Positions 1-64,000 of a DNA stretch of 64,000 nucleotides are shown piece by piece; the stretch's first letter is position 1, and each line of letters begins with the position of its first letter. The notes beneath the pieces were generated by a model. The model was not told the origin of the DNA and did not search any database. It saw only the letters and a list, made by a program, of their open reading frames with translations. This DNA is from Chloroflexota bacterium (GTDB lineage Bacteria > Chloroflexota > Anaerolineae > Aggregatilineales > Phototrophicaceae). The position numbers and the translations under genes are program-made. Location: NCBI GenBank assembly GCA_026709625.1, contig JAPOSR010000041.1:19732-83731 (forward strand), in the 5' to 3' direction.

Positions 1-2
1 CC

Positions 3-1139
3 AAGAGCTTGTGGCTGACAGTCGATGCCGATTTGCAGCGCTATATCAACGGCACCCTGGATACTGCCTTCGCCAATGGCCCATTTGCGGAAGACTCCAA
101 TGGCGCGGCTGTTATCATCATGGATGTCAACAATGGCGAGATCCTGGCCCTGGTCAGCTACCCCGCCTATGACAGCAATATCCTAAATCCCTTCCCGGTC
201 ATCGGGCGCGCGGCAGCGGATGCGGCGCTGGAAGAACTGGTCGCTGATGAACGCAATCCGCTGCTCAACCGTGGCGCGCAGGGCACCTATGTAACTGGCT
301 CGGTCATGAAAGTGCCTAGCGCGATCGCGGCGCTGGAAAGCGGCGTTTATACGCAAGATACGCGCTACACCTGCAGCGGCAGTTGGGTCTACGGGACTGA
401 CCTGCGCTATGACTGGCTGCCCACCGGGCATGGCGTGATGTCGACGCAGACGGGGATCACCAACAGCTGCAACCCGTTCTTTTATGAAGTCGGCTTCCGA
501 CTGAATGCGCAAGACCCGCAGCTGCTGCCCGATTATGCGCAGAGGCTGGGCTTGGGACAGCCGACCGGCATCAGCGCCATTACCGAAGCCGCCGGTTACA
601 TTCCCGCGCCAGACACCATACAGCGACTGACCGGCGCGCCTTGGTCTTATGCGCACGCGGTGAACCTGGCCATCGGACAAGGCGAAGTGCAGATTACCCC
701 CCTGCAAATGCTGCGGATATACGCGGCGGTGGCAAACGGCGGCTATCTGCTGCGTCCGCATCTGGTGCGCGAGCAGGGCATTCTGGACGAACGCGAGCCG
801 GTTGCCCGGCGCGATGTAATGCGCGACCTGGCTTTGGCGGCGGACAACCTGGCGGCTATCCAACGCGGCATGTGCGATGTCACCAGTACCTATTCGGGCA
901 CGGCAGCGGCGCAGTTTGCCTATTCCCCCCTGTTGGATCTGGGCGTGTGCGGCAAGACCGGCACAGCGCAGGTGCCGGGCGAATCCAAACAGCCACACAG
1001 CTGGTTCATCGCGTATGCCCCAGCCAAAGAACCGCAGATTGCCATCGTCACACTGGTGGAGAATGGCGGCGAAGGCTCGTCTGTCGCTGCGCCACTGACG
1101 CGGGAGATCCTCGAATACTATTACTTTTCGGGGCTGTGA
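3..1139 (+). CDS. penicillin-binding protein transpeptidase domain, 5'-truncated by window edge
   Basis: This is the C-terminal part of a class B type penicillin-binding protein (FtsI/PBP2 family), which cross-links peptidoglycan on the outer face of the membrane. The listed start is an internal TTG; codons upstream of it continue in frame to the window edge, so the true N-terminus lies outside. Visible family hallmarks are LTVDADLQ at the domain start, the SxxK nucleophile motif as GSVMK near visible residue 98, the SxN motif as NSCN near residue 154, and KTG as CGKTGTAQ near residue 316. The SxxK context (TGSVMKVPS) departs from the commoner PGSTFK. The gene is followed by a convergent methyltransferase gene. 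Which PBP paralogue it is cannot be decided without the N-terminus. Confidence 0.9.
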   Translation, partial: KSLWLTVDADLQRYINGTLDTAFANGPFAEDSNGAAVIIMDVNNGEILALVSYPAYDSNILNPFPVIGRAAADAALEELVADERNPLLNRGAQGTYVTGSVMKVPSAIAALESGVYTQDTRYTCSGSWVYGTDLRYDWLPTGHGVMSTQTGITNSCNPFFYEVGFRLNAQDPQLLPDYAQRLGLGQPTGISAITEAAGYIPAPDTIQRLTGAPWSYAHAVNLAIGQGEVQITPLQMLRIYAAVANGGYLLRPHLVREQGILDEREPVARRDVMRDLALAADNLAAIQRGMCDVTSTYSGTAAAQFAYSPLLDLGVCGKTGTAQVPGESKQPHSWFIAYAPAKEPQIAIVTLVENGGEGSSVAAPLTREILEYYYFSGL

Positions 1140-1294
1140 TTGGCAGTCAATCGATCAAGCGAAAAGATTAATTTGATTTGCGATTGTCATAGACCACTAT
1201 GCCGTTCGCCCTTGCCCAACACTTCTAGCGAGGTCAAAGGCTTGCTTGACCAGTTGAACGATCTGGGAATAGACTTTCTCAGACATTTTCAGCA

Positions 1295-2071
1295 TCAGAC
1301 CAGGCAACTAGCCAAACGGCGATTGGCAAGTTTAACAAAGTCTGTGCGCAATTCGATCCCAATGAATTCACGACCATGCCTTTTACAGACTAACGGACAA
1401 GTGCCAACGCCTGAAAATGGATCGAGCACGAAGTCGCCCGGGTTGGAACTCGCCAAGACGATTCGCTCAATTAGTTTCTCCGGTTTCTGGATAGTGTTAA
1501 GCGCCTCTCTGCATACCAGTTCCTTAGATTTATAAGTGAGCTGCTTGATGTCGCCCCAGACATCGCCTGGATTCTTCCCCTTGCAGTTGAATTTTGTTTT
1601 GCTGTATTTGCCATTCTTGACAGAAGGCACTCTTTCGACACGCAGACGATGTTCAAGCTCTACGAGTTGCGGCACTCTGATGTCTTCCAAGTTGTAGCAG
1701 CGAGGTCTGTCGCCTTTGATGAAGTAGCAGATGATGTCGTAGTTGTTTGTATAGTTGATCCGGCCTTGAGCCAGTCGGCTAGGTTGATACCAGACTATTT
1801 TCGACTTCAAAGTCAGATACGGGCGATAATCAATGAAGTCAATGCAATTGGGCTTGCCGAACAGATACAGCGCTCCGCCCTTTTTCAGTTTGGGCGCAAA
1901 ACGTCTGATGAGTTCCAGGTTGTATTCTTGCAAGTTATGAATGCGATCCCATTCATGTTGTGTTACTCCATAAGGACCGTCACATACGATAAGATCAACC
2001 GAATCATCATCAATCCTGCCGATCAACTTGAGCGAGACGCCTTGGTAGATGCGATTCCGTTGCAAGCGCAT
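1295..2071 (-). CDS. orphan DNA methyltransferase (N6-adenine/N4-cytosine, beta-class order)
   Basis: The protein of about 258 residues is a SAM-dependent DNA methyltransferase. Motif IV (catalytic) comes first as DGPYG near residue 35 and motif I (SAM binding) comes late as DPFSGVGT, the order typical of beta-class enzymes. Motif IV is normally DPPY, so the second residue is unusual. The ORF track start is at 2122, but the internal ATG at 2071 has GGAG six bases upstream and yields an N-terminus (MRLQRNRIYQG) that matches the family better. No restriction enzyme gene is adjacent, so it appears to be an orphan modification gene. Its DNA looks more AT-rich than the flanking genes, which fits horizontal acquisition. 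Target specificity cannot be read from the sequence. Confidence 0.85.
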   Translation of the reverse strand: MRLQRNRIYQGVSLKLIGRIDDDSVDLIVCDGPYGVTQHEWDRIHNLQEYNLELIRRFAPKLKKGGALYLFGKPNCIDFIDYRPYLTLKSKIVWYQPSRLAQGRINYTNNYDIICYFIKGDRPRCYNLEDIRVPQLVELEHRLRVERVPSVKNGKYSKTKFNCKGKNPGDVWGDIKQLTYKSKELVCREALNTIQKPEKLIERIVLASSNPGDFVLDPFSGVGTCPLVCKRHGREFIGIELRTDFVKLANRRLASCLV

Positions 2072-2348
2072 TGCAATCTCCGCAATACCCGAGGTGGCGC
2101 GATTGACGTTGTCCGCCGGCATCGTGTCGCTACCAGCGCGGCTGTCCTGTCAATTAAGACCCATTCCACAGCCAGCATCTACTACTCGCCGAGGCAAGCA
2201 TACCGCAATTCGCGGCAGAACAGGAACTTGAAATGGGCGCGGCTTTCGTCTAGACTTGTGAACAATAGTACAAGCGGCATAATCTGACCCGCAGCCGCCG
2301 CGACGATTGGCGATCTGGGTGGCGTAGAATGGCAGGTGAGTCTCGCAG
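2072..2348. promoter_or_regulatory. intergenic region upstream of the cox operon
   Basis: No convincing gene lies between the divergent methyltransferase and coxB. A possible plus-strand promoter reads TTGTGA at 2256-2261 and CATAAT at 2278-2283 with 16 bases between. The first element overlaps an imperfect dyad CTTGT...ACAAG (about 2255-2274) that could be an operator. Both assignments are weak and rest on pattern only. Confidence 0.3.
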
Positions 2349-3647
2349 ATGAACAACAACCGCAATCGTACGCCGTCAGTCAGTCCGGCCGCGGTGGTGG
2401 TCGCCGCCATCTTTTTGCTGGTGAGCGTCGTCGGCATCAACTGGTTCACCAGCTTTGTGCCAGCGGTGCTGCCGCCGCAAGCCTCCGCCGAATCCAAGAG
2501 CGTCGACGAGCTCTTTTATGTGCTGGTCATCATTGGCGGCATCGTCTTTTTCTTGATACAAGGCATGCTGTTGATCTCGGTCATCTTCTTCCGCGCGAAG
2601 AGCGGCGACCCAAGCGATGGGCCTGCCTATCATGGCAACGCGCTGCTCGAGATCGTCTGGACGATCATCCCGGCTGGCGTGGTCGTTTTCCTGGCTGTGC
2701 TCAGCTTCAATGTATGGATGCAAAATACCGAGCCAAAAGCCATGGTGAATCTGATTGATGGCGATGAAGTCAAGATCAATGTCAGCGGCGCGCGCTATGC
2801 CTGGACGCATAGCTATCAGACCGGGCGGATCGACCCAGATGGCGAGCAGATCGTCATCAACAGCGGCGACAGGCTGCACACCTACATCGGCCAGCATATC
2901 GAGCTGGAGCTGCGCACGCAAGATGTCATCCACTCGTACTGGGTGCCAGCGATGCGCGTCAAGCAAGACCTGCTGCCAGGCAACCCAGCCACTGGCGGAC
3001 GCCCCACCGAAATCCGCTTCACGCCTGTGCGTGTCGAAGGCGAGACCTATCCGGCCGCCTACCCGATCGTCTGCGCAGAGCTGTGCGGCGATGGCCACGG
3101 GCGAATGACCGGCGAGGTTGTTGTCTATGAAGATGAAAACCAGTTCTTGCAAGCCTTCTATGAGCCAGCCATCGATGCTATCTTGAACCCGCCCGCCGAC
3201 CCCGTGCTGCGCGGCGAGATCGTCATTCAGCAATACATCTGCAACAGCTGCCACACCCTGGACAGCCTGGGTTGGACCAGCCGCACTGGACCTTCGCTGA
3301 ATGGCATCGCCGACCGCGCTGGCGAACGCGTGCCCGGCCAATCGGCAGAAGAATATATCGTACAATCCGTCTGGAATACCCAGGCATTTGTCGTGCCTGG
3401 CTATACCGAGCAGATGCCGGCCTTTGGCCCCGACCAGACCGACGCCAATGCCATGAATGCCGAGCAGCTCTATGCCATCACAGCGTTTTTGTGCACGCAG
3501 GGCGAGCAGAGCGACTGCGACAGCGAAAACCAGACCACCGCCATCCCCGCCGCCATCAAAACCGCCTTTGGGCTTGAGGTCGATATCACCTTTGGGCAAG
3601 GCGACGGCGCGTCAACAGACAGCAGCGAAGCACCAGACGAGGACTAG
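2349..3647 (+). CDS. ctaC: cytochrome c oxidase subunit II fused to cytochrome c (caa3 type)
   Basis: This subunit receives electrons at its CuA centre and passes them to subunit I. An N-terminal membrane segment (about residues 12-38) and a second one (about 58-80) precede the cupredoxin domain. The CuA ligand cluster is CAELCGDGHGRM near residue 235, and an upstream His lies in DVIHSYW. The last third is a fused monohaem cytochrome c with CNSCH near residue 297 and a likely Met ligand in TEQMPAFGP. At 432 residues it is longer than a plain subunit II because of this domain, as in caa3 oxidases. ATG 2349 has AGGTGAG eight bases upstream. It is the first gene of the oxidase operon, with coxA starting three bases after its stop. 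Confidence 0.95.
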   Translation: MNNNRNRTPSVSPAAVVVAAIFLLVSVVGINWFTSFVPAVLPPQASAESKSVDELFYVLVIIGGIVFFLIQGMLLISVIFFRAKSGDPSDGPAYHGNALLEIVWTIIPAGVVVFLAVLSFNVWMQNTEPKAMVNLIDGDEVKINVSGARYAWTHSYQTGRIDPDGEQIVINSGDRLHTYIGQHIELELRTQDVIHSYWVPAMRVKQDLLPGNPATGGRPTEIRFTPVRVEGETYPAAYPIVCAELCGDGHGRMTGEVVVYEDENQFLQAFYEPAIDAILNPPADPVLRGEIVIQQYICNSCHTLDSLGWTSRTGPSLNGIADRAGERVPGQSAEEYIVQSVWNTQAFVVPGYTEQMPAFGPDQTDANAMNAEQLYAITAFLCTQGEQSDCDSENQTTAIPAAIKTAFGLEVDITFGQGDGASTDSSEAPDED

Positions 3648-3649
3648 AC

Positions 3650-5335
3650 ATGGCAACCATCGCGGTCCCGATCGGCACGCAAGCAGAGCAGCGCGAGGCG
3701 GAAGCGGTTCGCCGCCCGGCGTTGAGCGAATACCTGCGCTGGAGCGTCGATCACAAGATCATCGGCGTGCAATACGGCATCAGCTCCTTTCTGTTTTTCC
3801 TGGTGGGTGGCGCGATGGCCATGGGCATCCGGCTGGAGCTGCTGACGCCTGGGCTGGATCTGATGGTCTCTGGCTCTGCCTACAACAGCCTCTTCACCAT
3901 GCACGGGACGGTGATGATCTTCCTGTTCATCATCCCCATGTGGGCGGCATTTGGCAACTTTGTGGTGCCGCTGCAGCTGGGCGCAAAAGACATGGCATTC
4001 CCTTGGTTGAACGCCTTCGCCTTTTGGTTGATTCCCCCTGCCGCCATCATCATATTGATGGGCTATTTCGTCACGCCAGCCGAGGCCGGCTGGACAGCAT
4101 ACCCGCCGCTGTCGACGCTCTTCAGTGGCGATGGGCAGACCTTGTGGGCATTGGGCGCGCACCTGCTGGGCATCTCGTCTATCATGGGCAGCATCAACTT
4201 CATCGTCACCATTTTGAATATGCGCCCGGAAGGCATGACCCTGTGGCGCATGCCCCTGCTGTGCTGGGCGGTGCTGGCCACCAGCATCATCGCGGTGATG
4301 GCGACGCCTTTTTTGGCTGGCGCGCTGACCCTGCTGCTGCTCGACCGCGTGGCTGGAACGACCTTCTTTGATGCCGCGGGCGGCGGCGATGTGCTGCTGT
4401 GGCAGAACATCTTCTGGTTTTACAGCCACCCCGCCGTCTACATCATGGTGCTGCCGGGCATGGGCGTGCTGTCGGAGGTGCTGTCCATCCACAGCCGCAA
4501 GCCGGTCTTTGGCTATCGGATGGTGGGCTTGTCGAGCATGGGCATCGCCTTTGTAGGCTTCACAGTCTGGGCGCACCACATGTTCACGAGTTTGCAGCCA
4601 GAGCTGCGCATACCTTTCATGATCACCACCATGATCATCGCCGTGCCGACTGGCATCAAAATGTTCAGCTGGCTGGGCACGATCTGGGGCGGCAAGATCC
4701 GCTTCACCAGCGCCATGCTCTTCGCACTGGGCTTCCTTTCCATGTTTGTCATCGGCGGCATCACCGGGGTCATGCTGGCGGCGCTGCCTTTCGATATTCA
4801 TGTACACGACACCTATTTTGTCGTCAGCCACTTTCATTTCGTGCTCTTTGGCGGCAGCGTCTTCGCCATTTATGCAGCGCTTTATCACTGGTTCCCCAAG
4901 GTTACCGGGCGCATGATGAACGAGCGGCTGGGGCGCATTCATTTCGTCTTCACCTATTTTGGATTCCTGTTCACCTTCTTCCCGATGCACATTGTGGGCA
5001 TGCTGGGGATGCCGCGGCGGGTGGCTGTGTATGACCCGGCTTTTACGCAATGGAATCAGCTAATCGGCATAGCGGCATTTGTACTGGGATTCTCCACCTT
5101 CATCGTCGTCTACAATGTCATCCACTCCTACTTCCGCGGTCCAGTCGCTGGCGCCAACCCTTGGCGCGCGTTGACCTTGGAATGGGCGACAACCTCGCCG
5201 CCGCCTGTCACCAATTTCATTGATGACCCCATTCCCTACGAAGATCCCTATGGCTATGGCACCGAAGCGGCAACCGCCTATCTGGACGCGGTCGATGAAA
5301 CTTTCCGCAATGGCGCGCCGGCCAGCAGCCGCTAG
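3650..5335 (+). CDS. ctaD: cytochrome c oxidase subunit I, A2 type
   Basis: This is the catalytic haem-copper subunit that reduces oxygen to water and pumps protons. About twelve membrane helices are visible. CuB and haem ligands are recognisable: FYSHPAVY with the His-Tyr pair, WAHHMF, and HVHDTYFVVSHFHF. The canonical glutamate of GHPEVY is absent and the segment reads YSHPAV, the signature of A2-type oxidases such as those of Rhodothermus and Thermus, where Tyr and Ser are proposed to replace the D-channel Glu. The 561 residues fit the family. GAGGA lies six bases before the ATG. It follows ctaC directly and precedes two subunit III-like genes. Confidence 0.96.
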   Translation: MATIAVPIGTQAEQREAEAVRRPALSEYLRWSVDHKIIGVQYGISSFLFFLVGGAMAMGIRLELLTPGLDLMVSGSAYNSLFTMHGTVMIFLFIIPMWAAFGNFVVPLQLGAKDMAFPWLNAFAFWLIPPAAIIILMGYFVTPAEAGWTAYPPLSTLFSGDGQTLWALGAHLLGISSIMGSINFIVTILNMRPEGMTLWRMPLLCWAVLATSIIAVMATPFLAGALTLLLLDRVAGTTFFDAAGGGDVLLWQNIFWFYSHPAVYIMVLPGMGVLSEVLSIHSRKPVFGYRMVGLSSMGIAFVGFTVWAHHMFTSLQPELRIPFMITTMIIAVPTGIKMFSWLGTIWGGKIRFTSAMLFALGFLSMFVIGGITGVMLAALPFDIHVHDTYFVVSHFHFVLFGGSVFAIYAALYHWFPKVTGRMMNERLGRIHFVFTYFGFLFTFFPMHIVGMLGMPRRVAVYDPAFTQWNQLIGIAAFVLGFSTFIVVYNVIHSYFRGPVAGANPWRALTLEWATTSPPPVTNFIDDPIPYEDPYGYGTEAATAYLDAVDETFRNGAPASSR

Positions 5336-5352
5336 CCAGAGCAGAGCGCGCG

Positions 5353-5964
5353 ATGAGCAACGGCATCAGCCACGGGCAAAAAGCCAAGCCCCGCGACCAG
5401 CAGAGCGCGGCGCTGCGCCTGAAAAACAACCGCCTGGGGATGAACATCTTCCAGGTCAGTTGGATCATGGTTTTCTTCGCTTTGATCGTGGTCAATTGGC
5501 AGCTGCGATTCAGCTATGCGCAATGGCCGCCGGTTGGCGTGACGCCTTTCGAGCCGCTGCTGCCCAGCCTGGCGACATTGGCGCTGCTTGGCAGCTCGTT
5601 TTTTGCGCAGCGCGGCTTGGCAGCTTTTCGCAGCGCAGAGATTAAGGACTTTGCGCTTTGCTGGCGACTGACGATGACCTTGGGCATCGTCTTCATGGCT
5701 TTGATTGCACGCGAGTTTGCGATGGTTTCGGCAGCGGCGCTGGCCACCCAGTATGGAGTGACCATGCGTTTGATGACCGGTTTTCACATTGTGCATGCGC
5801 TGGTGATCGTAGGCATAATGCTGGCGGTGTATCGTCGAGCCGGCGCAGGCGCGTATCGTGGCGGCGAGGCGGCCGGTTGGGCCGTGGAAGGCGCCGCCAA
5901 GCTGTGGCATTTTGTCACAGTCGCCTGGATGTTGTTTTATTTGGTGCTCTACTGGCTGCGCTGA
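5353..5964 (+). CDS. cytochrome c oxidase subunit III-like membrane protein
   Basis: The protein of 203 residues has about five membrane helices and resembles the haem-copper oxidase subunit III family. The segments TGFHIVHALVIVG and KLWHFVTVAWMLFYLVLY correspond to the GFHxxHV and WHFVDVVW motifs of subunit III. A second, more canonical subunit III is encoded at 7056, so the operon carries two members of this family. The start has no strong ribosome-binding site and lies 18 bases after ctaD. It may be a structural subunit of the same complex; its separate role is unknown. Confidence 0.75.
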   Translation: MSNGISHGQKAKPRDQQSAALRLKNNRLGMNIFQVSWIMVFFALIVVNWQLRFSYAQWPPVGVTPFEPLLPSLATLALLGSSFFAQRGLAAFRSAEIKDFALCWRLTMTLGIVFMALIAREFAMVSAAALATQYGVTMRLMTGFHIVHALVIVGIMLAVYRRAGAGAYRGGEAAGWAVEGAAKLWHFVTVAWMLFYLVLYWLR

Positions 5965-6032
5965 AAGAATAAGGCTGCCACAGCGACACGGTGTTTGACG
6001 ATTGGCGTCTGTGGCGACAGGAGCGACAAACG

Positions 6033-7040
6033 ATGGACAAACCAGGGATGACACGGGCGATACCAGCGATGATGGTGGGCTTCATCGGCTCGCTGGCTTT
6101 TGTCTACGCCACCCGTGTTCTGCAAAATATGGACCCCGTGTGGATGAATGCCGAAACCAGCGAAGGCGCGCAGGTGGGCTTGGTCTTGGCGGCATTTGTC
6201 TCCATGGCGACCTTTATGTGGGGCGTCGGCGCTTTCGACCCCAAGATGAGCGAACATGGCGAACACGCGCATGAAGCAGACGAGAGCGCGCCCGAAAAAG
6301 ACTTTGCCTTGCGCACAACAGGCGGCGTATTCGGCGCGGGCAAATGGTGCTGGGATCTGGCTTGGCGCATCATCAACGACTCGCCCAAGCCGATGCGCTT
6401 CCCCTACCTGAATGTTGGTTTCTTGCTGCTGCGCTGGTTGGTCAATGTACTCTGGTTTGTCATTTGGCTGGGCATATTTGGCGGCTGGCGCTTCTTCTTG
6501 GGCGCGGTCGCGGGCTTGCCGGGCACAATCGGCGTCATTTTGATGAGCCTGTCCTGCTTGGGGCAGACAGTCGCTTTTTATGCCGGGCAACTCTTCTTGG
6601 TCTTGACGCTGGCGGTTATAACCACGATCGTGCTGTTTACGGTGGCGCTCCTGCCCCACGGCTTGAGCTTGCAGATCGCCCACGAGCCCAACGCGGACTT
6701 TGCCGCCAATGGCTTTGGCGATTTCATTATCCCTATCCAGGAAGTTCTGGGGCTGGTCTTGCCACCCGACGACTTTGCCAACCAGACGATCGCAGGCACA
6801 AGCCAATTCACTGTGCTGCTGGGCTTCATTTTGATCATCTTTGTTTCGCTGGCGCTGGCGACGGGTGGCATCGCTGTCTTCTTTTATTTGGCGCATCGTG
6901 GCGTGCGCGAGGCAAAAGACATCGACCCGACCGATGGCCAGCGAACACAGATTCTGCCCATCCGCGAGACCGGCAAGATCGCTGGTGGCGTGGCTGCCGT
7001 CATCCGAGCCGTGCCGCGGGCTATCGGCTATCAAAAGTAA
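6033..7040 (+). CDS. uncharacterised polytopic membrane protein of the cox operon
   Basis: This protein of about 335 residues has roughly six to seven membrane helices. A hydrophilic loop (EHGEHAHEADESAPEKD) near residues 70-85 contains several His and acidic residues and could bind metal. I do not recognise a named family. The ORF track starts at a GTG (5991), but ATG 6033 has AGGAG nine bases upstream and is preferred. It lies between the two subunit III-like genes in the same orientation with short gaps, so it is probably an accessory or assembly component of the terminal oxidase. This is inferred from position only. Confidence 0.7.
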   Translation: MDKPGMTRAIPAMMVGFIGSLAFVYATRVLQNMDPVWMNAETSEGAQVGLVLAAFVSMATFMWGVGAFDPKMSEHGEHAHEADESAPEKDFALRTTGGVFGAGKWCWDLAWRIINDSPKPMRFPYLNVGFLLLRWLVNVLWFVIWLGIFGGWRFFLGAVAGLPGTIGVILMSLSCLGQTVAFYAGQLFLVLTLAVITTIVLFTVALLPHGLSLQIAHEPNADFAANGFGDFIIPIQEVLGLVLPPDDFANQTIAGTSQFTVLLGFILIIFVSLALATGGIAVFFYLAHRGVREAKDIDPTDGQRTQILPIRETGKIAGGVAAVIRAVPRAIGYQK

Positions 7041-7055
7041 AGCGAGAGACAGAGC

Positions 7056-7691
7056 ATGGCACAACTGACAGCCGACCAGCTTGCAGCGTCAGTCCATGAT
7101 GATCATGGGCATATGAGCGTCGAAGACAGCAACAACAACCTCAAGCTGGGTGTTTGGCTCTACCTAGCATCAGAAGTCGTCATCTTCTCCATCATGATCG
7201 TTGGCTATGTGCTGCTGCGCATCAACGAGCCGGACATTGTTGCCGAGGCCCACGAACAGCTCGGCGTCGGGCTGGTGACCGCCAATACCTTCGTTTTGCT
7301 GGCCAGCAGCTTCTTCATGGTCATGGGCTTGCGCGCCATGCAGCAGGGCAACCGCGCTGGCATGCTGCGCTGGATCGGGCTGACGGCGCTGGGTGGCATC
7401 GTCTTCCTCGGCGGGCAATACATCGAATACCGAGAGCTTTCGCACCTGGGCATCGTGCTGGGTTACGATCTGGAATCGCAGTGGAGCACTTTGGGCATGC
7501 GCTTCTATGCGCCGACCTTCTTTCATGGCGCGCATGTTTTTGTGGGCGTGCTGTGGGCGCTGGAAGTGCTGCGGCGCGGCACGAAAGGCCGTTATGACCA
7601 CAACCCAATTGGCATTGAGATGTTCGGCTTATACTGGCACTTTGTCGATGTCGTCTGGATTATGCTGTTCACGCTGATATACCTGGTTTAG
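7056..7691 (+). CDS. ctaE: cytochrome c oxidase subunit III
   Basis: Subunit III stabilises the catalytic subunit of the haem-copper oxidase in the membrane. The 211 residues contain about five helices. Family signatures are KLGVWLYLASEVVIFS near the N-terminus, FFHGAHVFVGVLW and YWHFVDVVWIMLF at the C-terminus. The N-terminal segment is His/Asp rich (HDDHGHMS). It lies 15 bases after the unknown membrane gene and ten bases before the subunit IV gene, consistent with one transcript. Confidence 0.93.
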   Translation: MAQLTADQLAASVHDDHGHMSVEDSNNNLKLGVWLYLASEVVIFSIMIVGYVLLRINEPDIVAEAHEQLGVGLVTANTFVLLASSFFMVMGLRAMQQGNRAGMLRWIGLTALGGIVFLGGQYIEYRELSHLGIVLGYDLESQWSTLGMRFYAPTFFHGAHVFVGVLWALEVLRRGTKGRYDHNPIGIEMFGLYWHFVDVVWIMLFTLIYLV

Positions 7692-7701
7692 GAGCCGCAC
7701 C

Positions 7702-8082
7702 ATGGCGCAAGCGACGCATCAAGACGATGGGCATCACAGCAATACTGTCAGACTGCTGGGCAGGCAGATCACAGTCGAAGGCGGCGTCTACACGGTTGTC
7801 TTTGTCGCTTTGGCGATTTTGACAGTCATCGAAGTGATCAGCGCTGAGGGCTTGAAGGGCGCGATTCACGATTTCCCGGACGCCGCCGCGACGCTGGAAG
7901 CCATCAAAGCCGCCATATTGCTCATCATCGCCGTCATCAAATCTACGTTGGTCATCTGGTTCTACATGCACCTGCGCGATGAAAAGCCGCTGCTGGCTGT
8001 CGTGCTGCTGCTGCCGCTGCTCATCGCGGGCTTGTCGATCCTCTACCTGCTGGCCATCCCGCCAGGCGGCTACAGCTTGTGA
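7702..8082 (+). CDS. ctaF: cytochrome c oxidase subunit IV, prokaryotic type
   Basis: The small membrane protein of 126 residues has three predicted helices, and KSTLVIWFYMHLRDE matches the conserved K.xx.V..FMHL segment of bacterial subunit IV (CtaF/CoxD). It is the last recognisable gene of the oxidase operon. AGGAG lies seven bases before its ATG and ten bases separate it from ctaE. A promoter for the following gene is visible after it, so the operon probably ends here. Confidence 0.88.
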   Translation: MAQATHQDDGHHSNTVRLLGRQITVEGGVYTVVFVALAILTVIEVISAEGLKGAIHDFPDAAATLEAIKAAILLIIAVIKSTLVIWFYMHLRDEKPLLAVVLLLPLLIAGLSILYLLAIPPGGYSL

Positions 8083-8133
8083 TGCCGCGCTGACACCCAC
8101 TGCCAGGACAAAAAGCGGGCATTGCGTTGCCTG

Positions 8134-8142
8134 TGTTATAGT
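8134..8142 (+). promoter_or_regulatory. candidate extended -10 promoter for the Uma2 genes
   Basis: TGTTATAGT reads as an extended -10 element (TGn followed by TATAGT) 30 bases before the first Uma2 ATG. No good -35 is visible at the usual distance, which is tolerated by extended -10 promoters. Confidence 0.4.
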
Positions 8143-8171
8143 TGGCTGCAAGTCCATGCGGGAGGCTGAAC

Positions 8172-8783
8172 ATGGCAGTCAGCGAGTTGTCGCGCGTCAA
8201 AACAAAGACCTATACCATCGATGATGTCTGGGCTATGGAATGCGACCCCGTCAACGAAGGACGCTACTTCTATCTGATTGACGGCGAACTGCGCGAGGAG
8301 CCCATGCCAAATTGGACTCATACGGAACTGGCAGCGCTCATCGCCCATCTGCTTCTGCGCTATGTCATGCCGCGCAAACTTGGCTCGGTCAATGTTGAAT
8401 TCAGCGCGCATCCGCCTGACTCACGACATACACTGCTAGTACCTGATGTAGCTTTTACCCGTGCCGAACGAGTGCCGGTTCCGAGACCCAAAGGTTATGC
8501 GCCGCTTTTCCCCGATATCGCTGTTGAGATCAAATCCCCCAGCAACAGCATGGCGCAGCTGCGGCGAAAAGCGCGCACTTATCTACAGCATGGCGCGACA
8601 CTCGTGTGGCTGGTCTTGCCCGAGCAGAGCGCAGTCGAAGAATGGCAGGTGGGTGATGATGGGAAATTGCGGCACAGGCTTGTCGAACGCGCCGGAGCGC
8701 TGGACGGCGGGACGGCTCTGCCCGGCTTTGAACTGGCGCTGAGCGAGATCTTCCCGCAAACTGACAAACACAGGGGCGGCTGA
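8172..8783 (+). CDS. Uma2 family (DUF820) putative endonuclease, copy 1
   Basis: Uma2 proteins are PD-(D/E)XK fold proteins that are expanded in cyanobacteria and Chloroflexota; their cellular role is poorly known. Family features seen are YFYLIDGEL with the glutamate-containing early motif, VPDVAF in the middle and PDIAVEIKSPSNS, which carries the ExK active-site residues. The ORF track start at 8142 is replaced by ATG 8172, preceded by GGGAGG. The protein is about 203 residues, the usual family length. A second copy starts three bases after its stop and is near-identical at both ends but diverged in the middle. Confidence 0.9.
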   Translation: MAVSELSRVKTKTYTIDDVWAMECDPVNEGRYFYLIDGELREEPMPNWTHTELAALIAHLLLRYVMPRKLGSVNVEFSAHPPDSRHTLLVPDVAFTRAERVPVPRPKGYAPLFPDIAVEIKSPSNSMAQLRRKARTYLQHGATLVWLVLPEQSAVEEWQVGDDGKLRHRLVERAGALDGGTALPGFELALSEIFPQTDKHRGG

Positions 8784-8785
8784 AC

Positions 8786-9403
8786 ATGGCAGTCAGCGAG
8801 TTGCCGCGCGTCAAAACAAAGACCTATACCATCGATGATGTCTGGGCTATGGAATGCGACCCCGTCAACGAAGGACGCTACTTCTATCTGATTGACGGGG
8901 AATTGCTTGAGGAGCCCATGCCAAATTGGACTCACGCTAAATTGGCGATGCTAATCGGCCATCTTTTGCTGAGCTATGTCAGACCTCGCAAACTCGGCGA
9001 GGTTACAGTCGAACCAGGCATGCATCCTCAACATTCCCGGCACACGCTGCTTATGCCTGATATTGCCTTCCTTCGCTATGACCGACTGCCCGACTCGCCA
9101 CCTGAAGTCTATATGCCTACCATGCCCGATATCGCTGTTGAGATCAAATCCCCCAGCAACAGCATGGCGCAGCTGCGGCGAAAAGCGCGCACTTATCTAC
9201 AGCATGGCGCGACACTCGTGTGGCTGGTCTTGCCCGAGCAGAGCGCAGTCGAAGAATGGCAGGTGGGTGATGATGAGAAATTGCGGCGCAGGCTTGTCGA
9301 ACGCGCCGGAGCGCTGGAAGGCGGGACGGCTCTGCCCGGCTTTGAACTCAAACTGAGTCTGCTTTTTCCACCAGACGACAACGGAGAAGACCATGCCAGT
9401 TGA
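8786..9403 (+). CDS. Uma2 family (DUF820) putative endonuclease, copy 2
   Basis: This is a tandem duplicate of the preceding gene, with the same start context and the same motifs (FYLIDGELLEE, MPDIAF, PDIAVEIKSPS with the ExK residues). The first 150 or so bases and the last 230 or so are almost identical to copy 1, while the central part, which includes the surface between the two catalytic segments, differs clearly. Its end overlaps the OsmC gene by 11 bases, suggesting translational coupling. Substrate and biological role are unknown. Confidence 0.9.
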   Translation: MAVSELPRVKTKTYTIDDVWAMECDPVNEGRYFYLIDGELLEEPMPNWTHAKLAMLIGHLLLSYVRPRKLGEVTVEPGMHPQHSRHTLLMPDIAFLRYDRLPDSPPEVYMPTMPDIAVEIKSPSNSMAQLRRKARTYLQHGATLVWLVLPEQSAVEEWQVGDDEKLRRRLVERAGALEGGTALPGFELKLSLLFPPDDNGEDHAS

Positions 9404-9818
9404 AATCACTTTGGGCGAGGGAACACGCGCGACAATCCGCATCCGCAGACACGAATGGCATGCCGACGAGCCTCTGGAAGCTGGCGGCAGCGACACCGGA
9501 CCCACACCCGGCGAGATGATGCTGGGCGCGCTCGGCTCGTGCATGGCCATCACTTGCCGCCTCTATGCCGAGCGCAAAGGCTGGGATTTGCAAGGGGTGG
9601 ATGTGGCGCTGGATTATGAGCGCTTCCGCGGACGCGACTATCCCGCGCACACCGGCGATGATCTGTTTGTGCACGAAATCCGCGAGGCGCTGGTTTTCCG
9701 TGGCGATCTGGATGAGAAGCAGCTGGCGCGGCTGCGCGATATTGCCAGCAAATGCCCGGTGCACCGACTGTTAGACTATCCAACCTATTTTGTCAATCTT
9801 GCGCTGGGCGAAGAATAG
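9393..9818 (+). CDS. OsmC family peroxide-reducing protein
   Basis: OsmC/Ohr proteins reduce organic peroxides through two redox cysteines. Both are visible here: GSCMAIT near residue 50 and SKCPVHRLL near residue 123. The 141 residues match the OsmC branch (YhfA-like). GGAG six bases before ATG 9393 supports the start, which lies inside the end of the upstream Uma2 gene. The physiological thiol donor cannot be predicted. Confidence 0.9.
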   Translation: MPVEITLGEGTRATIRIRRHEWHADEPLEAGGSDTGPTPGEMMLGALGSCMAITCRLYAERKGWDLQGVDVALDYERFRGRDYPAHTGDDLFVHEIREALVFRGDLDEKQLARLRDIASKCPVHRLLDYPTYFVNLALGEE

Positions 9819-9920
9819 CCGCGCCATTCACATGCTTTGTATGCGCCAGGCGCAAGATAAGATCGTTCAATGCCTGAGCAAGATCAGCCAGCTTGTTGAT
9901 CATCGAGAACCGAGATTGGC

Positions 9921-10448
9921 TCATCTGCGGTGGGCGCGGATCCAACCGCCGCGTATAAACTCGGAATGTTCCACCGTCACAAAAGCATCTGGCTTGATCG
10001 TGTGAATGATGCGGATGACCTGCGGCAAGTCGCGCCGATGCGCAATGATGCGCAGTTCTTCGACCTCGCCATGCGCGCCCTTGCCCATGATCTCAGTCAC
10101 GCCATGCCCAGCCTCGCGCAGCGCCAAGGCCATGGCCTGCGCTGTTTCGCGCGAGGCGATGGCGGTTATGCATTCGTAGGCTTTGACAAAGCGGTTTTCC
10201 ACCTGTACGCCGACGAGACCGCCAACCGCGAAACCCAGCACATAAGCCACCAGCTTGGGCAAATTCTCCAGATCGGTAATAACTTGACCAGCCGTATACG
10301 CAAAGAGCAGCGACTCCAACGAAGCGAATCCAAAGCTCCAAGCGCGCCGTCCCCGCGAAACCAGGATGAGCCGCACTGTGCCGATCACATTGTTGCCGAC
10401 GCGCAGCAGAAAGATGAAGAGCGGAATCGCTAGCGATTCAATAGGCAT
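9921..10448 (-). CDS. DUF2179 domain (UPF0316-type) membrane protein
   Basis: The protein of 175 residues starts with about three membrane helices (residues 5-85), containing VSRGRRAWSFGFASLES, and ends with a soluble DUF2179-type domain that includes RDLPQVIRIIHTIKPDAFVTVEHSEFIRGG. This combination is that of the UPF0316 family of unknown function. It is transcribed opposite to its neighbours (OsmC and KsgA) and stands alone. The ATG at 10448 is the best start seen. Confidence 0.8.
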   Translation of the reverse strand: MPIESLAIPLFIFLLRVGNNVIGTVRLILVSRGRRAWSFGFASLESLLFAYTAGQVITDLENLPKLVAYVLGFAVGGLVGVQVENRFVKAYECITAIASRETAQAMALALREAGHGVTEIMGKGAHGEVEELRIIAHRRDLPQVIRIIHTIKPDAFVTVEHSEFIRGGWIRAHRR

Positions 10449-10566
10449 GGTGGGCGCATTCGTGCCTGTGCAATGCCCCCAGTGTAGCAGAAACTGAATG
10501 CGCCACAGACACCCGCCCTACCCAGAAGCGCGCGCCTGTGGTCAACTGTTAAGCTGAGGTGAGGCC

Positions 10567-11403
10567 ATGTCGCAGAGCCCAAAAGCGCTGCTTGAACAAT
10601 ATCGGGTGCTGCCCAAAAAGAGCTTGGGCCAGCATTTCATGCACGATCCCGGCACGCTGGCGAAACTGGTCGCGGCTGCCGAAATCACAGCGGCGGACAC
10701 AGTGGTCGAAGTTGGCGCTGGCACCGGCTCGTTGACAGCATGGCTGGCGGCGCAAGCCCGGCAGGTCTATGCCATCGAAGTGGATGCGCGCTTGCAGCCT
10801 GTTCTGGAAGACCGCTTTGACGATGCAGACAATGTCTATCTCGTCTTCGGCGACATCCTCAAGCTGGACATTGCGGCACTGCTGGGCGCGGGCGACTATG
10901 TCGTGGTGGCAAATGTGCCCTATTATATCAGCAGTGCCATCATCTGGCATTTTATCGAGTCGCGATTGCCGCCACGCCGGCTGGCGCTGACCATGCAATA
11001 CGAAGTTGCCGAGCGCATCGCGGGGGCAAAGAGCGCGCAGAACCTGCTATCGATGGCGGCGCAGTTTTATGGAAAGGCGCGCATCATCGGCAAGCTGAGC
11101 CCGGCGGTATTCGTGCCGCGCCCGCGCATCGACAGCGCCATCGTGCGCATCGACACGCATGCTCAGCCACCAGTAGATGTGCCGGGAGCAGCCGCTTTCT
11201 TCCGCGTGCTGCGAGCCGGCTTCAGCCAAAAACGCAAACAGCTGAAGAACTCGCTTGCCAGCGGCTTGAGTATTAAAGCGGCGGCGGCGGGACGTTTGCT
11301 GCGCCAGGCGGATATCGACCCGCAGCGGCGCGCCGAGACCCTGTCGCTGAATGAATGGGCGCGCCTGACGCGAGCAGTTCATGGCGATAAACGCGACTCT
11401 TGA
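10567..11403 (+). CDS. rsmA: 16S rRNA dimethyladenosine transferase KsgA
   Basis: KsgA dimethylates two adjacent adenosines near the 3' end of 16S rRNA during small-subunit assembly. The sequence shows KKSLGQHFMHDP at the N-terminus, the SAM motif VVEVGAGTGSLT near residue 48, and the catalytic NVPYYISS motif near residue 118. The length of 278 residues is normal. GAGGTGAGG precedes the ATG. It is followed in the same direction by msrA. Confidence 0.95.
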   Translation: MSQSPKALLEQYRVLPKKSLGQHFMHDPGTLAKLVAAAEITAADTVVEVGAGTGSLTAWLAAQARQVYAIEVDARLQPVLEDRFDDADNVYLVFGDILKLDIAALLGAGDYVVVANVPYYISSAIIWHFIESRLPPRRLALTMQYEVAERIAGAKSAQNLLSMAAQFYGKARIIGKLSPAVFVPRPRIDSAIVRIDTHAQPPVDVPGAAAFFRVLRAGFSQKRKQLKNSLASGLSIKAAAAGRLLRQADIDPQRRAETLSLNEWARLTRAVHGDKRDS

Positions 11404-11457
11404 CTTATGATGTGGCTATGAACAGGCGAGTTGAACAGGCAGACGGGGAGAAACATA

Positions 11458-11994
11458 ATGAGCGCGGAAATAACGACATTGGGCGGTGGCTGCTTTTGGT
11501 GCATCGAAGCGATTTACAACCAGCTAAACGGAGTTGAGTCGGCGATATCAGGCTATATGGGCGGGCATGTCGAAAACCCAAGCTATGAGCAGGTCTGCGG
11601 CAAGATGACGGGACATGCCGAAGTCGTGCAGGTCACTTTTGACAGCGAGGTGGCGAGTTTTCAAGATATCTTGAATATCTTTTTCACTGTGCATGATCCC
11701 ACCACACCCAACCGGCAGGGGCCAGATATCGGTCCGCAGTATCGCTCTGGCATCTGGTATCACAGCGAGGAGCAGCGAAAAATCGCCGAGGCGACGATCC
11801 AACGGCTTGATGAAGAAGGCATTTATAGCAGCAAGATCGTCACAGAAGTGAGCCCAGCCGGCACATTTTGGGTCGCTGAGGCTTATCATCAGGGCTATTT
11901 CCTCAACAATTCGCGGCAGGGCTACTGCGCTTATGTGGTCGCCCCCAAGGTAGCCAAGTTCCGCAAGCAGTACTTCGACCGCCTCAAAGCTTGA
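11458..11994 (+). CDS. msrA: peptide methionine sulfoxide reductase A
   Basis: MsrA reduces methionine-S-sulfoxide in oxidised proteins. The catalytic cysteine lies in GGGCFWCIEA near residue 14, and the family segments GYMGGHVENPSYEQVC, HDPTTPNRQGPDIGPQYRS and AYHQGYF are present. ATG 11458, with GGGGAG upstream, is preferred over the TTG at 11431 listed in the ORF track. The protein has about 178 residues. It shares a repair and stress theme with the following Hsp20 gene, which lies on the other strand. Confidence 0.96.
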   Translation: MSAEITTLGGGCFWCIEAIYNQLNGVESAISGYMGGHVENPSYEQVCGKMTGHAEVVQVTFDSEVASFQDILNIFFTVHDPTTPNRQGPDIGPQYRSGIWYHSEEQRKIAEATIQRLDEEGIYSSKIVTEVSPAGTFWVAEAYHQGYFLNNSRQGYCAYVVAPKVAKFRKQYFDRLKA

Positions 11995-12060
11995 GCAGGA
12001 GCAAGGCGGTGCCGCGCCTTTCTCAGAAAAAACGGGCGACGCCAGCCTCCTTGGCCAGCA

Positions 12061-12093
12061 AAAAAGTCCCCCCAATGGCGATTGAGGGGACTC
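12061..12093 (-). terminator. rho-independent terminator of the hsp20 gene
   Basis: On the minus strand AGTCCCC pairs with GGGGACT around a loop of about 12 bases and is followed directly by six T residues. It starts 20 bases after the hsp20 stop codon. The plus strand lacks an equivalent T run, so it serves the minus-strand gene best. Confidence 0.85.
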
Positions 12094-12113
12094 CGATTGC
12101 TGGCTGGATGCGG

Positions 12114-12554
12114 CTAGCTCGCGCTGCCCATCGCGCTGACGGGGATCTGCCGCGGGGTGTGCGCCTGGGCCTTGGGCAGGCTGATGATCAGCACGCCGTC
12201 TTCTAGGCTGGCGCTGACAGCGTCGCCATCGACGATGCCCGGGAAGCGCAGGCTGCGGCTGAACTTGCCGGCGCGGCGCTCGCGGATGAGCCACTTGCCG
12301 TCTTCGCTCTGCGGCGCGCTGGTGGTCTCGCCACTGATGGTCAGCACATCTTCGTGAATGCTGACATCGATGTCATCCAACTTGACGCCGGGCAGGTTGG
12401 CTCGCAGTGTATAGTCAAGGGCAGTTTCTTCGACATCCAGCGCCAGCCCCAAGGGGAGGTTGGCGAATTCACTGCGGACTCCCAGATATGGGCGGGCATC
12501 TTGCATCAGGCGGTCAACCATGCGAAAGTAGGGATTGCGTGTGCGGTACAACAT
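12114..12554 (-). CDS. small heat shock protein, Hsp20/alpha-crystallin family
   Basis: This ATP-independent holdase has an alpha-crystallin domain spanning about residues 40-130 (LRANLPGVKLDDIDVSIHEDVLTISGE, and the C-terminal ASLEDGVLIISLPK). The closing QIPV fits the IxI/V-type C-terminal anchor. The 146 residues are typical. GGAG lies eight bases before the ATG and a clear terminator follows the stop. Three copies of a GCGC(N)GCATAA-like motif occur just upstream and might be regulatory; no complete CIRCE element is present. Confidence 0.95.
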   Translation of the reverse strand: MLYRTRNPYFRMVDRLMQDARPYLGVRSEFANLPLGLALDVEETALDYTLRANLPGVKLDDIDVSIHEDVLTISGETTSAPQSEDGKWLIRERRAGKFSRSLRFPGIVDGDAVSASLEDGVLIISLPKAQAHTPRQIPVSAMGSAS

Positions 12555-12600
12555 GATCTTGTCTCCTTCGTTGCTTTCTTAACTTGCACTCAGGATAGAC

Positions 12601-12660
12601 GCGCTGCATAAGAGAAAGAAAAGCGCCGCATAAACACAGCAAAAGAAGCGCATAAGCAAC
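12601..12660. repeat. three short direct repeats upstream of hsp20
   Basis: On the plus strand GCGCTGCATAAG, GCGCCGCATAAA and AGCGCATAAG occur at intervals of roughly two helical turns upstream of the hsp20 start. The spacing suggests a protein-binding array, but no known operator is recognised. Confidence 0.35.
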
Positions 12661-12754
12661 ATGTTAGCGGACAGCGCCAGCGCATATTCAGTTTGGGGAA
12701 GCCGGCGGCATGATGGCGCAGTCATATGATCGAGCAAGGCAGCAGGATGGGACG

Positions 12755-14734
12755 ATGCGCGCGGGCGTGGATATTGGCGGCACTTTCACCGACCTCGTGC
12801 TGAGCGAAGGCGGGCGGCTTTCCATACACAAGCTACTCAGCTCACCGGCAAAACCCGAACGAGCCATGCTGGCTGGCTTGAACAAGCTGGCGCCGGGGGG
12901 CATCGCGGCGCTGCGGCAAGTGGCGCATGGATCGACTGTCGCCACCAATGCCATTTTGGAACGCAAAGGTGCTCGCGCGGCGCTGCTGACGACCGCCGGC
13001 TTTCGTGACCTGCTCTTCATCGGGCGGCAAGACCGACCGGATCTCTATGCTATTCATCCGCGCATCCCGCCACCGCTTATCCCGCGCGAACGCTGCTACG
13101 AAGTACCTGAACGACTCGACTTCCGCGGCGACACGCTGCTGGACCTAGATGAGGCGGCGCTGGAAAATGTGCTGGACGCGGTGGCAGCGCAGAGATGCGA
13201 GGCGATTGCCGTCTGTTTCTTGTTCAGTTATATCAATGCCGCCCACGAGCAACGGGTCAAGCAGCGAATCCTGGCGCGCGGCATCGTCCAACACGACTGG
13301 CAGGTGGTGCTGTCCTCAGAAGCGATGCCAGAATTCCGCGAATACGAACTTGCCAGCACAGTCGCTTTGGAAGCCTATGTGAGACCGGTCATGTCGCGGT
13401 ACATCGGCGTGCTGGAGTCGCGGCTGCCACCCAGCCTGCCCCTGCGAATCATGAAGTCGGACGGCGGCGTGATGCGCGCTGGCCGCGTTCGCCAGCAAGC
13501 CATCCACACAGCGCTCAGCGGGCCAGCCGCCGGCGTGATTGGCGCTTGGCGCCTGGCGCGGGCCGCGGGCTGCCACAAAATCATCACGCTGGATATGGGC
13601 GGCACTTCCACCGATGTCTCGCTGGTGGACGAGCAGCCGGTTCCTCGCCCCGAATCGGCTATCGATGGCCTGCCTCTGCGCGTGCGCATGCTGGATATTG
13701 AAACGATCGGCGCGGGTGGCGGTTCAATCGGGCGCGTGGACGCTGGTGGCGCGCTGCGCGTCGGCCCGCAATCGGCTGGCGCAGACCCGGGACCAGCGGT
13801 CTATGGACGCGGCGGCACGTTGCCCACGCTGAGCGATGCCAATGCGCTGCTGGGACGGCTGGATGCCGACCATGTGCTGGGCGGCGCGCTGGCGCTGGAT
13901 TTGGCGGCTGGTGAACGAGCGCTGGCTGGCTTGGCGCGAACGATCAACCTCAGCCCTCTCGAAGCCGCCAAAGGCGTGATTGACATCGCCACGGTCAACA
14001 TCGACCGCGCTATCCGGCGCGTTTCTGTCGCTCGCGGCCACGACCCGCGCGATTTTACCCTGGTGGCATTTGGCGGCGCTGGACCGCTGCACGCTTGCGA
14101 GGCGGCGGCGCGACTGGAAATCCCGCGGGTGTTGGTGCCGCCGACGCCGGGCGTTTTGTGCGCGCTGGGCTTGCTGCTGGCTGATGTGGCGGTCGAGATC
14201 AGCCGTTCGGTGATGCAAGCGGCCACAGACGACTGCCTGGCTGATTTGCGCGCGACCCAGGATAAGCTGCTGGAACAGGCGGGCAGCGAACTGGCACGCG
14301 AAGGGATTGACGATGCCGAGCGCGTCTTCGCTGTTTCGCTGGATATGCGCTATCAAGGGCAAGCTTACGAGCTGAATATCCCCTACAGCGCCGAGGCCGC
14401 AGACCACTTTCATGCAGCGCACGAAAGAACTTACGGTCATGCCATGCGCTGGCGGACAGTTGAAATTGTCAGCCTGCGCGTCAATGGGCGCGGCATCAGC
14501 GACAAGCCCGAATTTGCCGCGCGTGAAGTCGCGGAGCGCCTGCCTGCGCCGCTCGAGGAGAAGCCTTCGCCGCTGGGTGGCGCGATGACTCTATACAGGC
14601 GCGACATGCTGCTGCCCGGCGCGACCTTTGCGGGCGAGGCGCTGGTCTTGCAACTGGACAGCACTACGTATGTGCCGGCGGGTTGGCAGGCGCGCGTCGA
14701 TAGCTTGGGCAATATGTTGTTGTCGCGCGGCTGA
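12755..14734 (+). CDS. hyuA: hydantoinase/oxoprolinase subunit A (HyuA type)
   Basis: HyuA-type proteins are the ATP-binding subunit of N-methylhydantoinase/5-oxoprolinase-like amidohydrolases (acetophenone carboxylase is also related). The ASKHA nucleotide-binding signature RAGVDIGGTFTDLVL opens the protein, followed by HGSTVATNAILERKG, ITLDMGGTSTDVSLV and FGGAGPLHACEAA. ATG 12755 places the family N-terminus directly at the start, with AGGA upstream; the ORF track starts 15 codons earlier. About 659 residues is the usual length. The partner HyuB gene is not adjacent but lies 6 kb downstream on the same strand. The actual substrate cannot be assigned. Confidence 0.88.
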   Translation: MRAGVDIGGTFTDLVLSEGGRLSIHKLLSSPAKPERAMLAGLNKLAPGGIAALRQVAHGSTVATNAILERKGARAALLTTAGFRDLLFIGRQDRPDLYAIHPRIPPPLIPRERCYEVPERLDFRGDTLLDLDEAALENVLDAVAAQRCEAIAVCFLFSYINAAHEQRVKQRILARGIVQHDWQVVLSSEAMPEFREYELASTVALEAYVRPVMSRYIGVLESRLPPSLPLRIMKSDGGVMRAGRVRQQAIHTALSGPAAGVIGAWRLARAAGCHKIITLDMGGTSTDVSLVDEQPVPRPESAIDGLPLRVRMLDIETIGAGGGSIGRVDAGGALRVGPQSAGADPGPAVYGRGGTLPTLSDANALLGRLDADHVLGGALALDLAAGERALAGLARTINLSPLEAAKGVIDIATVNIDRAIRRVSVARGHDPRDFTLVAFGGAGPLHACEAAARLEIPRVLVPPTPGVLCALGLLLADVAVEISRSVMQAATDDCLADLRATQDKLLEQAGSELAREGIDDAERVFAVSLDMRYQGQAYELNIPYSAEAADHFHAAHERTYGHAMRWRTVEIVSLRVNGRGISDKPEFAAREVAERLPAPLEEKPSPLGGAMTLYRRDMLLPGATFAGEALVLQLDSTTYVPAGWQARVDSLGNMLLSRG

Positions 14735-14739
14735 AGAAC

Positions 14740-15219
14740 TCATGCATAGGCGACCGCTCCTTCAATCTCCACGCACATATTAAAAGGCAGCGCTGCCATG
14801 CCCACTGCCGAGCGAGCATGAGCGCCGCGCTCTGCCCCATAAAGCGCTAAAATCAGCTGCGAACAGCCATTGATGACCGCCGGCTGCTGCGCAAAGTCGG
14901 GCGCGCAGTTGACCATGCCATGCAGCCGCAGCCAATGAGCGACGCGGTCGAGGTCGCCCAGCGCCCGCTTTAAGCTGCCCAGCATAGAAAGTCCCACTGC
15001 CTGGGCGGCCGCGCAGCCAGCTTCGATCGTGACATCAGCGCCCACCTTGCCAAAAGGACCAGCCAGCGAGCCATCGGCCGTCTGAGGACCGTGCCCGGAA
15101 ATATAGGCGATGCCCGCGTGCAAGCGCACAAAGCTCAAAGGCAGCTCAACCCCCGCCGGCGGCAAGACAGGTGGCGGCAGCGCCAAGCCCATTTCGGCTA
15201 ATTTCGCTTCGATTTCCAT
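14740..15219 (-). CDS. RidA/YjgF family protein
   Basis: RidA-family proteins hydrolyse reactive enamine/imine intermediates, although this subgroup is not characterised. The sequence contains FVRLHAGIAYISGHGP, a central alpha-helical segment and a C-terminal RSAVGMAALPFNMCVEIEGAV that corresponds to the family end. The ORF track start (15504) runs through non-homologous sequence; ATG 15219, with GAGG five bases upstream, gives a normal protein of about 159 residues. It is convergent with hyuA and may be coordinated with amino-acid or hydantoin catabolism, an inference from position. Confidence 0.85.
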   Translation of the reverse strand: MEIEAKLAEMGLALPPPVLPPAGVELPLSFVRLHAGIAYISGHGPQTADGSLAGPFGKVGADVTIEAGCAAAQAVGLSMLGSLKRALGDLDRVAHWLRLHGMVNCAPDFAQQPAVINGCSQLILALYGAERGAHARSAVGMAALPFNMCVEIEGAVAYA

Positions 15220-15310
15220 AATTTCCTCGTCAACAGTGGCGAATTTGCTGGATGCCAAGTTATTCGCACTGAGTCGCCCGCATTTCCCCCCAGAAAGAAA
15301 CTGCGGCGGC

Positions 15311-16327
15311 TTAATATCCTTTGGCGCGATCCAGCTGATTGAGGAGCGGACGGTTATCCAGATAGCGGCGCAGATTTTCTTTGAAGACCAGAGCGGCTTT
15401 CTCATGATAATCGCGGGTAAAGCCAGCGATGTGCGGCGTGATGACGACATTGTCCAGCGCCCAAAGCGGACTGGTGCTGGGCAAAGGCTCTTGTTCGAAG
15501 ACATCCAGCGCCGCTCCGCCGATCATTCCCGAAGACAGCGCGTTGATGAGCGCCTGCTCGTCCACCACCGCCCCGCGCGCGACATTCACCAAGATGCCGC
15601 TGGGTTTCATCGCCGCGAAGACCTCGTCGCCGATCAAGCGCTCGGTATCTTTGGTGAGCGGCACAGTGACCACCAGATAATCGCAGTCTTTCGCCATCGA
15701 AGCGACTGTATCGGCAGGATAGATGCGGTCGGGAATGTCGCCACTGGAGTCGCCGGTATTGGGCAGTTGGAAAGCTTTGTCTTCGGCAATATTGCGCAGG
15801 TCGCGCTTCGAAGCCAGCACAGTCATGCCCATCGCCGCGCACAGCCGCGCCAGTTCACGACCGATGCTGCCATAGCCGACGATACCCACAGTCTGCCGCT
15901 CCATATCGACCGGCATAAAGGCTTCTGGCGAATGCTCCAGCCACTCGGCTCTGGATTGCAGATCCAGCGCCATGCGGATTTTGTAATTGAAGATCAGCAT
16001 CATCATCAAACAATAGTGCGCCATATTGGTGGCGTGGATGCCGCTGGTCGAGGTGACGATGATGTCTTCAGCTTGCATGACCGGGTGGCGCAGCGCATGA
16101 TTCAAGCCAGCGGAATTAAGCTGGATCCAGCGCAGCTTGGGGGCTTGCTCGGGATCGGGGAAGTAGCCGGTGGTATAGAGCACTTCGCTGCGGGCGATGG
16201 CCTCGGGCGGGACAACCGGAAAGTGCCGCTCGACTTGCAGGCGCGGCGATATCTCACGCAGTTCCACGAGAATATCATCAGAGAAATCGATGGCAATTGT
16301 GACGACGATGCGCTCGGATTCGGGCAT
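15311..16327 (-). CDS. D-isomer specific 2-hydroxyacid dehydrogenase
   Basis: This NAD(P)-dependent reductase interconverts 2-oxoacids and D-2-hydroxyacids. The Rossmann motif VGIVGYGSIGRELA is central. The catalytic triad is visible as Arg in VNVARGAVVDE, Glu in DVFEQEPL and His in ITPHIAGFT. ATG 16327, with GAGGGGG upstream, is preferred to the extended ORF start at 16498. The protein has about 338 residues. It is divergent from fabI, and a perfect inverted repeat lies in the shared upstream region. Substrate is not predictable from sequence. Confidence 0.9.
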   Translation of the reverse strand: MPESERIVVTIAIDFSDDILVELREISPRLQVERHFPVVPPEAIARSEVLYTTGYFPDPEQAPKLRWIQLNSAGLNHALRHPVMQAEDIIVTSTSGIHATNMAHYCLMMMLIFNYKIRMALDLQSRAEWLEHSPEAFMPVDMERQTVGIVGYGSIGRELARLCAAMGMTVLASKRDLRNIAEDKAFQLPNTGDSSGDIPDRIYPADTVASMAKDCDYLVVTVPLTKDTERLIGDEVFAAMKPSGILVNVARGAVVDEQALINALSSGMIGGAALDVFEQEPLPSTSPLWALDNVVITPHIAGFTRDYHEKAALVFKENLRRYLDNRPLLNQLDRAKGY

Positions 16328-16372
16328 ATGCGCCCCCTCTAGCGGGCTTAGCGGCTCGCGCGCCGATATGGT

Positions 16373-16399
16373 AAAATCGCTGGCGATATGCGCGATTTT
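16373..16399. promoter_or_regulatory. perfect 8-bp inverted repeat between divergent dehydrogenase and fabI
   Basis: AAAATCGC and GCGATTTT are separated by 11 bases in the divergent upstream region, 45 bases before the fabI ATG. It could be an operator for one or both genes or a hairpin in the fabI leader. No T-run follows, so a terminator is unlikely. The regulator is unknown. Confidence 0.4.
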
Positions 16400-16444
16400 A
16401 ACAAGGTCGACAAGTGCTGACAATAGAAACGCGGGGAGAGTTCG

Positions 16445-17245
16445 ATGGGTATGCTGGATGGCAAGGTCGCGTTGGTATTTGGCGTCGCCAACAAACATTC
16501 AATCGGCTGGGGGATTGCGCGCGCCTTGCACCGTGAAGGCGCAACAGTCGCGCTGAGCTATGCCATGGCCAAGCTGGCGCGCCGTGTCAAGCCGCTGGGC
16601 GAAGCGCTTGGCTGCGAGTTGGTGCTGCAAGCCGATGTAGGCGATGCCGACGAGCTGGATGCCGTCTTTGCCGCGGTCGCAGCACAATATGGCAAGCTGG
16701 ATGTGCTGGTGCATTCGGTGGCATTTGCCGAGCGCGATGCCCTCAGTGGCCGTTTTGTTGACCTGCGGCGGGATGCGCTGCTGAGCGCCATCGACATCAG
16801 CGCCGTCAGTTTGATCGAGCTAACGCGCCGCGCCGAACCCCTAATGCGCGGTGGCGGCAGCATCATGAGCCTGACCTACAACGCCTCGCAAAAAGTCATC
16901 CCCAATTACAACGCTATGGCCATCGCCAAAGCCGCGCTGGAGGCGATTACGATGTATCTGGCGGCGGATGTGGGCGGCAGCAAGATCCGCGTCAATGCCA
17001 TCAGCGCTGGCGCAATCAAGACTCTTTCAGCCGGTGGCATCGCCGGCTTCCGCGACCTCTTGAAATACGCCGAGGTCACTTCGCCGATGAACGAGCTGGT
17101 CAGCCAGGACGATGTGGGGGATTTGGCGCTATTCCTGGCGTCAGATTTGTCGCGGCGCATCACCGGCGAAGTCATCTATGTCGATGCCGGTTACAACATT
17201 ATGGGCTATACCGATGTTCATGCGCTGATGAAAGCCGAGGGTTAG
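16445..17245 (+). CDS. fabI: enoyl-[acyl-carrier-protein] reductase (NADH) FabI
   Basis: FabI performs the last reduction of each fatty-acid elongation cycle. The SDR fold starts with VALVFGVANKHSIGWGIA. The FabI-type active site Tyr(x6)Lys appears as NYNAMAIAK near residue 158, with an upstream Tyr in SLTYNASQK. The C-terminal region ITGEVIYVDAGYNIMG is typical. The 266 residues match the family. GGGGAG lies upstream of the ATG. It overlaps the 3' end of the convergent transporter gene by four bases. Confidence 0.95.
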   Translation: MGMLDGKVALVFGVANKHSIGWGIARALHREGATVALSYAMAKLARRVKPLGEALGCELVLQADVGDADELDAVFAAVAAQYGKLDVLVHSVAFAERDALSGRFVDLRRDALLSAIDISAVSLIELTRRAEPLMRGGGSIMSLTYNASQKVIPNYNAMAIAKAALEAITMYLAADVGGSKIRVNAISAGAIKTLSAGGIAGFRDLLKYAEVTSPMNELVSQDDVGDLALFLASDLSRRITGEVIYVDAGYNIMGYTDVHALMKAEG

Positions 17246-18633
17246 TCCATAGACAGCGAGAACATCGCCGCGAAACGGTCGCCGGGCACCAACCTGGCTT
17301 GGCGGCTTGCGCGCTTTACCCGGCGCAGACTCCAGGCAGCGAGCAGGATGCCCAGCAAACCGCTGACAAAGACGGCTCCATAGGCAGTCGCATGTTGCCC
17401 GGATATGCCCTTGGCGATTTCTAAGAGGACGCCGCCGCCAGCCACGCCAACGCCACGCGCGATGGTCACGCAAAACGACCAGAAACCCAGAAATGTGCCG
17501 GCGCGCCCGTTTGGGCTCATGTCCATCATCAGACCCAGCGTGCCGATGTTCCACGCGCCCAAACCCAAACCCAGCAGAAGCAGCGAGGGCATCACCAAAG
17601 CTTGCATGGTCAGCAGCGAAGACGCGGACAAGGTTAGATAAGCCGCCGCCAGCACAGCCAGCCCCAGCATGGAAGCGCTGCTGTGGGTAAAGCGCCCCGA
17701 GCCGCGCATCAAAGCCAGCGTGGCAAAGGAGCTAAGGATGGCAGCTGTGCCCCAATAGGCTGAGTAGCGATTGGTCTGGCTGGCATCAATCCCGAAGACC
17801 TGCCCGGCGAAGGGCTCAAGCACCGAATCTTGGAAAAAGGCAAAAAGCATCGACAGGGTCAGATAGAGCAGAAAATGCCGCAGTGGCGGGCTGCGCCAAA
17901 CCACCGACAGGTCGGCGCGCAGGCTTCTCTCCAGGTTGTCGGGCGTGGGCGCGGGCGCATGGGTGGCGCGCCGTTCTTCGCCCAGCATCGATACGACCCA
18001 CAAGATGCACAATGCCGCCGCCGCCGCCAGGAATAGATTCAACAGCGCATCGGCGCTATAGCCAAGCGCGGTGCCCTCTTGCTGGGGCAGCAGCACGCCG
18101 AAGAAAACGCCGCTGGCCGCAAAGCCGATTAACAAAAATGTCCAGACCAAGCCGACAGCGCGCCCACGTTGATGCTGCGCGGCGCGGTCATAAATCAATG
18201 CCAGGAAGGTGCTGCCCGATATGGCGTTGCCCAGGCTGAATAACAAAAAGCCGGCAGCCAGCGCCAGCCACAGCGCCGCCGGCACCGGCTCGCCGAGCGT
18301 TCGCACCAGTTGCGATGTAACAAAGCCCAGTGCCAAAGTGCTCAGCACCATCATCGCCCGCCCCAGCCATATCCAGAACAGGCGCCGATAGCCCCCGATC
18401 GTATGCGTATCTGACCAGCGCCCAGCCAGCACGCCCAAAGGTGCCAAGAAGTATCGCAAGCCCGTCAACAAACCGACCAGCGCCGCGCTAAAACCCAAAT
18501 CGGCGACCATTACGCGGTTCCAGACGCCAGTGGTCAAGACATCCGCCATGCCCGAGCCCAGATGAAAAAGGGCGATCTTCAAATTGCGGGCGATAGACAA
18601 ATGGGATGGTTGAGGATCTGTCATCGATGGCAT
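17242..18633 (-). CDS. PucC/BCD-family major facilitator transporter
   Basis: The protein of about 463 residues has twelve predicted membrane segments. It matches the PucC (bacteriochlorophyll delivery) branch of the MFS: RYFLAPLGVLAGRWSDTHTIGGYRR corresponds to the SDTHR loop, and FAFFQDSVLEPFAGQVFGI to the QDxLLEPYGGEVxGL segment. In phototrophs PucC assists light-harvesting complex assembly; relatives occur in non-phototrophic genomes with unknown function. No photosynthesis genes are seen nearby. The start may be 18633 or 18624; neither has a clear ribosome-binding site. Confidence 0.82.
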   Translation of the reverse strand: MPSMTDPQPSHLSIARNLKIALFHLGSGMADVLTTGVWNRVMVADLGFSAALVGLLTGLRYFLAPLGVLAGRWSDTHTIGGYRRLFWIWLGRAMMVLSTLALGFVTSQLVRTLGEPVPAALWLALAAGFLLFSLGNAISGSTFLALIYDRAAQHQRGRAVGLVWTFLLIGFAASGVFFGVLLPQQEGTALGYSADALLNLFLAAAAALCILWVVSMLGEERRATHAPAPTPDNLERSLRADLSVVWRSPPLRHFLLYLTLSMLFAFFQDSVLEPFAGQVFGIDASQTNRYSAYWGTAAILSSFATLALMRGSGRFTHSSASMLGLAVLAAAYLTLSASSLLTMQALVMPSLLLLGLGLGAWNIGTLGLMMDMSPNGRAGTFLGFWSFCVTIARGVGVAGGGVLLEIAKGISGQHATAYGAVFVSGLLGILLAAWSLRRVKRASRQARLVPGDRFAAMFSLSMD

Positions 18634-18756
18634 TCACAGTGCGACAGGTTTTGCCGATTGCGCAATCGTATGCGGCGCCACCAAACGCGTCAAGGGGCGA
18701 TTGCCGCAGGCACAGCAGCCCACCAGCATTTTGCCTGCTTTTCGTTTTCGCGCCTA

Positions 18757-18765
18757 TGCTATACT
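18757..18765 (+). promoter_or_regulatory. extended -10 promoter for the universal stress protein
   Basis: TGCTATACT is an extended -10 element (TGn plus TATACT) about 36 bases before the usp ATG. The same nonamer recurs before the methyltransferase gene at 62084. The -35 region is poorly defined. Confidence 0.5.
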
Positions 18766-18800
18766 GTATTCAACGTGATTCATCACAAAGCGAGGCTGCA

Positions 18801-19262
18801 ATGTTTCAACACCGTCCCTTTAAGAAAATTGTCGTGCCCACAGATGGCTCTGCTTGGAGCGAGCGCGCCGTGCCCTACGCCGTCGACTTTGCGCGCATCA
18901 GCGGTGGCGAGGTGGTTCTTGTGCATGTTTTTACGCCGCCTATGCACGAATTTGTCGATTCGCTCGCTATCGCCGGCGAATTTGAATTGGCAAACCGCAT
19001 CCGCGAAGAAATCAAGCAGCACTTGCTCAACCTGCGCAATGAAGTGCGCGCGGAAGGCGTGAACTGCCGCCTGCACATTATAGACGCTGTGGGCGTGGCG
19101 CAGCATGTCATCGAATATATCGAGGAAGAGACAGCTGATTTGGTGGTCATGACGACGCATGGACACTCGGGCTTGGTGCGGCTGGTCTTTGGCAGCGTCG
19201 CCAACAAGGTTATGCACGATGTCAATGTGCCGGTGCTGGTGATCCGTCCCGACCTCGAATAG
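18801..19262 (+). CDS. universal stress protein (UspA family)
   Basis: The 153-residue single-domain protein starts KKIVVPTDGSAWSERAVPYA and contains VVMTTHGHSGLVRLVFGSVANKVMHDVNVPVLVIRP. This corresponds to the G2xG9xG(S/T) nucleotide-binding pattern of ATP-binding Usp proteins. ATG 18801 with GAGG upstream replaces the longer ORF start at 18606. The gene stands between a divergent transporter and a convergent DUF402 gene whose 3' end probably overlaps it. Confidence 0.93.
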   Translation: MFQHRPFKKIVVPTDGSAWSERAVPYAVDFARISGGEVVLVHVFTPPMHEFVDSLAIAGEFELANRIREEIKQHLLNLRNEVRAEGVNCRLHIIDAVGVAQHVIEYIEEETADLVVMTTHGHSGLVRLVFGSVANKVMHDVNVPVLVIRPDLE

Positions 19263-19733
19263 TCGCGTCGATTTCGTCAAAAGGCGGCTGGCGCAGGTCG
19301 ACCATCGCCGCAGCTCAGCCACCGCCCGCCTCGCTGCCGCTTGCTCGCCTGGTTCGAGCGCAAGCTGCGCGAATTCGTCTTCATCGACCAGCAGCGCGCG
19401 TCCATCGGGATAGACAAACAAATCGAGGCAGAGATCATCAGCCATGATCTGTTCGCCAGCCATGACAGGCGGGCGGGTGATATTGCAATACCAGCCTTTC
19501 AGCGCGCCGCTGGGGGTATCGCCAACGCGAAAGATGTTGTACCAACGCCCAAAATAGAACCACTCGCGGAAGCGGTCGCCGCGGCGCAGCTGGATATAAC
19601 CCAAATTGCGGTCGGCCAATGCAAACGTGGCATCGATGCATACAAACGCGGCGGTCTGCTGGTGGATGACGCCGCGATAGCGCAGTTGCTCCTGGCCGGC
19701 TGCGTCGCGTTTGATGATGATGAGAGAACGCAT
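19222..19733 (-). CDS. DUF402 domain protein with probable frameshift near 19305
   Basis: Residues 1-145 match DUF402 (FREWFYFGRWYNIFRV, LKGWYCNITRPP, DDLCLDLFVYPDGRALLVDEDEF). Related DUF402 proteins include nucleoside-phosphate phosphatases, but the role here is unknown. In the recorded frame the ORF runs on antisense through the whole usp gene to 18783. Rereading one base near 19305 gives AELRR-MVDLRQPPFDEID and a stop at 19222, which looks like a natural family C-terminus. The coordinates given assume that one-base shift, either a sequencing error or a mutation. The start overlaps the thiN stop (TAATG), so the two genes are coupled. Confidence 0.65.
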
Positions 19734-20404
19734 TAAGCCCGCCCGGTCGTGTGCGTCAGCAGCAGCAGTCCGCCACCCAGCTCGACCTCCGCCTCGGCAG
19801 CGAGCATGACATTGCTGATGCCGCGCGCAGGCCCCAGCAGCAAGGTCTCGCTGCGCAGCGCATATTGCAATCCGCGCGTCGTGATGCCAGTCGCCGCGCC
19901 CCGCAGCGGGACGAGCGAGACTGTATCGCCAGCCGCGCCAGCAATTTTGTGAACGCCCGCCGAGAGCAAGCGAATCGTCTGCGCGCCATCGACCAACTCA
20001 ATGCGCATAGACGCCAGCGCCGGCAGGGTCAAGAGCAGGATATTCGCCAGTGTCTGATCGAAACGACCGCCCAAGCCACCCAAAATCGTGACTGCCTTTG
20101 CGCCCATTTCCTGGCAAAAGCGCAGCGCCAACTCCAGATCCGTTTCATCTTTTTCAGGCGGATGCTGGATGATCTGCGCGCCAGCCGCTTCAAAGGCGCG
20201 AGCATCAGCCGCGCTCAGCGAATCCATGTCGCCGATGATGAACTGTGGCTGCAGCCCAAGCGCGCGGGCATGCAGCGCTCCGCCATCGGCGCAGACAATT
20301 GTTGACGAGCTTTGTGTGGCGAGGACGCGCCGCACCGCTTCACCCGGCCTAAGGATGCCATTGGCAAAGAGCAATGCGGATGATTGCCCCTTGCAGTCAA
20401 TCAT
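19733..20404 (-). CDS. thiN: thiamine pyrophosphokinase
   Basis: ThiN transfers pyrophosphate from ATP to thiamine to make the cofactor TPP. The family motifs are in order: CADGGALHA, FIIGDMDSL, PPEKDETDLELAL and TILGGLGGRFDQTLAN. The 223 residues are normal. Its stop overlaps the start of the DUF402 gene by a TAATG junction. It is divergent from hyuB across a 278-base region without a recognisable gene. That region shows only a TATAGT -10-like element near the hyuB start. Confidence 0.93.
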   Translation of the reverse strand: MIDCKGQSSALLFANGILRPGEAVRRVLATQSSSTIVCADGGALHARALGLQPQFIIGDMDSLSAADARAFEAAGAQIIQHPPEKDETDLELALRFCQEMGAKAVTILGGLGGRFDQTLANILLLTLPALASMRIELVDGAQTIRLLSAGVHKIAGAAGDTVSLVPLRGAATGITTRGLQYALRSETLLLGPARGISNVMLAAEAEVELGGGLLLLTHTTGRA

Positions 20405-20682
20405 CTGGCTGCCTTCCGACTATCTGCCCCACGCGCCAACTCTAAATGGCTTGGCGGCTGATTTCAAACCCTGTGCCGAGAATCTCGGTCGAACCAGGCA
20501 GACCATGTCAAATTTACGCGGGTGACCTGGCAGCTCGTCCCTACATCTCATCTTTGCGAGTCAGTTTTCATAATCAGCGCGGGATTGCTTCGGCATCTCT
20601 GTGGCAAAATCTGCGCTTTCTTCCACCTCTCCAGGCTGAAATCGCTATAGTATGCTGGACTGGGACAAAGTGAGGCGCGCCT

Positions 20683-22245
20683 ATGGCAGTCGATGCGATC
20701 AGCTTGGAGGTGTTCAAGAATCTGTTTGCGGCTGTCGCCGAAGAGATGGGACTTGTCTTGCAGCGCGCCAGCTTCAGCCCCAATATCCGCGAGCGTCTCG
20801 ATTTCAGCTGCGCCGTCTTCGACGCCCAAGCGCGCATGATCGCCCAAGCCGCGCATATTCCAGTGCACCTGGGCAGCATGCCCGCTTCGGTCGCTGCCGC
20901 TGTCGCCGCGTTTGATGAATTGTATCCGGGCGATGTCGTCGTGCTCAACGATCCTTATCATGGCGGCACGCACCTGCCGGATATCACCATGATTTCGCCG
21001 GTATTTGCTGGTGGCGAGCTGTGTTATTTCGTCGCCAGCCGCGCGCACCATGCCGATGTCGGCGGGATGACACCGGGGTCTTCACCCCAAAGCACCGAGC
21101 TGTATCAAGAGGGTCTCATTATCCCGCCTGTGAAGCTGCGCTTGAGCGGTTGGCTGAACGAAGGCGCGCTGGCGCTGCTGGTTGCCAACAGCCGCAACCC
21201 AGCCGAGCGCATCGGCGATATTGAAGCGCAGTTGGCTGCGCAGCGCGTCGGCGAAAGTCGGCTCTGCGATTTGATGATCGAACAAGGCGTGGAAGCGACT
21301 GCCGAACATGCTGTGGCTTTGCAGGATTATTCGCAGCGCATGATGCAGGCGGTTATCGCGCGCCTGCCCGATGGCGTTTATTGCTATGAAGATCACATGG
21401 AAGGCGATGGGCAAGCGGAGTTTGATATCCCGATTCGCGTGCGCATTGATGTCACGGGCGAGTCGCTGCGCGTCGATTTCAGCGGCAGCGCCCCCCAGGT
21501 ACGCGGCAATGTCAACGCCGTGCCTGCCATCGTACGCTCAGCCACCTGGTATTGCGCGCGGCTGCTGGCGGAAGAGGACATCCCCGTCAATGCGGGCTGC
21601 TTCCAACCCGTTGAAGTCATCACCCAGGCGGGCAGTCTGCTGGATCCAGAGTTTCCGGCGGCGGTCGTGCTGGGCAATACCGAAACCAGCCAGCGCATCG
21701 TGGATGTTGTGCTGGGCGCCTTGGGCAAAGCGCTGCCAGACAGCCTGCCCGCCGCTTCGCAAGGCACGATGAACAATTTCACTGTCGGCGGCTCGGACAG
21801 GGGCGCGCAATTTGTCTATTACGAGACCTTGGGTGGCGGTCATGGCGCATCGAGACTTGGCGCGGGCTTGTCAGGGCGGCATTGCCACATGTCCAATACC
21901 CTGAACACGCCGGTCGAGGCGCTGGAGCACAGCCTGCCTATGCGCGTGTGGCGCTATGATCTGCGCGAAGGCAGTGGCGGGACGGGGGCGCACAGCGGTG
22001 GCGATGGCATCTTGCGCGAATATGAACTGCTTGCGCCAGCGACTGTCACCATCAATGCCGAACGGCGGCAGCGAGCGCCTTATGGCCTCCAAGGCGGAGC
22101 GCAGGGCGCTTGTGGGGTCAATACCGTGATTCGAGGTGGCCGCAGCCAAGTCGTCAGCGGCAAGCACAGCGCGCAGCTGCAAACCGGCGACCGCGTCATC
22201 ATCGAGACGCCGGGCGGTGGCGGCTGGGGCGCGCCGGCCGAGTAA
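20683..22245 (+). CDS. hyuB: hydantoinase/oxoprolinase subunit B (HyuB type)
   Basis: HyuB-type proteins pair with HyuA in ATP-dependent amidohydrolases of the N-methylhydantoinase/5-oxoprolinase family. Seen here are the start DAISLEVFKNLFAAVAEEMG, the metal-site region HLGSMPASV and VVLNDPYHGGTHLPDITM, and the glycine-rich end DRVIIETPGGGGWGAP. The 520 residues are typical. It has the same orientation as hyuA but is separated from it by about 6 kb of unrelated genes on both strands, so coordinated expression would need separate promoters. Confidence 0.92.
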   Translation: MAVDAISLEVFKNLFAAVAEEMGLVLQRASFSPNIRERLDFSCAVFDAQARMIAQAAHIPVHLGSMPASVAAAVAAFDELYPGDVVVLNDPYHGGTHLPDITMISPVFAGGELCYFVASRAHHADVGGMTPGSSPQSTELYQEGLIIPPVKLRLSGWLNEGALALLVANSRNPAERIGDIEAQLAAQRVGESRLCDLMIEQGVEATAEHAVALQDYSQRMMQAVIARLPDGVYCYEDHMEGDGQAEFDIPIRVRIDVTGESLRVDFSGSAPQVRGNVNAVPAIVRSATWYCARLLAEEDIPVNAGCFQPVEVITQAGSLLDPEFPAAVVLGNTETSQRIVDVVLGALGKALPDSLPAASQGTMNNFTVGGSDRGAQFVYYETLGGGHGASRLGAGLSGRHCHMSNTLNTPVEALEHSLPMRVWRYDLREGSGGTGAHSGGDGILREYELLAPATVTINAERRQRAPYGLQGGAQGACGVNTVIRGGRSQVVSGKHSAQLQTGDRVIIETPGGGGWGAPAE

Positions 22246-22273
22246 GACTACAGCGCCAAAAATACCGACAGGC

Positions 22274-22300
22274 AAGCCCCTCATTTTTGGAGAGGAGCTT
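22274..22300. terminator. inverted repeat between convergent hyuB and rplA, possible terminator
   Basis: AAGCCCCTC and GAGGAGCTT pair (one G-T wobble) around nine bases in the 85-base gap between the stops of hyuB and rplA. No T run follows immediately on either strand, so it is a candidate bidirectional terminator or RNA-stabilising hairpin. Confidence 0.45.
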
Positions 22301-22330
22301 GGAGTGGGCAATCAGGCTGAGGCGCTTTCG

Positions 22331-23014
22331 CTAGAAAAGGCCTGCCACGCGCACACCCGGCCCCATGGTCGAGCTGAGTGTCATGCGGCGTATATAAGCG
22401 CCTTTTTGCGATTCAGGTTTGACGGCGAGCACGGTATCCAGCACAGCCTGCAAGTTTTCCGACAACTGGTCGTAGGGGAAGCTGGCTTTGCCAACTGGCA
22501 CATGCAGGTTGCCGGTGCGGTCATTGCGAAATTCCACGCGCCCGGCTTTCAGCTCGCCAATAACGCGCTCGATATCAGCGGGTTGGACGACGGTGCCGGC
22601 TTTGGGATTGGGCATCAAACCGCGCGGGCCAAGAATGCGCGCGATCTGCCCGACCTTGCGCATCATGGGCGGCATGGCGATGGCGACATCAAAGTCCAGC
22701 CAGCCATCGCGGATCTTGGCAATGACTTCATCGGTGCCGATGATATCAGCGCCAGCCGCCAAGGTCGATTCTTCCAGCTGCTCATCAACAAATGCCAAGA
22801 CACGGACCTGCTTGCCCGTCCCGTGTGGCAGCATAACGGTCGTGCGCACTTGCTGGTCGCTGTGCCGCGGGTCGATGCCCAGGCGGAAGTGCGCCTCGAT
22901 TGTTTCGTCAAACTTGGCGGTGGCATTGGCTTGCACCAACCGCAGAGCCTCGTCCAGCGGATAATAGGTCTGACGGTCGAAGCGAGCGAGCGCGTCTTTG
23001 TAACGTTTTCCCAT
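22331..23014 (-). CDS. rplA: 50S ribosomal protein L1
   Basis: L1 binds 23S rRNA at the stalk near the E site. The sequence has KRYKDALARFD at the start, the hallmark ILGPRGLMPNPKAGTV near residue 123 and KAGRVEFRNDRTGNLHVPVGK. The 227 residues are normal. GGAGAA precedes the ATG. It ends the tRNA-rpmG-secE-nusG-rplK-rplA unit; rplJ and rplL, which usually follow, are absent from this position. Confidence 0.97.
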   Translation of the reverse strand: MGKRYKDALARFDRQTYYPLDEALRLVQANATAKFDETIEAHFRLGIDPRHSDQQVRTTVMLPHGTGKQVRVLAFVDEQLEESTLAAGADIIGTDEVIAKIRDGWLDFDVAIAMPPMMRKVGQIARILGPRGLMPNPKAGTVVQPADIERVIGELKAGRVEFRNDRTGNLHVPVGKASFPYDQLSENLQAVLDTVLAVKPESQKGAYIRRMTLSSTMGPGVRVAGLF

Positions 23015-23077
23015 TGCTGTTCTCCTCGGTGGTATGCGGGCGGCAGCGCCCTCCCACGATGTAGGTTGCGGCCGCGC

Positions 23078-23503
23078 TCAGTCGGCGACCTTGATGCCCA
23101 TTTGCCGCGCCGTGCCTTCGACCTGTCGCATCGCGCCTTCGATATCGATGGCATTCATGTCGTTCATCTTGGCTTGGGCGATCTCGCGCACCTGCTCGCG
23201 CATGAGGGTAGCGACAGTTTCCGTGGCCGGGTTGGATGCCGCTTTGGCAATGCCAGCCGCGCGTTTGATCAAAAAAGACGTCGGCGGGCTCTTCAACGCG
23301 AACTTGAAGGAGCCGTCGCTGAAGATGGTGATTTCCGCAGGTACGATATCGCCCATGCGGCTGGATGTGCGGCCATTGTATTCCTTGCAGAATTGCATCA
23401 GGTTGATGCCGTGCTGGGCGAGCGCGGGGCCGATCGGCGGCGCTGGATTGGCTTTGCCAGCCGGGATCTGCAATTTGACGACCGCCTTGATTTTCTTTGC
23501 CAT
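23078..23503 (-). CDS. rplK: 50S ribosomal protein L11
   Basis: L11 forms the GTPase-associated centre with 23S rRNA. The N-terminal segment KLQIPAGKANPAPPIGPALAQHGINLMQFCKEYN and the C-terminal RNA-binding domain ending AKMNDMNAIDIEGAMRQVEGTARQMGI are clear. The 141 residues are normal. GAGG precedes the ATG and the gene sits between nusG and rplA in the standard order. Confidence 0.97.
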   Translation of the reverse strand: MAKKIKAVVKLQIPAGKANPAPPIGPALAQHGINLMQFCKEYNGRTSSRMGDIVPAEITIFSDGSFKFALKSPPTSFLIKRAAGIAKAASNPATETVATLMREQVREIAQAKMNDMNAIDIEGAMRQVEGTARQMGIKVAD

Positions 23504-23599
23504 GCTGCTTCCTCAGTTCTCTTTCTCACTCATCGCTTGCTTCGCGCCGCTTAAGTCCTTGCCGCGAAGGGTCGGAGAGGGGCGCAATCGGCGCGAAAC

Positions 23600-24241
23600 C
23601 TACATCCGCTCGACTTCCATGAAGCTGAGCACAACGGCTGTTTCGCGGCCGAAAAAATCGACCATAACACGCACTTGCTCGCGGCCCGGGTCAAGCGAAG
23701 CGACTGTGCCTGGGAAGTCGTTGAAAGGCCCGCCCACGATGCGCACGCGCTCGCCAATCCGATAATCCACCTTGACGACCTTGTCTTCGGAGTCCATGCG
23801 ATCCATGATTTTCTTGACTTCTTCAGGACGCAAGGGGATGGGGTCGTTGCCGCCGCCAACAAAACCAGTGACGCCAGGCGTATTGCGCACCACATACCAA
23901 CTGTCTTCGTCCAGCGTCATTTGCACCATGACATAACCGGGGAAGACGCGCTTTTCGACTGTGCGGCGCTTGCCATCTTTGACTTCGATCTCGTCTTCGG
24001 TAGGGATTAGCACATCGTAGATCTTGTCTTTCATGCCCATGGTGTCGATGCGCTGGCGCAGGGCGTGCTCCACCCTTTTTTCATAGCCGGAATAGCAATG
24101 GACGAAATACCACAGGCGCGTGGGATCATCTTCGTCCGCGGGCGCTTCCAGCGAGATATTCAAGCCGTCATCATCCGCCTCGTCCAGGATAACCGGCTCT
24201 GGGTCGTGGTCGATGAATGGGTTGTGCGGTTGCTTGTTCAT
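23600..24241 (-). CDS. nusG: transcription termination/antitermination protein NusG
   Basis: NusG binds RNA polymerase and links it to Rho or the ribosome. The NGN domain contains RLWYFVHCYSGYEKRVEHAL and FPGYVMVQM, and the C-terminal KOW domain contains GERVRIVGGPFNDFPGTVASLD. An acidic N-terminal extension of about 35 residues precedes the NGN domain. The 213 residues and the position after secE are standard. Confidence 0.96.
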   Translation of the reverse strand: MNKQPHNPFIDHDPEPVILDEADDDGLNISLEAPADEDDPTRLWYFVHCYSGYEKRVEHALRQRIDTMGMKDKIYDVLIPTEDEIEVKDGKRRTVEKRVFPGYVMVQMTLDEDSWYVVRNTPGVTGFVGGGNDPIPLRPEEVKKIMDRMDSEDKVVKVDYRIGERVRIVGGPFNDFPGTVASLDPGREQVRVMVDFFGRETAVVLSFMEVERM

Positions 24242-24267
24242 GCGCTACCTCGTGGCAGCCAGGTTAG

Positions 24268-24786
24268 TCAAATCGAGCCGCGGCGGATCATATACAATGC
24301 GCCAGCCAGCATGGCGACGATCACAGCCATCAACAGCCACGCCATGTTGGGCTGCAAGCCAATGCGCATAAATTCTGACCAGATGACGGCTAATATGCCC
24401 AAGAAGATCGCCGAGGCAATCGTCACATTGATACATAGAATGGTCAAGCGGCGCGTGTCTTCGCGGCTAGGCCAAGCGACCTTGTTCATTTCCGAGCGGA
24501 CATTGCCGAAGTAGTCGACCGTCATATACAGCGGGCGCGTTAGAACATTGCCCTGCGGCTCGACTCTGGCGGTCTTGACCTTGCGCGTGCGCCGGCCCGG
24601 GGTGGCTTTGCCCTTCTTTTCGGTAATCGCGCTTTGCGGCTGTTCGTTGTCGGGCGCGCCACCGTTGCTAGCGACCGCGACAGCATTGCCGCGGCGCGAA
24701 CGTTTGCCAGGCGTCGCCCGCCCCTTCTTGGCGGTGGTGGCGCCACCCGCTTGACCATTCGCTGCTGATTCTACCGCCATCGGCAC
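24268..24786 (-). CDS. secE: SecE preprotein translocase subunit with basic repeat extension
   Basis: SecE clamps the SecY channel. The conserved core is in the second half: FGNVRSEMNKVAWPSREDTRRLTILCINVTIASAIFLGILAVIW. The protein is 172 residues, long for bacterial SecE. About 80 N-terminal residues form a basic low-complexity region with two copies of a KKGxATPGxRxR motif (KKGRATPGKRSR and KKGKATPGRRTR). A second hydrophobic segment (MAWLLMAVIVAMLAGALYMI) follows the core helix. Its position between tRNA-Trp and nusG confirms the identity. Confidence 0.92.
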   Translation of the reverse strand: MPMAVESAANGQAGGATTAKKGRATPGKRSRRGNAVAVASNGGAPDNEQPQSAITEKKGKATPGRRTRKVKTARVEPQGNVLTRPLYMTVDYFGNVRSEMNKVAWPSREDTRRLTILCINVTIASAIFLGILAVIWSEFMRIGLQPNMAWLLMAVIVAMLAGALYMIRRGSI

Positions 24787-24870
24787 ATGCTCCTCTTGTC
24801 ATCGGCAGGAAGTCGCTGCCGCCGCATAGATAAACACCGTCGCGGCGGACGGTGTTCACGATATGGCTAG

Positions 24871-24943
24871 CAGGGGCAGAAAGACTCGAACTCTCGACCT
24901 ACGGTTTTGGAGACCGTCGCTCTACCAACTGAGCTATACCCCT
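24871..24943 (-). tRNA. tRNA-Trp (CCA)
   Basis: The minus strand folds into a cloverleaf with acceptor stem AGGGGTA/TGCCCCT, D-arm GCTCAGTTGGTAGAGC, anticodon loop TCTCCAAAA with anticodon CCA, and T-arm containing GTTCGAGTC. CCA is not encoded at the 3' end. It lies between rpmG and secE, a common bacterial arrangement. Confidence 0.95.
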
Positions 24944-24998
24944 ATTCGCTGATGCGTCCTGTCATCAGTGTACTAAAAGACTCATCGGCTTGGCAAGG

Positions 24999-25160
24999 CT
25001 ATTTTGTTTCACGATAGACAACATGCCGGCGCAGGTAGGGGTCATACTTGCGCAGCTCAAGCCGCTTTTGCGTGTTGCGGCGGCTCTTTTCGGTAATGTA
25101 GATGTGTCCGCTTTCGGTGCTGCGCAGCTTGACGACGATGCGCTGACCCTTCTTTGCCAT
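24999..25160 (-). CDS. rpmG: 50S ribosomal protein L33
   Basis: This 53-residue protein is missing from the ORF track because of its size. It reads [21 protein letters not shown] and continues with [31 protein letters not shown], an unmistakable L33. It has no zinc-binding cysteine pairs, so it is the C-minus form. It lies between tRNA-Thr(GGT) and tRNA-Trp in the same unit. Confidence 0.95.
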
Positions 25161-25207
25161 GTGCTTCCCTCGTTATGTCTTTCTTCGCGCCGCCGCGGCG
25201 GTCGCAG

Positions 25208-25279
25208 AGCCTCCGATGAGATTTGAACTCATGACCTCGCCCTTACCAAGGGAGCGCTCTACCCCTGAGCTACGGAGGC
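25208..25279 (-). tRNA. tRNA-Thr (GGT)
   Basis: The minus strand gives acceptor GCCTCCG/CGGAGGC, D-arm GCTCAGGGGTAGAGC, anticodon stem-loop CTCCCTTGGTAAGGG with anticodon GGT, and T-arm with GTTCAAATC. CCA is not encoded. Confidence 0.95.
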
Positions 25280-25288
25280 GAAACAAAG

Positions 25289-25371
25289 TGGGCCGGACTG
25301 GATTCGAACCAGTGTAGGCTCTCGCCAGCGAATTTACAGTCCGCCCCCTTTAGCCACTCGGGCACCGACCC
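25289..25371 (-). tRNA. tRNA-Tyr (GTA)
   Basis: The 83-base length reflects a long variable arm, as in bacterial tRNA-Tyr. Acceptor GGGTCGG pairs with CCGGCCC, and the anticodon loop ACTGTAAAT has anticodon GTA. The T-arm contains GTTCGAATC. CCA is not encoded. Confidence 0.95.
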
Positions 25372-25396
25372 ATTTGTTCTTCGGCTGTTAAGCCAG

Positions 25397-25469
25397 AGCC
25401 ACCACCGGGACTCGAACCCGGAACAACCTGTTTACAAAACAGGTGCTCTGCCAATTGAGCTATGGTGGC
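25397..25469 (-). tRNA. tRNA-Thr (TGT)
   Basis: Acceptor GCCACCA pairs with TGGTGGC, the D-arm is GCTCAATTGGCAGAGC, the anticodon stem-loop CCTGTTTTGTAAACAGG has anticodon TGT, and the T-arm contains GTTCGAGTC. CCA is not encoded. It is the first gene of the unit that runs to rplA. Confidence 0.95.
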
Positions 25470-25542
25470 AGGCAGAGCACAGTATCACGCAAAACCGCGC
25501 AACTTCAGCGGTTCGTTTCCCCACAAGCGGTCAACGCGAAAC

Positions 25543-25571
25543 ATTGTACGCGGCTGTCAAATCGGTGTCAA
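25543..25571 (-). promoter_or_regulatory. sigma-70 type promoter of the tRNA/rpmG/secE/nusG/rplKA unit
   Basis: On the minus strand TTGACA and TACAAT are separated by exactly 17 bases, close to consensus in both boxes. The -10 box lies about 75 bases before the first tRNA. This is the strongest promoter-like sequence I see in the window. Confidence 0.75.
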
Positions 25572-25601
25572 GAGCTGTGAGCAGGCGGAAGTGGCTATTT
25601 G

Positions 25602-25735
25602 CGTAGATACGCCAACCAAGCCCCATCCCCCGGCCCCTTGCCTCCCAGAACGAGGGAGGGGAGTTTTCCCTGCGCTTCCGCAGGCATGGTAGCCCCTCCC
25701 GCATTTTGTTGAGAGAGGGGCTTGAGGGAAAGTCC
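25602..25735 (+). repeat. MITE-like intergenic repeat, copy A (diverged ends)
   Basis: The core AAGCCCCATCCCCCGGCCCC...CCCAGAACGAGG...TGCGCTTCCGCAG...AGCCCCTC is shared with copies at 30.6, 34.1 and 37.4 kb. Copy A lacks clear terminal inverted repeats. It occupies most of the 170-base space between the tRNA promoter and the next gene. Confidence 0.75.
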
Positions 25736-25749
25736 AGAGGAAAGCGCCG

Positions 25750-26553
25750 TTAGCGAGGCCGTCCCGCAATCATCAGCCGCTCGCTGCTGACGAACTGCGA
25801 CTGATAGACATAGCTATCCATGCGCAGCGCGTTTTGCTGGGCCGCGAGAATCATGGCGCAGCCATCGCGCAGGCAACGCAGCACGTCGTCGCCCGGCCCC
25901 GTCTGCGTCAAGACAACCTGCGACCGCTCTTTGTAAGTTAGATGCTGTTCTTTCTGCCGGAAGGCTTTGCTGGCGTCATAGTAGATGACACCGGCATCGC
26001 TCTCGGCAAACAGCCGCGTCTGCGATGCCGCGAACTGCTCGCGCTGGCTCATCGTGAATTCACGCTCGGTCGTCATGACCATGCTGATCTTTGGCTGCTG
26101 CTTGATGCGCTCAAGCTCGGCTCTGGCTTGGCGGGAATCGGCGGTTGCCGCTTTGTAGCTGCGGTCGGTTTGCGCCAAGGTCTGCGCTGCCTCGCGCAAG
26201 CCGCGTTTCAAATCGTTCCGCTCGGCGCTGAGCGCGTCAATCTCGGCATTTGCGGCGGCAAGCGCTTGGCCAGCCAGTCGCAATTGGCGTGCCTGGCTGT
26301 CGTTTGCCTGAACTGATCTTGCGAGGTCAGACTGCGATTGCGCCAACACAGCTTTGGCGTTGTCGAGGTGCGCCTTGATATAAGCCGTTTCCGCCCGACT
26401 CGCTGTCAAAGCGTCATGGGCATCCGCGAGCTCGCTCATCAAGCCTTGCACGCCGCCGAATACCAGCAAGGTGGCGATAGCAAAGGCGATAAGCACCCCC
26501 AAGAGCCGCGACCAGAACCTGGATCTGTTGCGAACATTTTCTGTGGACTTCAT
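25750..26553 (-). CDS. membrane-anchored coiled-coil protein of unknown function
   Basis: A single N-terminal membrane helix (about residues 14-38) is followed by a long heptad-rich, alanine/glutamine-rich coiled coil to about residue 150. A folded C-terminal part with two cysteines (CLRDGCAMILAAQQNALRM) comes last. I recognise no named family. ATG 26553, with GGAGG five bases upstream, is preferred over 26577, giving about 267 residues. It follows the sdhCAB genes on the same strand after about 70 bases but has no obvious functional link to them. Confidence 0.7.
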   Translation of the reverse strand: MKSTENVRNRSRFWSRLLGVLIAFAIATLLVFGGVQGLMSELADAHDALTASRAETAYIKAHLDNAKAVLAQSQSDLARSVQANDSQARQLRLAGQALAAANAEIDALSAERNDLKRGLREAAQTLAQTDRSYKAATADSRQARAELERIKQQPKISMVMTTEREFTMSQREQFAASQTRLFAESDAGVIYYDASKAFRQKEQHLTYKERSQVVLTQTGPGDDVLRCLRDGCAMILAAQQNALRMDSYVYQSQFVSSERLMIAGRPR

Positions 26554-26621
26554 GTTGACCTCCGGGTAGCTATACATTGACGGATTGCTGCGGACAAAGC
26601 CAGCCAGTTATGCTGCTGAGG

Positions 26622-27365
26622 CTAGTGTATCGCATCCGGCTGGATGATGCCAGAAGTTGCGCCTTTTCGAATCGCCAGCTTGACCTCGCCGATGGCTTTG
26701 GTGACTTCGATATCGCGCGGGCAAGCTGGCGTGCAGTTGAAGATCGTGCGGCAGCGCCAGACGCCATTCGGCTCGCCCAGCACATCCAGCCGCTCCGCGC
26801 CGGCTTGGTCGCGCGTATCAAAGATGAACCGATGCGCCTGGACGATGGCAGCCGGACCAACATACTGCTCGTTCGCCCAGAAGCTGGGGCAGGCGGTCGT
26901 GCAGCAGGCGCAGAGGATGCACTTGGTGCTGTCGTCAAATTGCTCGCGGTCGCTCTGGGTTTGCAGGCGCTCGCGCCCATCGGCGGGCAGCGGCTCGTCA
27001 TTGACAAAGAAAGGCATCACCTGCTTGTAATGGTCGAAGAAAGGCTGCATGTCCACGATCAGGTCTTTGATGACGGGCAGCCCCAAAATCGGCTCGACCT
27101 GGATCTTCTCGCCGAGATCGCGCACGAGGATCTTGCAAGCCAGGCGGTTGACGCCGTTGATGCGCATGGCATCAGAGCCACAGACGCCGTGCGCGCACGA
27201 ACGCCGCAGCGAGAGGCTGCCATCCTGCTCCCATTTGATGCGGTGCAGCAGCTCTAGCACGCGGTCGGTCGGCTCAACCTCGTTCAGCGTGAATTCTTGC
27301 CAATAAGGCTTTTGCTGGTCGGGCACATCCGGGTTGCGCCGTCTGATTTTGAAAGTGACATCCAT
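26622..27365 (-). CDS. sdhB: succinate dehydrogenase iron-sulfur subunit
   Basis: SdhB carries the three Fe-S clusters linking FAD to quinone. The [2Fe-2S] ligands lie in SCAHGVCGSDAMRING and the later CK; the [4Fe-4S] and [3Fe-4S] ligands lie in KCILCACCTTACP and in FNCTPACPRDI. ATG 27365 is chosen over 27416 because the family N-terminus (VTFKIRRRNP) starts there and GGGAG is upstream. About 247 residues. It is the third gene of the sdh operon. Confidence 0.96.
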   Translation of the reverse strand: MDVTFKIRRRNPDVPDQQKPYWQEFTLNEVEPTDRVLELLHRIKWEQDGSLSLRRSCAHGVCGSDAMRINGVNRLACKILVRDLGEKIQVEPILGLPVIKDLIVDMQPFFDHYKQVMPFFVNDEPLPADGRERLQTQSDREQFDDSTKCILCACCTTACPSFWANEQYVGPAAIVQAHRFIFDTRDQAGAERLDVLGEPNGVWRCRTIFNCTPACPRDIEVTKAIGEVKLAIRKGATSGIIQPDAIH

Positions 27366-27435
27366 GTTGGTCAAGTCTCCCTGGTTGGCGGGCGAATCAG
27401 TGAGCCGTCCCGGCAACTGTCATTCAGTATGCCGG

Positions 27436-29280
27436 CTAATAGACGCGTTCTTTCGGGCGAAACTTTTGCTGGTCGGCGGCGATGCCCTGCGCGATCTCTG
27501 CTTCCCACAGCGACAGGTCGACCTTTTTGTCAAAGCTGGTTTGAATGTTGGGCGCAGCCCAGTCGCCATCATGATGCGCCAGCGAATGCGCCAGATAATT
27601 CTCGTCATCGCGCTGTTGATAATCTTCGCGGCTGTGGGCGCCACGGCTTTCTTTGCGCTCGATGGCGGCGCGGGCAGTCACATCAGCCAGATCTAGCAGA
27701 CAGCCGAGTTCCCAGGCTTCCATCAGGTCGGTGTTGAAGACGTGCGATTTGTCGTCAATCCGCAAGTCGGCGTAAAACCTTTCACGCAGCTCAGCCAGGT
27801 CGTCAATGCCCTGCTGCAATGTTTCCTGCGTGCGAAAGACGCCGACATTGTCCATCATCGTCTGCTGCATTTTGGCGCGCAGCATACCGGGGCGCGATTG
27901 ACCATCTCCATTGCGGATGCGCTCGAACTCAGCCTGGATCTCGCTGCCAGCGTCTTTGGGCAAGTCTGTCCAATCGACGCGTTTGACATAGTCAGCCATG
28001 CGCATGCCGCCGCGCCGCCCAAACACCACCAGGTCGACCAGCGAGTTGGTGCCGAGTCGGTTTGCGCCGTGCACGCTGACGCAGGCAGTCTCGCCAGCGG
28101 CAAACGCGCCCGGCATCACTGTCCCGGCCGCGTCAATAATCACTTCGGCATCGACATTGGTGGGGATGCCGCCCATGGCATAATGCGCGGTCGGCTGGAC
28201 GGGCATTGGCTCGCGCACGGGATCAACGCCCAGATAGGTTCGGCAGAAATCCAGAATGTCGGGCAATTTGCGCTCGACAGTCGCGTCATCAATGAAGTCG
28301 CTGCGGTCCTTGCCCTCTTCGGCGAAGTAGCGATTGACTGTCTGGGGGCGGACATCCAAATGGACATAGCCGCGATTTTTGATGCTGCGTCCGGCGCGCG
28401 TCTCGAGATAAATGGCGCGGCTGACGACATCGCGCGAAGCCAGGTCTTTGGCGCTGGGCGCATACCTTTCCATAAAGCGCTCGCCACGGTCGTTGATCAG
28501 CACGCCGCCCTCGCCACGCACGCCTTCGGTGATCAAAATGCCCATGCGATAGATGCCAGTCGGGTGAAATTGAAAGAACTCCATATCCTGCATAGGCACG
28601 CCGCGCCGCAAGGCTATCGCCGCCCCATCGCCAGTCAGGGCATGCGCGTTGCTCGTCACCGACCAGCAGCGCCCCCAGCCGCCGGTGGCGAAGAAATGGG
28701 CTTTGCCATGAAAAATGTGAAACTCGCCCGTGCCCAGCTCAATCGCCACGACGCCAGCGCAGACGCCATCCACGACGATCATATCGACCACCTGGAATTC
28801 GTCGAAGAAAGCAACTTCGTTTTTGATGCACTGTTGATACAGGGTTTGCAAGATCATGTGCCCGGTGCGGTCGGCGGCATGACAGGCGCGGCGCACCAGT
28901 TCTTTGCCAAATTCACGCGTGTGCCCGCCAAAGCGGCGCTGGCTGATGCGCATGGCGGATGTGCGGTCGAATGGCAAGCCCATGTGCTCCAGCTCGATCA
29001 CGGCATCGACTGCGTTTTCGGCGAGGATCTTGGCTGCGTGCTGGTCGGTCAGATAATCGCCGCCTTTGATGGTGTCGTAGGTGTGATAAATCGGCTTGTC
29101 GTCGTCGAGGTTGCCCAGCGCCGCGCCGATGCCGCCCTGCGCCGTGCCGGTGTGGCTGCGAGTCGGGTATAATTTGCTGACCACAGCGACATCCGCGCCG
29201 CCTTTGCTGGCATACAGCGCCGCCATCAATCCCGCGCCGCCCGCGCCGATGATGATCGCGTCATGCTTGTGTATGTGCAT
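27436..29280 (-). CDS. sdhA: succinate dehydrogenase flavoprotein subunit
   Basis: SdhA oxidises succinate to fumarate with covalently bound FAD. Clear motifs are AIIIGAGGAGLMAALYASKGG (FAD binding), SHTGTAQGGIGAALGN with the flavin-linking His, PTAHYAMGGIPTNVDAEV and GANRLGTNSLVDLVVFG. The 614 residues are normal. It lies between the membrane anchor and iron-sulfur genes in the order C(D)-A-B. Confidence 0.97.
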   Translation of the reverse strand: MHIHKHDAIIIGAGGAGLMAALYASKGGADVAVVSKLYPTRSHTGTAQGGIGAALGNLDDDKPIYHTYDTIKGGDYLTDQHAAKILAENAVDAVIELEHMGLPFDRTSAMRISQRRFGGHTREFGKELVRRACHAADRTGHMILQTLYQQCIKNEVAFFDEFQVVDMIVVDGVCAGVVAIELGTGEFHIFHGKAHFFATGGWGRCWSVTSNAHALTGDGAAIALRRGVPMQDMEFFQFHPTGIYRMGILITEGVRGEGGVLINDRGERFMERYAPSAKDLASRDVVSRAIYLETRAGRSIKNRGYVHLDVRPQTVNRYFAEEGKDRSDFIDDATVERKLPDILDFCRTYLGVDPVREPMPVQPTAHYAMGGIPTNVDAEVIIDAAGTVMPGAFAAGETACVSVHGANRLGTNSLVDLVVFGRRGGMRMADYVKRVDWTDLPKDAGSEIQAEFERIRNGDGQSRPGMLRAKMQQTMMDNVGVFRTQETLQQGIDDLAELRERFYADLRIDDKSHVFNTDLMEAWELGCLLDLADVTARAAIERKESRGAHSREDYQQRDDENYLAHSLAHHDGDWAAPNIQTSFDKKVDLSLWEAEIAQGIAADQQKFRPKERVY

Positions 29281-29315
29281 TCCACCCCCAATGTGGATGT
29301 CTCAGCGAAACAACT

Positions 29316-30407
29316 CTACTGATCATGTTCATCCAAATAGGCTTGCAGTTCGGCTGGCAGCTCTGCGCCGCGCAGCTCATAGACTTCGGCTGTGGCAAAC
29401 ATGGCTTCTTCGATGATCTTCTTCTCCAGCGGCACAAAGAGCGCCGCCGCGCCCAAAGCCAGCAAGACAGCCGCCGTCACCGTGCAGAAGGCCACCGCGG
29501 TGCGGCGCGCAAAGTCGTGCCCGCTGGTATAGTCGGTCAATACATAGCGCAAGCCATTGAAGCCATGCAGCACCACCAACACCAGTAAAAACAGATCATA
29601 GACGCGCCAGATAAAGACGCCGCCCGCCGCATAACTCCAGCGATGATAGACGAACTCGACCGCGCTGGGCACGCCGCCGATCTCGCCATTGACCGCCAAC
29701 GTCCCCGCTACATTCTGCGCGGCGGTGATGTCGAACACGCCTTGAATCACATGCATCAGCGCCAGATGGCCAAAAACCAGCGGCACGATGGCGATGCCAC
29801 TGACGCGCATAAAGGACCACCAAAATTTCTCGACCGGGCTGCTGGACAGCTTGCCAGACTGCCCGCCCGGCTCGCCGCGGACGAGGCTGTAGAGCGCCGC
29901 CAGCACAATCGCCGCAGCCAGCATCGCCACAAAGCCGGCGATGAAAGGCAGCTGCTCGAGGATGGAGAAGACCACCACATCTAGCAGTTTATGACTGGCG
30001 ATGGCGCTTTCGTGCACATAAAAGTCGATGACATGCCCCAGCATGCCCAAAAAGACCGGCGCCAGCAAAAGGCAGGTCAACAGCAGCACAGCCACAGCCG
30101 CGCGCGCTTGATGCCGCCACAACTGTGGATTCCAGTCGAAGATGATGATGCGCAAACCATTGAAAGCGTGATACACAACCGCGAAGACCAAGCCAAACTC
30201 GCCGATGGTGAAGATGGGCGACTGGTAGGCGGCGATCGCCTTGACATAGAGATCCGGGTAGAAGACCGCCCAGGATGTATCGACCACATGCAGCGCCAGG
30301 AAGAGCGCAACGCCCACGCCAGTCAGCCGATGCAGCACCCAGCTCCATTGACCGATCGCCCCACGATAGCGCAGAGTCTCTCTGACCGTCAGCGCCAGTG
30401 ATGTCAT
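29316..30407 (-). CDS. sdhC: fused succinate dehydrogenase cytochrome b anchor (SdhC-SdhD)
   Basis: A single chain of about 363 residues appears to hold both membrane anchor subunits. The N-terminal half is SdhC-like (GQWSWVLHRLTGVGVALFLALHVVDT, and AFNGLRIIIFDW). The C-terminal half is a second cytochrome b-like unit (SGIAIVPLVFGHLALMHVIQGV, and VLHGFNGLRYVLTDY). Several His residues in helices are candidate haem b ligands in each half. About eight to nine membrane helices are visible. ATG 30407 has an upstream AGG and is preferred to 30473. Chain fusion and duplication are inferred from the repeated FNGLR motif. Confidence 0.82.
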   Translation of the reverse strand: MTSLALTVRETLRYRGAIGQWSWVLHRLTGVGVALFLALHVVDTSWAVFYPDLYVKAIAAYQSPIFTIGEFGLVFAVVYHAFNGLRIIIFDWNPQLWRHQARAAVAVLLLTCLLLAPVFLGMLGHVIDFYVHESAIASHKLLDVVVFSILEQLPFIAGFVAMLAAAIVLAALYSLVRGEPGGQSGKLSSSPVEKFWWSFMRVSGIAIVPLVFGHLALMHVIQGVFDITAAQNVAGTLAVNGEIGGVPSAVEFVYHRWSYAAGGVFIWRVYDLFLLVLVVLHGFNGLRYVLTDYTSGHDFARRTAVAFCTVTAAVLLALGAAALFVPLEKKIIEEAMFATAEVYELRGAELPAELQAYLDEHDQ

Positions 30408-30443
30408 GCCGATGCCTTTCGCTTGCCCACCATAAGAAAAAAG

Positions 30444-30473
30444 ATTGTAACACGAGCGGCGGGCACTGTCCAA
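30444..30473 (-). promoter_or_regulatory. candidate promoter of the sdh operon
   Basis: On the minus strand TTGGAC and TACAAT are 18 bases apart, and TGT precedes the -10 box (extended -10). It lies about 37 bases before the sdhC ATG. Confidence 0.55.
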
Positions 30474-30561
30474 TCGCAGCTGCCAGGCAACCGGGCAATC
30501 GCTTCAACAAATAAAGAAACAGCTTGATGCGATAGCCCCGCGCCCGCGCTTCTATTTCGGT

Positions 30562-30757
30562 AGTGGGGGTTTTGGTGGATACGCGTTGCTTTGCCCCCGC
30601 CCCAAGCCCCTCCCCGACCGCCTGTGTCTACGCGGCGCAACATGAGGGAGGGGCTACCATGCTGCGGAGGCGCAGGAAAAACTCCCCTCCCCTCGTTCTG
30701 GGGGCAAGTGACCGGGGGATGGAGGGCTTGGTTGCCATATCCACGCATTCACCACTC
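30562..30757 (-). repeat. MITE-like intergenic repeat, copy B
   Basis: This copy is in reverse orientation to copies A and C. Its ends read GTAGTGGGGGTTTTGGTGGATACGCG and, inverted, GAGAGTGGTGAATGCGTGGATATG, forming imperfect terminal inverted repeats. It contains an internal segment CGACCGCCTGTGTCTACGCG shared only with copy D. It fills much of the 430-base gap between the divergent sdhC and dsbA-like genes; the rest of the gap holds the sdh promoter and nothing else I can support. Confidence 0.8.
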
Positions 30758-30838
30758 TCTCTATTTCGCTGCTATAGCCAGGCGCGTGTTTCCGCGTTAC
30801 AATCTGCGCAATAGCAGACCAGCGACAAGGGGCGCGGC

Positions 30839-31606
30839 ATGCTTGAGCACCAGGAAAATCAAAGCGCCGCTGGCGATTCTGGCGTCCGCGCGCGCATCGG
30901 GCTGAACGGTATTGTCATCTGCGCGCTCTGTTTTGCGCTGGGTCTTCTGCTCGGCCAGTCCATAACGCGGAGCGGCATAGACGAAACGCAGCTGCGCGCC
31001 ATCATCGCCAGCGCGCTCGCCGAGCAGGCAGACGCGGCGCAGCCAGCCGACGATGAATCTGACCGCTTCGGCTTGGTCGATGACGACCCCTACTTGGGCG
31101 CGGTGGATGCCCCGGTGGTCATCGTGGAATTCAGCGACTTTTTCTGTGTCTATTGCAAGCGCCACTTCGAGCAGACCTTTGTGCCGCTGCTGGAGAATTA
31201 TGGCGAGCATATCCGCTATGTCTATCGCGATTTCGCTCGCTTGACTCCCGAATCAACCCCAGCCGCCGCCGCCGCCCAGTGCGCCTTCGCCCAAGGCAGG
31301 TTCTGGGAGTTTCACCGGGCATTCTTCGACAATCAGCAATCGCTGGGACGGGATTTTTACATCCAGGTGGCAGCCGACAATCAACTTGACATGGAGGCCT
31401 ATGCCGCTTGCCTGGACGACAACGCCGCCTTGGACGAGGTCGGGTTTGACGGGCTGGACGGACAGCTGGCGGGCGTTCAAGGCACGCCGGGCTTCTTCGT
31501 CAACGGGCAGATCCTCAGCGGCGCGCAGCCCTACCGCATCTTCGAGCGCATGGTCCAGCGCGAGCTGGATAAAGCCGGCATCGACTACGCGCCCGTGAGT
31601 GGCTAA
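30839..31606 (+). CDS. DsbA/thioredoxin-like disulfide oxidoreductase, membrane-anchored
   Basis: An N-terminal membrane anchor (about residues 22-42) is followed by a thioredoxin-fold domain of the DsbA family. The redox motif is FCVYC near residue 102, the cis-proline segment is GTPGFFVNG near residue 218, and the helical insertion contains the ACLDD segment. It should act outside the cytoplasmic membrane in disulfide formation or reduction. 255 residues. Its stop overlaps the GTG start of the following methyltransferase-like gene by eight bases. Confidence 0.88.
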   Translation: MLEHQENQSAAGDSGVRARIGLNGIVICALCFALGLLLGQSITRSGIDETQLRAIIASALAEQADAAQPADDESDRFGLVDDDPYLGAVDAPVVIVEFSDFFCVYCKRHFEQTFVPLLENYGEHIRYVYRDFARLTPESTPAAAAAQCAFAQGRFWEFHRAFFDNQQSLGRDFYIQVAADNQLDMEAYAACLDDNAALDEVGFDGLDGQLAGVQGTPGFFVNGQILSGAQPYRIFERMVQRELDKAGIDYAPVSG

Positions 31607-32888
31607 AAAACGCAGACCGCAGCAGCGGCGACCTGAGAACCTAGCTGCGCAGCGCATTCGGCTGGAACTGCGCGATATGGGGCACGGCGGCAAAGCCCTG
31701 GGCTTGTATCGTGGCAAGCCAGTATTTGTGCCTTACACCCTCCCTGGCGAAGTCATCACTGCCGAAATCATCGGCGGCAGTGGCGGCGCAATGTTCGCGC
31801 GCGGCTTGACAGTGCAGGCAGCTTCTGCCGACCGAATCGCCCCACGCTGCCCGCATTTTGGCCCCGGCGCTTGCTGGGGCTGCCACTGGCAGCACATCGA
31901 TTATGCGGCGCAGCTGCTCTTGAAACAAGATGTGCTGGCCGACCAGCTTGCGCGGCTGGGGCGTCTGCCCGACCACCTAATCGAATCAGCGCTGCAGCCA
32001 GTCTTGCCGGCAAACACAATCTGGCGCTACCAACACAGCTTGCGGCTGGCGCGCAGCCCGGCTGGCTGGGGACTGCCGCGCGAAGGTGGCGGGATCGAAG
32101 CGATCGGCGACTGTCATCTGGCGCATCCCGACCTGGTCGCCCTGTTGGCGCAGTTGGACTTGGCGTATGCGCGCGCGCGGCGAATGACCCTGCGGCGTGG
32201 CAGCGATGGACGGCTGATGCTGATCATGGAAGTCGATGCGGAAGTCGATCCCGAGCTGCGCACCGACCTGCCTCTGAGCGTGAATCTGCTGCTGCCCAGC
32301 CGCGAACCAATCAACCTGATCGGCTATGCGCACAGCCGCTACACAATCAACGAGAAAGTTTTTCGCGCGACAGCCGGATCCGCCATCCGCGCCAACATAA
32401 GCGGCATCGAACAACTGGTGGCGGCGGCGCTGGCGGCGCTGCAGCTGAGCGACCAGCAGCATGCGCTGGATCTGTATGCGGGCATCGGCATTTTCAGCGC
32501 GTTTATGGCGGACGAGGCAGCGTTGGTCACAACAGTCGAAAGCTATCCGCCAGCCGCCACTGATGCCGATTTTAACCTGCGCGACCATGACAATATCGAT
32601 TTGATTGAGGGCGGAGTCGCGGCGGCGCTGGCCGAGCTGGCCGAAGCGGGCGCGAAGGTTGACGCGGCGCTGGTTGACCCGCCAAGCGCCGGGCTGGGCG
32701 CGGATGTCATCGCGAAGCTGGCGCAGCTGCCCCTCAAGCGGCTGGTCTATGTGAGTGGCGACCCAGCCTCGTTGGCTCGCGACACGCGGCAGCTGCGAGA
32801 GCGCGGGTTTCAGCTGAAGCGCATCCAGCCAATCGACCTGTCGCCGCAGACTTATTTTATCGACTGCGTCGCGGCATTCGCGCGCTAG
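31599..32888 (+). CDS. RlmD/TrmA-family RNA methyltransferase-like protein lacking the catalytic cysteine
   Basis: The protein of 429 residues has the architecture of 5-methyluridine RNA methyltransferases. There is an N-terminal TRAM-like domain, an iron-sulfur cysteine set (CPHFGPGACWGC and IGDCHLAHP), a SAM domain with ALDLYAGIGIFS and the DPPSAGLG motif. The nucleophilic cysteine of the usual YVSCxPxTLARD motif is replaced by glycine (YVSGDPASLARD), and the distal Glu of the HTxHxE motif is Asp (QTYFIDC). It may therefore be inactive or do a different reaction. GTG 31599 overlaps the upstream gene. Confidence 0.85.
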   Translation: MAKKRRPQQRRPENLAAQRIRLELRDMGHGGKALGLYRGKPVFVPYTLPGEVITAEIIGGSGGAMFARGLTVQAASADRIAPRCPHFGPGACWGCHWQHIDYAAQLLLKQDVLADQLARLGRLPDHLIESALQPVLPANTIWRYQHSLRLARSPAGWGLPREGGGIEAIGDCHLAHPDLVALLAQLDLAYARARRMTLRRGSDGRLMLIMEVDAEVDPELRTDLPLSVNLLLPSREPINLIGYAHSRYTINEKVFRATAGSAIRANISGIEQLVAAALAALQLSDQQHALDLYAGIGIFSAFMADEAALVTTVESYPPAATDADFNLRDHDNIDLIEGGVAAALAELAEAGAKVDAALVDPPSAGLGADVIAKLAQLPLKRLVYVSGDPASLARDTRQLRERGFQLKRIQPIDLSPQTYFIDCVAAFAR

Positions 32889-34006
32889 CCCAGCAAGTCT
32901 CCAAGCGCCGCCAGCAAATGGTCAATGTCGCCGGCATTGTTGTACGCCGCCACCGACAGCCGCAAGCCGCAGCGCCCCATAAACATGCCGACCGGGATTT
33001 CAATGCTGTGCTCGTCATAGAGGCGGGCTTTGATCTGCGCGGCATCACAGGGCGGCAGTGGAATCGTCACCATCTGCGCGAACTGCCCCTGCGAATAGCT
33101 TTCCAGATTATAGCGCTGGCAGAGGCGGTCTTGCGCCTGCGTCGCCAAATTATGACAGTCCGCCACCACCGAGTCCCAATCATGCTTTCGCAAGAAGGCG
33201 ATGGCGGCGGGCACGGTCAAGAATGCGGCGATATCGCGCGTGCCACCCCATTCGTTGCGCTCGACAAAATCGCTGTCATCGCGCCAGCCATGCGAGATGA
33301 TCAGCGGCTCGAGCCAGGCGTGATGCTCGCGGCGCGCATGCAAAAAGCCCGCCCCCTTGGGCGCGCACAGCCACTTATGAAAGTTGCCCGTATAGATGTC
33401 CGCGCCGATTGAATCTAGGTCAAGCGGCAGCTGGCCCGGCGCGTGCGCTCCATCAACGATGGTCAAGATGCCCTGCTGGCGGGCGCGCTGGCAGATCTGC
33501 GCGATGGGGAAGATCAAAGCCGATGGCGAGGTGATATGGCTGATGACGATGGCTCTGGTGCGCGGCGTCGCCAAAGCGAATAGCGCCTCGGTGAAGTCGC
33601 TGTCGCTGGCATAGGGCAGCTTCACCTCGTGCCGCACGATGCGCGCGCCGGTCTTGGCGGCAGTATATGCCAGCAGGCGGTTGATCGCGCCATATTCATG
33701 GCTGGTGGTGAGGATTTCGTCGCCAGCTCGCAGTGGCAGCGAACGCAGCGCGATATTCATGCCCGATGTGGCGTTGGTGACGAAGACAATATCGTCTGCG
33801 GAAACATTGAGATACGCGGCGATCTGTTCGCAGGCATCTGCCATCAAAGCCACTCGCTCGCGCAGCAGGAAAGCGACCGGCTGTCGTTCCAACCGCAGCT
33901 GCCAGGCCTGATATTGCGCAAACACGCGCTTTGGGCAGGCACCAAAAGAGCCGTGGTTGAGAAAGGTGATGTCGTCGCGGATCAAAAAGTCGGCGCGCGT
34001 GAGCAT
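32885..34006 (-). CDS. class V aminotransferase (isopenicillin-N-epimerase-like)
   Basis: This PLP-dependent fold type I enzyme begins FLNHGSFGACPKRVFAQYQ, which resembles isopenicillin N epimerase and cysteine desulfurase-like proteins. The PLP lysine is in YTGNFHKWLCAPKGAGFLHA, preceded by the phosphate and ring-binding segment TIVDGAHAPGQLPLD. ATG 34006 with GGAG seven bases upstream is preferred to the ORF start at 34195, which runs through the repeat element. About 373 residues. It overlaps the convergent RlmD-like gene by four bases at a CTAG palindrome. Substrate unknown. Confidence 0.9.
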   Translation of the reverse strand: MLTRADFLIRDDITFLNHGSFGACPKRVFAQYQAWQLRLERQPVAFLLRERVALMADACEQIAAYLNVSADDIVFVTNATSGMNIALRSLPLRAGDEILTTSHEYGAINRLLAYTAAKTGARIVRHEVKLPYASDSDFTEALFALATPRTRAIVISHITSPSALIFPIAQICQRARQQGILTIVDGAHAPGQLPLDLDSIGADIYTGNFHKWLCAPKGAGFLHARREHHAWLEPLIISHGWRDDSDFVERNEWGGTRDIAAFLTVPAAIAFLRKHDWDSVVADCHNLATQAQDRLCQRYNLESYSQGQFAQMVTIPLPPCDAAQIKARLYDEHSIEIPVGMFMGRCGLRLSVAAYNNAGDIDHLLAALGDLLG

Positions 34007-34093
34007 GGGCGGACTCCGAAGATTGAGCAAGCTCCCGCTATTGTAACGATGCGACTCGCAGGGGCAAGCAAGACCAAAGCACAAAGAAGCAGG

Positions 34094-34254
34094 TGGAGTG
34101 GTGAATGCGTGGATATGCAAGCAAGCCCTCATCCCCGGCCCCTTGCCCCCAGAACGAGGCAAGGGGAGTTTTTCCTGCGCTTCCGCAGCATGCAAGCCCC
34201 TCTCTCATTTTTTGGGGGGGCAAAGCAACGCGTATCCACCAAAATCACCACTCC
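34094..34254 (+). repeat. MITE-like intergenic repeat, copy C (both ends intact)
   Basis: The element starts GGTGGAGTGGTGAATGCGTGGATATGC and ends GCGTATCCACCAAAATCACCACTCC, giving imperfect terminal inverted repeats of about 24 bases. The core matches copies A, B and D. No unambiguous target-site duplication is seen. The surrounding gap (34007-34354) holds no gene that I can support. Confidence 0.85.
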
Positions 34255-34354
34255 CAAGAACACGAAGACAAGACGAGCCAAAGCGCTTTGTCATAGGCGC
34301 GCGGAGGAATGGCGCAGGGTGATTGCTCGGCTCGGCAATGCCCATTTGCATGAA

Positions 34355-35197
34355 TTATCTGGACTGATTGAACATCAGGCGCGCGATGCGATCCAGCCCG
34401 GCATAATCGTGCAGAATCGATGCCTCTGCGCCACACCGTTCCCACGCGAGCCGCTGGACTGCCTGTCCCTGTCCCGCGCCGATCTCGAGCAGCGCATGCG
34501 CGCCGAGCGAGCAAATCGCCATCGCCTGATCCAGCAAAGCGCGAATGCAGTCCAAGCCATCCGCCCCCCCGTCCAGCGCCAGGCGAGGCTCATAGGCGCT
34601 TACCGCCAGTCCTGGCAGTTCGCCGCTGGCGATGTAGGGCAGATTCGCCATCAGCAGGTCGACTCGTATGCCACGCTCGAACAAAGGCTGCGCAAGATCT
34701 CCCCGCAAGAAGCGCAGCGACACATTATTCTGCCGCGCATTTTCCTTCGCCAGACACAGCGCCGCCGCGCAGATGTCAGTGGCATAGACTGTGTCCAGCG
34801 GACGCAAGCGCTTGTAGGCGATAGCCAGCGCGCCACTGCCTGTGCCGATATCAGCCGCAACAACATCCGCAGCCTGGGCAGTCAGCCGCAGCGCTTCTTC
34901 CAGCAGCAGCTCGCTTTCTGGACGCGGGATTAGCACAGCCGGATTCACGCGCAGCTCGATATCATAAAAGCCAGCAGCGCCCAAGATGTAGGCGATCGGC
35001 TCGCCAGCGGCTCGGCGCGCCAGCCAATTCTGATATTCGCACAGCTGCGCGGGCAACAGTGGCTGCTCGGGATGCGTGAAAAGAAAAGCGCGGTCGCTAT
35101 CCAGCGCGCGCGCCAAGAGCAGCTGCGCGTCAAGGTCGGGGCTGTCGCTATTGGCCAGTCGCCGCCTTGCCAGCTGCAGCGCCTCGCGGATGGTCAT
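34355..35197 (-). CDS. prmC: release factor glutamine methyltransferase PrmC
   Basis: PrmC methylates the Gln of the GGQ motif in release factors. The SAM motif is VAADIGTGSGALAIAYK near residue 115, and the catalytic NPPY motif appears as ANLPYIAS. N-terminal helices and IPRPESELLLEEAL are typical. 280 residues. Its ATG overlaps the prfA stop (ATGA), consistent with the common prfA-prmC pairing. Confidence 0.93.
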   Translation of the reverse strand: MTIREALQLARRRLANSDSPDLDAQLLLARALDSDRAFLFTHPEQPLLPAQLCEYQNWLARRAAGEPIAYILGAAGFYDIELRVNPAVLIPRPESELLLEEALRLTAQAADVVAADIGTGSGALAIAYKRLRPLDTVYATDICAAALCLAKENARQNNVSLRFLRGDLAQPLFERGIRVDLLMANLPYIASGELPGLAVSAYEPRLALDGGADGLDCIRALLDQAMAICSLGAHALLEIGAGQGQAVQRLAWERCGAEASILHDYAGLDRIARLMFNQSR

Positions 35198-36267
35198 TCG
35201 CCGCTGCCCGCCGCCAGCTGCCGGGCTTGTTCTTGCGTGGCCAGTTGGTCGATGAAGGCATCGAGCGCGCCATCCATCACCGCTGGCAGGTTGTAACTGC
35301 TGAAGCCGATGCGGTGGTCGGTGACGCGCCCCTGCGGAAAGTTGTAGGTGCGGATTTTCTCGCTGCGGTCGCCACTGCCGACTTGTCCACGGCGTTCGGC
35401 TTCTCGCTCGCTGCGTTGCCGCTCGACTTCAGCATCGTACAAGCGGGCGATGAGCACCTGCTTGGCGCGCAGCTTGTTTTGCAGCTGGCTGCGTTCGTCT
35501 TGCATCTCGACCACAACGCCAGTCGGCTTATGAATCAAGCGCACCGCCGAGTCGGTGGTATTGACTGATTGTCCGCCGGCGCCGCGCGCGCGAAAGACCT
35601 GCGTCTCGACATCGCTCATATCCAACTGCACATCGACTTCGTCCATCTCGGCCAACACGGCGACAGTCGCGGTGCTGGTGTGGATGCGTCCCTGGCTTTC
35701 TGTGGTGGGGACGCGCTGGACGCGGTGCACGCCGCTTTCGTATTTCAGACGGCTGAAAGCGCCAGCGCCCTTGATTTGGAAAGTGATGTTCTTGAAGACG
35801 CTGTTGCCCTGCTCGTTGACATCCAGCAGCTCGACCCGCCACCGTTTGCCCTCGGCATACCGGGTATACAGGCGCAGCAGGTCGCCCGCGAATATGCCCG
35901 CTTCGTCGCCGCCGGCGCCAGCGCGGATCTCGACGATGACATCTTTGCTGTCGCGCGGGTCTTTGGGCAGCAGCAGCAGTCGCAGCCGCTCCAGCAACTC
36001 ACTGGCGCTGGCTTGCAAGCTGGCGATCTCGTCTTGCGCCAGCTCGCGCATCTCGGCGTCGTCAGCCAACTCCAGCAATTCGCGCGCGCCGGCCAGTTCG
36101 TCGGCTTGGCGTTTGTAGAGGCGAAAGGCATCGACAACAGCTTGCAAACTGGCGCGTTCTTTTGCCAGATCGGCAACGCGCTCATAGTCACCGGCGATAG
36201 CTGGGTCGCCCATCAGCGCTTCCAGCTCCAGGTAACGGGATTCGACTTCGGCAAGTTTGTCGAGCAT
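35194..36267 (-). CDS. prfA: peptide chain release factor 1
   Basis: RF1 recognises UAA and UAG stop codons. The GGQ motif is in RARGAGGQSVNTTDSAVRL near residue 230, and the codon-recognition PxT motif is RVPTTESQGRIHTS. The 357 residues are normal. It is translationally coupled to prmC downstream and has a candidate promoter about 50 bases upstream. The ribosome-binding site is weak. Confidence 0.97.
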   Translation of the reverse strand: MLDKLAEVESRYLELEALMGDPAIAGDYERVADLAKERASLQAVVDAFRLYKRQADELAGARELLELADDAEMRELAQDEIASLQASASELLERLRLLLLPKDPRDSKDVIVEIRAGAGGDEAGIFAGDLLRLYTRYAEGKRWRVELLDVNEQGNSVFKNITFQIKGAGAFSRLKYESGVHRVQRVPTTESQGRIHTSTATVAVLAEMDEVDVQLDMSDVETQVFRARGAGGQSVNTTDSAVRLIHKPTGVVVEMQDERSQLQNKLRAKQVLIARLYDAEVERQRSEREAERRGQVGSGDRSEKIRTYNFPQGRVTDHRIGFSSYNLPAVMDGALDAFIDQLATQEQARQLAAGSGE

Positions 36268-36314
36268 TTCGCTTGTTTTCGTCCAGGTGGCGCGAGAAAG
36301 CCGTCTACATTATC

Positions 36315-36341
36315 ATTATAGCTTCCGATATGCAGCCGCAA
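36315..36341 (-). promoter_or_regulatory. candidate promoter of prfA-prmC
   Basis: The minus strand carries a perfect TATAAT with TTGCGG 15 bases upstream, which is short spacing. It lies about 50 bases before the prfA ATG, in the divergent region shared with the deoC-type gene. Confidence 0.4.
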
Positions 36342-36360
36342 AGGGACGGTTGGCAGGAAC

Positions 36361-37323
36361 ATGACCAGTCTAGCCAATGGGCGCAATCCCGGCATGCCGC
36401 TGGACATGGGCTGGGTGCGCGCCACGACAATCAACCGCAGCGCCACACAGCGCCGTGTCGGCAGCCTGGCTGCGCGCCGCAGCGTCAAAAAAAACTGGCA
36501 GGCGGCTTGGCTGCTGCGCGCCATCACCCTGATCGATTTGACCACTTTGGCTGGCGATGATACGCCGGGCAAGGTGCGGCGACTGTGCGCCAAAGCGCGC
36601 CAGCCCCTGCGTCAAGATCTGGTCGAAGCGCTGGCCGCCGGTTCGCTGAACATCATGGTGGGCGCGGTATGCGTTTATCATGCGCGGGTGCACGAGGCGC
36701 TCGGCGCGCTGCAGGGCAGTGGCATCCCGGTGGCGGCTGTTTCGACCGGCTTTCCAGCTGGCCAGAGCGCCTATGCCCAGCGCATCGAAGAAATTCATCA
36801 ATCGGTCGAGGCGGGCGCGGACGAAATCGACATTGTTATCTCTCGTGAACACGCCCTGCGCGGCGACTGGCGGCGTCTGTATGACGAAGTGCGCGACATG
36901 CGGGCTGCCTGTGGCGATGCGCGCATGAAAGCCATCTTGGCGACCGGCGAGCTGGGGACCTTGTGGACGGTCGCGCGCGCCAGCAAGGTTTGCATGATGG
37001 CCGGAGCCGACTTCATCAAGACCAGCACCGGCAAAGAGCCGGTCAACGCCACGTTGGAAGTCGGCTTGACGATGGCGCGCGAGATCCGCGCCTATGCAGA
37101 GATAACCGGCTGCCAGGTCGGCTTCAAGCCAGCCGGCGGCATCCGCAGCGCCAAAGACGCGGTGAATTGGATGGTCTTGATGAAAGAAGAGCTGGGCGAT
37201 AGCTGGCTGGACAAGCGCCTGTTTCGCTTCGGCGCATCAGGCTTGCTGACAGATATTGAACGCCAGCTCTCGCACCATGTCAGCGGACGCTATGCCGCGA
37301 GGCATCATATGCCGATGGCTTAG
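36361..37323 (+). CDS. deoC: deoxyribose-phosphate aldolase, eukaryotic-type
   Basis: DERA cleaves 2-deoxyribose-5-phosphate to acetaldehyde and glyceraldehyde-3-phosphate. The Schiff-base lysine lies in ADFIKTSTGKEPVNAT and the second catalytic lysine in GFKPAGGIRSAKD. The protein is 320 residues, longer than classical bacterial DeoC, and its N-terminal part (VKKNWQAAWLLRAITLIDLTTLAGDDT) and C-terminus (SGRYAARHHMPMA) match animal DERA as I remember it. A PucR-type regulator follows downstream in the same orientation. Confidence 0.93.
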   Translation: MTSLANGRNPGMPLDMGWVRATTINRSATQRRVGSLAARRSVKKNWQAAWLLRAITLIDLTTLAGDDTPGKVRRLCAKARQPLRQDLVEALAAGSLNIMVGAVCVYHARVHEALGALQGSGIPVAAVSTGFPAGQSAYAQRIEEIHQSVEAGADEIDIVISREHALRGDWRRLYDEVRDMRAACGDARMKAILATGELGTLWTVARASKVCMMAGADFIKTSTGKEPVNATLEVGLTMAREIRAYAEITGCQVGFKPAGGIRSAKDAVNWMVLMKEELGDSWLDKRLFRFGASGLLTDIERQLSHHVSGRYAARHHMPMA

Positions 37324-37350
37324 TCATTCGCGCCAGCAGCATGCAAATAT

Positions 37351-37530
37351 CGGGAGTGGCAATTTTTATGGATGCGCGTTGCTTTGTTCCCACCCCAAGC
37401 CCCTCTCCGACCGCCTGTGTCTACGCGGCGCAAACATGAGGGCGAGGCTTACTTGCCGCGGAAGCGCAGGAAAACTCCCCTTCCCTCGTTCTGGGGGCAA
37501 GGGGCCGGGGGATGGGGGGCTTGGCTGCCT
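37351..37530 (-). repeat. MITE-like intergenic repeat, copy D
   Basis: One end is intact (GGGAGTGGCAATTTTTATGGATGCGCG) and the other fades out before the PucR gene. The core and the internal CGACCGCCTGTGTCTACGCG segment match copy B. It fills most of the gap between the deoC-type gene and the regulator gene. Confidence 0.8.
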
Positions 37531-37584
37531 TTCGCCGCCTATACTTGTTGACTATCGTTTCCATTGACTGGCGCGCTATCGCAG

Positions 37585-39198
37585 ATGTTGACCCTGGAAG
37601 AAGCGCTTCAATCACCCATATTGAATCAAGCGAAGGTCGTGGCTGGCGCAGGGGGGCTGGCGCGCGCCATCCGCTGGGTGCATATCGTCAATGTGCCCAA
37701 CATGGCCGACTGGCTGCATGGCGGCGAGTTGGTGCTGACGACCGTGCTGAATATGCCCGCTGGCGAAGATGCCCAGCGCGAATTTCTGCGCCAGTTGGCC
37801 GCCAGGGGCATTGTGGCTGTCGTCATCACCACCGGCTTGATGGTCGACGAAATCCCCGAACACCTGCGCGCGCTGGGTGACAAGCTGGGCTTGCCGCTGA
37901 TCGAGCTGCCCTACCAGACGCGCTTCGTCGACATCGCCAAGATCATCAACGAGCGCATCGCCCAAGCCAACCTCGATACCCTCAGCCGCGCGCTGTCTAT
38001 CCAACAGCAGCTTTCGCGGCTGGTGTTGGAGGGCGGCGGCTTTGTCGAGCTGGCGAATATGCTGGCGGAGCAGGTTGGGCACTCCATCAGCATCGAAAAC
38101 GAGCGCTTCGAGGCGATCGCCAGCAAGAATATCGCCGCGGTAGATTCGGCGCGCCGCTATACGATCGAGCATGGGCGCACCAATCCACAACTGATTGACG
38201 CGCTGGAAGGCGAATACCTGCCGCGTATCCGCGCTACATTGCGCCCTGTGCAGCTGCCTGTTATGCCCGCGCTGGGCTTGGAGATGGAACGTTTGCTGGC
38301 GCCCATTGTCGTGCACAGCGAGATTTATGGCTATATGTGGATCATCGCTGATGTGCAGGCGCTGACGCCTATCGACATGATGGCGATTGAGATCGGCGCG
38401 ACGGTGGCGGCGCTGCTGATGCTGCACCGAGAGTCATTGGCGGCGGCAGAGGCTTCGCTAAAAGGCAGCTTCGTGGCGCAGTTGATTGAAGCAAAAGGCG
38501 ATCCACAAAGCCTCTTGAGCGACCAGGCGCTGCGCTATGGGGTCGATCTGCGCTTGCCTTGGCGTATGCTGCTGGTCAGCCTGGGGGCGGCTTTGGCGCC
38601 GGCTGCCACACGCGCCTACCGCGTCATCAACCGCGTTGTAGCGCAGCGAGGAGCCGAGGCGGTGGCGGCGCAATTTGCCGGGCAAGTGGTCATCCTGGCG
38701 CAGGATGACGCCAACAACTGCCAAGCGCTGGCGGCGGCGCTGTTGGAGCGGCTGGAAGCCGGCGCGCGCATCGGCATAAGCGGCGTCTGCCAAGGAGCGC
38801 AAACAGTTGGCGATGCCCACCAGCAATGCGCGGATACGTTGATCATCGGCAGAAAGATCCAGCATGCCCAGCGACTTCACCATTTCGACGCGCTCGGCTA
38901 TATCCATACCTTGTATCAGGCAGGCGCGAGCAGCCTGTCGCGCAATGCCCAGGCACCGCTGCTGCGCCGCTTGCAGGCAGAGCAACAAGCCGACCTTTTT
39001 AATACGCTGGAAGTCTACCTGGATGCTGGCGGCAACAGCGTCCAGACCGCGCAGACGCTTTGCATCCACCGCAGCACCTTGAATTATCGGCTGGCGAGGA
39101 TTCGTGAAGTCTGCGCGGTGGATTTGTCTGCGCCGGTCACGCGGCTCGACCTGCAAGTCGCTCTCAAGCTGATGCGACTATTTGACGACACCGATTGA
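37585..39198 (+). CDS. PucR-family transcriptional regulator
   Basis: The N-terminal PucR domain (LTLEEALQSPILNQAKVVAGAGGLARAIRWVHIVNVPNMADWLHGGELVLTT) covers about 120 residues. A central GAF-like/GGDEF-like part follows, and the C-terminus is a PucR-type helix-turn-helix (VQTAQTLCIHRSTLNYRLARIREV). Family members regulate purine, amino-acid or other catabolic genes in response to small ligands. The ATG at 37585 is preferred; a TTG seven codons upstream is possible. No good ribosome-binding site is visible. The target genes are not known; the upstream deoC-type gene is a candidate. Confidence 0.9.
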   Translation: MLTLEEALQSPILNQAKVVAGAGGLARAIRWVHIVNVPNMADWLHGGELVLTTVLNMPAGEDAQREFLRQLAARGIVAVVITTGLMVDEIPEHLRALGDKLGLPLIELPYQTRFVDIAKIINERIAQANLDTLSRALSIQQQLSRLVLEGGGFVELANMLAEQVGHSISIENERFEAIASKNIAAVDSARRYTIEHGRTNPQLIDALEGEYLPRIRATLRPVQLPVMPALGLEMERLLAPIVVHSEIYGYMWIIADVQALTPIDMMAIEIGATVAALLMLHRESLAAAEASLKGSFVAQLIEAKGDPQSLLSDQALRYGVDLRLPWRMLLVSLGAALAPAATRAYRVINRVVAQRGAEAVAAQFAGQVVILAQDDANNCQALAAALLERLEAGARIGISGVCQGAQTVGDAHQQCADTLIIGRKIQHAQRLHHFDALGYIHTLYQAGASSLSRNAQAPLLRRLQAEQQADLFNTLEVYLDAGGNSVQTAQTLCIHRSTLNYRLARIREVCAVDLSAPVTRLDLQVALKLMRLFDDTD

Positions 39199-39242
39199 CA
39201 GCGCGGCTGCCTGGGGGCAAGGCGCGAATCATCGCCTCGCCG

Positions 39243-39623
39243 CTACTCGACATGTTGTGGTGCCAGCGCCACAGCCATGGCGATCGCGTGCGTTTGGGTA
39301 TGGCTGAGGCTGATATCCCAAGCCGCCAGCTGCAATGTATCCGCCAGCCGCCGCGCCGCGCCATGCAAGACCAGGCTGGGTCGCCGCCGCGGGTTGTCGG
39401 TGCGGATTTCGATCTCGCGCCAAGCCACATCGCCGATGCCGCTGCCCAGCGCTTTTGCCACCGCTTCTTTGCCAGCGAAACGCGCAGCCAGCCGATGGGC
39501 TTTGCCAGCGCAGTCTTGCCGTTCGCCAGCGGTGAAGAAACGGTTAAGAAAGCGCTCGCCGCCGCGTTCGATCCCCGCCTTGATGCGCGCGCATTCGACC
39601 ATATCCACGCCACAGCGAATCAT
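39243..39623 (-). CDS. acpS: holo-[acyl-carrier-protein] synthase
   Basis: AcpS attaches phosphopantetheine to acyl carrier protein. The two signature motifs are IRCGVDMVECARI at the N-terminus (metal-binding Asp) and RLAARFAGKEAVAKALG near residue 45; the C-terminal ISLSHTQTHAIAMAVA is also typical. The 126 residues are normal. It is convergent with the PucR gene and divergent from a lipoprotein gene. Confidence 0.94.
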   Translation of the reverse strand: MIRCGVDMVECARIKAGIERGGERFLNRFFTAGERQDCAGKAHRLAARFAGKEAVAKALGSGIGDVAWREIEIRTDNPRRRPSLVLHGAARRLADTLQLAAWDISLSHTQTHAIAMAVALAPQHVE

Positions 39624-39706
39624 TGGCAGATGCCCGCCTCGCTGCTAGCGCGATGCCGACACCACTGCGATAATGGCAGCGCACTTGCCCAACAGGCTGA
39701 GGATGC

Positions 39707-40303
39707 ATGATGTTTCATTGTCGGTTCACTATGGTTTTGTGTCTGTGCGTCTTGACGATGGTCGGCTGCGCAAACACAGCAGAGTCTACCCCGACGCCCA
39801 CACCAACGCAACACCACCAGGTAACCTACCTGGCCAACCGTCTGCGCCCCGGCTTCAAATTAACGCTGCCGGTGGACTGGCGCTATCGAGTGACCGAAAG
39901 CGGGCTTATGCTGGCGAACGACGCGCGCGCGCTGGAAGCGACGAACAACAGCAGCGTTATGCCCGCCGATACTTTGGTGGCAGATCTGTCGCTGCGGACA
40001 CCAGCCGAAATCATCACGGCAGGCGCGCGCAATGCCACGGAGCTTCTGGACGCCTTTGTGGGCAGGTCGCCCGATGCCTCTGAGGAATCGCAGTACCAAG
40101 TTGTCGACCTGCTGGAAATTGATGGTCGGGACGCGGCGCAGCTCTCGGCAACAATCGCCGCCAACGATACATTGCTGCTGGCGGTGGCGCTGGATGACCA
40201 TTATCTGCTGGCGGTGATCGTCGCGACAACGGACAAACTGCAAGAGCTGGCTGCGGACTTGAGCGATATCTTCGCTTCTGCGCAACTGCTGCAAACGCAA
40301 TAG
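39707..40303 (+). CDS. predicted lipoprotein of unknown function
   Basis: A signal sequence ends in a lipobox (LTMVGC) around residue 21, followed by a Thr/Pro-rich linker (STPTPTPTQ). The mature part contains PGFKLTLPVDWRYRV, a short pattern reminiscent of proteins that have an F.l.yP..W.v segment; the lipoprotein at 45502 has a similar one. Beyond this no family is recognised. 198 residues, predicted to be anchored on the outer side of the membrane. Confidence 0.75.
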   Translation: MMFHCRFTMVLCLCVLTMVGCANTAESTPTPTPTQHHQVTYLANRLRPGFKLTLPVDWRYRVTESGLMLANDARALEATNNSSVMPADTLVADLSLRTPAEIITAGARNATELLDAFVGRSPDASEESQYQVVDLLEIDGRDAAQLSATIAANDTLLLAVALDDHYLLAVIVATTDKLQELAADLSDIFASAQLLQTQ

Positions 40304-40328
40304 AAGCGCCTGAACGAGAGGGAAGCCC

Positions 40329-41003
40329 ATGGCGAGTTTTCGCTTTCGTTTGCGTCAGCGCTATTGGGCATGGGCAGCGCCGCATCAAATCCGCGGTTAC
40401 TTGCGGTCGGCTGCAGAGCCACGTCTGCAGATCGGCACGGGACCCAATCCCTTGCCCGGCTGGCTGAATACCACATTGACGCCTTTCCAGCCCGGCACAA
40501 TCTTCCTGGATGCCAGCCGCCCTTTCCCTATGCCCGATGCCAGCTTTGCGCTCATCTTCGGCGAGCATGTCATCGAGCATCTGGAATTTCACGAAGCCGC
40601 GCTGATGCTGGGCGAGTGCTTTCGCGCGCTGCGGTCTGGCGGCATATTGCGGGTGGCCACGCCCGACCTGGCGCAGATTATCGCGCTATATACATGCCCG
40701 GAAGCGCCGCCACAGCGCGCCTACATCCGCTGGATCATGGATACCTTCCGTTCGCAGATCGGCGAATACAACCCTGCCCATGCCATCAACCAGTCTTTTC
40801 ATGGCTGGCGGCACAAGTTTATCTATGACGCCCCGACCTTGATTCAAGCGCTCGCGGCTGCGGGCTTCATCAGGATCGAACGTTGCGAGCCCGGCGAAAG
40901 CGGCGATGACCGGCTGCGTGGCATCGAGCAGCACGGCGACCTGGTGAGCAATGATGCCGCCATGCGCTATGAAACCATGGTCTATGAAGCGCGCAAGCCA
41001 TGA
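40329..41003 (+). CDS. SAM-dependent methyltransferase (COG4627-like)
   Basis: The class I methyltransferase fold begins with RLQIGTGPNPLPGWLNTTLTP, a pattern typical of COG4627-like proteins in which the usual Asp of ...GWxNxD is replaced. FPMPDASFALIFGEHVIEHLEFHEAALMLGECFRALRSGGILRVATPD follows as motif post-I to IV. 224 residues. Substrate is unknown. It lies 26 bases after the lipoprotein gene. Confidence 0.85.
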   Translation: MASFRFRLRQRYWAWAAPHQIRGYLRSAAEPRLQIGTGPNPLPGWLNTTLTPFQPGTIFLDASRPFPMPDASFALIFGEHVIEHLEFHEAALMLGECFRALRSGGILRVATPDLAQIIALYTCPEAPPQRAYIRWIMDTFRSQIGEYNPAHAINQSFHGWRHKFIYDAPTLIQALAAAGFIRIERCEPGESGDDRLRGIEQHGDLVSNDAAMRYETMVYEARKP

Positions 41004-41100
41004 GCCAGCCCACTCGGTCAGAATTCACAATGCCATTTGCAGGCATGTTCGGCTATGATGCGCTCAGATGCGACAGCAGTGATCCGAATGGTGCGCGCCT

Positions 41101-41412
41101 ATGCCTATTTATACCTATCGCCGTGAGGACGGCACGACATTTGATATCCGCCAGCGCTTTGGCGACAGCCCGCTGCAAACTTGTCCAGACACCCGGCAGG
41201 CGGTCCAGCGCGTGATCCAGCCAGCCGGCATCATCTTCAAGGGCAGCGGCTTTTATGTCAACGACAACAATAAAGCCAAGAACCCTGCCAAACCAGCCGC
41301 CAATGGCAATGGCAAATCCGCGGACAAGGACGCAAAAACCGCCACAAAAGCCGAAAGCAAACAAGCCAGCCAATCGCCCAGCCAAGACAAGGCTCCAGCA
41401 GCGGCGAAGTAA
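41101..41412 (+). CDS. FmdB-like regulatory protein without zinc-ribbon cysteines
   Basis: The start MPIYTYRREDGTTFDIRQRF and the segment GIIFKGSGFYVNDNN match the FmdB/CxxC_CXXC_SSSS family. The usual cysteines have mostly been lost: CxxCG is RREDG, and only one Cys of the second pair remains (TCPDT). The C-terminal half is a Lys/Ala/Asn-rich, probably disordered tail. 103 residues. It could still bind nucleic acid or protein, but it should not bind zinc in the standard way. Confidence 0.75.
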   Translation: MPIYTYRREDGTTFDIRQRFGDSPLQTCPDTRQAVQRVIQPAGIIFKGSGFYVNDNNKAKNPAKPAANGNGKSADKDAKTATKAESKQASQSPSQDKAPAAAK

Positions 41413-41440
41413 CCGCGGCGGCAACGATAGGATGCCCCCT

Positions 41441-42538
41441 ATGCGACTGTATTTTGTGCGACATGGCATTGCCGAAGACCTGACAAGCAGCGACTTCATG
41501 CGCGAGCTGACCCCGCGTGGCGAACGGCGCGTCAAGACATCTGCCGCGGTGATGCGAGCGCTCGGCATCCAGCCACAGCGCATCTATAGCAGCCCTCGTC
41601 TGCGCGCGCGGCAAACCGCCGACATCATCGCGCAGGCGCTGGGTATGGGTGTAGAGCTGGCCGATTCGGTCAATTTCGGCTTTGACCTGGCTGATGCGCG
41701 CCGCCTGAGCGCCGATTGCGACGCCGAAATCATGTTTGTCGGGCACAACCCAGATATGAGCGAGATCGTCAGCGAGCTGACTGGCGCGGCGGTCTCCATG
41801 AAAAAGGGCGGCTTGGCGCGAGTGGACGCGTTTGCTGCAGAGGCGGGCGCTGGCGAGTTGGTCTGGCTGGTCGCGCCCAAAGTGTTTGACGCGCTGGCAG
41901 ACAACAAACAGACGGGCATTGTCCCTGCCCCAGCGCAGAAATTGCCCGATGTGAATGGCGGCTTGCACGAGTTGATTCGCCAGCGCTGGAGCCCGGTCGG
42001 CTTTGACCGCGAGCGCCCAATCAAGCGCGAAACCCTGCTGGGCATATTGGAAGCGGCGCGTTGGGCGGCATCGTCCAGCAACTTGCAGCCGTGGCGGTTT
42101 ATCGTGGCTCGCCGCGAAGACGAAGCGCAATTCGCCAAGCTGCTGTTGACGCTGCGCGAAGGCAATATCGCCTGGGCGCAACATGCCGCCGCGCTGATGG
42201 TCGCCTGCTCGCGCAAGTTCCGCAAAGAGACTGTGCCAAACCGACACGCCGGGCATGATCTGGGCTTGGCTGTGGGGCAGATGGTCTTGCAGGCGCTTTC
42301 GCAAGGCGTCTATGTCCACCAGATGGGCGGCTTCTTCCCAGAAAAAGCCCGCCAGCTCTATGCCATTCCCGACGACTTTGACCCGTACACCTGCATCGCC
42401 TTTGGGTATCGCGCCACCGAGCTTGGCCACTTGGCTGAGGCGCAGCGGGGACGAGATGCCTCGCCACGCGAACGTCAACCGCTTGACGAGATGGTCTTTG
42501 GCGGCGGCTGGGCGCAGGCAGCCAATTTCCTCGACTAG
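41441..42538 (+). CDS. fused SixA-type phosphohistidine phosphatase and nitroreductase
   Basis: Residues 1 to about 160 are a SixA-like histidine phosphatase with the RHG motif (MRLYFVRHGIAED), YSSPRLRARQTADII and FVGHNPDMSEIV. Residues about 175-365 are a nitroreductase-type flavoprotein (RQRWSPVGFDRERPIKRETLLGILEAARWAASSSNLQPWRFIVA, and DLGLAVGQMVLQALSQGVYVHQMGGF). The reading frame is continuous with no internal stop. ATG 41441 has AGGA eight bases upstream; the ORF track start at 41255 lies in the preceding gene. How the two activities relate is unknown. Confidence 0.85.
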   Translation: MRLYFVRHGIAEDLTSSDFMRELTPRGERRVKTSAAVMRALGIQPQRIYSSPRLRARQTADIIAQALGMGVELADSVNFGFDLADARRLSADCDAEIMFVGHNPDMSEIVSELTGAAVSMKKGGLARVDAFAAEAGAGELVWLVAPKVFDALADNKQTGIVPAPAQKLPDVNGGLHELIRQRWSPVGFDRERPIKRETLLGILEAARWAASSSNLQPWRFIVARREDEAQFAKLLLTLREGNIAWAQHAAALMVACSRKFRKETVPNRHAGHDLGLAVGQMVLQALSQGVYVHQMGGFFPEKARQLYAIPDDFDPYTCIAFGYRATELGHLAEAQRGRDASPRERQPLDEMVFGGGWAQAANFLD

Positions 42539-42556
42539 CAGGCAAAGACGACAGCT

Positions 42557-43594
42557 ATGGCGCGGTATTTACTCACAGGCGGCGCGGGTTTTCTGGGCAT
42601 CAACCTGTGCAGGCATCTGCTGGCGCGCGGGCACGAAGTTGTTTCGCTGGATATCGCCGACTTTGATTATCCCGAGCGCGACCAAATCCGCGAGGTCTGC
42701 GGCGACATCCGCGACCGCGCCACTGTCGACCAAGCTATGCAAGGCGCAGATATTGTCGTGCATTGCGCGGCCGCCCTGCCCCTGTATACACAGGACGAGA
42801 TCATGAGCACCGACGTCGATGGCACGCGCGCGGTCCTCGAATCGGCGCGGCAGCACGGCGTCGAGCGCTTGATTCACATCTCGTCCACAGCGGTGTATGG
42901 CATTCCTGATCATCATCCTCTGCATGAAGACGATCCGCGCATCGGCGTCGGCGCCTATGGCGAGGCGAAGATCCTGGCGGAAGATATTTGCTTCGCCGAA
43001 CGCGAGCAGGGCTTGGTCGTACCGGTAATCCGCCCCAAGTCTTTCGTCGGTCCCGAGCGGCTGGGCGTGTTCGCCCTGCTGTATGACTGGGCGAAAGATG
43101 GTCGCGGCTTCCCTTTGCTGGGCGACGGGCGCAACCGCTATCAACTGCTGGATGTCGCCGACCTGTGCGAGGCAATCAGCCTGTGCGCCGAGCTGGGAGC
43201 CGAGCGCGTCAACGATACGTTCAATATCGGCGCAAAAGATTTCGCCACGATGGGCGAAGACTACCAAGCTGTGCTGGATTATGCCGGCTTTGGCAAGCGC
43301 ATCACCCACCTGCCCGCCACCCCGGCGATTTGGCTGCTGCGCGCGCTGGAGATGTTAAATCTGTCGCCGCTGTATACATGGGTCTATGAAACAGCCGCCA
43401 AAGACTCTTTTGTGTCGATCGAGCGAGCAGAGGCGCAGTTGGGCTTTGCGCCGCAATACAGCAACCAGGACGCCCTGCTGCGCAACTTCCAGTGGTATCT
43501 GGACAATCTGGCGGCTTTTGAAGACAGCGCCGGCATCTCGCACCGAGTCCCTTGGCGGCAGGGAGCCTTGCAGCTGGCCAAGCTGTTTTTCTAG
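42557..43594 (+). CDS. NAD-dependent epimerase/dehydratase (extended SDR)
   Basis: The Rossmann motif is YLLTGGAGFLGINLCRHLL at the N-terminus. The catalytic Ser and YxxxK are seen as HISSTAVYG and YGEAK. The family includes sugar-nucleotide epimerases and sterol/cholesterol dehydrogenase-like enzymes; the substrate is not assignable. 345 residues. It starts 18 bases after the SixA-nitroreductase gene. A short palindrome (AGCTGGCCAGCT) follows its stop. Confidence 0.9.
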   Translation: MARYLLTGGAGFLGINLCRHLLARGHEVVSLDIADFDYPERDQIREVCGDIRDRATVDQAMQGADIVVHCAAALPLYTQDEIMSTDVDGTRAVLESARQHGVERLIHISSTAVYGIPDHHPLHEDDPRIGVGAYGEAKILAEDICFAEREQGLVVPVIRPKSFVGPERLGVFALLYDWAKDGRGFPLLGDGRNRYQLLDVADLCEAISLCAELGAERVNDTFNIGAKDFATMGEDYQAVLDYAGFGKRITHLPATPAIWLLRALEMLNLSPLYTWVYETAAKDSFVSIERAEAQLGFAPQYSNQDALLRNFQWYLDNLAAFEDSAGISHRVPWRQGALQLAKLFF

Positions 43595-43699
43595 CTGGCC
43601 AGCTCAGCGGCAATGCCTTGCTGGTTCTCGGCCTACGCTGCGGTTGGTTTTTTTACAACGTATACAGCCTGAACAATGCGCCAAGATTGAGAAACTGAC

Positions 43700-45250
43700 A
43701 TGGACGATATCAAGCGTGGCGGCATCGCTGTCATCGACTATGGATCGCAGACGACGCAGTTGATCGCCCGGCGCATCCGCGAGCTGGGTGTCTATGCCGA
43801 AATCTTCGCGCATGATGCAGCGCCAGAAGCAATCGAGCGGCGCCAGCCGGCTGGCTATATCTTGTCCGGCGGGCCCAGCAGCGTCTATGCGCCCGGCGCG
43901 CCGACCTTGTCGCCGTTTGTGTTGGAGCATGGCAAGCCGGTCCTGGGCATCTGCTATGGCATGCAGCTGCTGACGGCGGCATTGGGCGGGACAGTGGCGG
44001 CTTCTGCCAGCCGGGAATATGGACCTGCCCAGATCCAGCAGCGCGCTCACAGTCGCCTCTTGGCTGATACAGCGGCGGCGCAGCCGGTCTGGATGTCGCA
44101 TGGCGATCGCATCGAAGAACTGCCAGATGGTTTTCAGACGCTGGCCTATACCGCCAATTCGCCCTACGCGGCGATCGGCGATGTGGCGCGGCACCGCTAT
44201 GGCTTGCAATTTCATCCCGAAGTCGGGCACAGTCCACAAGGTAGCCAGATGCTGGGCAATTTCGTCTTTGGCATCTGCGGCTGCCAAGCCAAATGGAGCG
44301 CGGCCGCCTTCATTGATGAGGCTGTCGCGCGCATCCAGACACAGGTCGGCGATGAACGCGTGCTGCTGGCATTAAGCGGTGGAGTCGACTCGGCTGTTGC
44401 TGGGGCTTTGATCCAACGGGCGATCGGCAAGCGATTAACCTGCGTGTTTGTCGACAATGGCTTGCTGCGGCAGGGCGAAGCGGCGCAGGTCCTGCGCGTC
44501 TTTCGCAAAGAGCGCGGCATGCGGCTTATCGCGGTGAATGCGGCGGAAGAATTTTTGCAGGCATTGGCTGGCATCACCGAGCCAGAAACCAAGCGCAAAA
44601 TCATCGGCGCGCAATTCATCGATGTGTTCTCGCGGCAAGCGCGGCAGCTGCGTGGTCTGCGATTTTTGGCGCAAGGCACGATCTATCCCGATGTCATCGA
44701 AAGCGCGGCGGCGGGAAAATCTGCTCGGACGATCAAATCTCATCACAATGTCGGCGGCTTGCCAGAGGACCTCGACTTTGACTTGGTAGAGCCGCTGCGC
44801 GATTGCTTCAAAGACGAGGTGCGCAGGGCCGGCGAGGCGCTGGGCCTGCCCAGCTCGATCGTGTGGCGGCAGCCTTTCCCCGGCCCCGGGTTGGCGATCC
44901 GCTGTCTGGGCGAGTTAAGCTGGCAGCGCCTCGAGACACTGCGTCGCGCCGATGCCATTTTCACCGGCGAGCTGGTGGCGGCTGGCTTGCTGCGCGGCGA
45001 GACTGCGCAATGCTTTGCGGTGCTGCTGCCAGTCAGAAGCGTCGGCGTGATGGGCGACAAGCGCAGTTATGAAGAGACACTGGCGCTGCGGGCGGTTGCG
45101 ACAGACGACTTCATGACCGCCGACTGGGCGCGCCTGCCCTATGACTTGCTGGCAAAAATTAGCGCGCGCATCGTCAACGAGGTGGCGGGCATCAATCGCG
45201 TTGTCTACGACATCACCAGCAAGCCGCCGGGCACGATAGAATGGGAATAG
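43700..45250 (+). CDS. guaA: GMP synthase (glutamine-hydrolysing)
   Basis: GuaA converts XMP to GMP. The class I glutamine amidotransferase domain has [11 protein letters not shown] with the nucleophilic Cys and [10 protein letters not shown] with the catalytic His. The ATP-pyrophosphatase domain has [15 protein letters not shown], and the C-terminal dimerisation domain ends with [14 protein letters not shown]. The 516 residues are normal. The following small ACT/RAM-like gene is in the same orientation. Confidence 0.97.
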
Positions 45251-45268
45251 ACAAACCAGGAGGACGTT

Positions 45269-45502
45269 ATGCCAGCCGCTTATATCTTGATAGACTTGAA
45301 CATGTCGGTGGATTTCGCCGATTCGCTGCGGGAATTGCGCGATATTGACGGGGTAAAGCGCGCCGACCTGGTGGTGGGCCCCGACGACTGCATCGCCTAT
45401 GTCGAAGCCGCCGACAGCGCGCAGATGATGAATACCATTCGCGCCATCCGCAATGCGGCCGGCGTCAGCAAGACCGACACGCGCTCCATCGCCGAGGTGT
45501 AG
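45269..45502 (+). CDS. stand-alone Lrp/AsnC ligand-binding (RAM) domain protein
   Basis: The 77-residue protein has a beta-alpha-beta-beta-alpha-beta pattern resembling the RAM ligand-binding domain of Lrp/AsnC regulators (AYILIDLNM...LRDIDGVKRADLVVGPDDCIAYVEAADSAQMMNTIRAIRNAAGV). It has no DNA-binding domain. AGGAGG lies upstream. It overlaps the start of the next gene (TAGTG). Such proteins may sense amino acids, but no partner is evident. Confidence 0.78.
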   Translation: MPAAYILIDLNMSVDFADSLRELRDIDGVKRADLVVGPDDCIAYVEAADSAQMMNTIRAIRNAAGVSKTDTRSIAEV

Positions 45503-45894
45503 TGCGGCCAGCGCTGTTTGTCGCCGCGTTGATGATGCTGGCGGGTTGCAGCGCGCTGCTGCCAGCCCGTCCGCCAGCCCAGCTCGCCCATACGCCAGGC
45601 GCGCCTATCATCATCAGCGAGGGCAGCGTCGATGCCGGCGTTTTTCATGTCGACTATCCGCCGGCTTGGCGCGTCGTCAAGCTCAATGAAGCTGGTGGCG
45701 GCCTGCACCTGGCTTTTGTCGCGCCTGGTGGCGGCAGCATCACCCTGGCGCAGGTGGCTGGCGATACGGAAGGCGAAGAAATCTTGCGGCTGGACAATGG
45801 CTGGGGCGTGAAAGTCACCATTGTGCTGGCCGACACGCCCTCGCCTCACTTTCCCCGACAGGCGCAGGCGCTGGTCGCGTCGATCCACGCTTAG
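45502..45894 (+). CDS. predicted small lipoprotein of unknown function
   Basis: A GTG start, with GAGG upstream, overlaps the stop of the preceding gene. The signal sequence ends in a lipobox (LMMLAGCSALL) near residue 15. The mature domain contains VFHVDYPPAWRVVKLNEAGGGLHLAF, similar in pattern to the lipoprotein at 39707. 130 residues. No family is recognised. Confidence 0.72.
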   Translation: MRPALFVAALMMLAGCSALLPARPPAQLAHTPGAPIIISEGSVDAGVFHVDYPPAWRVVKLNEAGGGLHLAFVAPGGGSITLAQVAGDTEGEEILRLDNGWGVKVTIVLADTPSPHFPRQAQALVASIHA

Positions 45895-46115
45895 CTTTCA
45901 TCAGTTGTTTCAGCGGGGTCATTGCGCAGTTCGTTGAGCAGGCGCGCGATATCCACCAGCAAGTCGTCCAGGCGGCTTTCGGTGCGCTGGCTAACTTCGT
46001 CGAGGCGCTCGATAAGCTGGGCTGTCTCGCTGGGCGGGAAGCTGCGAAAAGCCAGCCAATACACCAGCGTAACCAGCGCCAGTGTTAATATCTGAAAAAC
46101 TTGCTCGAATTCCAT
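45891..46115 (-). CDS. small single-span membrane protein
   Basis: The ORF track start (46253) extends into sequence that belongs to the next gene. ATG 46115 has AGGAGG four bases upstream, giving a 74-residue protein: one membrane helix (about residues 5-24) followed by an amphipathic, probably coiled-coil cytoplasmic or external tail. It follows the phage-like gene on the same strand. Function unknown. Confidence 0.65.
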   Translation of the reverse strand: MEFEQVFQILTLALVTLVYWLAFRSFPPSETAQLIERLDEVSQRTESRLDDLLVDIARLLNELRNDPAETTDES

Positions 46116-46146
46116 AAAGCCTCCTTCGGCACGGCTATGCGCGCCG

Positions 46147-46656
46147 CTACATTTCTTTCGCCCAGAATTGCGGATGCAAGCTGGAGATTTCCATGCTGGC
46201 GGTATTGCTTCGGTGGGTTTTCCAGCGCAGTTTGAATGTGTGCGCGCCGGCATCCAGGTCGGTTATCAGCACAACCAGGCACAGCGGCACAGACTGATTG
46301 CGAAAGCCGTCTGCGCCAATCACAGACTGCGTGATGCCGTCGTCGGCGAAATAAAGCGAGCCATCAACAGCCAGGTTGAAGTGGACGGGTCTGGCGATCG
46401 CCGTCGATTTGACCGTGCCGGTGAAGCCGACCAGCACATCGCCGCCATGGGTCAGCAGCGATACCGAGAATTTGTCGCTTTCAATATCGACAAAGGTTTC
46501 CGACCGTGTGGAGAGCGTAGTGTTGCCAGTTACGATGACATTGGCGCTGTTGTCCAAGCGGTCTTTCAGGTGGTCCTGATTGTCGCGGACATACGTATTG
46601 AGGTCGGACGAAGTCAGCGGTTCGCTCGACCAAGTCTTTGGGCTGGTCCAAGCCAC
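46147..46656 (-). CDS. orphan phage-like structural protein
   Basis: The N-terminus VAWTSPKTWSSEPLTSSDLNTYVRDNQDHLKDR resembles a conserved opening of phage tail or virion proteins (W.xPxTW..GExxTAxxLNxxxRDN). The rest is a beta-rich domain (FVDIESDKFSVSLLTHGGDVLVGFTGTV). GTG 46656, with AAAGGA upstream, is preferred to 46689. About 169 residues. No other phage gene is nearby, so it is a remnant or a domesticated gene. The 230 bases upstream to recF contain nothing I can support. Confidence 0.6.
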   Translation of the reverse strand: MAWTSPKTWSSEPLTSSDLNTYVRDNQDHLKDRLDNSANVIVTGNTTLSTRSETFVDIESDKFSVSLLTHGGDVLVGFTGTVKSTAIARPVHFNLAVDGSLYFADDGITQSVIGADGFRNQSVPLCLVVLITDLDAGAHTFKLRWKTHRSNTASMEISSLHPQFWAKEM

Positions 46657-46887
46657 GGCGCATCCTTTCTGGCAGGCGGGCAATGACAATAAACTAGAGC
46701 GTGTGTTCTGTTTTGGGGCGACTGGATGGTCGCTGCGGCAAAGCTGGACAAGGCAGGTCGCGCGAAAGCCAAGCGCAAAGACAGCGTGGATGCGCCATGC
46801 AGCAACAGATGCACGGGGAGCGTCGGCCTAGCGCTCGCTCAGCTAGCTCTATGGTGACTGGCTTTTTTCAAGTTTTGCTTGGGCTGC

Positions 46888-48090
46888 TCACGCTGGTTTG
46901 ATCTGCCCATTGACCACATGATATACAGCCGCGCGCGCCAGAAAGTCCGCGTCGAAGCTGTGCAAATCGGCGCTGGTCAGCAAGGTCTGGGCGCTGCCAT
47001 CCAGCCGATCCAGCAAAAAGCGCCGCCGTCGCGCATCCAGCTCGGCAGCCACTTCATCCAGCAGGAAGATCGGATATTCGTCAAGCTGGTCGCGCATCCA
47101 GCTTAGCTCGGCAAAGCGCAGCGCCATGACAGCGGTACGCGCCTGGCCGCGGCTGCCAAAATCGCCACAATCGCGCTCATTGATTAACAGGCGCAGTTCG
47201 TCCCGGTGCGGACCAGCCAAGGTCATGCCGCGCGCGATTGCTTCCTGCCGCCGTTCCAGCAGCTGCGCGCAGAATTGTGGCTGGATCTGTTCGGCTGTCA
47301 GCTGTCGGTCGAGGTCCAAGCCTGGCAGGTTGAAAGTGCGCTGGCGGCCATCGCCATCGGCAGCAGGCAGCAGGCTGGGCAAATAACGCAGGCTGAGCAT
47401 TTCGCGTCCACCGCTCAGCCTATGGTGGTTGTCCCGCGCCAAAATCTCCAGCTCGCGCAAGAATCGCTGCCGCCCGGCGATGATGACCGCGCCATGGCCG
47501 GCCAGCTGCTCGTCCCAGTAGGCCAGCTCCGCCGCGCCAGCCCGGCGGTCGGCGATGCGCTTTAGCAAGGCGTTGCGCTGGGGCAGGACCTTCTCATAGT
47601 CGTGCAGCGCCAGCCGATACTCGCGGTCAATTTGGCGCAGGGCGGTGTCCATGAAGCGGCGGCGGTCGCTGGGCGCGCCTTCGATGAGCGACAAGTCTTG
47701 TGGCAAGAAGAGCACGACATTCAGCAGGCCCACCACATCCACCACGCGCTTTTCGACACCATTGAGCTTGACCGACTTTTTGAACCGCGGCGACCCGCTG
47801 GTCATATCTAGCATCAAAGTAATATCGAGCTTCTGATAGGCACCGCCACCCAGCTGCGCGGACAAGCGGGCGAAAGGAATCGGCTCGCCCTCTGTGCGCC
47901 AGTGGATCAGTTGGCGGTCGCTGGTCGTATAGGGCGAGGTCGCTGTCGCCAGGTAGGTGATGGCTTCCAGGATGCTGGTTTTGCCCTGGGCATTTTCGCC
48001 ATAGAGCAGGACAGGCTCCTGGGCGGGCAGGCTCAGCTCGAGGCGGGCATAATTGCGAAAGTTGGTCAGCGACAGATGCTCAATGCGCAT
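46888..48090 (-). CDS. recF: DNA replication and repair protein RecF
   Basis: RecF is an SMC-like ATPase that helps load RecA at gapped DNA. Walker A is GENAQGKTSILEAI near residue 33, the signature region is SRGQARTAVMALRFAEL, and Walker B is FLLDEVAAELDARRRR. The 400 residues are normal. It is not next to dnaA or dnaN here. It is divergent from a small unidentified gene set. Confidence 0.94.
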   Translation of the reverse strand: MRIEHLSLTNFRNYARLELSLPAQEPVLLYGENAQGKTSILEAITYLATATSPYTTSDRQLIHWRTEGEPIPFARLSAQLGGGAYQKLDITLMLDMTSGSPRFKKSVKLNGVEKRVVDVVGLLNVVLFLPQDLSLIEGAPSDRRRFMDTALRQIDREYRLALHDYEKVLPQRNALLKRIADRRAGAAELAYWDEQLAGHGAVIIAGRQRFLRELEILARDNHHRLSGGREMLSLRYLPSLLPAADGDGRQRTFNLPGLDLDRQLTAEQIQPQFCAQLLERRQEAIARGMTLAGPHRDELRLLINERDCGDFGSRGQARTAVMALRFAELSWMRDQLDEYPIFLLDEVAAELDARRRRFLLDRLDGSAQTLLTSADLHSFDADFLARAAVYHVVNGQIKPA

Positions 48091-48145
48091 GCAGCTATTC
48101 TAGTGCAGCGACTGCCCTGCCCCAATGCCCGAATGCGCAGGCTCT

Positions 48146-48174
48146 TTGACACAGAGAGCAGTCCAAGTTAAACT
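48146..48174 (+). promoter_or_regulatory. sigma-70 type promoter for the small genes at 48.3-48.9 kb
   Basis: TTGACA and TAAACT are separated by 17 bases, about 105 bases before the ATG at 48280. The region downstream is AT-rich compared with its surroundings. Confidence 0.5.
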
Positions 48175-48279
48175 GTGTTAGTTATGTTCAAGGGTGATGA
48201 TTTGAGAAATCAAAAAAATTAAACGATTATTCGCACCGTTTACCTGTGCTCTGTTTGTTCTAGGACATGAGGTTTGATT

Positions 48280-48444
48280 ATGCCATTGCCCGGGAGAATT
48301 CCGAATCCAACGTCTACAGAATGGCATGGGAACGATCAGCCAGTTGATAGGCCTACCCGCCAAAATATAGGCTTGGTGGTTTTGCTGTGCGCTCTCTTTG
48401 TGGCCGGCGGGCTTGTTTGCTGGCTCGTATTGTCAAGCAGCTAG
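48280..48444 (+). CDS. small single-span membrane protein, 54 residues
   Basis: This ORF is too short for the track. It starts MPLPGRIPNPTSTEWHGNDQ and ends with one membrane helix (GLVVLLCALFVAGGLVCWLVL) and a SSS tail. An AGG lies about seven bases before the ATG and a good promoter is upstream. No homologue is recognised. Confidence 0.5.
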   Translation: MPLPGRIPNPTSTEWHGNDQPVDRPTRQNIGLVVLLCALFVAGGLVCWLVLSSS

Positions 48445-48535
48445 ACGGGCAGGCTGTCACCCCTGGTCTGTAAAATCACGCAGCGTTTGAGAAAAACCCA
48501 ATACGCCTTCTTTCGCCGCGGTTGGTGTTTTTGTT

Positions 48536-48928
48536 TTGTCTGCTTTTGCCGTGTTCTTCGTCAACGCGCAGAGTCATCTAACCTTCGGGCAGATATTGGG
48601 GAATCGGATTGCTTGGAATACCTGGGATCTGGCAACATTCAATTATCCAAGCGCCAACACATCGAGCATCGAAAGTACCTGCTGGCGTAAATTGGGGCTT
48701 TCTGCGTCCACAACTTCTGCCGAAAGGGCGGCGCTAAATAGCTGCGTCGATGGCATTAAGAGGGCTCAGGAGATGGCTAAACGTAATCAGAACTTGCGTG
48801 ATCGGTATCAAATCATCGCGAAGACCTATGAGTTAGCTAGCAGGCATTGCAATGCCTATCTTGATGGCTGGCTTCGTGGGAGTTGTCGAAGCGGCATTCT
48901 TCGAGAAGTCCGCCGATTGACGGGATAA
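48536..48928 (+). CDS. hypothetical, possibly exported, cysteine-containing protein
   Basis: The open frame begins with a hydrophobic stretch (FAAVGVFVLSAFAVFFVNAQ) that looks like a signal peptide or membrane anchor. The frame is open from 48491 but has no ATG or GTG there; TTG 48536 is the only listed start and would cut into the hydrophobic stretch. The mature part has four cysteines and is helical. The N-terminus may be disturbed by a frameshift. The DNA is AT-richer than its neighbours. No family is recognised. Confidence 0.45.
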   Translation: MSAFAVFFVNAQSHLTFGQILGNRIAWNTWDLATFNYPSANTSSIESTCWRKLGLSASTTSAERAALNSCVDGIKRAQEMAKRNQNLRDRYQIIAKTYELASRHCNAYLDGWLRGSCRSGILREVRRLTG

Positions 48929-48980
48929 AAGGGCATGGGGCAATGCGCATGGCGTCTATTGCAGGGGAAGGACCGCCCCG

Positions 48981-50120
48981 TCAAGCGCCAACCCAGACCG
49001 GCAGGTACGCATCCGCCCTGATTTTGTGGGTTTGCGCGCTTGCCAGCTCGTGCACCCAGACCTCGGGCAGCGCATCGCGAACAGTCTCGCCAGCCGCATC
49101 CAGCAGAGGAAATCGCTGCAAGACCAGGGCATCGCCAGCCGCATGCCAGCGCATGTAGGAGTTGTTGTAGCGCTCATCGTAGACCAGCGGCAGCAGCGCA
49201 TCGGGCTCGTCGCCCAGGCTGCGCAGGTAGAGTTGGTGGCCCGGCGTCCAGCGAGCATCGGTGTAGCGCCGCGCCAGGGCGACCTGATCGCCATCGGGAT
49301 GCCACTGTGCAGCCGCGTCATCGCCAGCCCCATGCGGGTCGGTGAAATTGGCAAATTCTTTCTGACGCAGGTCGGCGATGCGCAGGTGCGTGAAGAATTG
49401 ATTGCCGCGGCGGATCAGCTCCGGGTAGATTATGCGTCCGCCATCAGGCGACAGAGTCCCCATCGTGCCTTGCGTCGTCGGTAAAAATCGCAGCTGCACG
49501 CCGTCATCGCCACTGGGAACGAATTCATAGATGAGAATGCCCGGCTGGGTCGAATCGGCGCTATAAAAAGCGATTGTATTGCTGTCTGCCGACCAGACCG
49601 CGCTGTGCCCTACCACCTGCGAATCGGCGATCAGTGGCGCGGTGGCATAGTCGGGGCTGTGCATATCCACCAGCCAAATGCGCGACAAGCCGAAACGGTC
49701 GCCCAGCGACTCGGCGCGTTGATAAGCCAGCAGCGCGCCATCAGGGCTGAATACTGGCGAAGTGCAATAAGCCGCCAGCGCCACGCAATCAACCAGATCG
49801 CGCGAGCCGCCACTGGGGATATCCAGCAGGCGCAGGGTTACCATGCCGCTGTCGCTGCGTTCCGCATAAGCCAGCCAACGTCCATCGGGGCTGACAGCAA
49901 AATCGTAAATGCCGTTCGCGCTGTCGGTCAGCTGCTGGTGGGCAGCTGGCGCGTTGATGTCGGCGACCCAGACATTTTGCTGCGCCGCGGAAGCAGGATA
50001 CAGATAGGCGACGCGCCGTGGTTGCCGGGATGGATCCGTGATGAATGCGGCGATGGCAACACCAGCCAGGCAAAGCGCGCTGATGATGAAAACAGCGAAA
50101 TCGAGACGGTCGGGCTTCAT
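48981..50120 (-). CDS. membrane-anchored TolB-like (PD40) beta-propeller protein
   Basis: A signal anchor at residues 8-28 is followed by about 350 residues of WD40-like PD40 repeats, recognised by SPDGRWLAYAE, SPDGALLAYQRA, SADSNTIAFYSAD and SPDGGRIIYPE. Such propellers mediate protein interactions outside the membrane. 379 residues. No partner is indicated by the neighbours, which are convergent on one side and a metal-related permease pair on the other. Confidence 0.82.
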   Translation of the reverse strand: MKPDRLDFAVFIISALCLAGVAIAAFITDPSRQPRRVAYLYPASAAQQNVWVADINAPAAHQQLTDSANGIYDFAVSPDGRWLAYAERSDSGMVTLRLLDIPSGGSRDLVDCVALAAYCTSPVFSPDGALLAYQRAESLGDRFGLSRIWLVDMHSPDYATAPLIADSQVVGHSAVWSADSNTIAFYSADSTQPGILIYEFVPSGDDGVQLRFLPTTQGTMGTLSPDGGRIIYPELIRRGNQFFTHLRIADLRQKEFANFTDPHGAGDDAAAQWHPDGDQVALARRYTDARWTPGHQLYLRSLGDEPDALLPLVYDERYNNSYMRWHAAGDALVLQRFPLLDAAGETVRDALPEVWVHELASAQTHKIRADAYLPVWVGA

Positions 50121-50243
50121 GCGACTCCTTCTTTTTTACCGCCTCGGCGCCCACGAATTGCCGGAGCAAAGCGGCCTGGCGGGCGTCTCTGCATTCTGAT
50201 TATGCCTAGAGATTCGCATGAAAAAACACGGAGTCATGATGGC

Positions 50244-50963
50244 TTAAGGATACAAATAAGGCTGTTCGGGTTCATCGACCGGTTCCAGCGATTCGACTGT
50301 GATGACAGGCAGCGGTTCGCCGGCGAAATTGGCGGCAGTCAACCTGCCTTGCACGCGCACCCAGCTGCCGACCGCCACCTCGTCAATGAAATCGGCGCGG
50401 GCTGGCATGCCGATCGGGAAGGCATCGGCTACGCAGCAGCTCATGGTAAAGCGCGAGACGAGGAATTCATCGGCGGCATGAACGGGCTCGCGGTACACAA
50501 AGCCGATTACATCTACTGGCAGGTCATTGAACTCCGCAGGCGTGGCGCGGCTAAACTCGCGCAGCCAGTCCAGGATATTGCGGTCCAGCGGGCTGCGGGC
50601 GAATGTCGCAGCATTGCCAACGCCGACCGGACGCAGACTGACCCCGCCATTGATCGCTTCGATGCCCAGCGAACGCGAGGGAATCAACAAAGCCAGCGCG
50701 AGCGGAAAAGCGGCGATCAGCAAAATGTCCCAGCCGATGCGATAATGCTGATGCCCGTGCAGAGACGGCATGATGCGTTGCAGCAGGCTCGCCAGCGCCA
50801 GCGCAAAGAATATGCCCGCGCCGACATACGCCAGCCAAGCAAAGCGCTGGTTGATGTAATTGGTCAGGTTGCCGCTGATGATAAGCTGAGTCAGATAAAT
50901 GCCCATGCCCAGCAAAATCAGCAGCTTTGCCCATGTAATGCGGCTGTCGCGAGCGCTCATCAA
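50244..50963 (-). CDS. TIGR03943 family (YcgQ-like) membrane protein
   Basis: The protein has about four N-terminal membrane helices and a soluble C-terminal part (FNDLPVDVIGFVYREP, SRFTMSCCVADAFPIGMPA, GSWVRVQGRL), which is characteristic of the TIGR03943/DUF1980 family. Members are regularly paired with a permease of the YcgR type, as here, and often with zinc-responsive regulators. 239 residues. The SCC pair may bind metal. It follows the permease gene by nine bases. Confidence 0.85.
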   Translation of the reverse strand: MMSARDSRITWAKLLILLGMGIYLTQLIISGNLTNYINQRFAWLAYVGAGIFFALALASLLQRIMPSLHGHQHYRIGWDILLIAAFPLALALLIPSRSLGIEAINGGVSLRPVGVGNAATFARSPLDRNILDWLREFSRATPAEFNDLPVDVIGFVYREPVHAADEFLVSRFTMSCCVADAFPIGMPARADFIDEVAVGSWVRVQGRLTAANFAGEPLPVITVESLEPVDEPEQPYLYP

Positions 50964-50972
50964 GCCGCCTCC

Positions 50973-51950
<978 letters not shown>

Positions 51951-52031
51951 ACTGTGCGAGCGCTCAGTTGTGAACGGTTCGTTTTCAAGCTACAGCATCA
52001 GCAAAACTTGCGCCGAGCATTCGCGCCTGGC

Positions 52032-52205
52032 TCAAGGATCGTTGTTGTCCAGCCCGCTGAGTGTAAAAGCGAATACCAGAGCGAGCATCGCGCCGGTGGG
52101 CATGCCCAGCGCCACATTGCCGATGATGATGCCAAATATGACGCCGACAGCCAACCCGCAAGCGACGCCAGCCATAAACAGCAACTGCGTCGAAGGCGGC
52201 CTCAC
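52032..52205 (-). CDS. small two-helix membrane protein coupled to the cyclase genes
   Basis: This 57-residue ORF is missing from the track. It reads MRPPSTQLLFMAGVACGLAVGV, then IFGIIIGNVALGMPTGAMLALVFAFTLSGLDNNDP, with two glycine-rich membrane helices. Its GTG start overlaps the stop of the upstream cyclase gene (GTGA), so it is likely translated together with it. It could anchor or regulate the cyclases or be unrelated; no family is recognised. Confidence 0.6.
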   Translation of the reverse strand: MRPPSTQLLFMAGVACGLAVGVIFGIIIGNVALGMPTGAMLALVFAFTLSGLDNNDP

Positions 52206-53956
52206 GGGCGCGCCTCGCTATCGTCAAGCGAGATTCGATACAATACAGCGAACTGCTGGAAGCCGTCTGGCGCTTTTGTGGGCTGAAAAGGCTGGGCGCG
52301 AATGCGCTCGCCCACCAGCGCATAAGTCGTCGGGCTGAGGACAATCTCGCCAGGTTCGGCATTTTCTTGCAAGAACTTGCTGGCGCTGGCTGCCTCGCCC
52401 AATACGGCATATTCACTGCGCTGTGTGCCACCCACCATGCCCAGCACAGCCGGCCCGGTGTGGATGCCGATGCCAAAGTGCAGCCGGTGGTCGGGCTGGA
52501 GCACAGTGTGCAAAGCCCGCGCAGCCGCCATGATGCCTTGCGCCGCGCGCAGGGCTCGAATGGCATGGTCTTCCTGGGGATTTAGCTGCGTATTCCACGA
52601 GGCTTTGATGGCATCGCCCAGGTATTGGTCGACGATGCCGTCTTGGGCGTCGATCGCATCGCTGGCTGCGCCCAAATAACGGTTGATGATGCGCATGAGG
52701 TCTTCGGGCTGCAATGTCTCGCTAAACGCGGTAAAGCCACGCACATCAGCGAACATGGCGGTGATGGCGCGTTCGACCGGGCTGGTATCCAGCGTGTCAA
52801 TCGAGCCGATGTTCGCCAGCAGCGCCTCGGGGATAAATGTGCCCAGCAGGCGGCGCTGCTCTTCTTGCTCTTTGCGCTCGGTCAAGTCGTCGATCACCAG
52901 CGCCAGGCCAGAAATCATCCGGTCATCGCCACGCAGCGGGCTGGCCACCACCTGCCAATAGCATTCGCGCTCCATGTGGCAAAAGCGCTCAGCCCAGATA
53001 TGTGGGGTGTGCTCGCGGCGGACGCGCTCAATCTCGGCGTAGAAATCGCTCGATACCGGCGGCAGCAAGTCGGACAAGAGCAGGCCAATCGCCGCTTCAG
53101 CGCTCTTGCCTGTCAGGGCTTCAGTCGCCAGATTGCACATGATGACGCGATCTTGACTGTCGATGGTGATGATGCCCGAGCCAATAGACGCGAAGATATT
53201 GGACAAGCGCACCTGCATCTCTTCGATCAGCGCCGTTTGCGCGCGGATTTCTTCAAACAAGCGGGCGTTTTCGATGGCCACAGCGGCTTGCTGGCCGAAG
53301 CTGGTCAACAGGTTCAGTTCGTTTTCTTTGAACAAGCCAGCCATGACGCGGTTGTCACAGTAAGCCACGCCGATCAGTTGGTCGCGCGCTTTTAGCGGCA
53401 CCGCCAAAATGCTGCGCAGGTTGAAGCCGACGATGCTTTCGCTGGCGCTGAGGTTGTCGTCGGCTCCCGCGTCCATGGTCAACACCGCCTCGCCAGTCGC
53501 CACGACCTGGTTGATGACCGACCAGCTGACGATGCGACCGCCAGCCGCGGTTTCTTCTGCGCTCAAGCCCCGAGCGACTTTGAACTCCAGCTCACCCGTG
53601 TCATGATTTTTCAGCACGATATAGCCGCGCTCGGCTTGGGTCAAGCTGATTACGGTGTCGACGACCTGGTTGAGCACCTGGTCGGTTTTTTGGGTGGAAT
53701 TGATAAGGGCGGTGGTTTCTGCCAGTCGGCGGAGCTGCGCCAGCTGCATTTGCGTGTCGACCATATCGACCGAGAGTCTGTCGATGCTGCTGCGCAGGTT
53801 CCACAGACGGTCGACCGCGTCGCTGGGTAGGCGGATGCCGCGGCGGCGCAAAAGCTGCTGCTGCTGCTCAAGCAGCGTCTTGACTTCGTCGGCGCGCTCT
53901 TTCAACCCGCGCAGTTGAGCTTGAAGCGCGCCAAATGCGCTCGTCCCGCCAGTCAT
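52202..53956 (-). CDS. GAF-PAS class III cyclase, C1-like subunit (metal site intact, transition-state residues lost)
   Basis: The protein of 584 residues has a coiled-coil start, a GAF domain (about 75-235), a PAS domain (about 250-370) and a class III cyclase domain (about 400-570). Both metal Asp positions are present (MFADVRGFTAF and DQYLGDAIKASW). The base-recognition Lys position is Gln, and the segment aligned to the transition-state Asn and Arg reads LGEAASASKFLQ, so both are missing. The ATG overlaps the stop of the upstream cyclase (ATGA). ATG 53956 is chosen; the longer ORF start at 54298 lies in the other cyclase. It likely works only with its partner. Confidence 0.88.
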   Translation of the reverse strand: MTGGTSAFGALQAQLRGLKERADEVKTLLEQQQQLLRRRGIRLPSDAVDRLWNLRSSIDRLSVDMVDTQMQLAQLRRLAETTALINSTQKTDQVLNQVVDTVISLTQAERGYIVLKNHDTGELEFKVARGLSAEETAAGGRIVSWSVINQVVATGEAVLTMDAGADDNLSASESIVGFNLRSILAVPLKARDQLIGVAYCDNRVMAGLFKENELNLLTSFGQQAAVAIENARLFEEIRAQTALIEEMQVRLSNIFASIGSGIITIDSQDRVIMCNLATEALTGKSAEAAIGLLLSDLLPPVSSDFYAEIERVRREHTPHIWAERFCHMERECYWQVVASPLRGDDRMISGLALVIDDLTERKEQEEQRRLLGTFIPEALLANIGSIDTLDTSPVERAITAMFADVRGFTAFSETLQPEDLMRIINRYLGAASDAIDAQDGIVDQYLGDAIKASWNTQLNPQEDHAIRALRAAQGIMAAARALHTVLQPDHRLHFGIGIHTGPAVLGMVGGTQRSEYAVLGEAASASKFLQENAEPGEIVLSPTTYALVGERIRAQPFQPTKAPDGFQQFAVLYRISLDDSEARP

Positions 53957-55716
53957 GCGCTTCGCTGCACCTCGTAGGCATTCATGCCCGTCGAAAGCCC
54001 TTTGCCATAGATCGGCGCGCGGGCGATGAATTCGAATGGCGGCTGGCGCTTTTGCAAGAGAATAAGGTCCAAAGTGGGCTGGCCGATCGTGACGCTGCCG
54101 CGGCGGGCGTTTTCTTGCATGCGCTTGGCCGTGTTTATGGTATGCCCCAGCGCCGTGAACTCGCGCCGGCGAAAGCTGCCGATATTGCCCAGGGTGGCCA
54201 CGCCGCTGGCAATGCCGACGATATAAAAATGCGGCTCGGGCGCAATGCCCAGCTCGCTGTAGAGCTGCAAAAAGCGATCGCGCATCAGCAAGCCGCATTC
54301 GACAGCCTGGCGGGCGTGCTGCTCATCCGGGTTCAGCTGCGTGTTGAAAAGCGCCATGACCTCGCTGCCCATGTATTTGTCGATGATGCCGCCCGCGTCG
54401 TGAATGCAGCTGGTGGCAACCGCTTGATACTGGTTGAGGATGCGCAAGGTTTCGCTGGGCGCGACATCAGGCAGAGTCGTCCAAGGGCGCACATCAGCAA
54501 AAAGACAGCTGACCTCGCGCCGCATGCCGCCCATCTCGATATTGGCGATTTCGCTGATTTGGTCCACCATGCCTTCAGGCAAGATCCGCTTCATGGCATT
54601 GATGGTCGTTTCATGCTCGCGCAGGTGCGTTACATCGTCCATCACCAACGTTACGCCCTGCGTCATCTGGCTGCGGTCTTTCAATGGAGAAAAAGACATG
54701 GAAAGCGCCACAGGCCCCCTGCCCGGCAGCTCGGCAAGCATATTGAGCGTGTGGTCATCATCTTCTTCTTTGACCAAGCGCAGTTCTTCGCTGAGCTGCA
54801 GAGCCGCCTCTTGCAAGACACCCTGCAGCTGCCGTCCCAATACAGAAGCTGGCGGCAGGTTGAGGATGTCGCCAGCGGCGCGGTTGAAGGTATGCACCAG
54901 GTCATTGGAATCGATGGCGATGATGGCGCTGCCCACCGACGAAAAGATATTGTCCATCAACTCCTTGACGCGTGTAATCTCCGCCAAGATCTGTTCAGCC
55001 CGGCTGTACATGCGGGCATTGTTGATAGCCACCGCCGCCACATTGGCAAATGCCATCAACAGCGTCAGCTCGCGCTCAGTGAAGATGCCCGCCATCAGCC
55101 GATTGTCGACATAGACCGCGCCGATTGATTGGTCTTTGAAGCGCAGCGGCACACACAGCACCGACCGCAATGTGAAATTGGCGATGCTCTGGCTGTCAGA
55201 CCAGCGCTCGTCCTGGTAGGCATTGTCGGCTAAAAGAGGCTCGCCGCTGCTAATGACCTGGTTGACCACCGACATGCTGATCTGTGGTGGCGAGCCATCG
55301 GGCGTGGACAGCCCCAGCAAACCGCTCTCGCTGCTGATGCGGAAGTCGTATTGATCGCTGTCTTCCCTGGTCAAAATAATGTAGCCGCGTTCGGCTTGGG
55401 TCAGCAAAATGACCAGCTCCATCGTCTCTGCCAAGACAGTATCGGCATCCAGCGAGTTGGTCATGCGCACAGCCATCTCGCCCAATGCGCGAAGCTGGCG
55501 CAGTTCGGTCTGTTCCGCCAGCACGTCCAATTCCAGCCGCTTGAAATCTGCTTGCAGGTGGCTGAAGCTGGTGAGAACAGCCGACGGCATCGCCAGTCGA
55601 TGATTGCGCAGTTGGTCGCGCTGCACAGACAAGGCGGCTTCAACCTGCTTGATTAGATCGTCAAGCTGTCGCAGGTCGCCAAGCAGGCTGGCAGCGCCGT
55701 TAGAGGTGTCGTTCAT
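53953..55716 (-). CDS. GAF-PAS class III cyclase, C2-like subunit (transition-state residues intact, second metal Asp is Ser)
   Basis: The protein of 587 residues has a helical start, a GAF domain (about 95-240), a PAS domain (about 265-370) and a class III cyclase domain (about 400-575). The first metal Asp is present in an altered context (LFADVRPWTTL). The second is Ser (DKYMGSEVMALFN), as in the mammalian C2 domain. The Lys three residues before that Gly is kept. The transition-state Asn and Arg are kept (LGHTINTAKRMQ), and a Thr occupies the second base-recognition position. It is first in an operon with the C1-like cyclase and a small membrane protein. Confidence 0.88.
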   Translation of the reverse strand: MNDTSNGAASLLGDLRQLDDLIKQVEAALSVQRDQLRNHRLAMPSAVLTSFSHLQADFKRLELDVLAEQTELRQLRALGEMAVRMTNSLDADTVLAETMELVILLTQAERGYIILTREDSDQYDFRISSESGLLGLSTPDGSPPQISMSVVNQVISSGEPLLADNAYQDERWSDSQSIANFTLRSVLCVPLRFKDQSIGAVYVDNRLMAGIFTERELTLLMAFANVAAVAINNARMYSRAEQILAEITRVKELMDNIFSSVGSAIIAIDSNDLVHTFNRAAGDILNLPPASVLGRQLQGVLQEAALQLSEELRLVKEEDDDHTLNMLAELPGRGPVALSMSFSPLKDRSQMTQGVTLVMDDVTHLREHETTINAMKRILPEGMVDQISEIANIEMGGMRREVSCLFADVRPWTTLPDVAPSETLRILNQYQAVATSCIHDAGGIIDKYMGSEVMALFNTQLNPDEQHARQAVECGLLMRDRFLQLYSELGIAPEPHFYIVGIASGVATLGNIGSFRRREFTALGHTINTAKRMQENARRGSVTIGQPTLDLILLQKRQPPFEFIARAPIYGKGLSTGMNAYEVQRSA

Positions 55717-55778
55717 TTGGCGTTTACGATTCGCATATCGCGATAGTCATCCAACTGGTTTTACAGCGCGCATCGACA

Positions 55779-55794
55779 ATTATACTGCAAGTAT
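55779..55794 (-). promoter_or_regulatory. candidate promoter/operator of the cyclase operon
   Basis: A perfect TATAAT -10 box on the minus strand lies about 63 bases before the first cyclase ATG and overlaps a dyad ATACT-TGC-AGTAT. The dyad may be a binding site for a regulator. No good -35 box is seen at standard spacing. Confidence 0.4.
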
Positions 55795-55824
55795 GGAGGG
55801 ATAGCAGGGCAAAATTGCGCGCGT

Positions 55825-57150
55825 TCAAGCGCTCATGGCGAGGGCAGCGGCGCGGCGACCGATCTCCACAGCATAATTGGTGCCGCGGTCCCATGGATAC
55901 ACCTGCGACATGCTCGCCCAATAGATGCCCGGCAGCGGGGTGTTCAAGCCGGGCAAGCGCTGGCTGTGACGCAGCTGGGGCACGGGCTGGGCATACGGCG
56001 CGCGCCACACCCACCATTTGCGCAGCCAGCCGCGCTCGAAGGCGGGGTTGACCTTGGCCAGCGCCGGCAGAAACCGCTCGACCAGCTCGGCTTCATCCAG
56101 GCGAAAATATTCGTGACTGGGCGGCACATAGTCGCCACAATAAACGATGTGGTCGCCGCCATAATGTTTAGGTGGCAGATAGTTGGTATGCTCGACCAGC
56201 GCCAGGAATGGAAAAGCGGATTGGGATTTTTCGGGGGTATCGGCTGGCAGACTCAGCCAGTAGGTGCCGTCTGCCAGCAATGGACGGTTCAGCGCGAAGA
56301 CGACGCACAGCCCGCCAATGCTCCTCAGCGCAGCGACCGTTTCGCCATAGGCGGTATCCGCCAATCCATCCGCCAGCCGCAGCAGCAGCTTGGGCGAAGT
56401 TGTGCAGACCAGCCGGTCGAATTGCCGCATGTCTCCAGCGATCTTCAGCCAGGGTTTGCCATTTTGGCTGCCTATGCGCTGCGCCGGCGCATTCAGACGA
56501 ATGTGCACGCCGCGTTCTCGCAGCTGCCGCGCCAGTTCGTCCAAGAATGCTTGGAATCCGCCCTGATAGGCACCCAGTTTCAATGTGCGCTTGACGATGC
56601 GCGCCCACATGAATGACATGGGCACTTGGTCGTATTCGTCCGCGAATTTGCCGATCAACAACGGCTTGAAAAAAGTTTCGTATGCTTGCCGACCCATCCA
56701 GCGGCGCATCCAGCTATCGGCAGTGACTCGCTCAAAAGGCTGCCAGCGCGGGCTTAGCTTAATCGCGAGGCCAGCCAGCGCCATGCGGATTGTGGCGTGC
56801 CAAGGCAGTGGCAAAAACAAAGCCGATGGCGAAATTTCGCTGCGCACGATCTTGCCATCCAGCCAGAAACTGGTCTTGGGACGCGGAAAGATGATCTGGT
56901 CGCGCACGCCCATCTCGTCGGCCAGACGCAGGATGTCGTGGTCGCTGGCAAACCAGTGATGGTAAAACTTCTCCAGCGTCCAATCCCAGTTGTCGTCTTT
57001 GAATCCCGCTGCCAAGCCGCCGACGCGGTCGGCCGCCTCAAAAATGGATACCCTGTGCCCGGCGCGAGCGAAATCCCATGCCGCCGCCAAGCCGGTCGCG
57101 CCTGCGCCGATGATGGCGATGTCGAGTGGCACCCCCTCATTCCGAGGCAT
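55825..57150 (-). CDS. FAD/NAD(P)-dependent amine-oxidase-like oxidoreductase
   Basis: The FAD-binding fold opens with LDIAIIGAGATGLAAAWDFARAGHRVSIFEAADRVGGLA. The protein resembles the flavin amine oxidase/UDP-galactopyranose mutase-like or protoporphyrinogen oxidase-like families and ends with IYWASMSQVYPWDRGTNYAVEIGRRAA. ATG 57150 has GGAGG six bases upstream and lies inside the tsaD 3' end, so the genes overlap by 14 bases. About 441 residues. Substrate is unknown; glycan-linked roles are common for this branch. Confidence 0.85.
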   Translation of the reverse strand: MPRNEGVPLDIAIIGAGATGLAAAWDFARAGHRVSIFEAADRVGGLAAGFKDDNWDWTLEKFYHHWFASDHDILRLADEMGVRDQIIFPRPKTSFWLDGKIVRSEISPSALFLPLPWHATIRMALAGLAIKLSPRWQPFERVTADSWMRRWMGRQAYETFFKPLLIGKFADEYDQVPMSFMWARIVKRTLKLGAYQGGFQAFLDELARQLRERGVHIRLNAPAQRIGSQNGKPWLKIAGDMRQFDRLVCTTSPKLLLRLADGLADTAYGETVAALRSIGGLCVVFALNRPLLADGTYWLSLPADTPEKSQSAFPFLALVEHTNYLPPKHYGGDHIVYCGDYVPPSHEYFRLDEAELVERFLPALAKVNPAFERGWLRKWWVWRAPYAQPVPQLRHSQRLPGLNTPLPGIYWASMSQVYPWDRGTNYAVEIGRRAAALAMSA

Positions 57151-58195
57151 ATACATCCTCCGCAAGCATCCAGCGCGCGCGCGCCTCGATATCCAGCCGA
57201 CTGCGCAGGCCAGCCAAATAGCGAAAATGCGCGGCTGCTCCGATCATGGCGGCATTGTCGCCGCACAAGAATAGCGGCGGGGTATAAACCGGCAGCTCCA
57301 GCCGGGCGCGCAGTTTATCGCGCAGCGACTGGTTGGCGCTGACTCCGCCGGACACGAACAAGGCGCTGGCGGCATAATCACGCATGGCGCAGTGCGCAGC
57401 GCTGACCAGAGAATCGGTCGCGGCCTCCTGAAAAGAAGCCGCGACATCAGGAATATGCACATCATCGCGCAGCCGAGCCTGGCCTTCGGCGCGGCGTTGG
57501 CTGCGGGCGCTCGGCTGCTGCGTGACCGCGCGCATCACGGCGGTTTTCAAACCACTAAAGCTCAAATCATAAACGCTGTCAGTCTTCGCTCGTGGAAAGG
57601 CATAGGCATCTGCACAACCGCATTGCGCGGCTTTCTCGATGGCGGGACCGCCCGGGAAAGGCAGGCCCAGAGTCCGCCCTACCTTGTCAAAGGCTTCGCC
57701 AGCCGCGTCATCGATCGTGCCGCCAAGCCGCCGATAGCTGCCATGCCCAAGCATCAAGAGCAGTTCGCTGTGTCCACCCGAGACGATCATCGCGATGATG
57801 GGAAAAGCGGGCTCGCGGAAATCGTCCGCCAGCCACTGCGAATAGACATGCCCTTCCAAGTGGTTGATGCCCAGCAACGGCAGGCCGGTCGCCAGCGCCA
57901 GCCCCTTGGCAAAGCTGATCCCCACCAGCAGCGAGCCAACCAAGCCGGGGCCTTGCGTGACGGCGATGGCATCCAACTGCGCATAGTCCAGGTCGGCGTC
58001 TGCCAGCGCGCGGCTGACGACAGCGCTGACGCTCTCGATGTGGGCGCGCGATGCCAACTCGGGGAAAACGCCGCCGTAGGGCGCATGCAGCTCGACCTGA
58101 GAGGCGACGATATTGGCGCGAATCACGCAGCCATCGCTGATGATGGCAGCAGCGGTTTCGTCGCAGGATGTCTCAATAGCAAGGATGGTGGCCAT
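57137..58195 (-). CDS. tsaD: tRNA threonylcarbamoyladenosine synthase component TsaD
   Basis: TsaD transfers threonylcarbamoyl to A37 of ANN-decoding tRNAs. The start MATILAIETSCDETAAAI, the metal-binding INHLEGHVYSQW, VSGGHSELLLM and FVSGGVSANQSLR are family signatures. ATG 58195 is preferred to the extended ORF start at 58348. About 352 residues. It overlaps the downstream flavoprotein gene. Confidence 0.96.
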   Translation of the reverse strand: MATILAIETSCDETAAAIISDGCVIRANIVASQVELHAPYGGVFPELASRAHIESVSAVVSRALADADLDYAQLDAIAVTQGPGLVGSLLVGISFAKGLALATGLPLLGINHLEGHVYSQWLADDFREPAFPIIAMIVSGGHSELLLMLGHGSYRRLGGTIDDAAGEAFDKVGRTLGLPFPGGPAIEKAAQCGCADAYAFPRAKTDSVYDLSFSGLKTAVMRAVTQQPSARSQRRAEGQARLRDDVHIPDVAASFQEAATDSLVSAAHCAMRDYAASALFVSGGVSANQSLRDKLRARLELPVYTPPLFLCGDNAAMIGAAAHFRYLAGLRSRLDIEARARWMLAEDVYASE

Positions 58196-58254
58196 GCGAA
58201 AATTCTCCAAGCTGCGCCGCGCCATTGTAGCAGTGATTTTGGCGGCTGCGGATG

Positions 58255-58260
58255 TATAAT
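58255..58260 (+). promoter_or_regulatory. -10 element upstream of the 58309 membrane protein gene
   Basis: TATAAT lies 49 bases before the ATG, in the divergent space shared with tsaD. A nine-codon ORF including its stop (58265-58291, MSGMFGTK) lies in the leader; whether it is translated cannot be told. The -35 region is not convincing. Confidence 0.4.
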
Positions 58261-58308
58261 GCGCATGAGCGGGATGTTTGGCACTAAGTAGAAGAGGAGA
58301 CGCAGCCA

Positions 58309-59676
58309 ATGACCACAGGCAACGACCACTTCGGCTGGGTGTTGGCAAGCATCGCCGGCATGATTATCTTCGCCGCCTTCACCGCCTGGGGCGGCATTCC
58401 AGCTGAGACGAATATCGGTTTGTTTTGGCTGCAAGCAGGCATCTTTTTGCTGGTTATCTGCGCCTTTGTCCTGGCTTTCTGGCACCTGCTCATTCGCCCT
58501 TTGGCGCCGAACCTGCGCCAGCCGCAATCAAACGCATTGACCTTGCGAGCGCGACAGGCTCTGGCCTTGACCTTGGCCAGTGGCGGCATCGCGACCTTTA
58601 TCGGCGGCGTCTGGGACGAATTGTGGCACCGCAGCTATGGACTTCCCTTTGGCGAAGATCTGTTTTGGCGACCCCATCTGCTGATGTATTTTGGCTTTGC
58701 CACCGCGACTGCCGCCGGCTTTTGGGCGCTGCTGTACCTGAACCGCCAGCTGCGCGGCAACTTCCAACAGCGCTTCCGTTCCAACACAGCCGTCGGCTTG
58801 CTGATTTTGAATGCCGCGTTTCTGCTCTATGCCTTGCCTGCCGACCCGCTCTGGCACTGGATTTTTGGCGAAGACATCACCGCCTGGAGCATTCCGCATC
58901 TCATCTTGCTGACGAGCTTCATCTTGACGCAGCTGCTCGCGCTGCATCTTCAAGCATCGACCATGCGACCACAGCCGTGGCGGAGTCTGTTCGGGCTGCG
59001 GCGCGCCGACGGTCTCGCGTTGCTAATCATCGCTGCCATGCAGTTGCTGTGGCTGCAACTGATGCTCATCGACTGGGATGCGTCGCTGGCTGGCGTCCCG
59101 CCAGAATCGCTGGGACTGTATCGTCCGGAATGGCTGCTGGCGGCGAATCTGCTGGGCTGCGTCACCTTCACAGGCGTGCTGGCCACGCGCTTGCTGCGCT
59201 GTGCGGGCGCGGCGACAGCGGCTGGCTTGCTCGCGCTGGTCATTCGCATCGGCTTGATACAGCTCTTTGATGCGGATATGCTGCAATTCGTCGCCTGGCT
59301 GGCTGCGCTGCTGCCCTTGTTCGCTATTGATCTTTGGGCATATACCTGCGGCGTCATCAACAAGCGCGAGCCCGACTGGCGCGGCACCGCGGCCGCCGCA
59401 ATCGCTTCTATGACGATTAATGCGCTCGTTATCCGCAGCCTGTACAATTTGGGCGATGGAAACAATGTCGCCTATGCCGCCGCGGTTCTCACGACCGGGC
59501 TGGGCGCGAGCTGGTTCGCCAATCGAGTGGCCGACGCTTTGCTGCGCCAGCGCAAAGCAGCCCCCGCGCCGACGAGCGACTGGGTACGCATCAAACCAGC
59601 GGCATCTTTTGGCATTCTGGGTGTCTTCCTCGTCTTCATCGCCTTCTTCATCATGACAGCGACGCCGCCTGTGTAA
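58309..59676 (+). CDS. uncharacterised polytopic membrane protein
   Basis: About ten to twelve membrane helices are predicted in 455 residues. A conserved-looking motif GGVWDELWHRSYGLPFGEDLFWRPHLLMYFGF places Asp, His and Trp near a membrane boundary, and DPLWHWIFGEDITAWSIPHL repeats a similar WH...D..W..PHL pattern, which may bind metal. I do not recognise a named family. GAGGAG lies upstream of the ATG. Confidence 0.72.
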   Translation: MTTGNDHFGWVLASIAGMIIFAAFTAWGGIPAETNIGLFWLQAGIFLLVICAFVLAFWHLLIRPLAPNLRQPQSNALTLRARQALALTLASGGIATFIGGVWDELWHRSYGLPFGEDLFWRPHLLMYFGFATATAAGFWALLYLNRQLRGNFQQRFRSNTAVGLLILNAAFLLYALPADPLWHWIFGEDITAWSIPHLILLTSFILTQLLALHLQASTMRPQPWRSLFGLRRADGLALLIIAAMQLLWLQLMLIDWDASLAGVPPESLGLYRPEWLLAANLLGCVTFTGVLATRLLRCAGAATAAGLLALVIRIGLIQLFDADMLQFVAWLAALLPLFAIDLWAYTCGVINKREPDWRGTAAAAIASMTINALVIRSLYNLGDGNNVAYAAAVLTTGLGASWFANRVADALLRQRKAAPAPTSDWVRIKPAASFGILGVFLVFIAFFIMTATPPV

Positions 59677-59767
59677 TTTGTATGGACAGCCAGGCGGCGC
59701 AAACGAGCGCAGTCATGTGTCGCAGCGCGCATTTTGCGTTATGCTGATTGTGACGGTTATAAGGCTG

Positions 59768-61252
59768 ATGAACTCGCTCATGGCACCTGCGACTGCGCTG
59801 ACCAAGGCATCCACCAACAGCAAACCGAGGACCAAAACGAGCGCCAAGCCGCGCCGCTATGATTATGACATCATCATCATCGGCTCGGGCCCAGCCGGCC
59901 ATCGCGCGGCCATCCAGTCGGCAAAGCTGGGCAAACGCGTGGCGGTCATCGAAAAGAAAACCTTAATCGGCGGCGCCTCGGTCAACACCGGCACGATCCC
60001 CTCCAAGACCCTGCGCGAAGCCGTCTTGCACTTGTCTGGATTTCGGCAGCGCTCGATTTATGGCGCTTCCTACACAGTCAAACAGCATATCACCATGAAC
60101 GATCTGCTGATGCGCGCCGACCATGTCATCCGCCACGAGATCGAGGTCAACAAAGTGCAGCTGCAGCGCAATCGCATCGAGCTGATCTCTGGCATCGCCA
60201 CCATCGTCGATGATCACACAGTGCATCTCAATTTCCTCGGCAAAAAAGGCGAAGACGAGCTGACGACGCGCAATATCATGATCGCCGTGGGCACCATAGT
60301 CGCCAAACCCGACAACATCCCCTTTGATGGACATACCATCTTCACCAGCGACGGCTTGCTGCGGCTGGATCACCTGCCAAAGACCTTGACAGTGGTGGGC
60401 GGCGGCGTCATCGGCTGTGAATACGCCTGCATGTTCGCCACGTTGGGCACGCGCGTCACTTTGGTCGAGATGCAAGAACGGCTGCTGACCTTTGTCGACC
60501 ACGAGATTGTCGACGCGCTCGTCTATCATATGCGCCAACAGCGCGTCACCCTGCGCCTGGGCGAAAGTGTGCGCAGCATCGACCATTGCGACACCCGCTT
60601 TGGCAGCGGCGTGAAAATCTGCCTGGAGAGCGGCAAAGAGATTGTCACGGAAAAAGCGCTCTACGCCATCGGCCGGCACGGCGCGACAAGCAAGCTGGGT
60701 TTGGAGAATGTCGGCATCGCGCCCGACCAGCGCGGCCGCATCCGCGTCAACGAGCATTACCAGACCAAGATCCCCAATATCTATGCGGTTGGCGATGTCA
60801 TCGGCTTCCCCAGCCTGGCTTCGGCATCCATGGAACAGGGACGCATGGCCGCCAGCCATGCCTTTGACGCCGAGCATTCGAGCTTTCCGCAGCTTTTCCC
60901 CTATGGCATTTATGCTATCCCAGAGATATCGACCGTGGGCGCAAATGAAGAAGAGCTGACGCGGGCGGGCACCCCCTACGAGGTGGGCAAAGCCTATTAT
61001 AAGGAAATCGCGCGCGGGCAGATCCTCGGCGACACCATCGGCATGCTCAAGCTGGTGTTTCATCGAGAAAATCACCAGCTGCTGGGCGTGCACATCATCG
61101 GCGAAGGCGCCAGCGAGCTCATCCACATCGGGCAGACGGTGATGGCTTTTGGCGGCACGGTCGACTATTTCATCAACACTGTCTTCAATTATCCAACGTT
61201 GGCGGAATGCTACAAGACAGCCGCTTTTGATGGGATTAATCGGATAATGTGA
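59768..61252 (+). CDS. sthA: SthA-like NAD(P) transhydrogenase family flavoprotein
   Basis: The sequence has two dinucleotide-binding motifs (IIIIGSGPAGHRAAIQSAKLGKRVAVIEK and LTVVGGGVIGCEYACMFATLGTRVTLVE) and a dimerisation domain ending NYPTLAECYKTAAFDG. It resembles soluble pyridine nucleotide transhydrogenase. The redox disulfide region reads GGASVNTGTIPSKTL with no cysteines, which excludes a normal disulfide reductase. A Lys/Thr-rich N-terminal tail precedes the flavin domain. ATG 59768 is a compromise; ATGs at 59678 and 59780 are possible. About 494 residues. Confidence 0.85.
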   Translation: MNSLMAPATALTKASTNSKPRTKTSAKPRRYDYDIIIIGSGPAGHRAAIQSAKLGKRVAVIEKKTLIGGASVNTGTIPSKTLREAVLHLSGFRQRSIYGASYTVKQHITMNDLLMRADHVIRHEIEVNKVQLQRNRIELISGIATIVDDHTVHLNFLGKKGEDELTTRNIMIAVGTIVAKPDNIPFDGHTIFTSDGLLRLDHLPKTLTVVGGGVIGCEYACMFATLGTRVTLVEMQERLLTFVDHEIVDALVYHMRQQRVTLRLGESVRSIDHCDTRFGSGVKICLESGKEIVTEKALYAIGRHGATSKLGLENVGIAPDQRGRIRVNEHYQTKIPNIYAVGDVIGFPSLASASMEQGRMAASHAFDAEHSSFPQLFPYGIYAIPEISTVGANEEELTRAGTPYEVGKAYYKEIARGQILGDTIGMLKLVFHRENHQLLGVHIIGEGASELIHIGQTVMAFGGTVDYFINTVFNYPTLAECYKTAAFDGINRIM

Positions 61253-61266
61253 GTTTCGTCAACCTG

Positions 61267-61677
61267 TCAGCTGGATTCGCTGCCATCTGGCAATTCCGGG
61301 CGGGCTGGCGGGGCTTGGCGGCGGGCGGTGAGCTCTTGGCGGCGAGTGCGGTTGCTGTAGATAAAGGTGCCAGCCGTCCCAGCAATGCTGCCGATTACGA
61401 CGCCGACGCTTTGCCAAGCGAAGCCCAGGGAAACAACATAAGCGCTCAAGGCGATCAACAACAGAGCCGCGATAAAACCGAAAAATAGCCCACACATTGC
61501 GTAGGCTATTTGAAATTTCTGCTCGCGCTCCGCCATCGACAATATACGATCCGCGCTTCCAGGCAGTACATCTTCATGCCCTCGCATTTCTTTGGGTGGC
61601 GGAATCGGGCCCGAATACCGTTCAAAGCGAGCTTCTACTCGGGTGAGGGTTTCTCGCCGTCCGCCGTCGTCTGGCAT
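61267..61677 (-). CDS. DUF2335 family membrane protein
   Basis: The segment FERYSGPIPPPKEMRGHEDVLPGSADRILSMAEREQ is the DUF2335 hallmark and is followed by two closely spaced membrane helices (AYAMCGLFFGFIAALLLIALSAYVVSL and VGVVIGSIAGTAGTFIY). GAGG lies just before the ATG. 136 residues. The gene overlaps the upstream small gene by 43 bases, so they are probably cotranslated. Function of the family is unknown. Confidence 0.82.
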   Translation of the reverse strand: MPDDGGRRETLTRVEARFERYSGPIPPPKEMRGHEDVLPGSADRILSMAEREQKFQIAYAMCGLFFGFIAALLLIALSAYVVSLGFAWQSVGVVIGSIAGTAGTFIYSNRTRRQELTARRQAPPARPELPDGSESS

Positions 61678-61892
61678 GTTTCCTCTTCGCCTGTAGCTGG
61701 ATAGATATTGTGCTCTGCGCTATAAGAGTCCATCGCGTCGTACAGATAGCCACCTACAGCTTCCCAATAGGAATGTATCGCCTCCGCTTCGGCTTCGGCC
61801 GCGCTCTCGGCAAAAAGCCGCCGATTCAGCACATCCACCCAACTGAACATACCGCCCAAGCCACGAATGAACGCGTTTGTCCTGGCTGCCAT
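61635..61892 (-). CDS. small hypothetical protein paired with the DUF2335 gene
   Basis: ATG 61892, with GGGAGG five bases upstream, is preferred to 61907. The 85-residue product is soluble and helical (NRRLFAESAAEAEAEAIHSYWEAVGGYLYDAM). I recognise no family. Its end overlaps the start of the DUF2335 gene in another frame, suggesting a two-gene unit of possible mobile or defence origin, which is a guess from the neighbouring modification enzyme. Confidence 0.6.
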   Translation of the reverse strand: MAARTNAFIRGLGGMFSWVDVLNRRLFAESAAEAEAEAIHSYWEAVGGYLYDAMDSYSAEHNIYPATGEEETCQTTADGEKPSPE

Positions 61893-62009
61893 GTCATCCT
61901 CCCTCAACTAAATCTGCGGTACGCCAAATACTCGCTGCTGAAGCGCAACTATCTGTACAAGAGCATATAGTCAGCGCCCCCATCTGTCAACCGAGCCAGC
62001 CCTGCCCTG

Positions 62010-62018
62010 TGCTATACT
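62010..62018 (+). promoter_or_regulatory. extended -10 promoter of the methyltransferase-nuclease gene
   Basis: TGCTATACT is identical to the element before the usp gene. It lies about 66 bases before the ATG. A GC-rich hairpin (CCCTCC...GGAGGG, 62042-62060) sits between it and the gene. Confidence 0.45.
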
Positions 62019-62074
62019 CTCCGCGCTCCCCCACCCTTAATCCCTCCCCCACAAGGAGGGAGGGACTTCACTGA

Positions 62075-63799
<1,725 letters not shown>

Positions 63800-64000
63800 G
63801 AACGGGCAAGGCGAGACCAGTATGTTGAATGGAGCACCATAACTTCTGCATAGTAATTTGCATATTTTTCAAGGTAGATTTGACAGTCGGGACACCCTTT
63901 GGTAGGATAGGGTACAGTACAAACACAAAGAGATAGGCAAAATAAGGGAATTACATACTTGACTAGCCAAACATAATGTGCTACAATGCAGTTAGATGAG
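63800..64000. other. AT-rich non-coding end of the window
   Basis: No open reading frame or RNA gene can be supported in the final 200 bases. The base composition is lower in GC than the chromosome around it, which suggests the edge of an acquired segment. Confidence 0.4.

Follow-up and report, generated by a model that had tools for sequence, protein, structure and literature searches.

The gene described here, located in the window (the whole stretch of 64,000 nucleotides that was analysed), encodes a fusion protein, probably a bifunctional enzyme, with a new combination of domains of known kinds: a SixA phosphohistidine phosphatase is joined through a linker to an FMN nitroreductase. The full-length fusion, free of internal stops, is present in 33 of the 34 genomes of the genus, i.e. 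in the window genome and in 32 others, whose copies share 59-88% identity with the window protein. We lean, if only slightly, towards the reading that both domains keep their ancestral activities independently of each other and are yoked for co-production, judging from the sequences and from analogy with a related hybrid protein.

Architecture of the fused gene and constraint on its parts

The frame starts with ATG, ends with TAG and contains no internal stop codon, and the alignment of Met1 across all 34 fused rows speaks for the start at 41441. In the window protein, Pfam recognises His_Phos_1 at residues 3-74 (E 1.6e-9, above cut-off) and Nitroreductase (PF00881) at residues 179-323 (E 1.8e-18, 67.7 bits vs. 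a cut-off of 23.5). Among the NCBIfam models, the SixA equivalog TIGR00249 covers residues 1-146 with 78.1 bits (cut-off 74.5), and no nitroreductase equivalog is at or above its cut-off for this protein. These matches, together with the uninterrupted frame, confirm the initial annotation in its description of one continuous frame that holds an RHG histidine phosphatase and a flavin nitroreductase domain.

Table 1. Features of the fusion locus, in order of their position in the window
Feature	Position	Strand	Remarks
SAM methyltransferase	40329..41003	+	PF08241; upstream neighbour in most loci of the genus
fmdB-type zinc-ribbon gene	41101..41412	+	PF09723; 28 nt upstream; conserved immediate upstream neighbour of the fusion
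Fused sixA-ntr gene	41441..42538	+	SixA phosphohistidine phosphatase - linker - FMN nitroreductase; 365 aa
SixA domain	41441..41896	+	about residues 1-152; TIGR00249, alignment with 1ujb and 3f2i
Interdomain linker	41897..41971	+	about residues 153-177; length and sequence both variable
Nitroreductase domain	41972..42535	+	residues 178-365; PF00881, FMN-binding signature R182, S184, N214-x-QPW, R345
Extended-SDR NAD-dependent epimerase/dehydratase	42557..43594	+	PF01370; 18 nt downstream of the fusion
guaA, GMP synthase	43700..45250	+	PF00958/PF00117; gene after the epimerase

The SixA domain possesses the RHG motif with the nucleophile His8, as well as a second Arg and a second His (R55 and H102). 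R7, H8, R55 and H102 align with the active-site positions of E. coli SixA (1ujb) and are invariant across the 68 fused and split SixA sequences. Likewise, the nitroreductase domain shows no substitution at R182, S184, N214, Q216, P217 or R345 in any of 66 fused and split sequences, and the FMN-binding core as a whole (RxS near the start, NxQPW and the C-terminal Arg) is kept in 63-66 of these 66. Both domains are probably active, as far as their sequences allow this to be judged.

Pairs of fused proteins share on average 70% identity in the SixA domain and 67% in the nitroreductase domain, but 40%, with gaps, in the linker. Estimates of dN/dS (Nei-Gojobori, five close relatives) range from 0.12 to 0.32 in the SixA domain and from 0.10 to 0.21 in the nitroreductase domain, and lie above either domain in the linker (0.24-0.46). 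The comparison of the domains with the linker in dN/dS and identity therefore indicates that both domains are under purifying selection. The linker itself is short and variable, with a single Lys as its sole conserved position in the fused set, and looks like a flexible tether between the domains. AlphaFold, run with an input of two sequences, gave a mean pLDDT of 34 for the fused protein.

Distribution, reality and origin of the fusion

The sole unfused genome of the genus, G033, carries its SixA and nitroreductase genes on different contigs, and in all other genera of the family the two are likewise separate genes. Among 64 other genomes of the family (E<=1e-25), 55 possess SixA, 15 the nitroreductase and 14 both, most of the genomes with SixA thus being devoid of this nitroreductase; in these 14 the two genes never lie within 100 kb of each other on one contig. 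The fused protein was found in none of 120 other genomes of the order (E<=1e-42), nowhere among 400 genomes sampled from the phylum (E<=1e-30) and in none of the plasmids searched, in searches that would overlook independent fusions assembled from SixA or nitroreductase lines that are more remote. One scan of genome contigs returned a single locus of the same fused kind, and a literature search for a SixA-nitroreductase fusion found nothing, which is weak evidence for novelty. Apart from the fused copy its genome contains no SixA match, and the genus therefore apparently lacks a free SixA.

The window genome is a draft of 80 contigs, in which a sequencing or assembly error could in principle have united two adjacent genes. 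However, the same stop-free, full-length frame is shared by 32 other genomes, with conserved gene order, and a junction error is thereby excluded for practical purposes; its probability is practically nil. Separate genes in close relatives, which the initial annotation had regarded as speaking against the fusion, do indeed exist in G033 and in other genera, but they are no proof of an error and instead date the fusion.

In the trees of both domains the fused rows and the split genes of G033 form one clade with a bootstrap value of 100. The fused rows fall on one side of a branch in either tree, with moderate support in the nitroreductase tree (92/81) and weak support in the SixA tree (65/53). 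The simplest reading, which is moderately supported by these trees, is a single fusion event on the stem lineage of the genus, once G033 had branched off: the sole SixA gene would have been joined in frame to a nitroreductase of the subfamily that is found upstream of the SDR epimerase in some relatives. Alternatively, the split genes of G033 may be the product of a later fission instead of the ancestral state, as the branching of G033 relative to the fused rows is weakly resolved in the SixA tree. However, the SixA of G033 has an extra C-terminal tail that is unlike the linker, and no phosphatase sequence precedes its nitroreductase in frame; there is therefore no sequence trace of a fission.

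Gene neighbourhood

Throughout the genus the locus has an operon-like appearance, with the order methyltransferase, fmdB, fusion, epimerase and guaA on one strand. The spacing is mostly 21-51 nt upstream of the fusion and, in most genomes, 0-67 nt between the fusion and the epimerase, which follows directly in most genomes of the genus. In eight genus genomes the epimerase has no match (E<=1e-90); the fusion is kept in these and guaA is the next recognised gene. The epimerase, an extended SDR, is present as a highly conserved single copy in 82 of 98 family genomes, mostly without a nitroreductase neighbour outside the genus, and the copy in the window reaches the cut-off of no NCBIfam equivalog. 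In three genomes of two other genera (G046, G137 and G118) the orthologous epimerase is immediately preceded by a stand-alone nitroreductase gene, and the reductase-epimerase pair may therefore be older than the fusion. The idea that guaA was an ancestral neighbour is unsupported: in eight other family genomes none of the other locus genes lies within about 1.5 kb of guaA.

Two further observations were made on the stand-alone relatives of the domains. A stand-alone SixA is situated near a gene for a GalE-type UDP-glucose 4-epimerase in six family genomes (L044, L048, L051, L059, L062 and L063). In G118 (L093 1995-3644) a protein with a TIR domain and a right-handed, NosD-like beta-helix, possibly a defence-type effector, is encoded in the vicinity of the genes for the stand-alone nitroreductase and an RNase HI.

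The initial annotation had gone further than the domain identities and had proposed that both domains act on, or are controlled by, a common partner. The domain identities hold, as does a real, conserved fusion under selection, but the gene context lends no support to the shared partner, as the separate genes are never neighbours in the 14 family genomes that possess both.

Function of the two halves

The solved structures nearest to the phosphatase part are 3f2i and E. coli SixA (1ujb). The N-terminal 150 residues of the fusion match E. coli SixA in size, motif order and the residues R7-H8, R55 and H102; however, the E. coli protein is stand-alone and 161 residues long, whereas the domain is here fused to a flavoenzyme, and the NPr and ArcB-type Hpt partners known from E. 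coli are missing from the fused genomes tested. For the nitroreductase part, the best solved match is the NAD(P)H-flavin oxidoreductase 2fre (presumably from Agrobacterium), which aligns with nearly the whole domain (E 2.7e-25) but is a stand-alone protein. Next follows the C-terminal half of 4eo3, the peroxiredoxin-nitroreductase hybrid of Thermotoga maritima (E 2.4e-20). This hybrid is likewise a natural N-terminal fusion onto a related nitroreductase, although its N-terminal partner is a peroxiredoxin and not a phosphatase, and its domains are reported to function independently (PMC8395237). Mycobacterial MutT1 offers a parallel from the phosphatase side, a branch-1 histidine phosphatase sharing one protein with another enzyme. 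Its partner, however, is a Nudix domain, through which MutT1 is reported to act on Ndk (PMC12934123), while the window protein scores 12.7 bits on the MutT1 model and has no Pfam match to a Nudix domain. An arrangement reminiscent of MutT1 is found in G033 (L039 8001-9058), where SixA and a Nudix hydrolase are encoded by two genes that share a few bases.

Reported targets of E. coli SixA are NPr, PfkA and, in vitro, ArcB, to which Ndk has been added most recently (PMC12934123). Among the five fused genomes tested, HPr/NPr and Hpt domains were found in none (E<=0.001), and Ndk and Pfk in all five. NPr/HPr is also missing from other SixA-bearing genomes (PMC7948535), and the presence of NPr/HPr or Hpt is not strictly a defining feature of SixA. 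Given this repertoire, with HPr/NPr and Hpt absent and Ndk and Pfk present, Ndk is the most economical SixA substrate and Pfk the second; the most likely substrates of the SixA half would thus be Ndk and possibly Pfk.

In the independent mode of action that we favour, the C-terminal domain would form the usual FMN nitroreductase homodimer and use NAD(P)H to reduce a quinone-, flavin- or nitro-like acceptor. The N-terminal SixA, one per chain and held on a flexible tether, would dephosphorylate protein histidines via phospho-His8. The domains would work independently, and their fusion would fix co-expression and stoichiometry. The argument for independence draws on the linker and on one precedent, the Thermotoga hybrid, whose independently functioning domains tip the balance towards it.

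Two other readings of the fusion have to be weighed against independent domains. On the one hand, the protein might be a coupled enzyme, in which SixA is gated by the FMN domain acting as a sensor of redox conditions (NAD(P)H or electron acceptors), with histidine dephosphorylation, e.g. of Ndk, tracking the redox or energy state. One frame and two conserved active sites persist across the genus, and the retention of this frame in 33 genomes without re-splitting could mean that the coupling itself matters; in addition, Ndk and Pfk, enzymes of energy metabolism reported as SixA targets, are present. Yet the linker is short and variable, with conservation limited to one Lys, the related peroxiredoxin-nitroreductase hybrid shows no coupling, and outside the genus the separate genes have no neighbour link, for which reasons we consider a coupled enzyme unlikely. 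Its specific form, a redox-gated phosphohistidine phosphatase in which the action of SixA on Ndk (or Pfk) is controlled by the FMN domain according to NAD(P)H/acceptor status, appears decidedly improbable; if true, NTP pools or a phosphate-wasting Ndk cycle would track the redox state of the cell. We know of no earlier direct tie of flavin redox sensing to phosphohistidine signalling.

On the other hand, the two domains might serve the same pathway, the phosphatase having a small phosphorylated metabolite as its substrate and the reductase catalysing an adjacent step, together with the SDR epimerase downstream. Branch 1 histidine phosphatases include small-molecule phosphatases, and both the stand-alone nitroreductase that directly precedes the epimerase orthologue in G046, G137 and G118 and the SixA genes near GalE-type genes at six loci agree with such a pathway. 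Against it, the N-terminal domain scores above the SixA equivalog cut-off and far below the small-molecule models, and the epimerase stands away from the nitroreductase in most family genomes and is absent from eight fused ones; a shared pathway is accordingly doubtful. Independent domains are therefore the interpretation that we infer in preference to both redox gating and a shared small-molecule pathway.

A pathway that does join the two superfamilies, of which the initial annotation had recognised none, is the synthesis of the cobalamin lower ligand (dimethylbenzimidazole/alpha-ribazole), in which BluB, of the nitroreductase superfamily, and CobC, of the histidine phosphatase superfamily, both act; it is the only textbook link between them to our knowledge. 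The fusion might accordingly unite a BluB-like nitroreductase and a CobC-like alpha-ribazole phosphatase, and thus two steps, in one protein. However, the protein reaches 25.8 bits on the BluB model TIGR02476 (cut-off 150) and 24.3 bits on the CobC model TIGR03162 (cut-off 162.9), and CobT, the enzyme between BluB and CobC, is found in 0/33 fused genomes and only in the unfused G033. With scores so far below cut-off and CobT missing, this explanation is ruled out, having hardly any chance of being correct.

SixA is widespread, but few of its targets are known outside E. coli. Two questions, namely whether SixA serves in general to control Ndk and whether such control is linked to redox state, can be asked cleanly in this genus, whose only SixA is fused to a flavoenzyme and which apparently lacks HPr/NPr and Hpt but possesses Ndk and Pfk. 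Should the two halves prove independent, the protein would be one more convenience fusion onto a nitroreductase.

A further nitroreductase of the window genome belongs to an F420 biosynthesis cluster (G000 contig C35, L004 143-3113), which comprises, on one strand, an npdG-type F420 reductase, CofE, a stand-alone nitroreductase similar to the C-terminal domain of FbiB, and CofD. Mycobacterial FbiB unites the CofE and nitroreductase parts in one protein, whereas the two are encoded by separate genes in the window genome.
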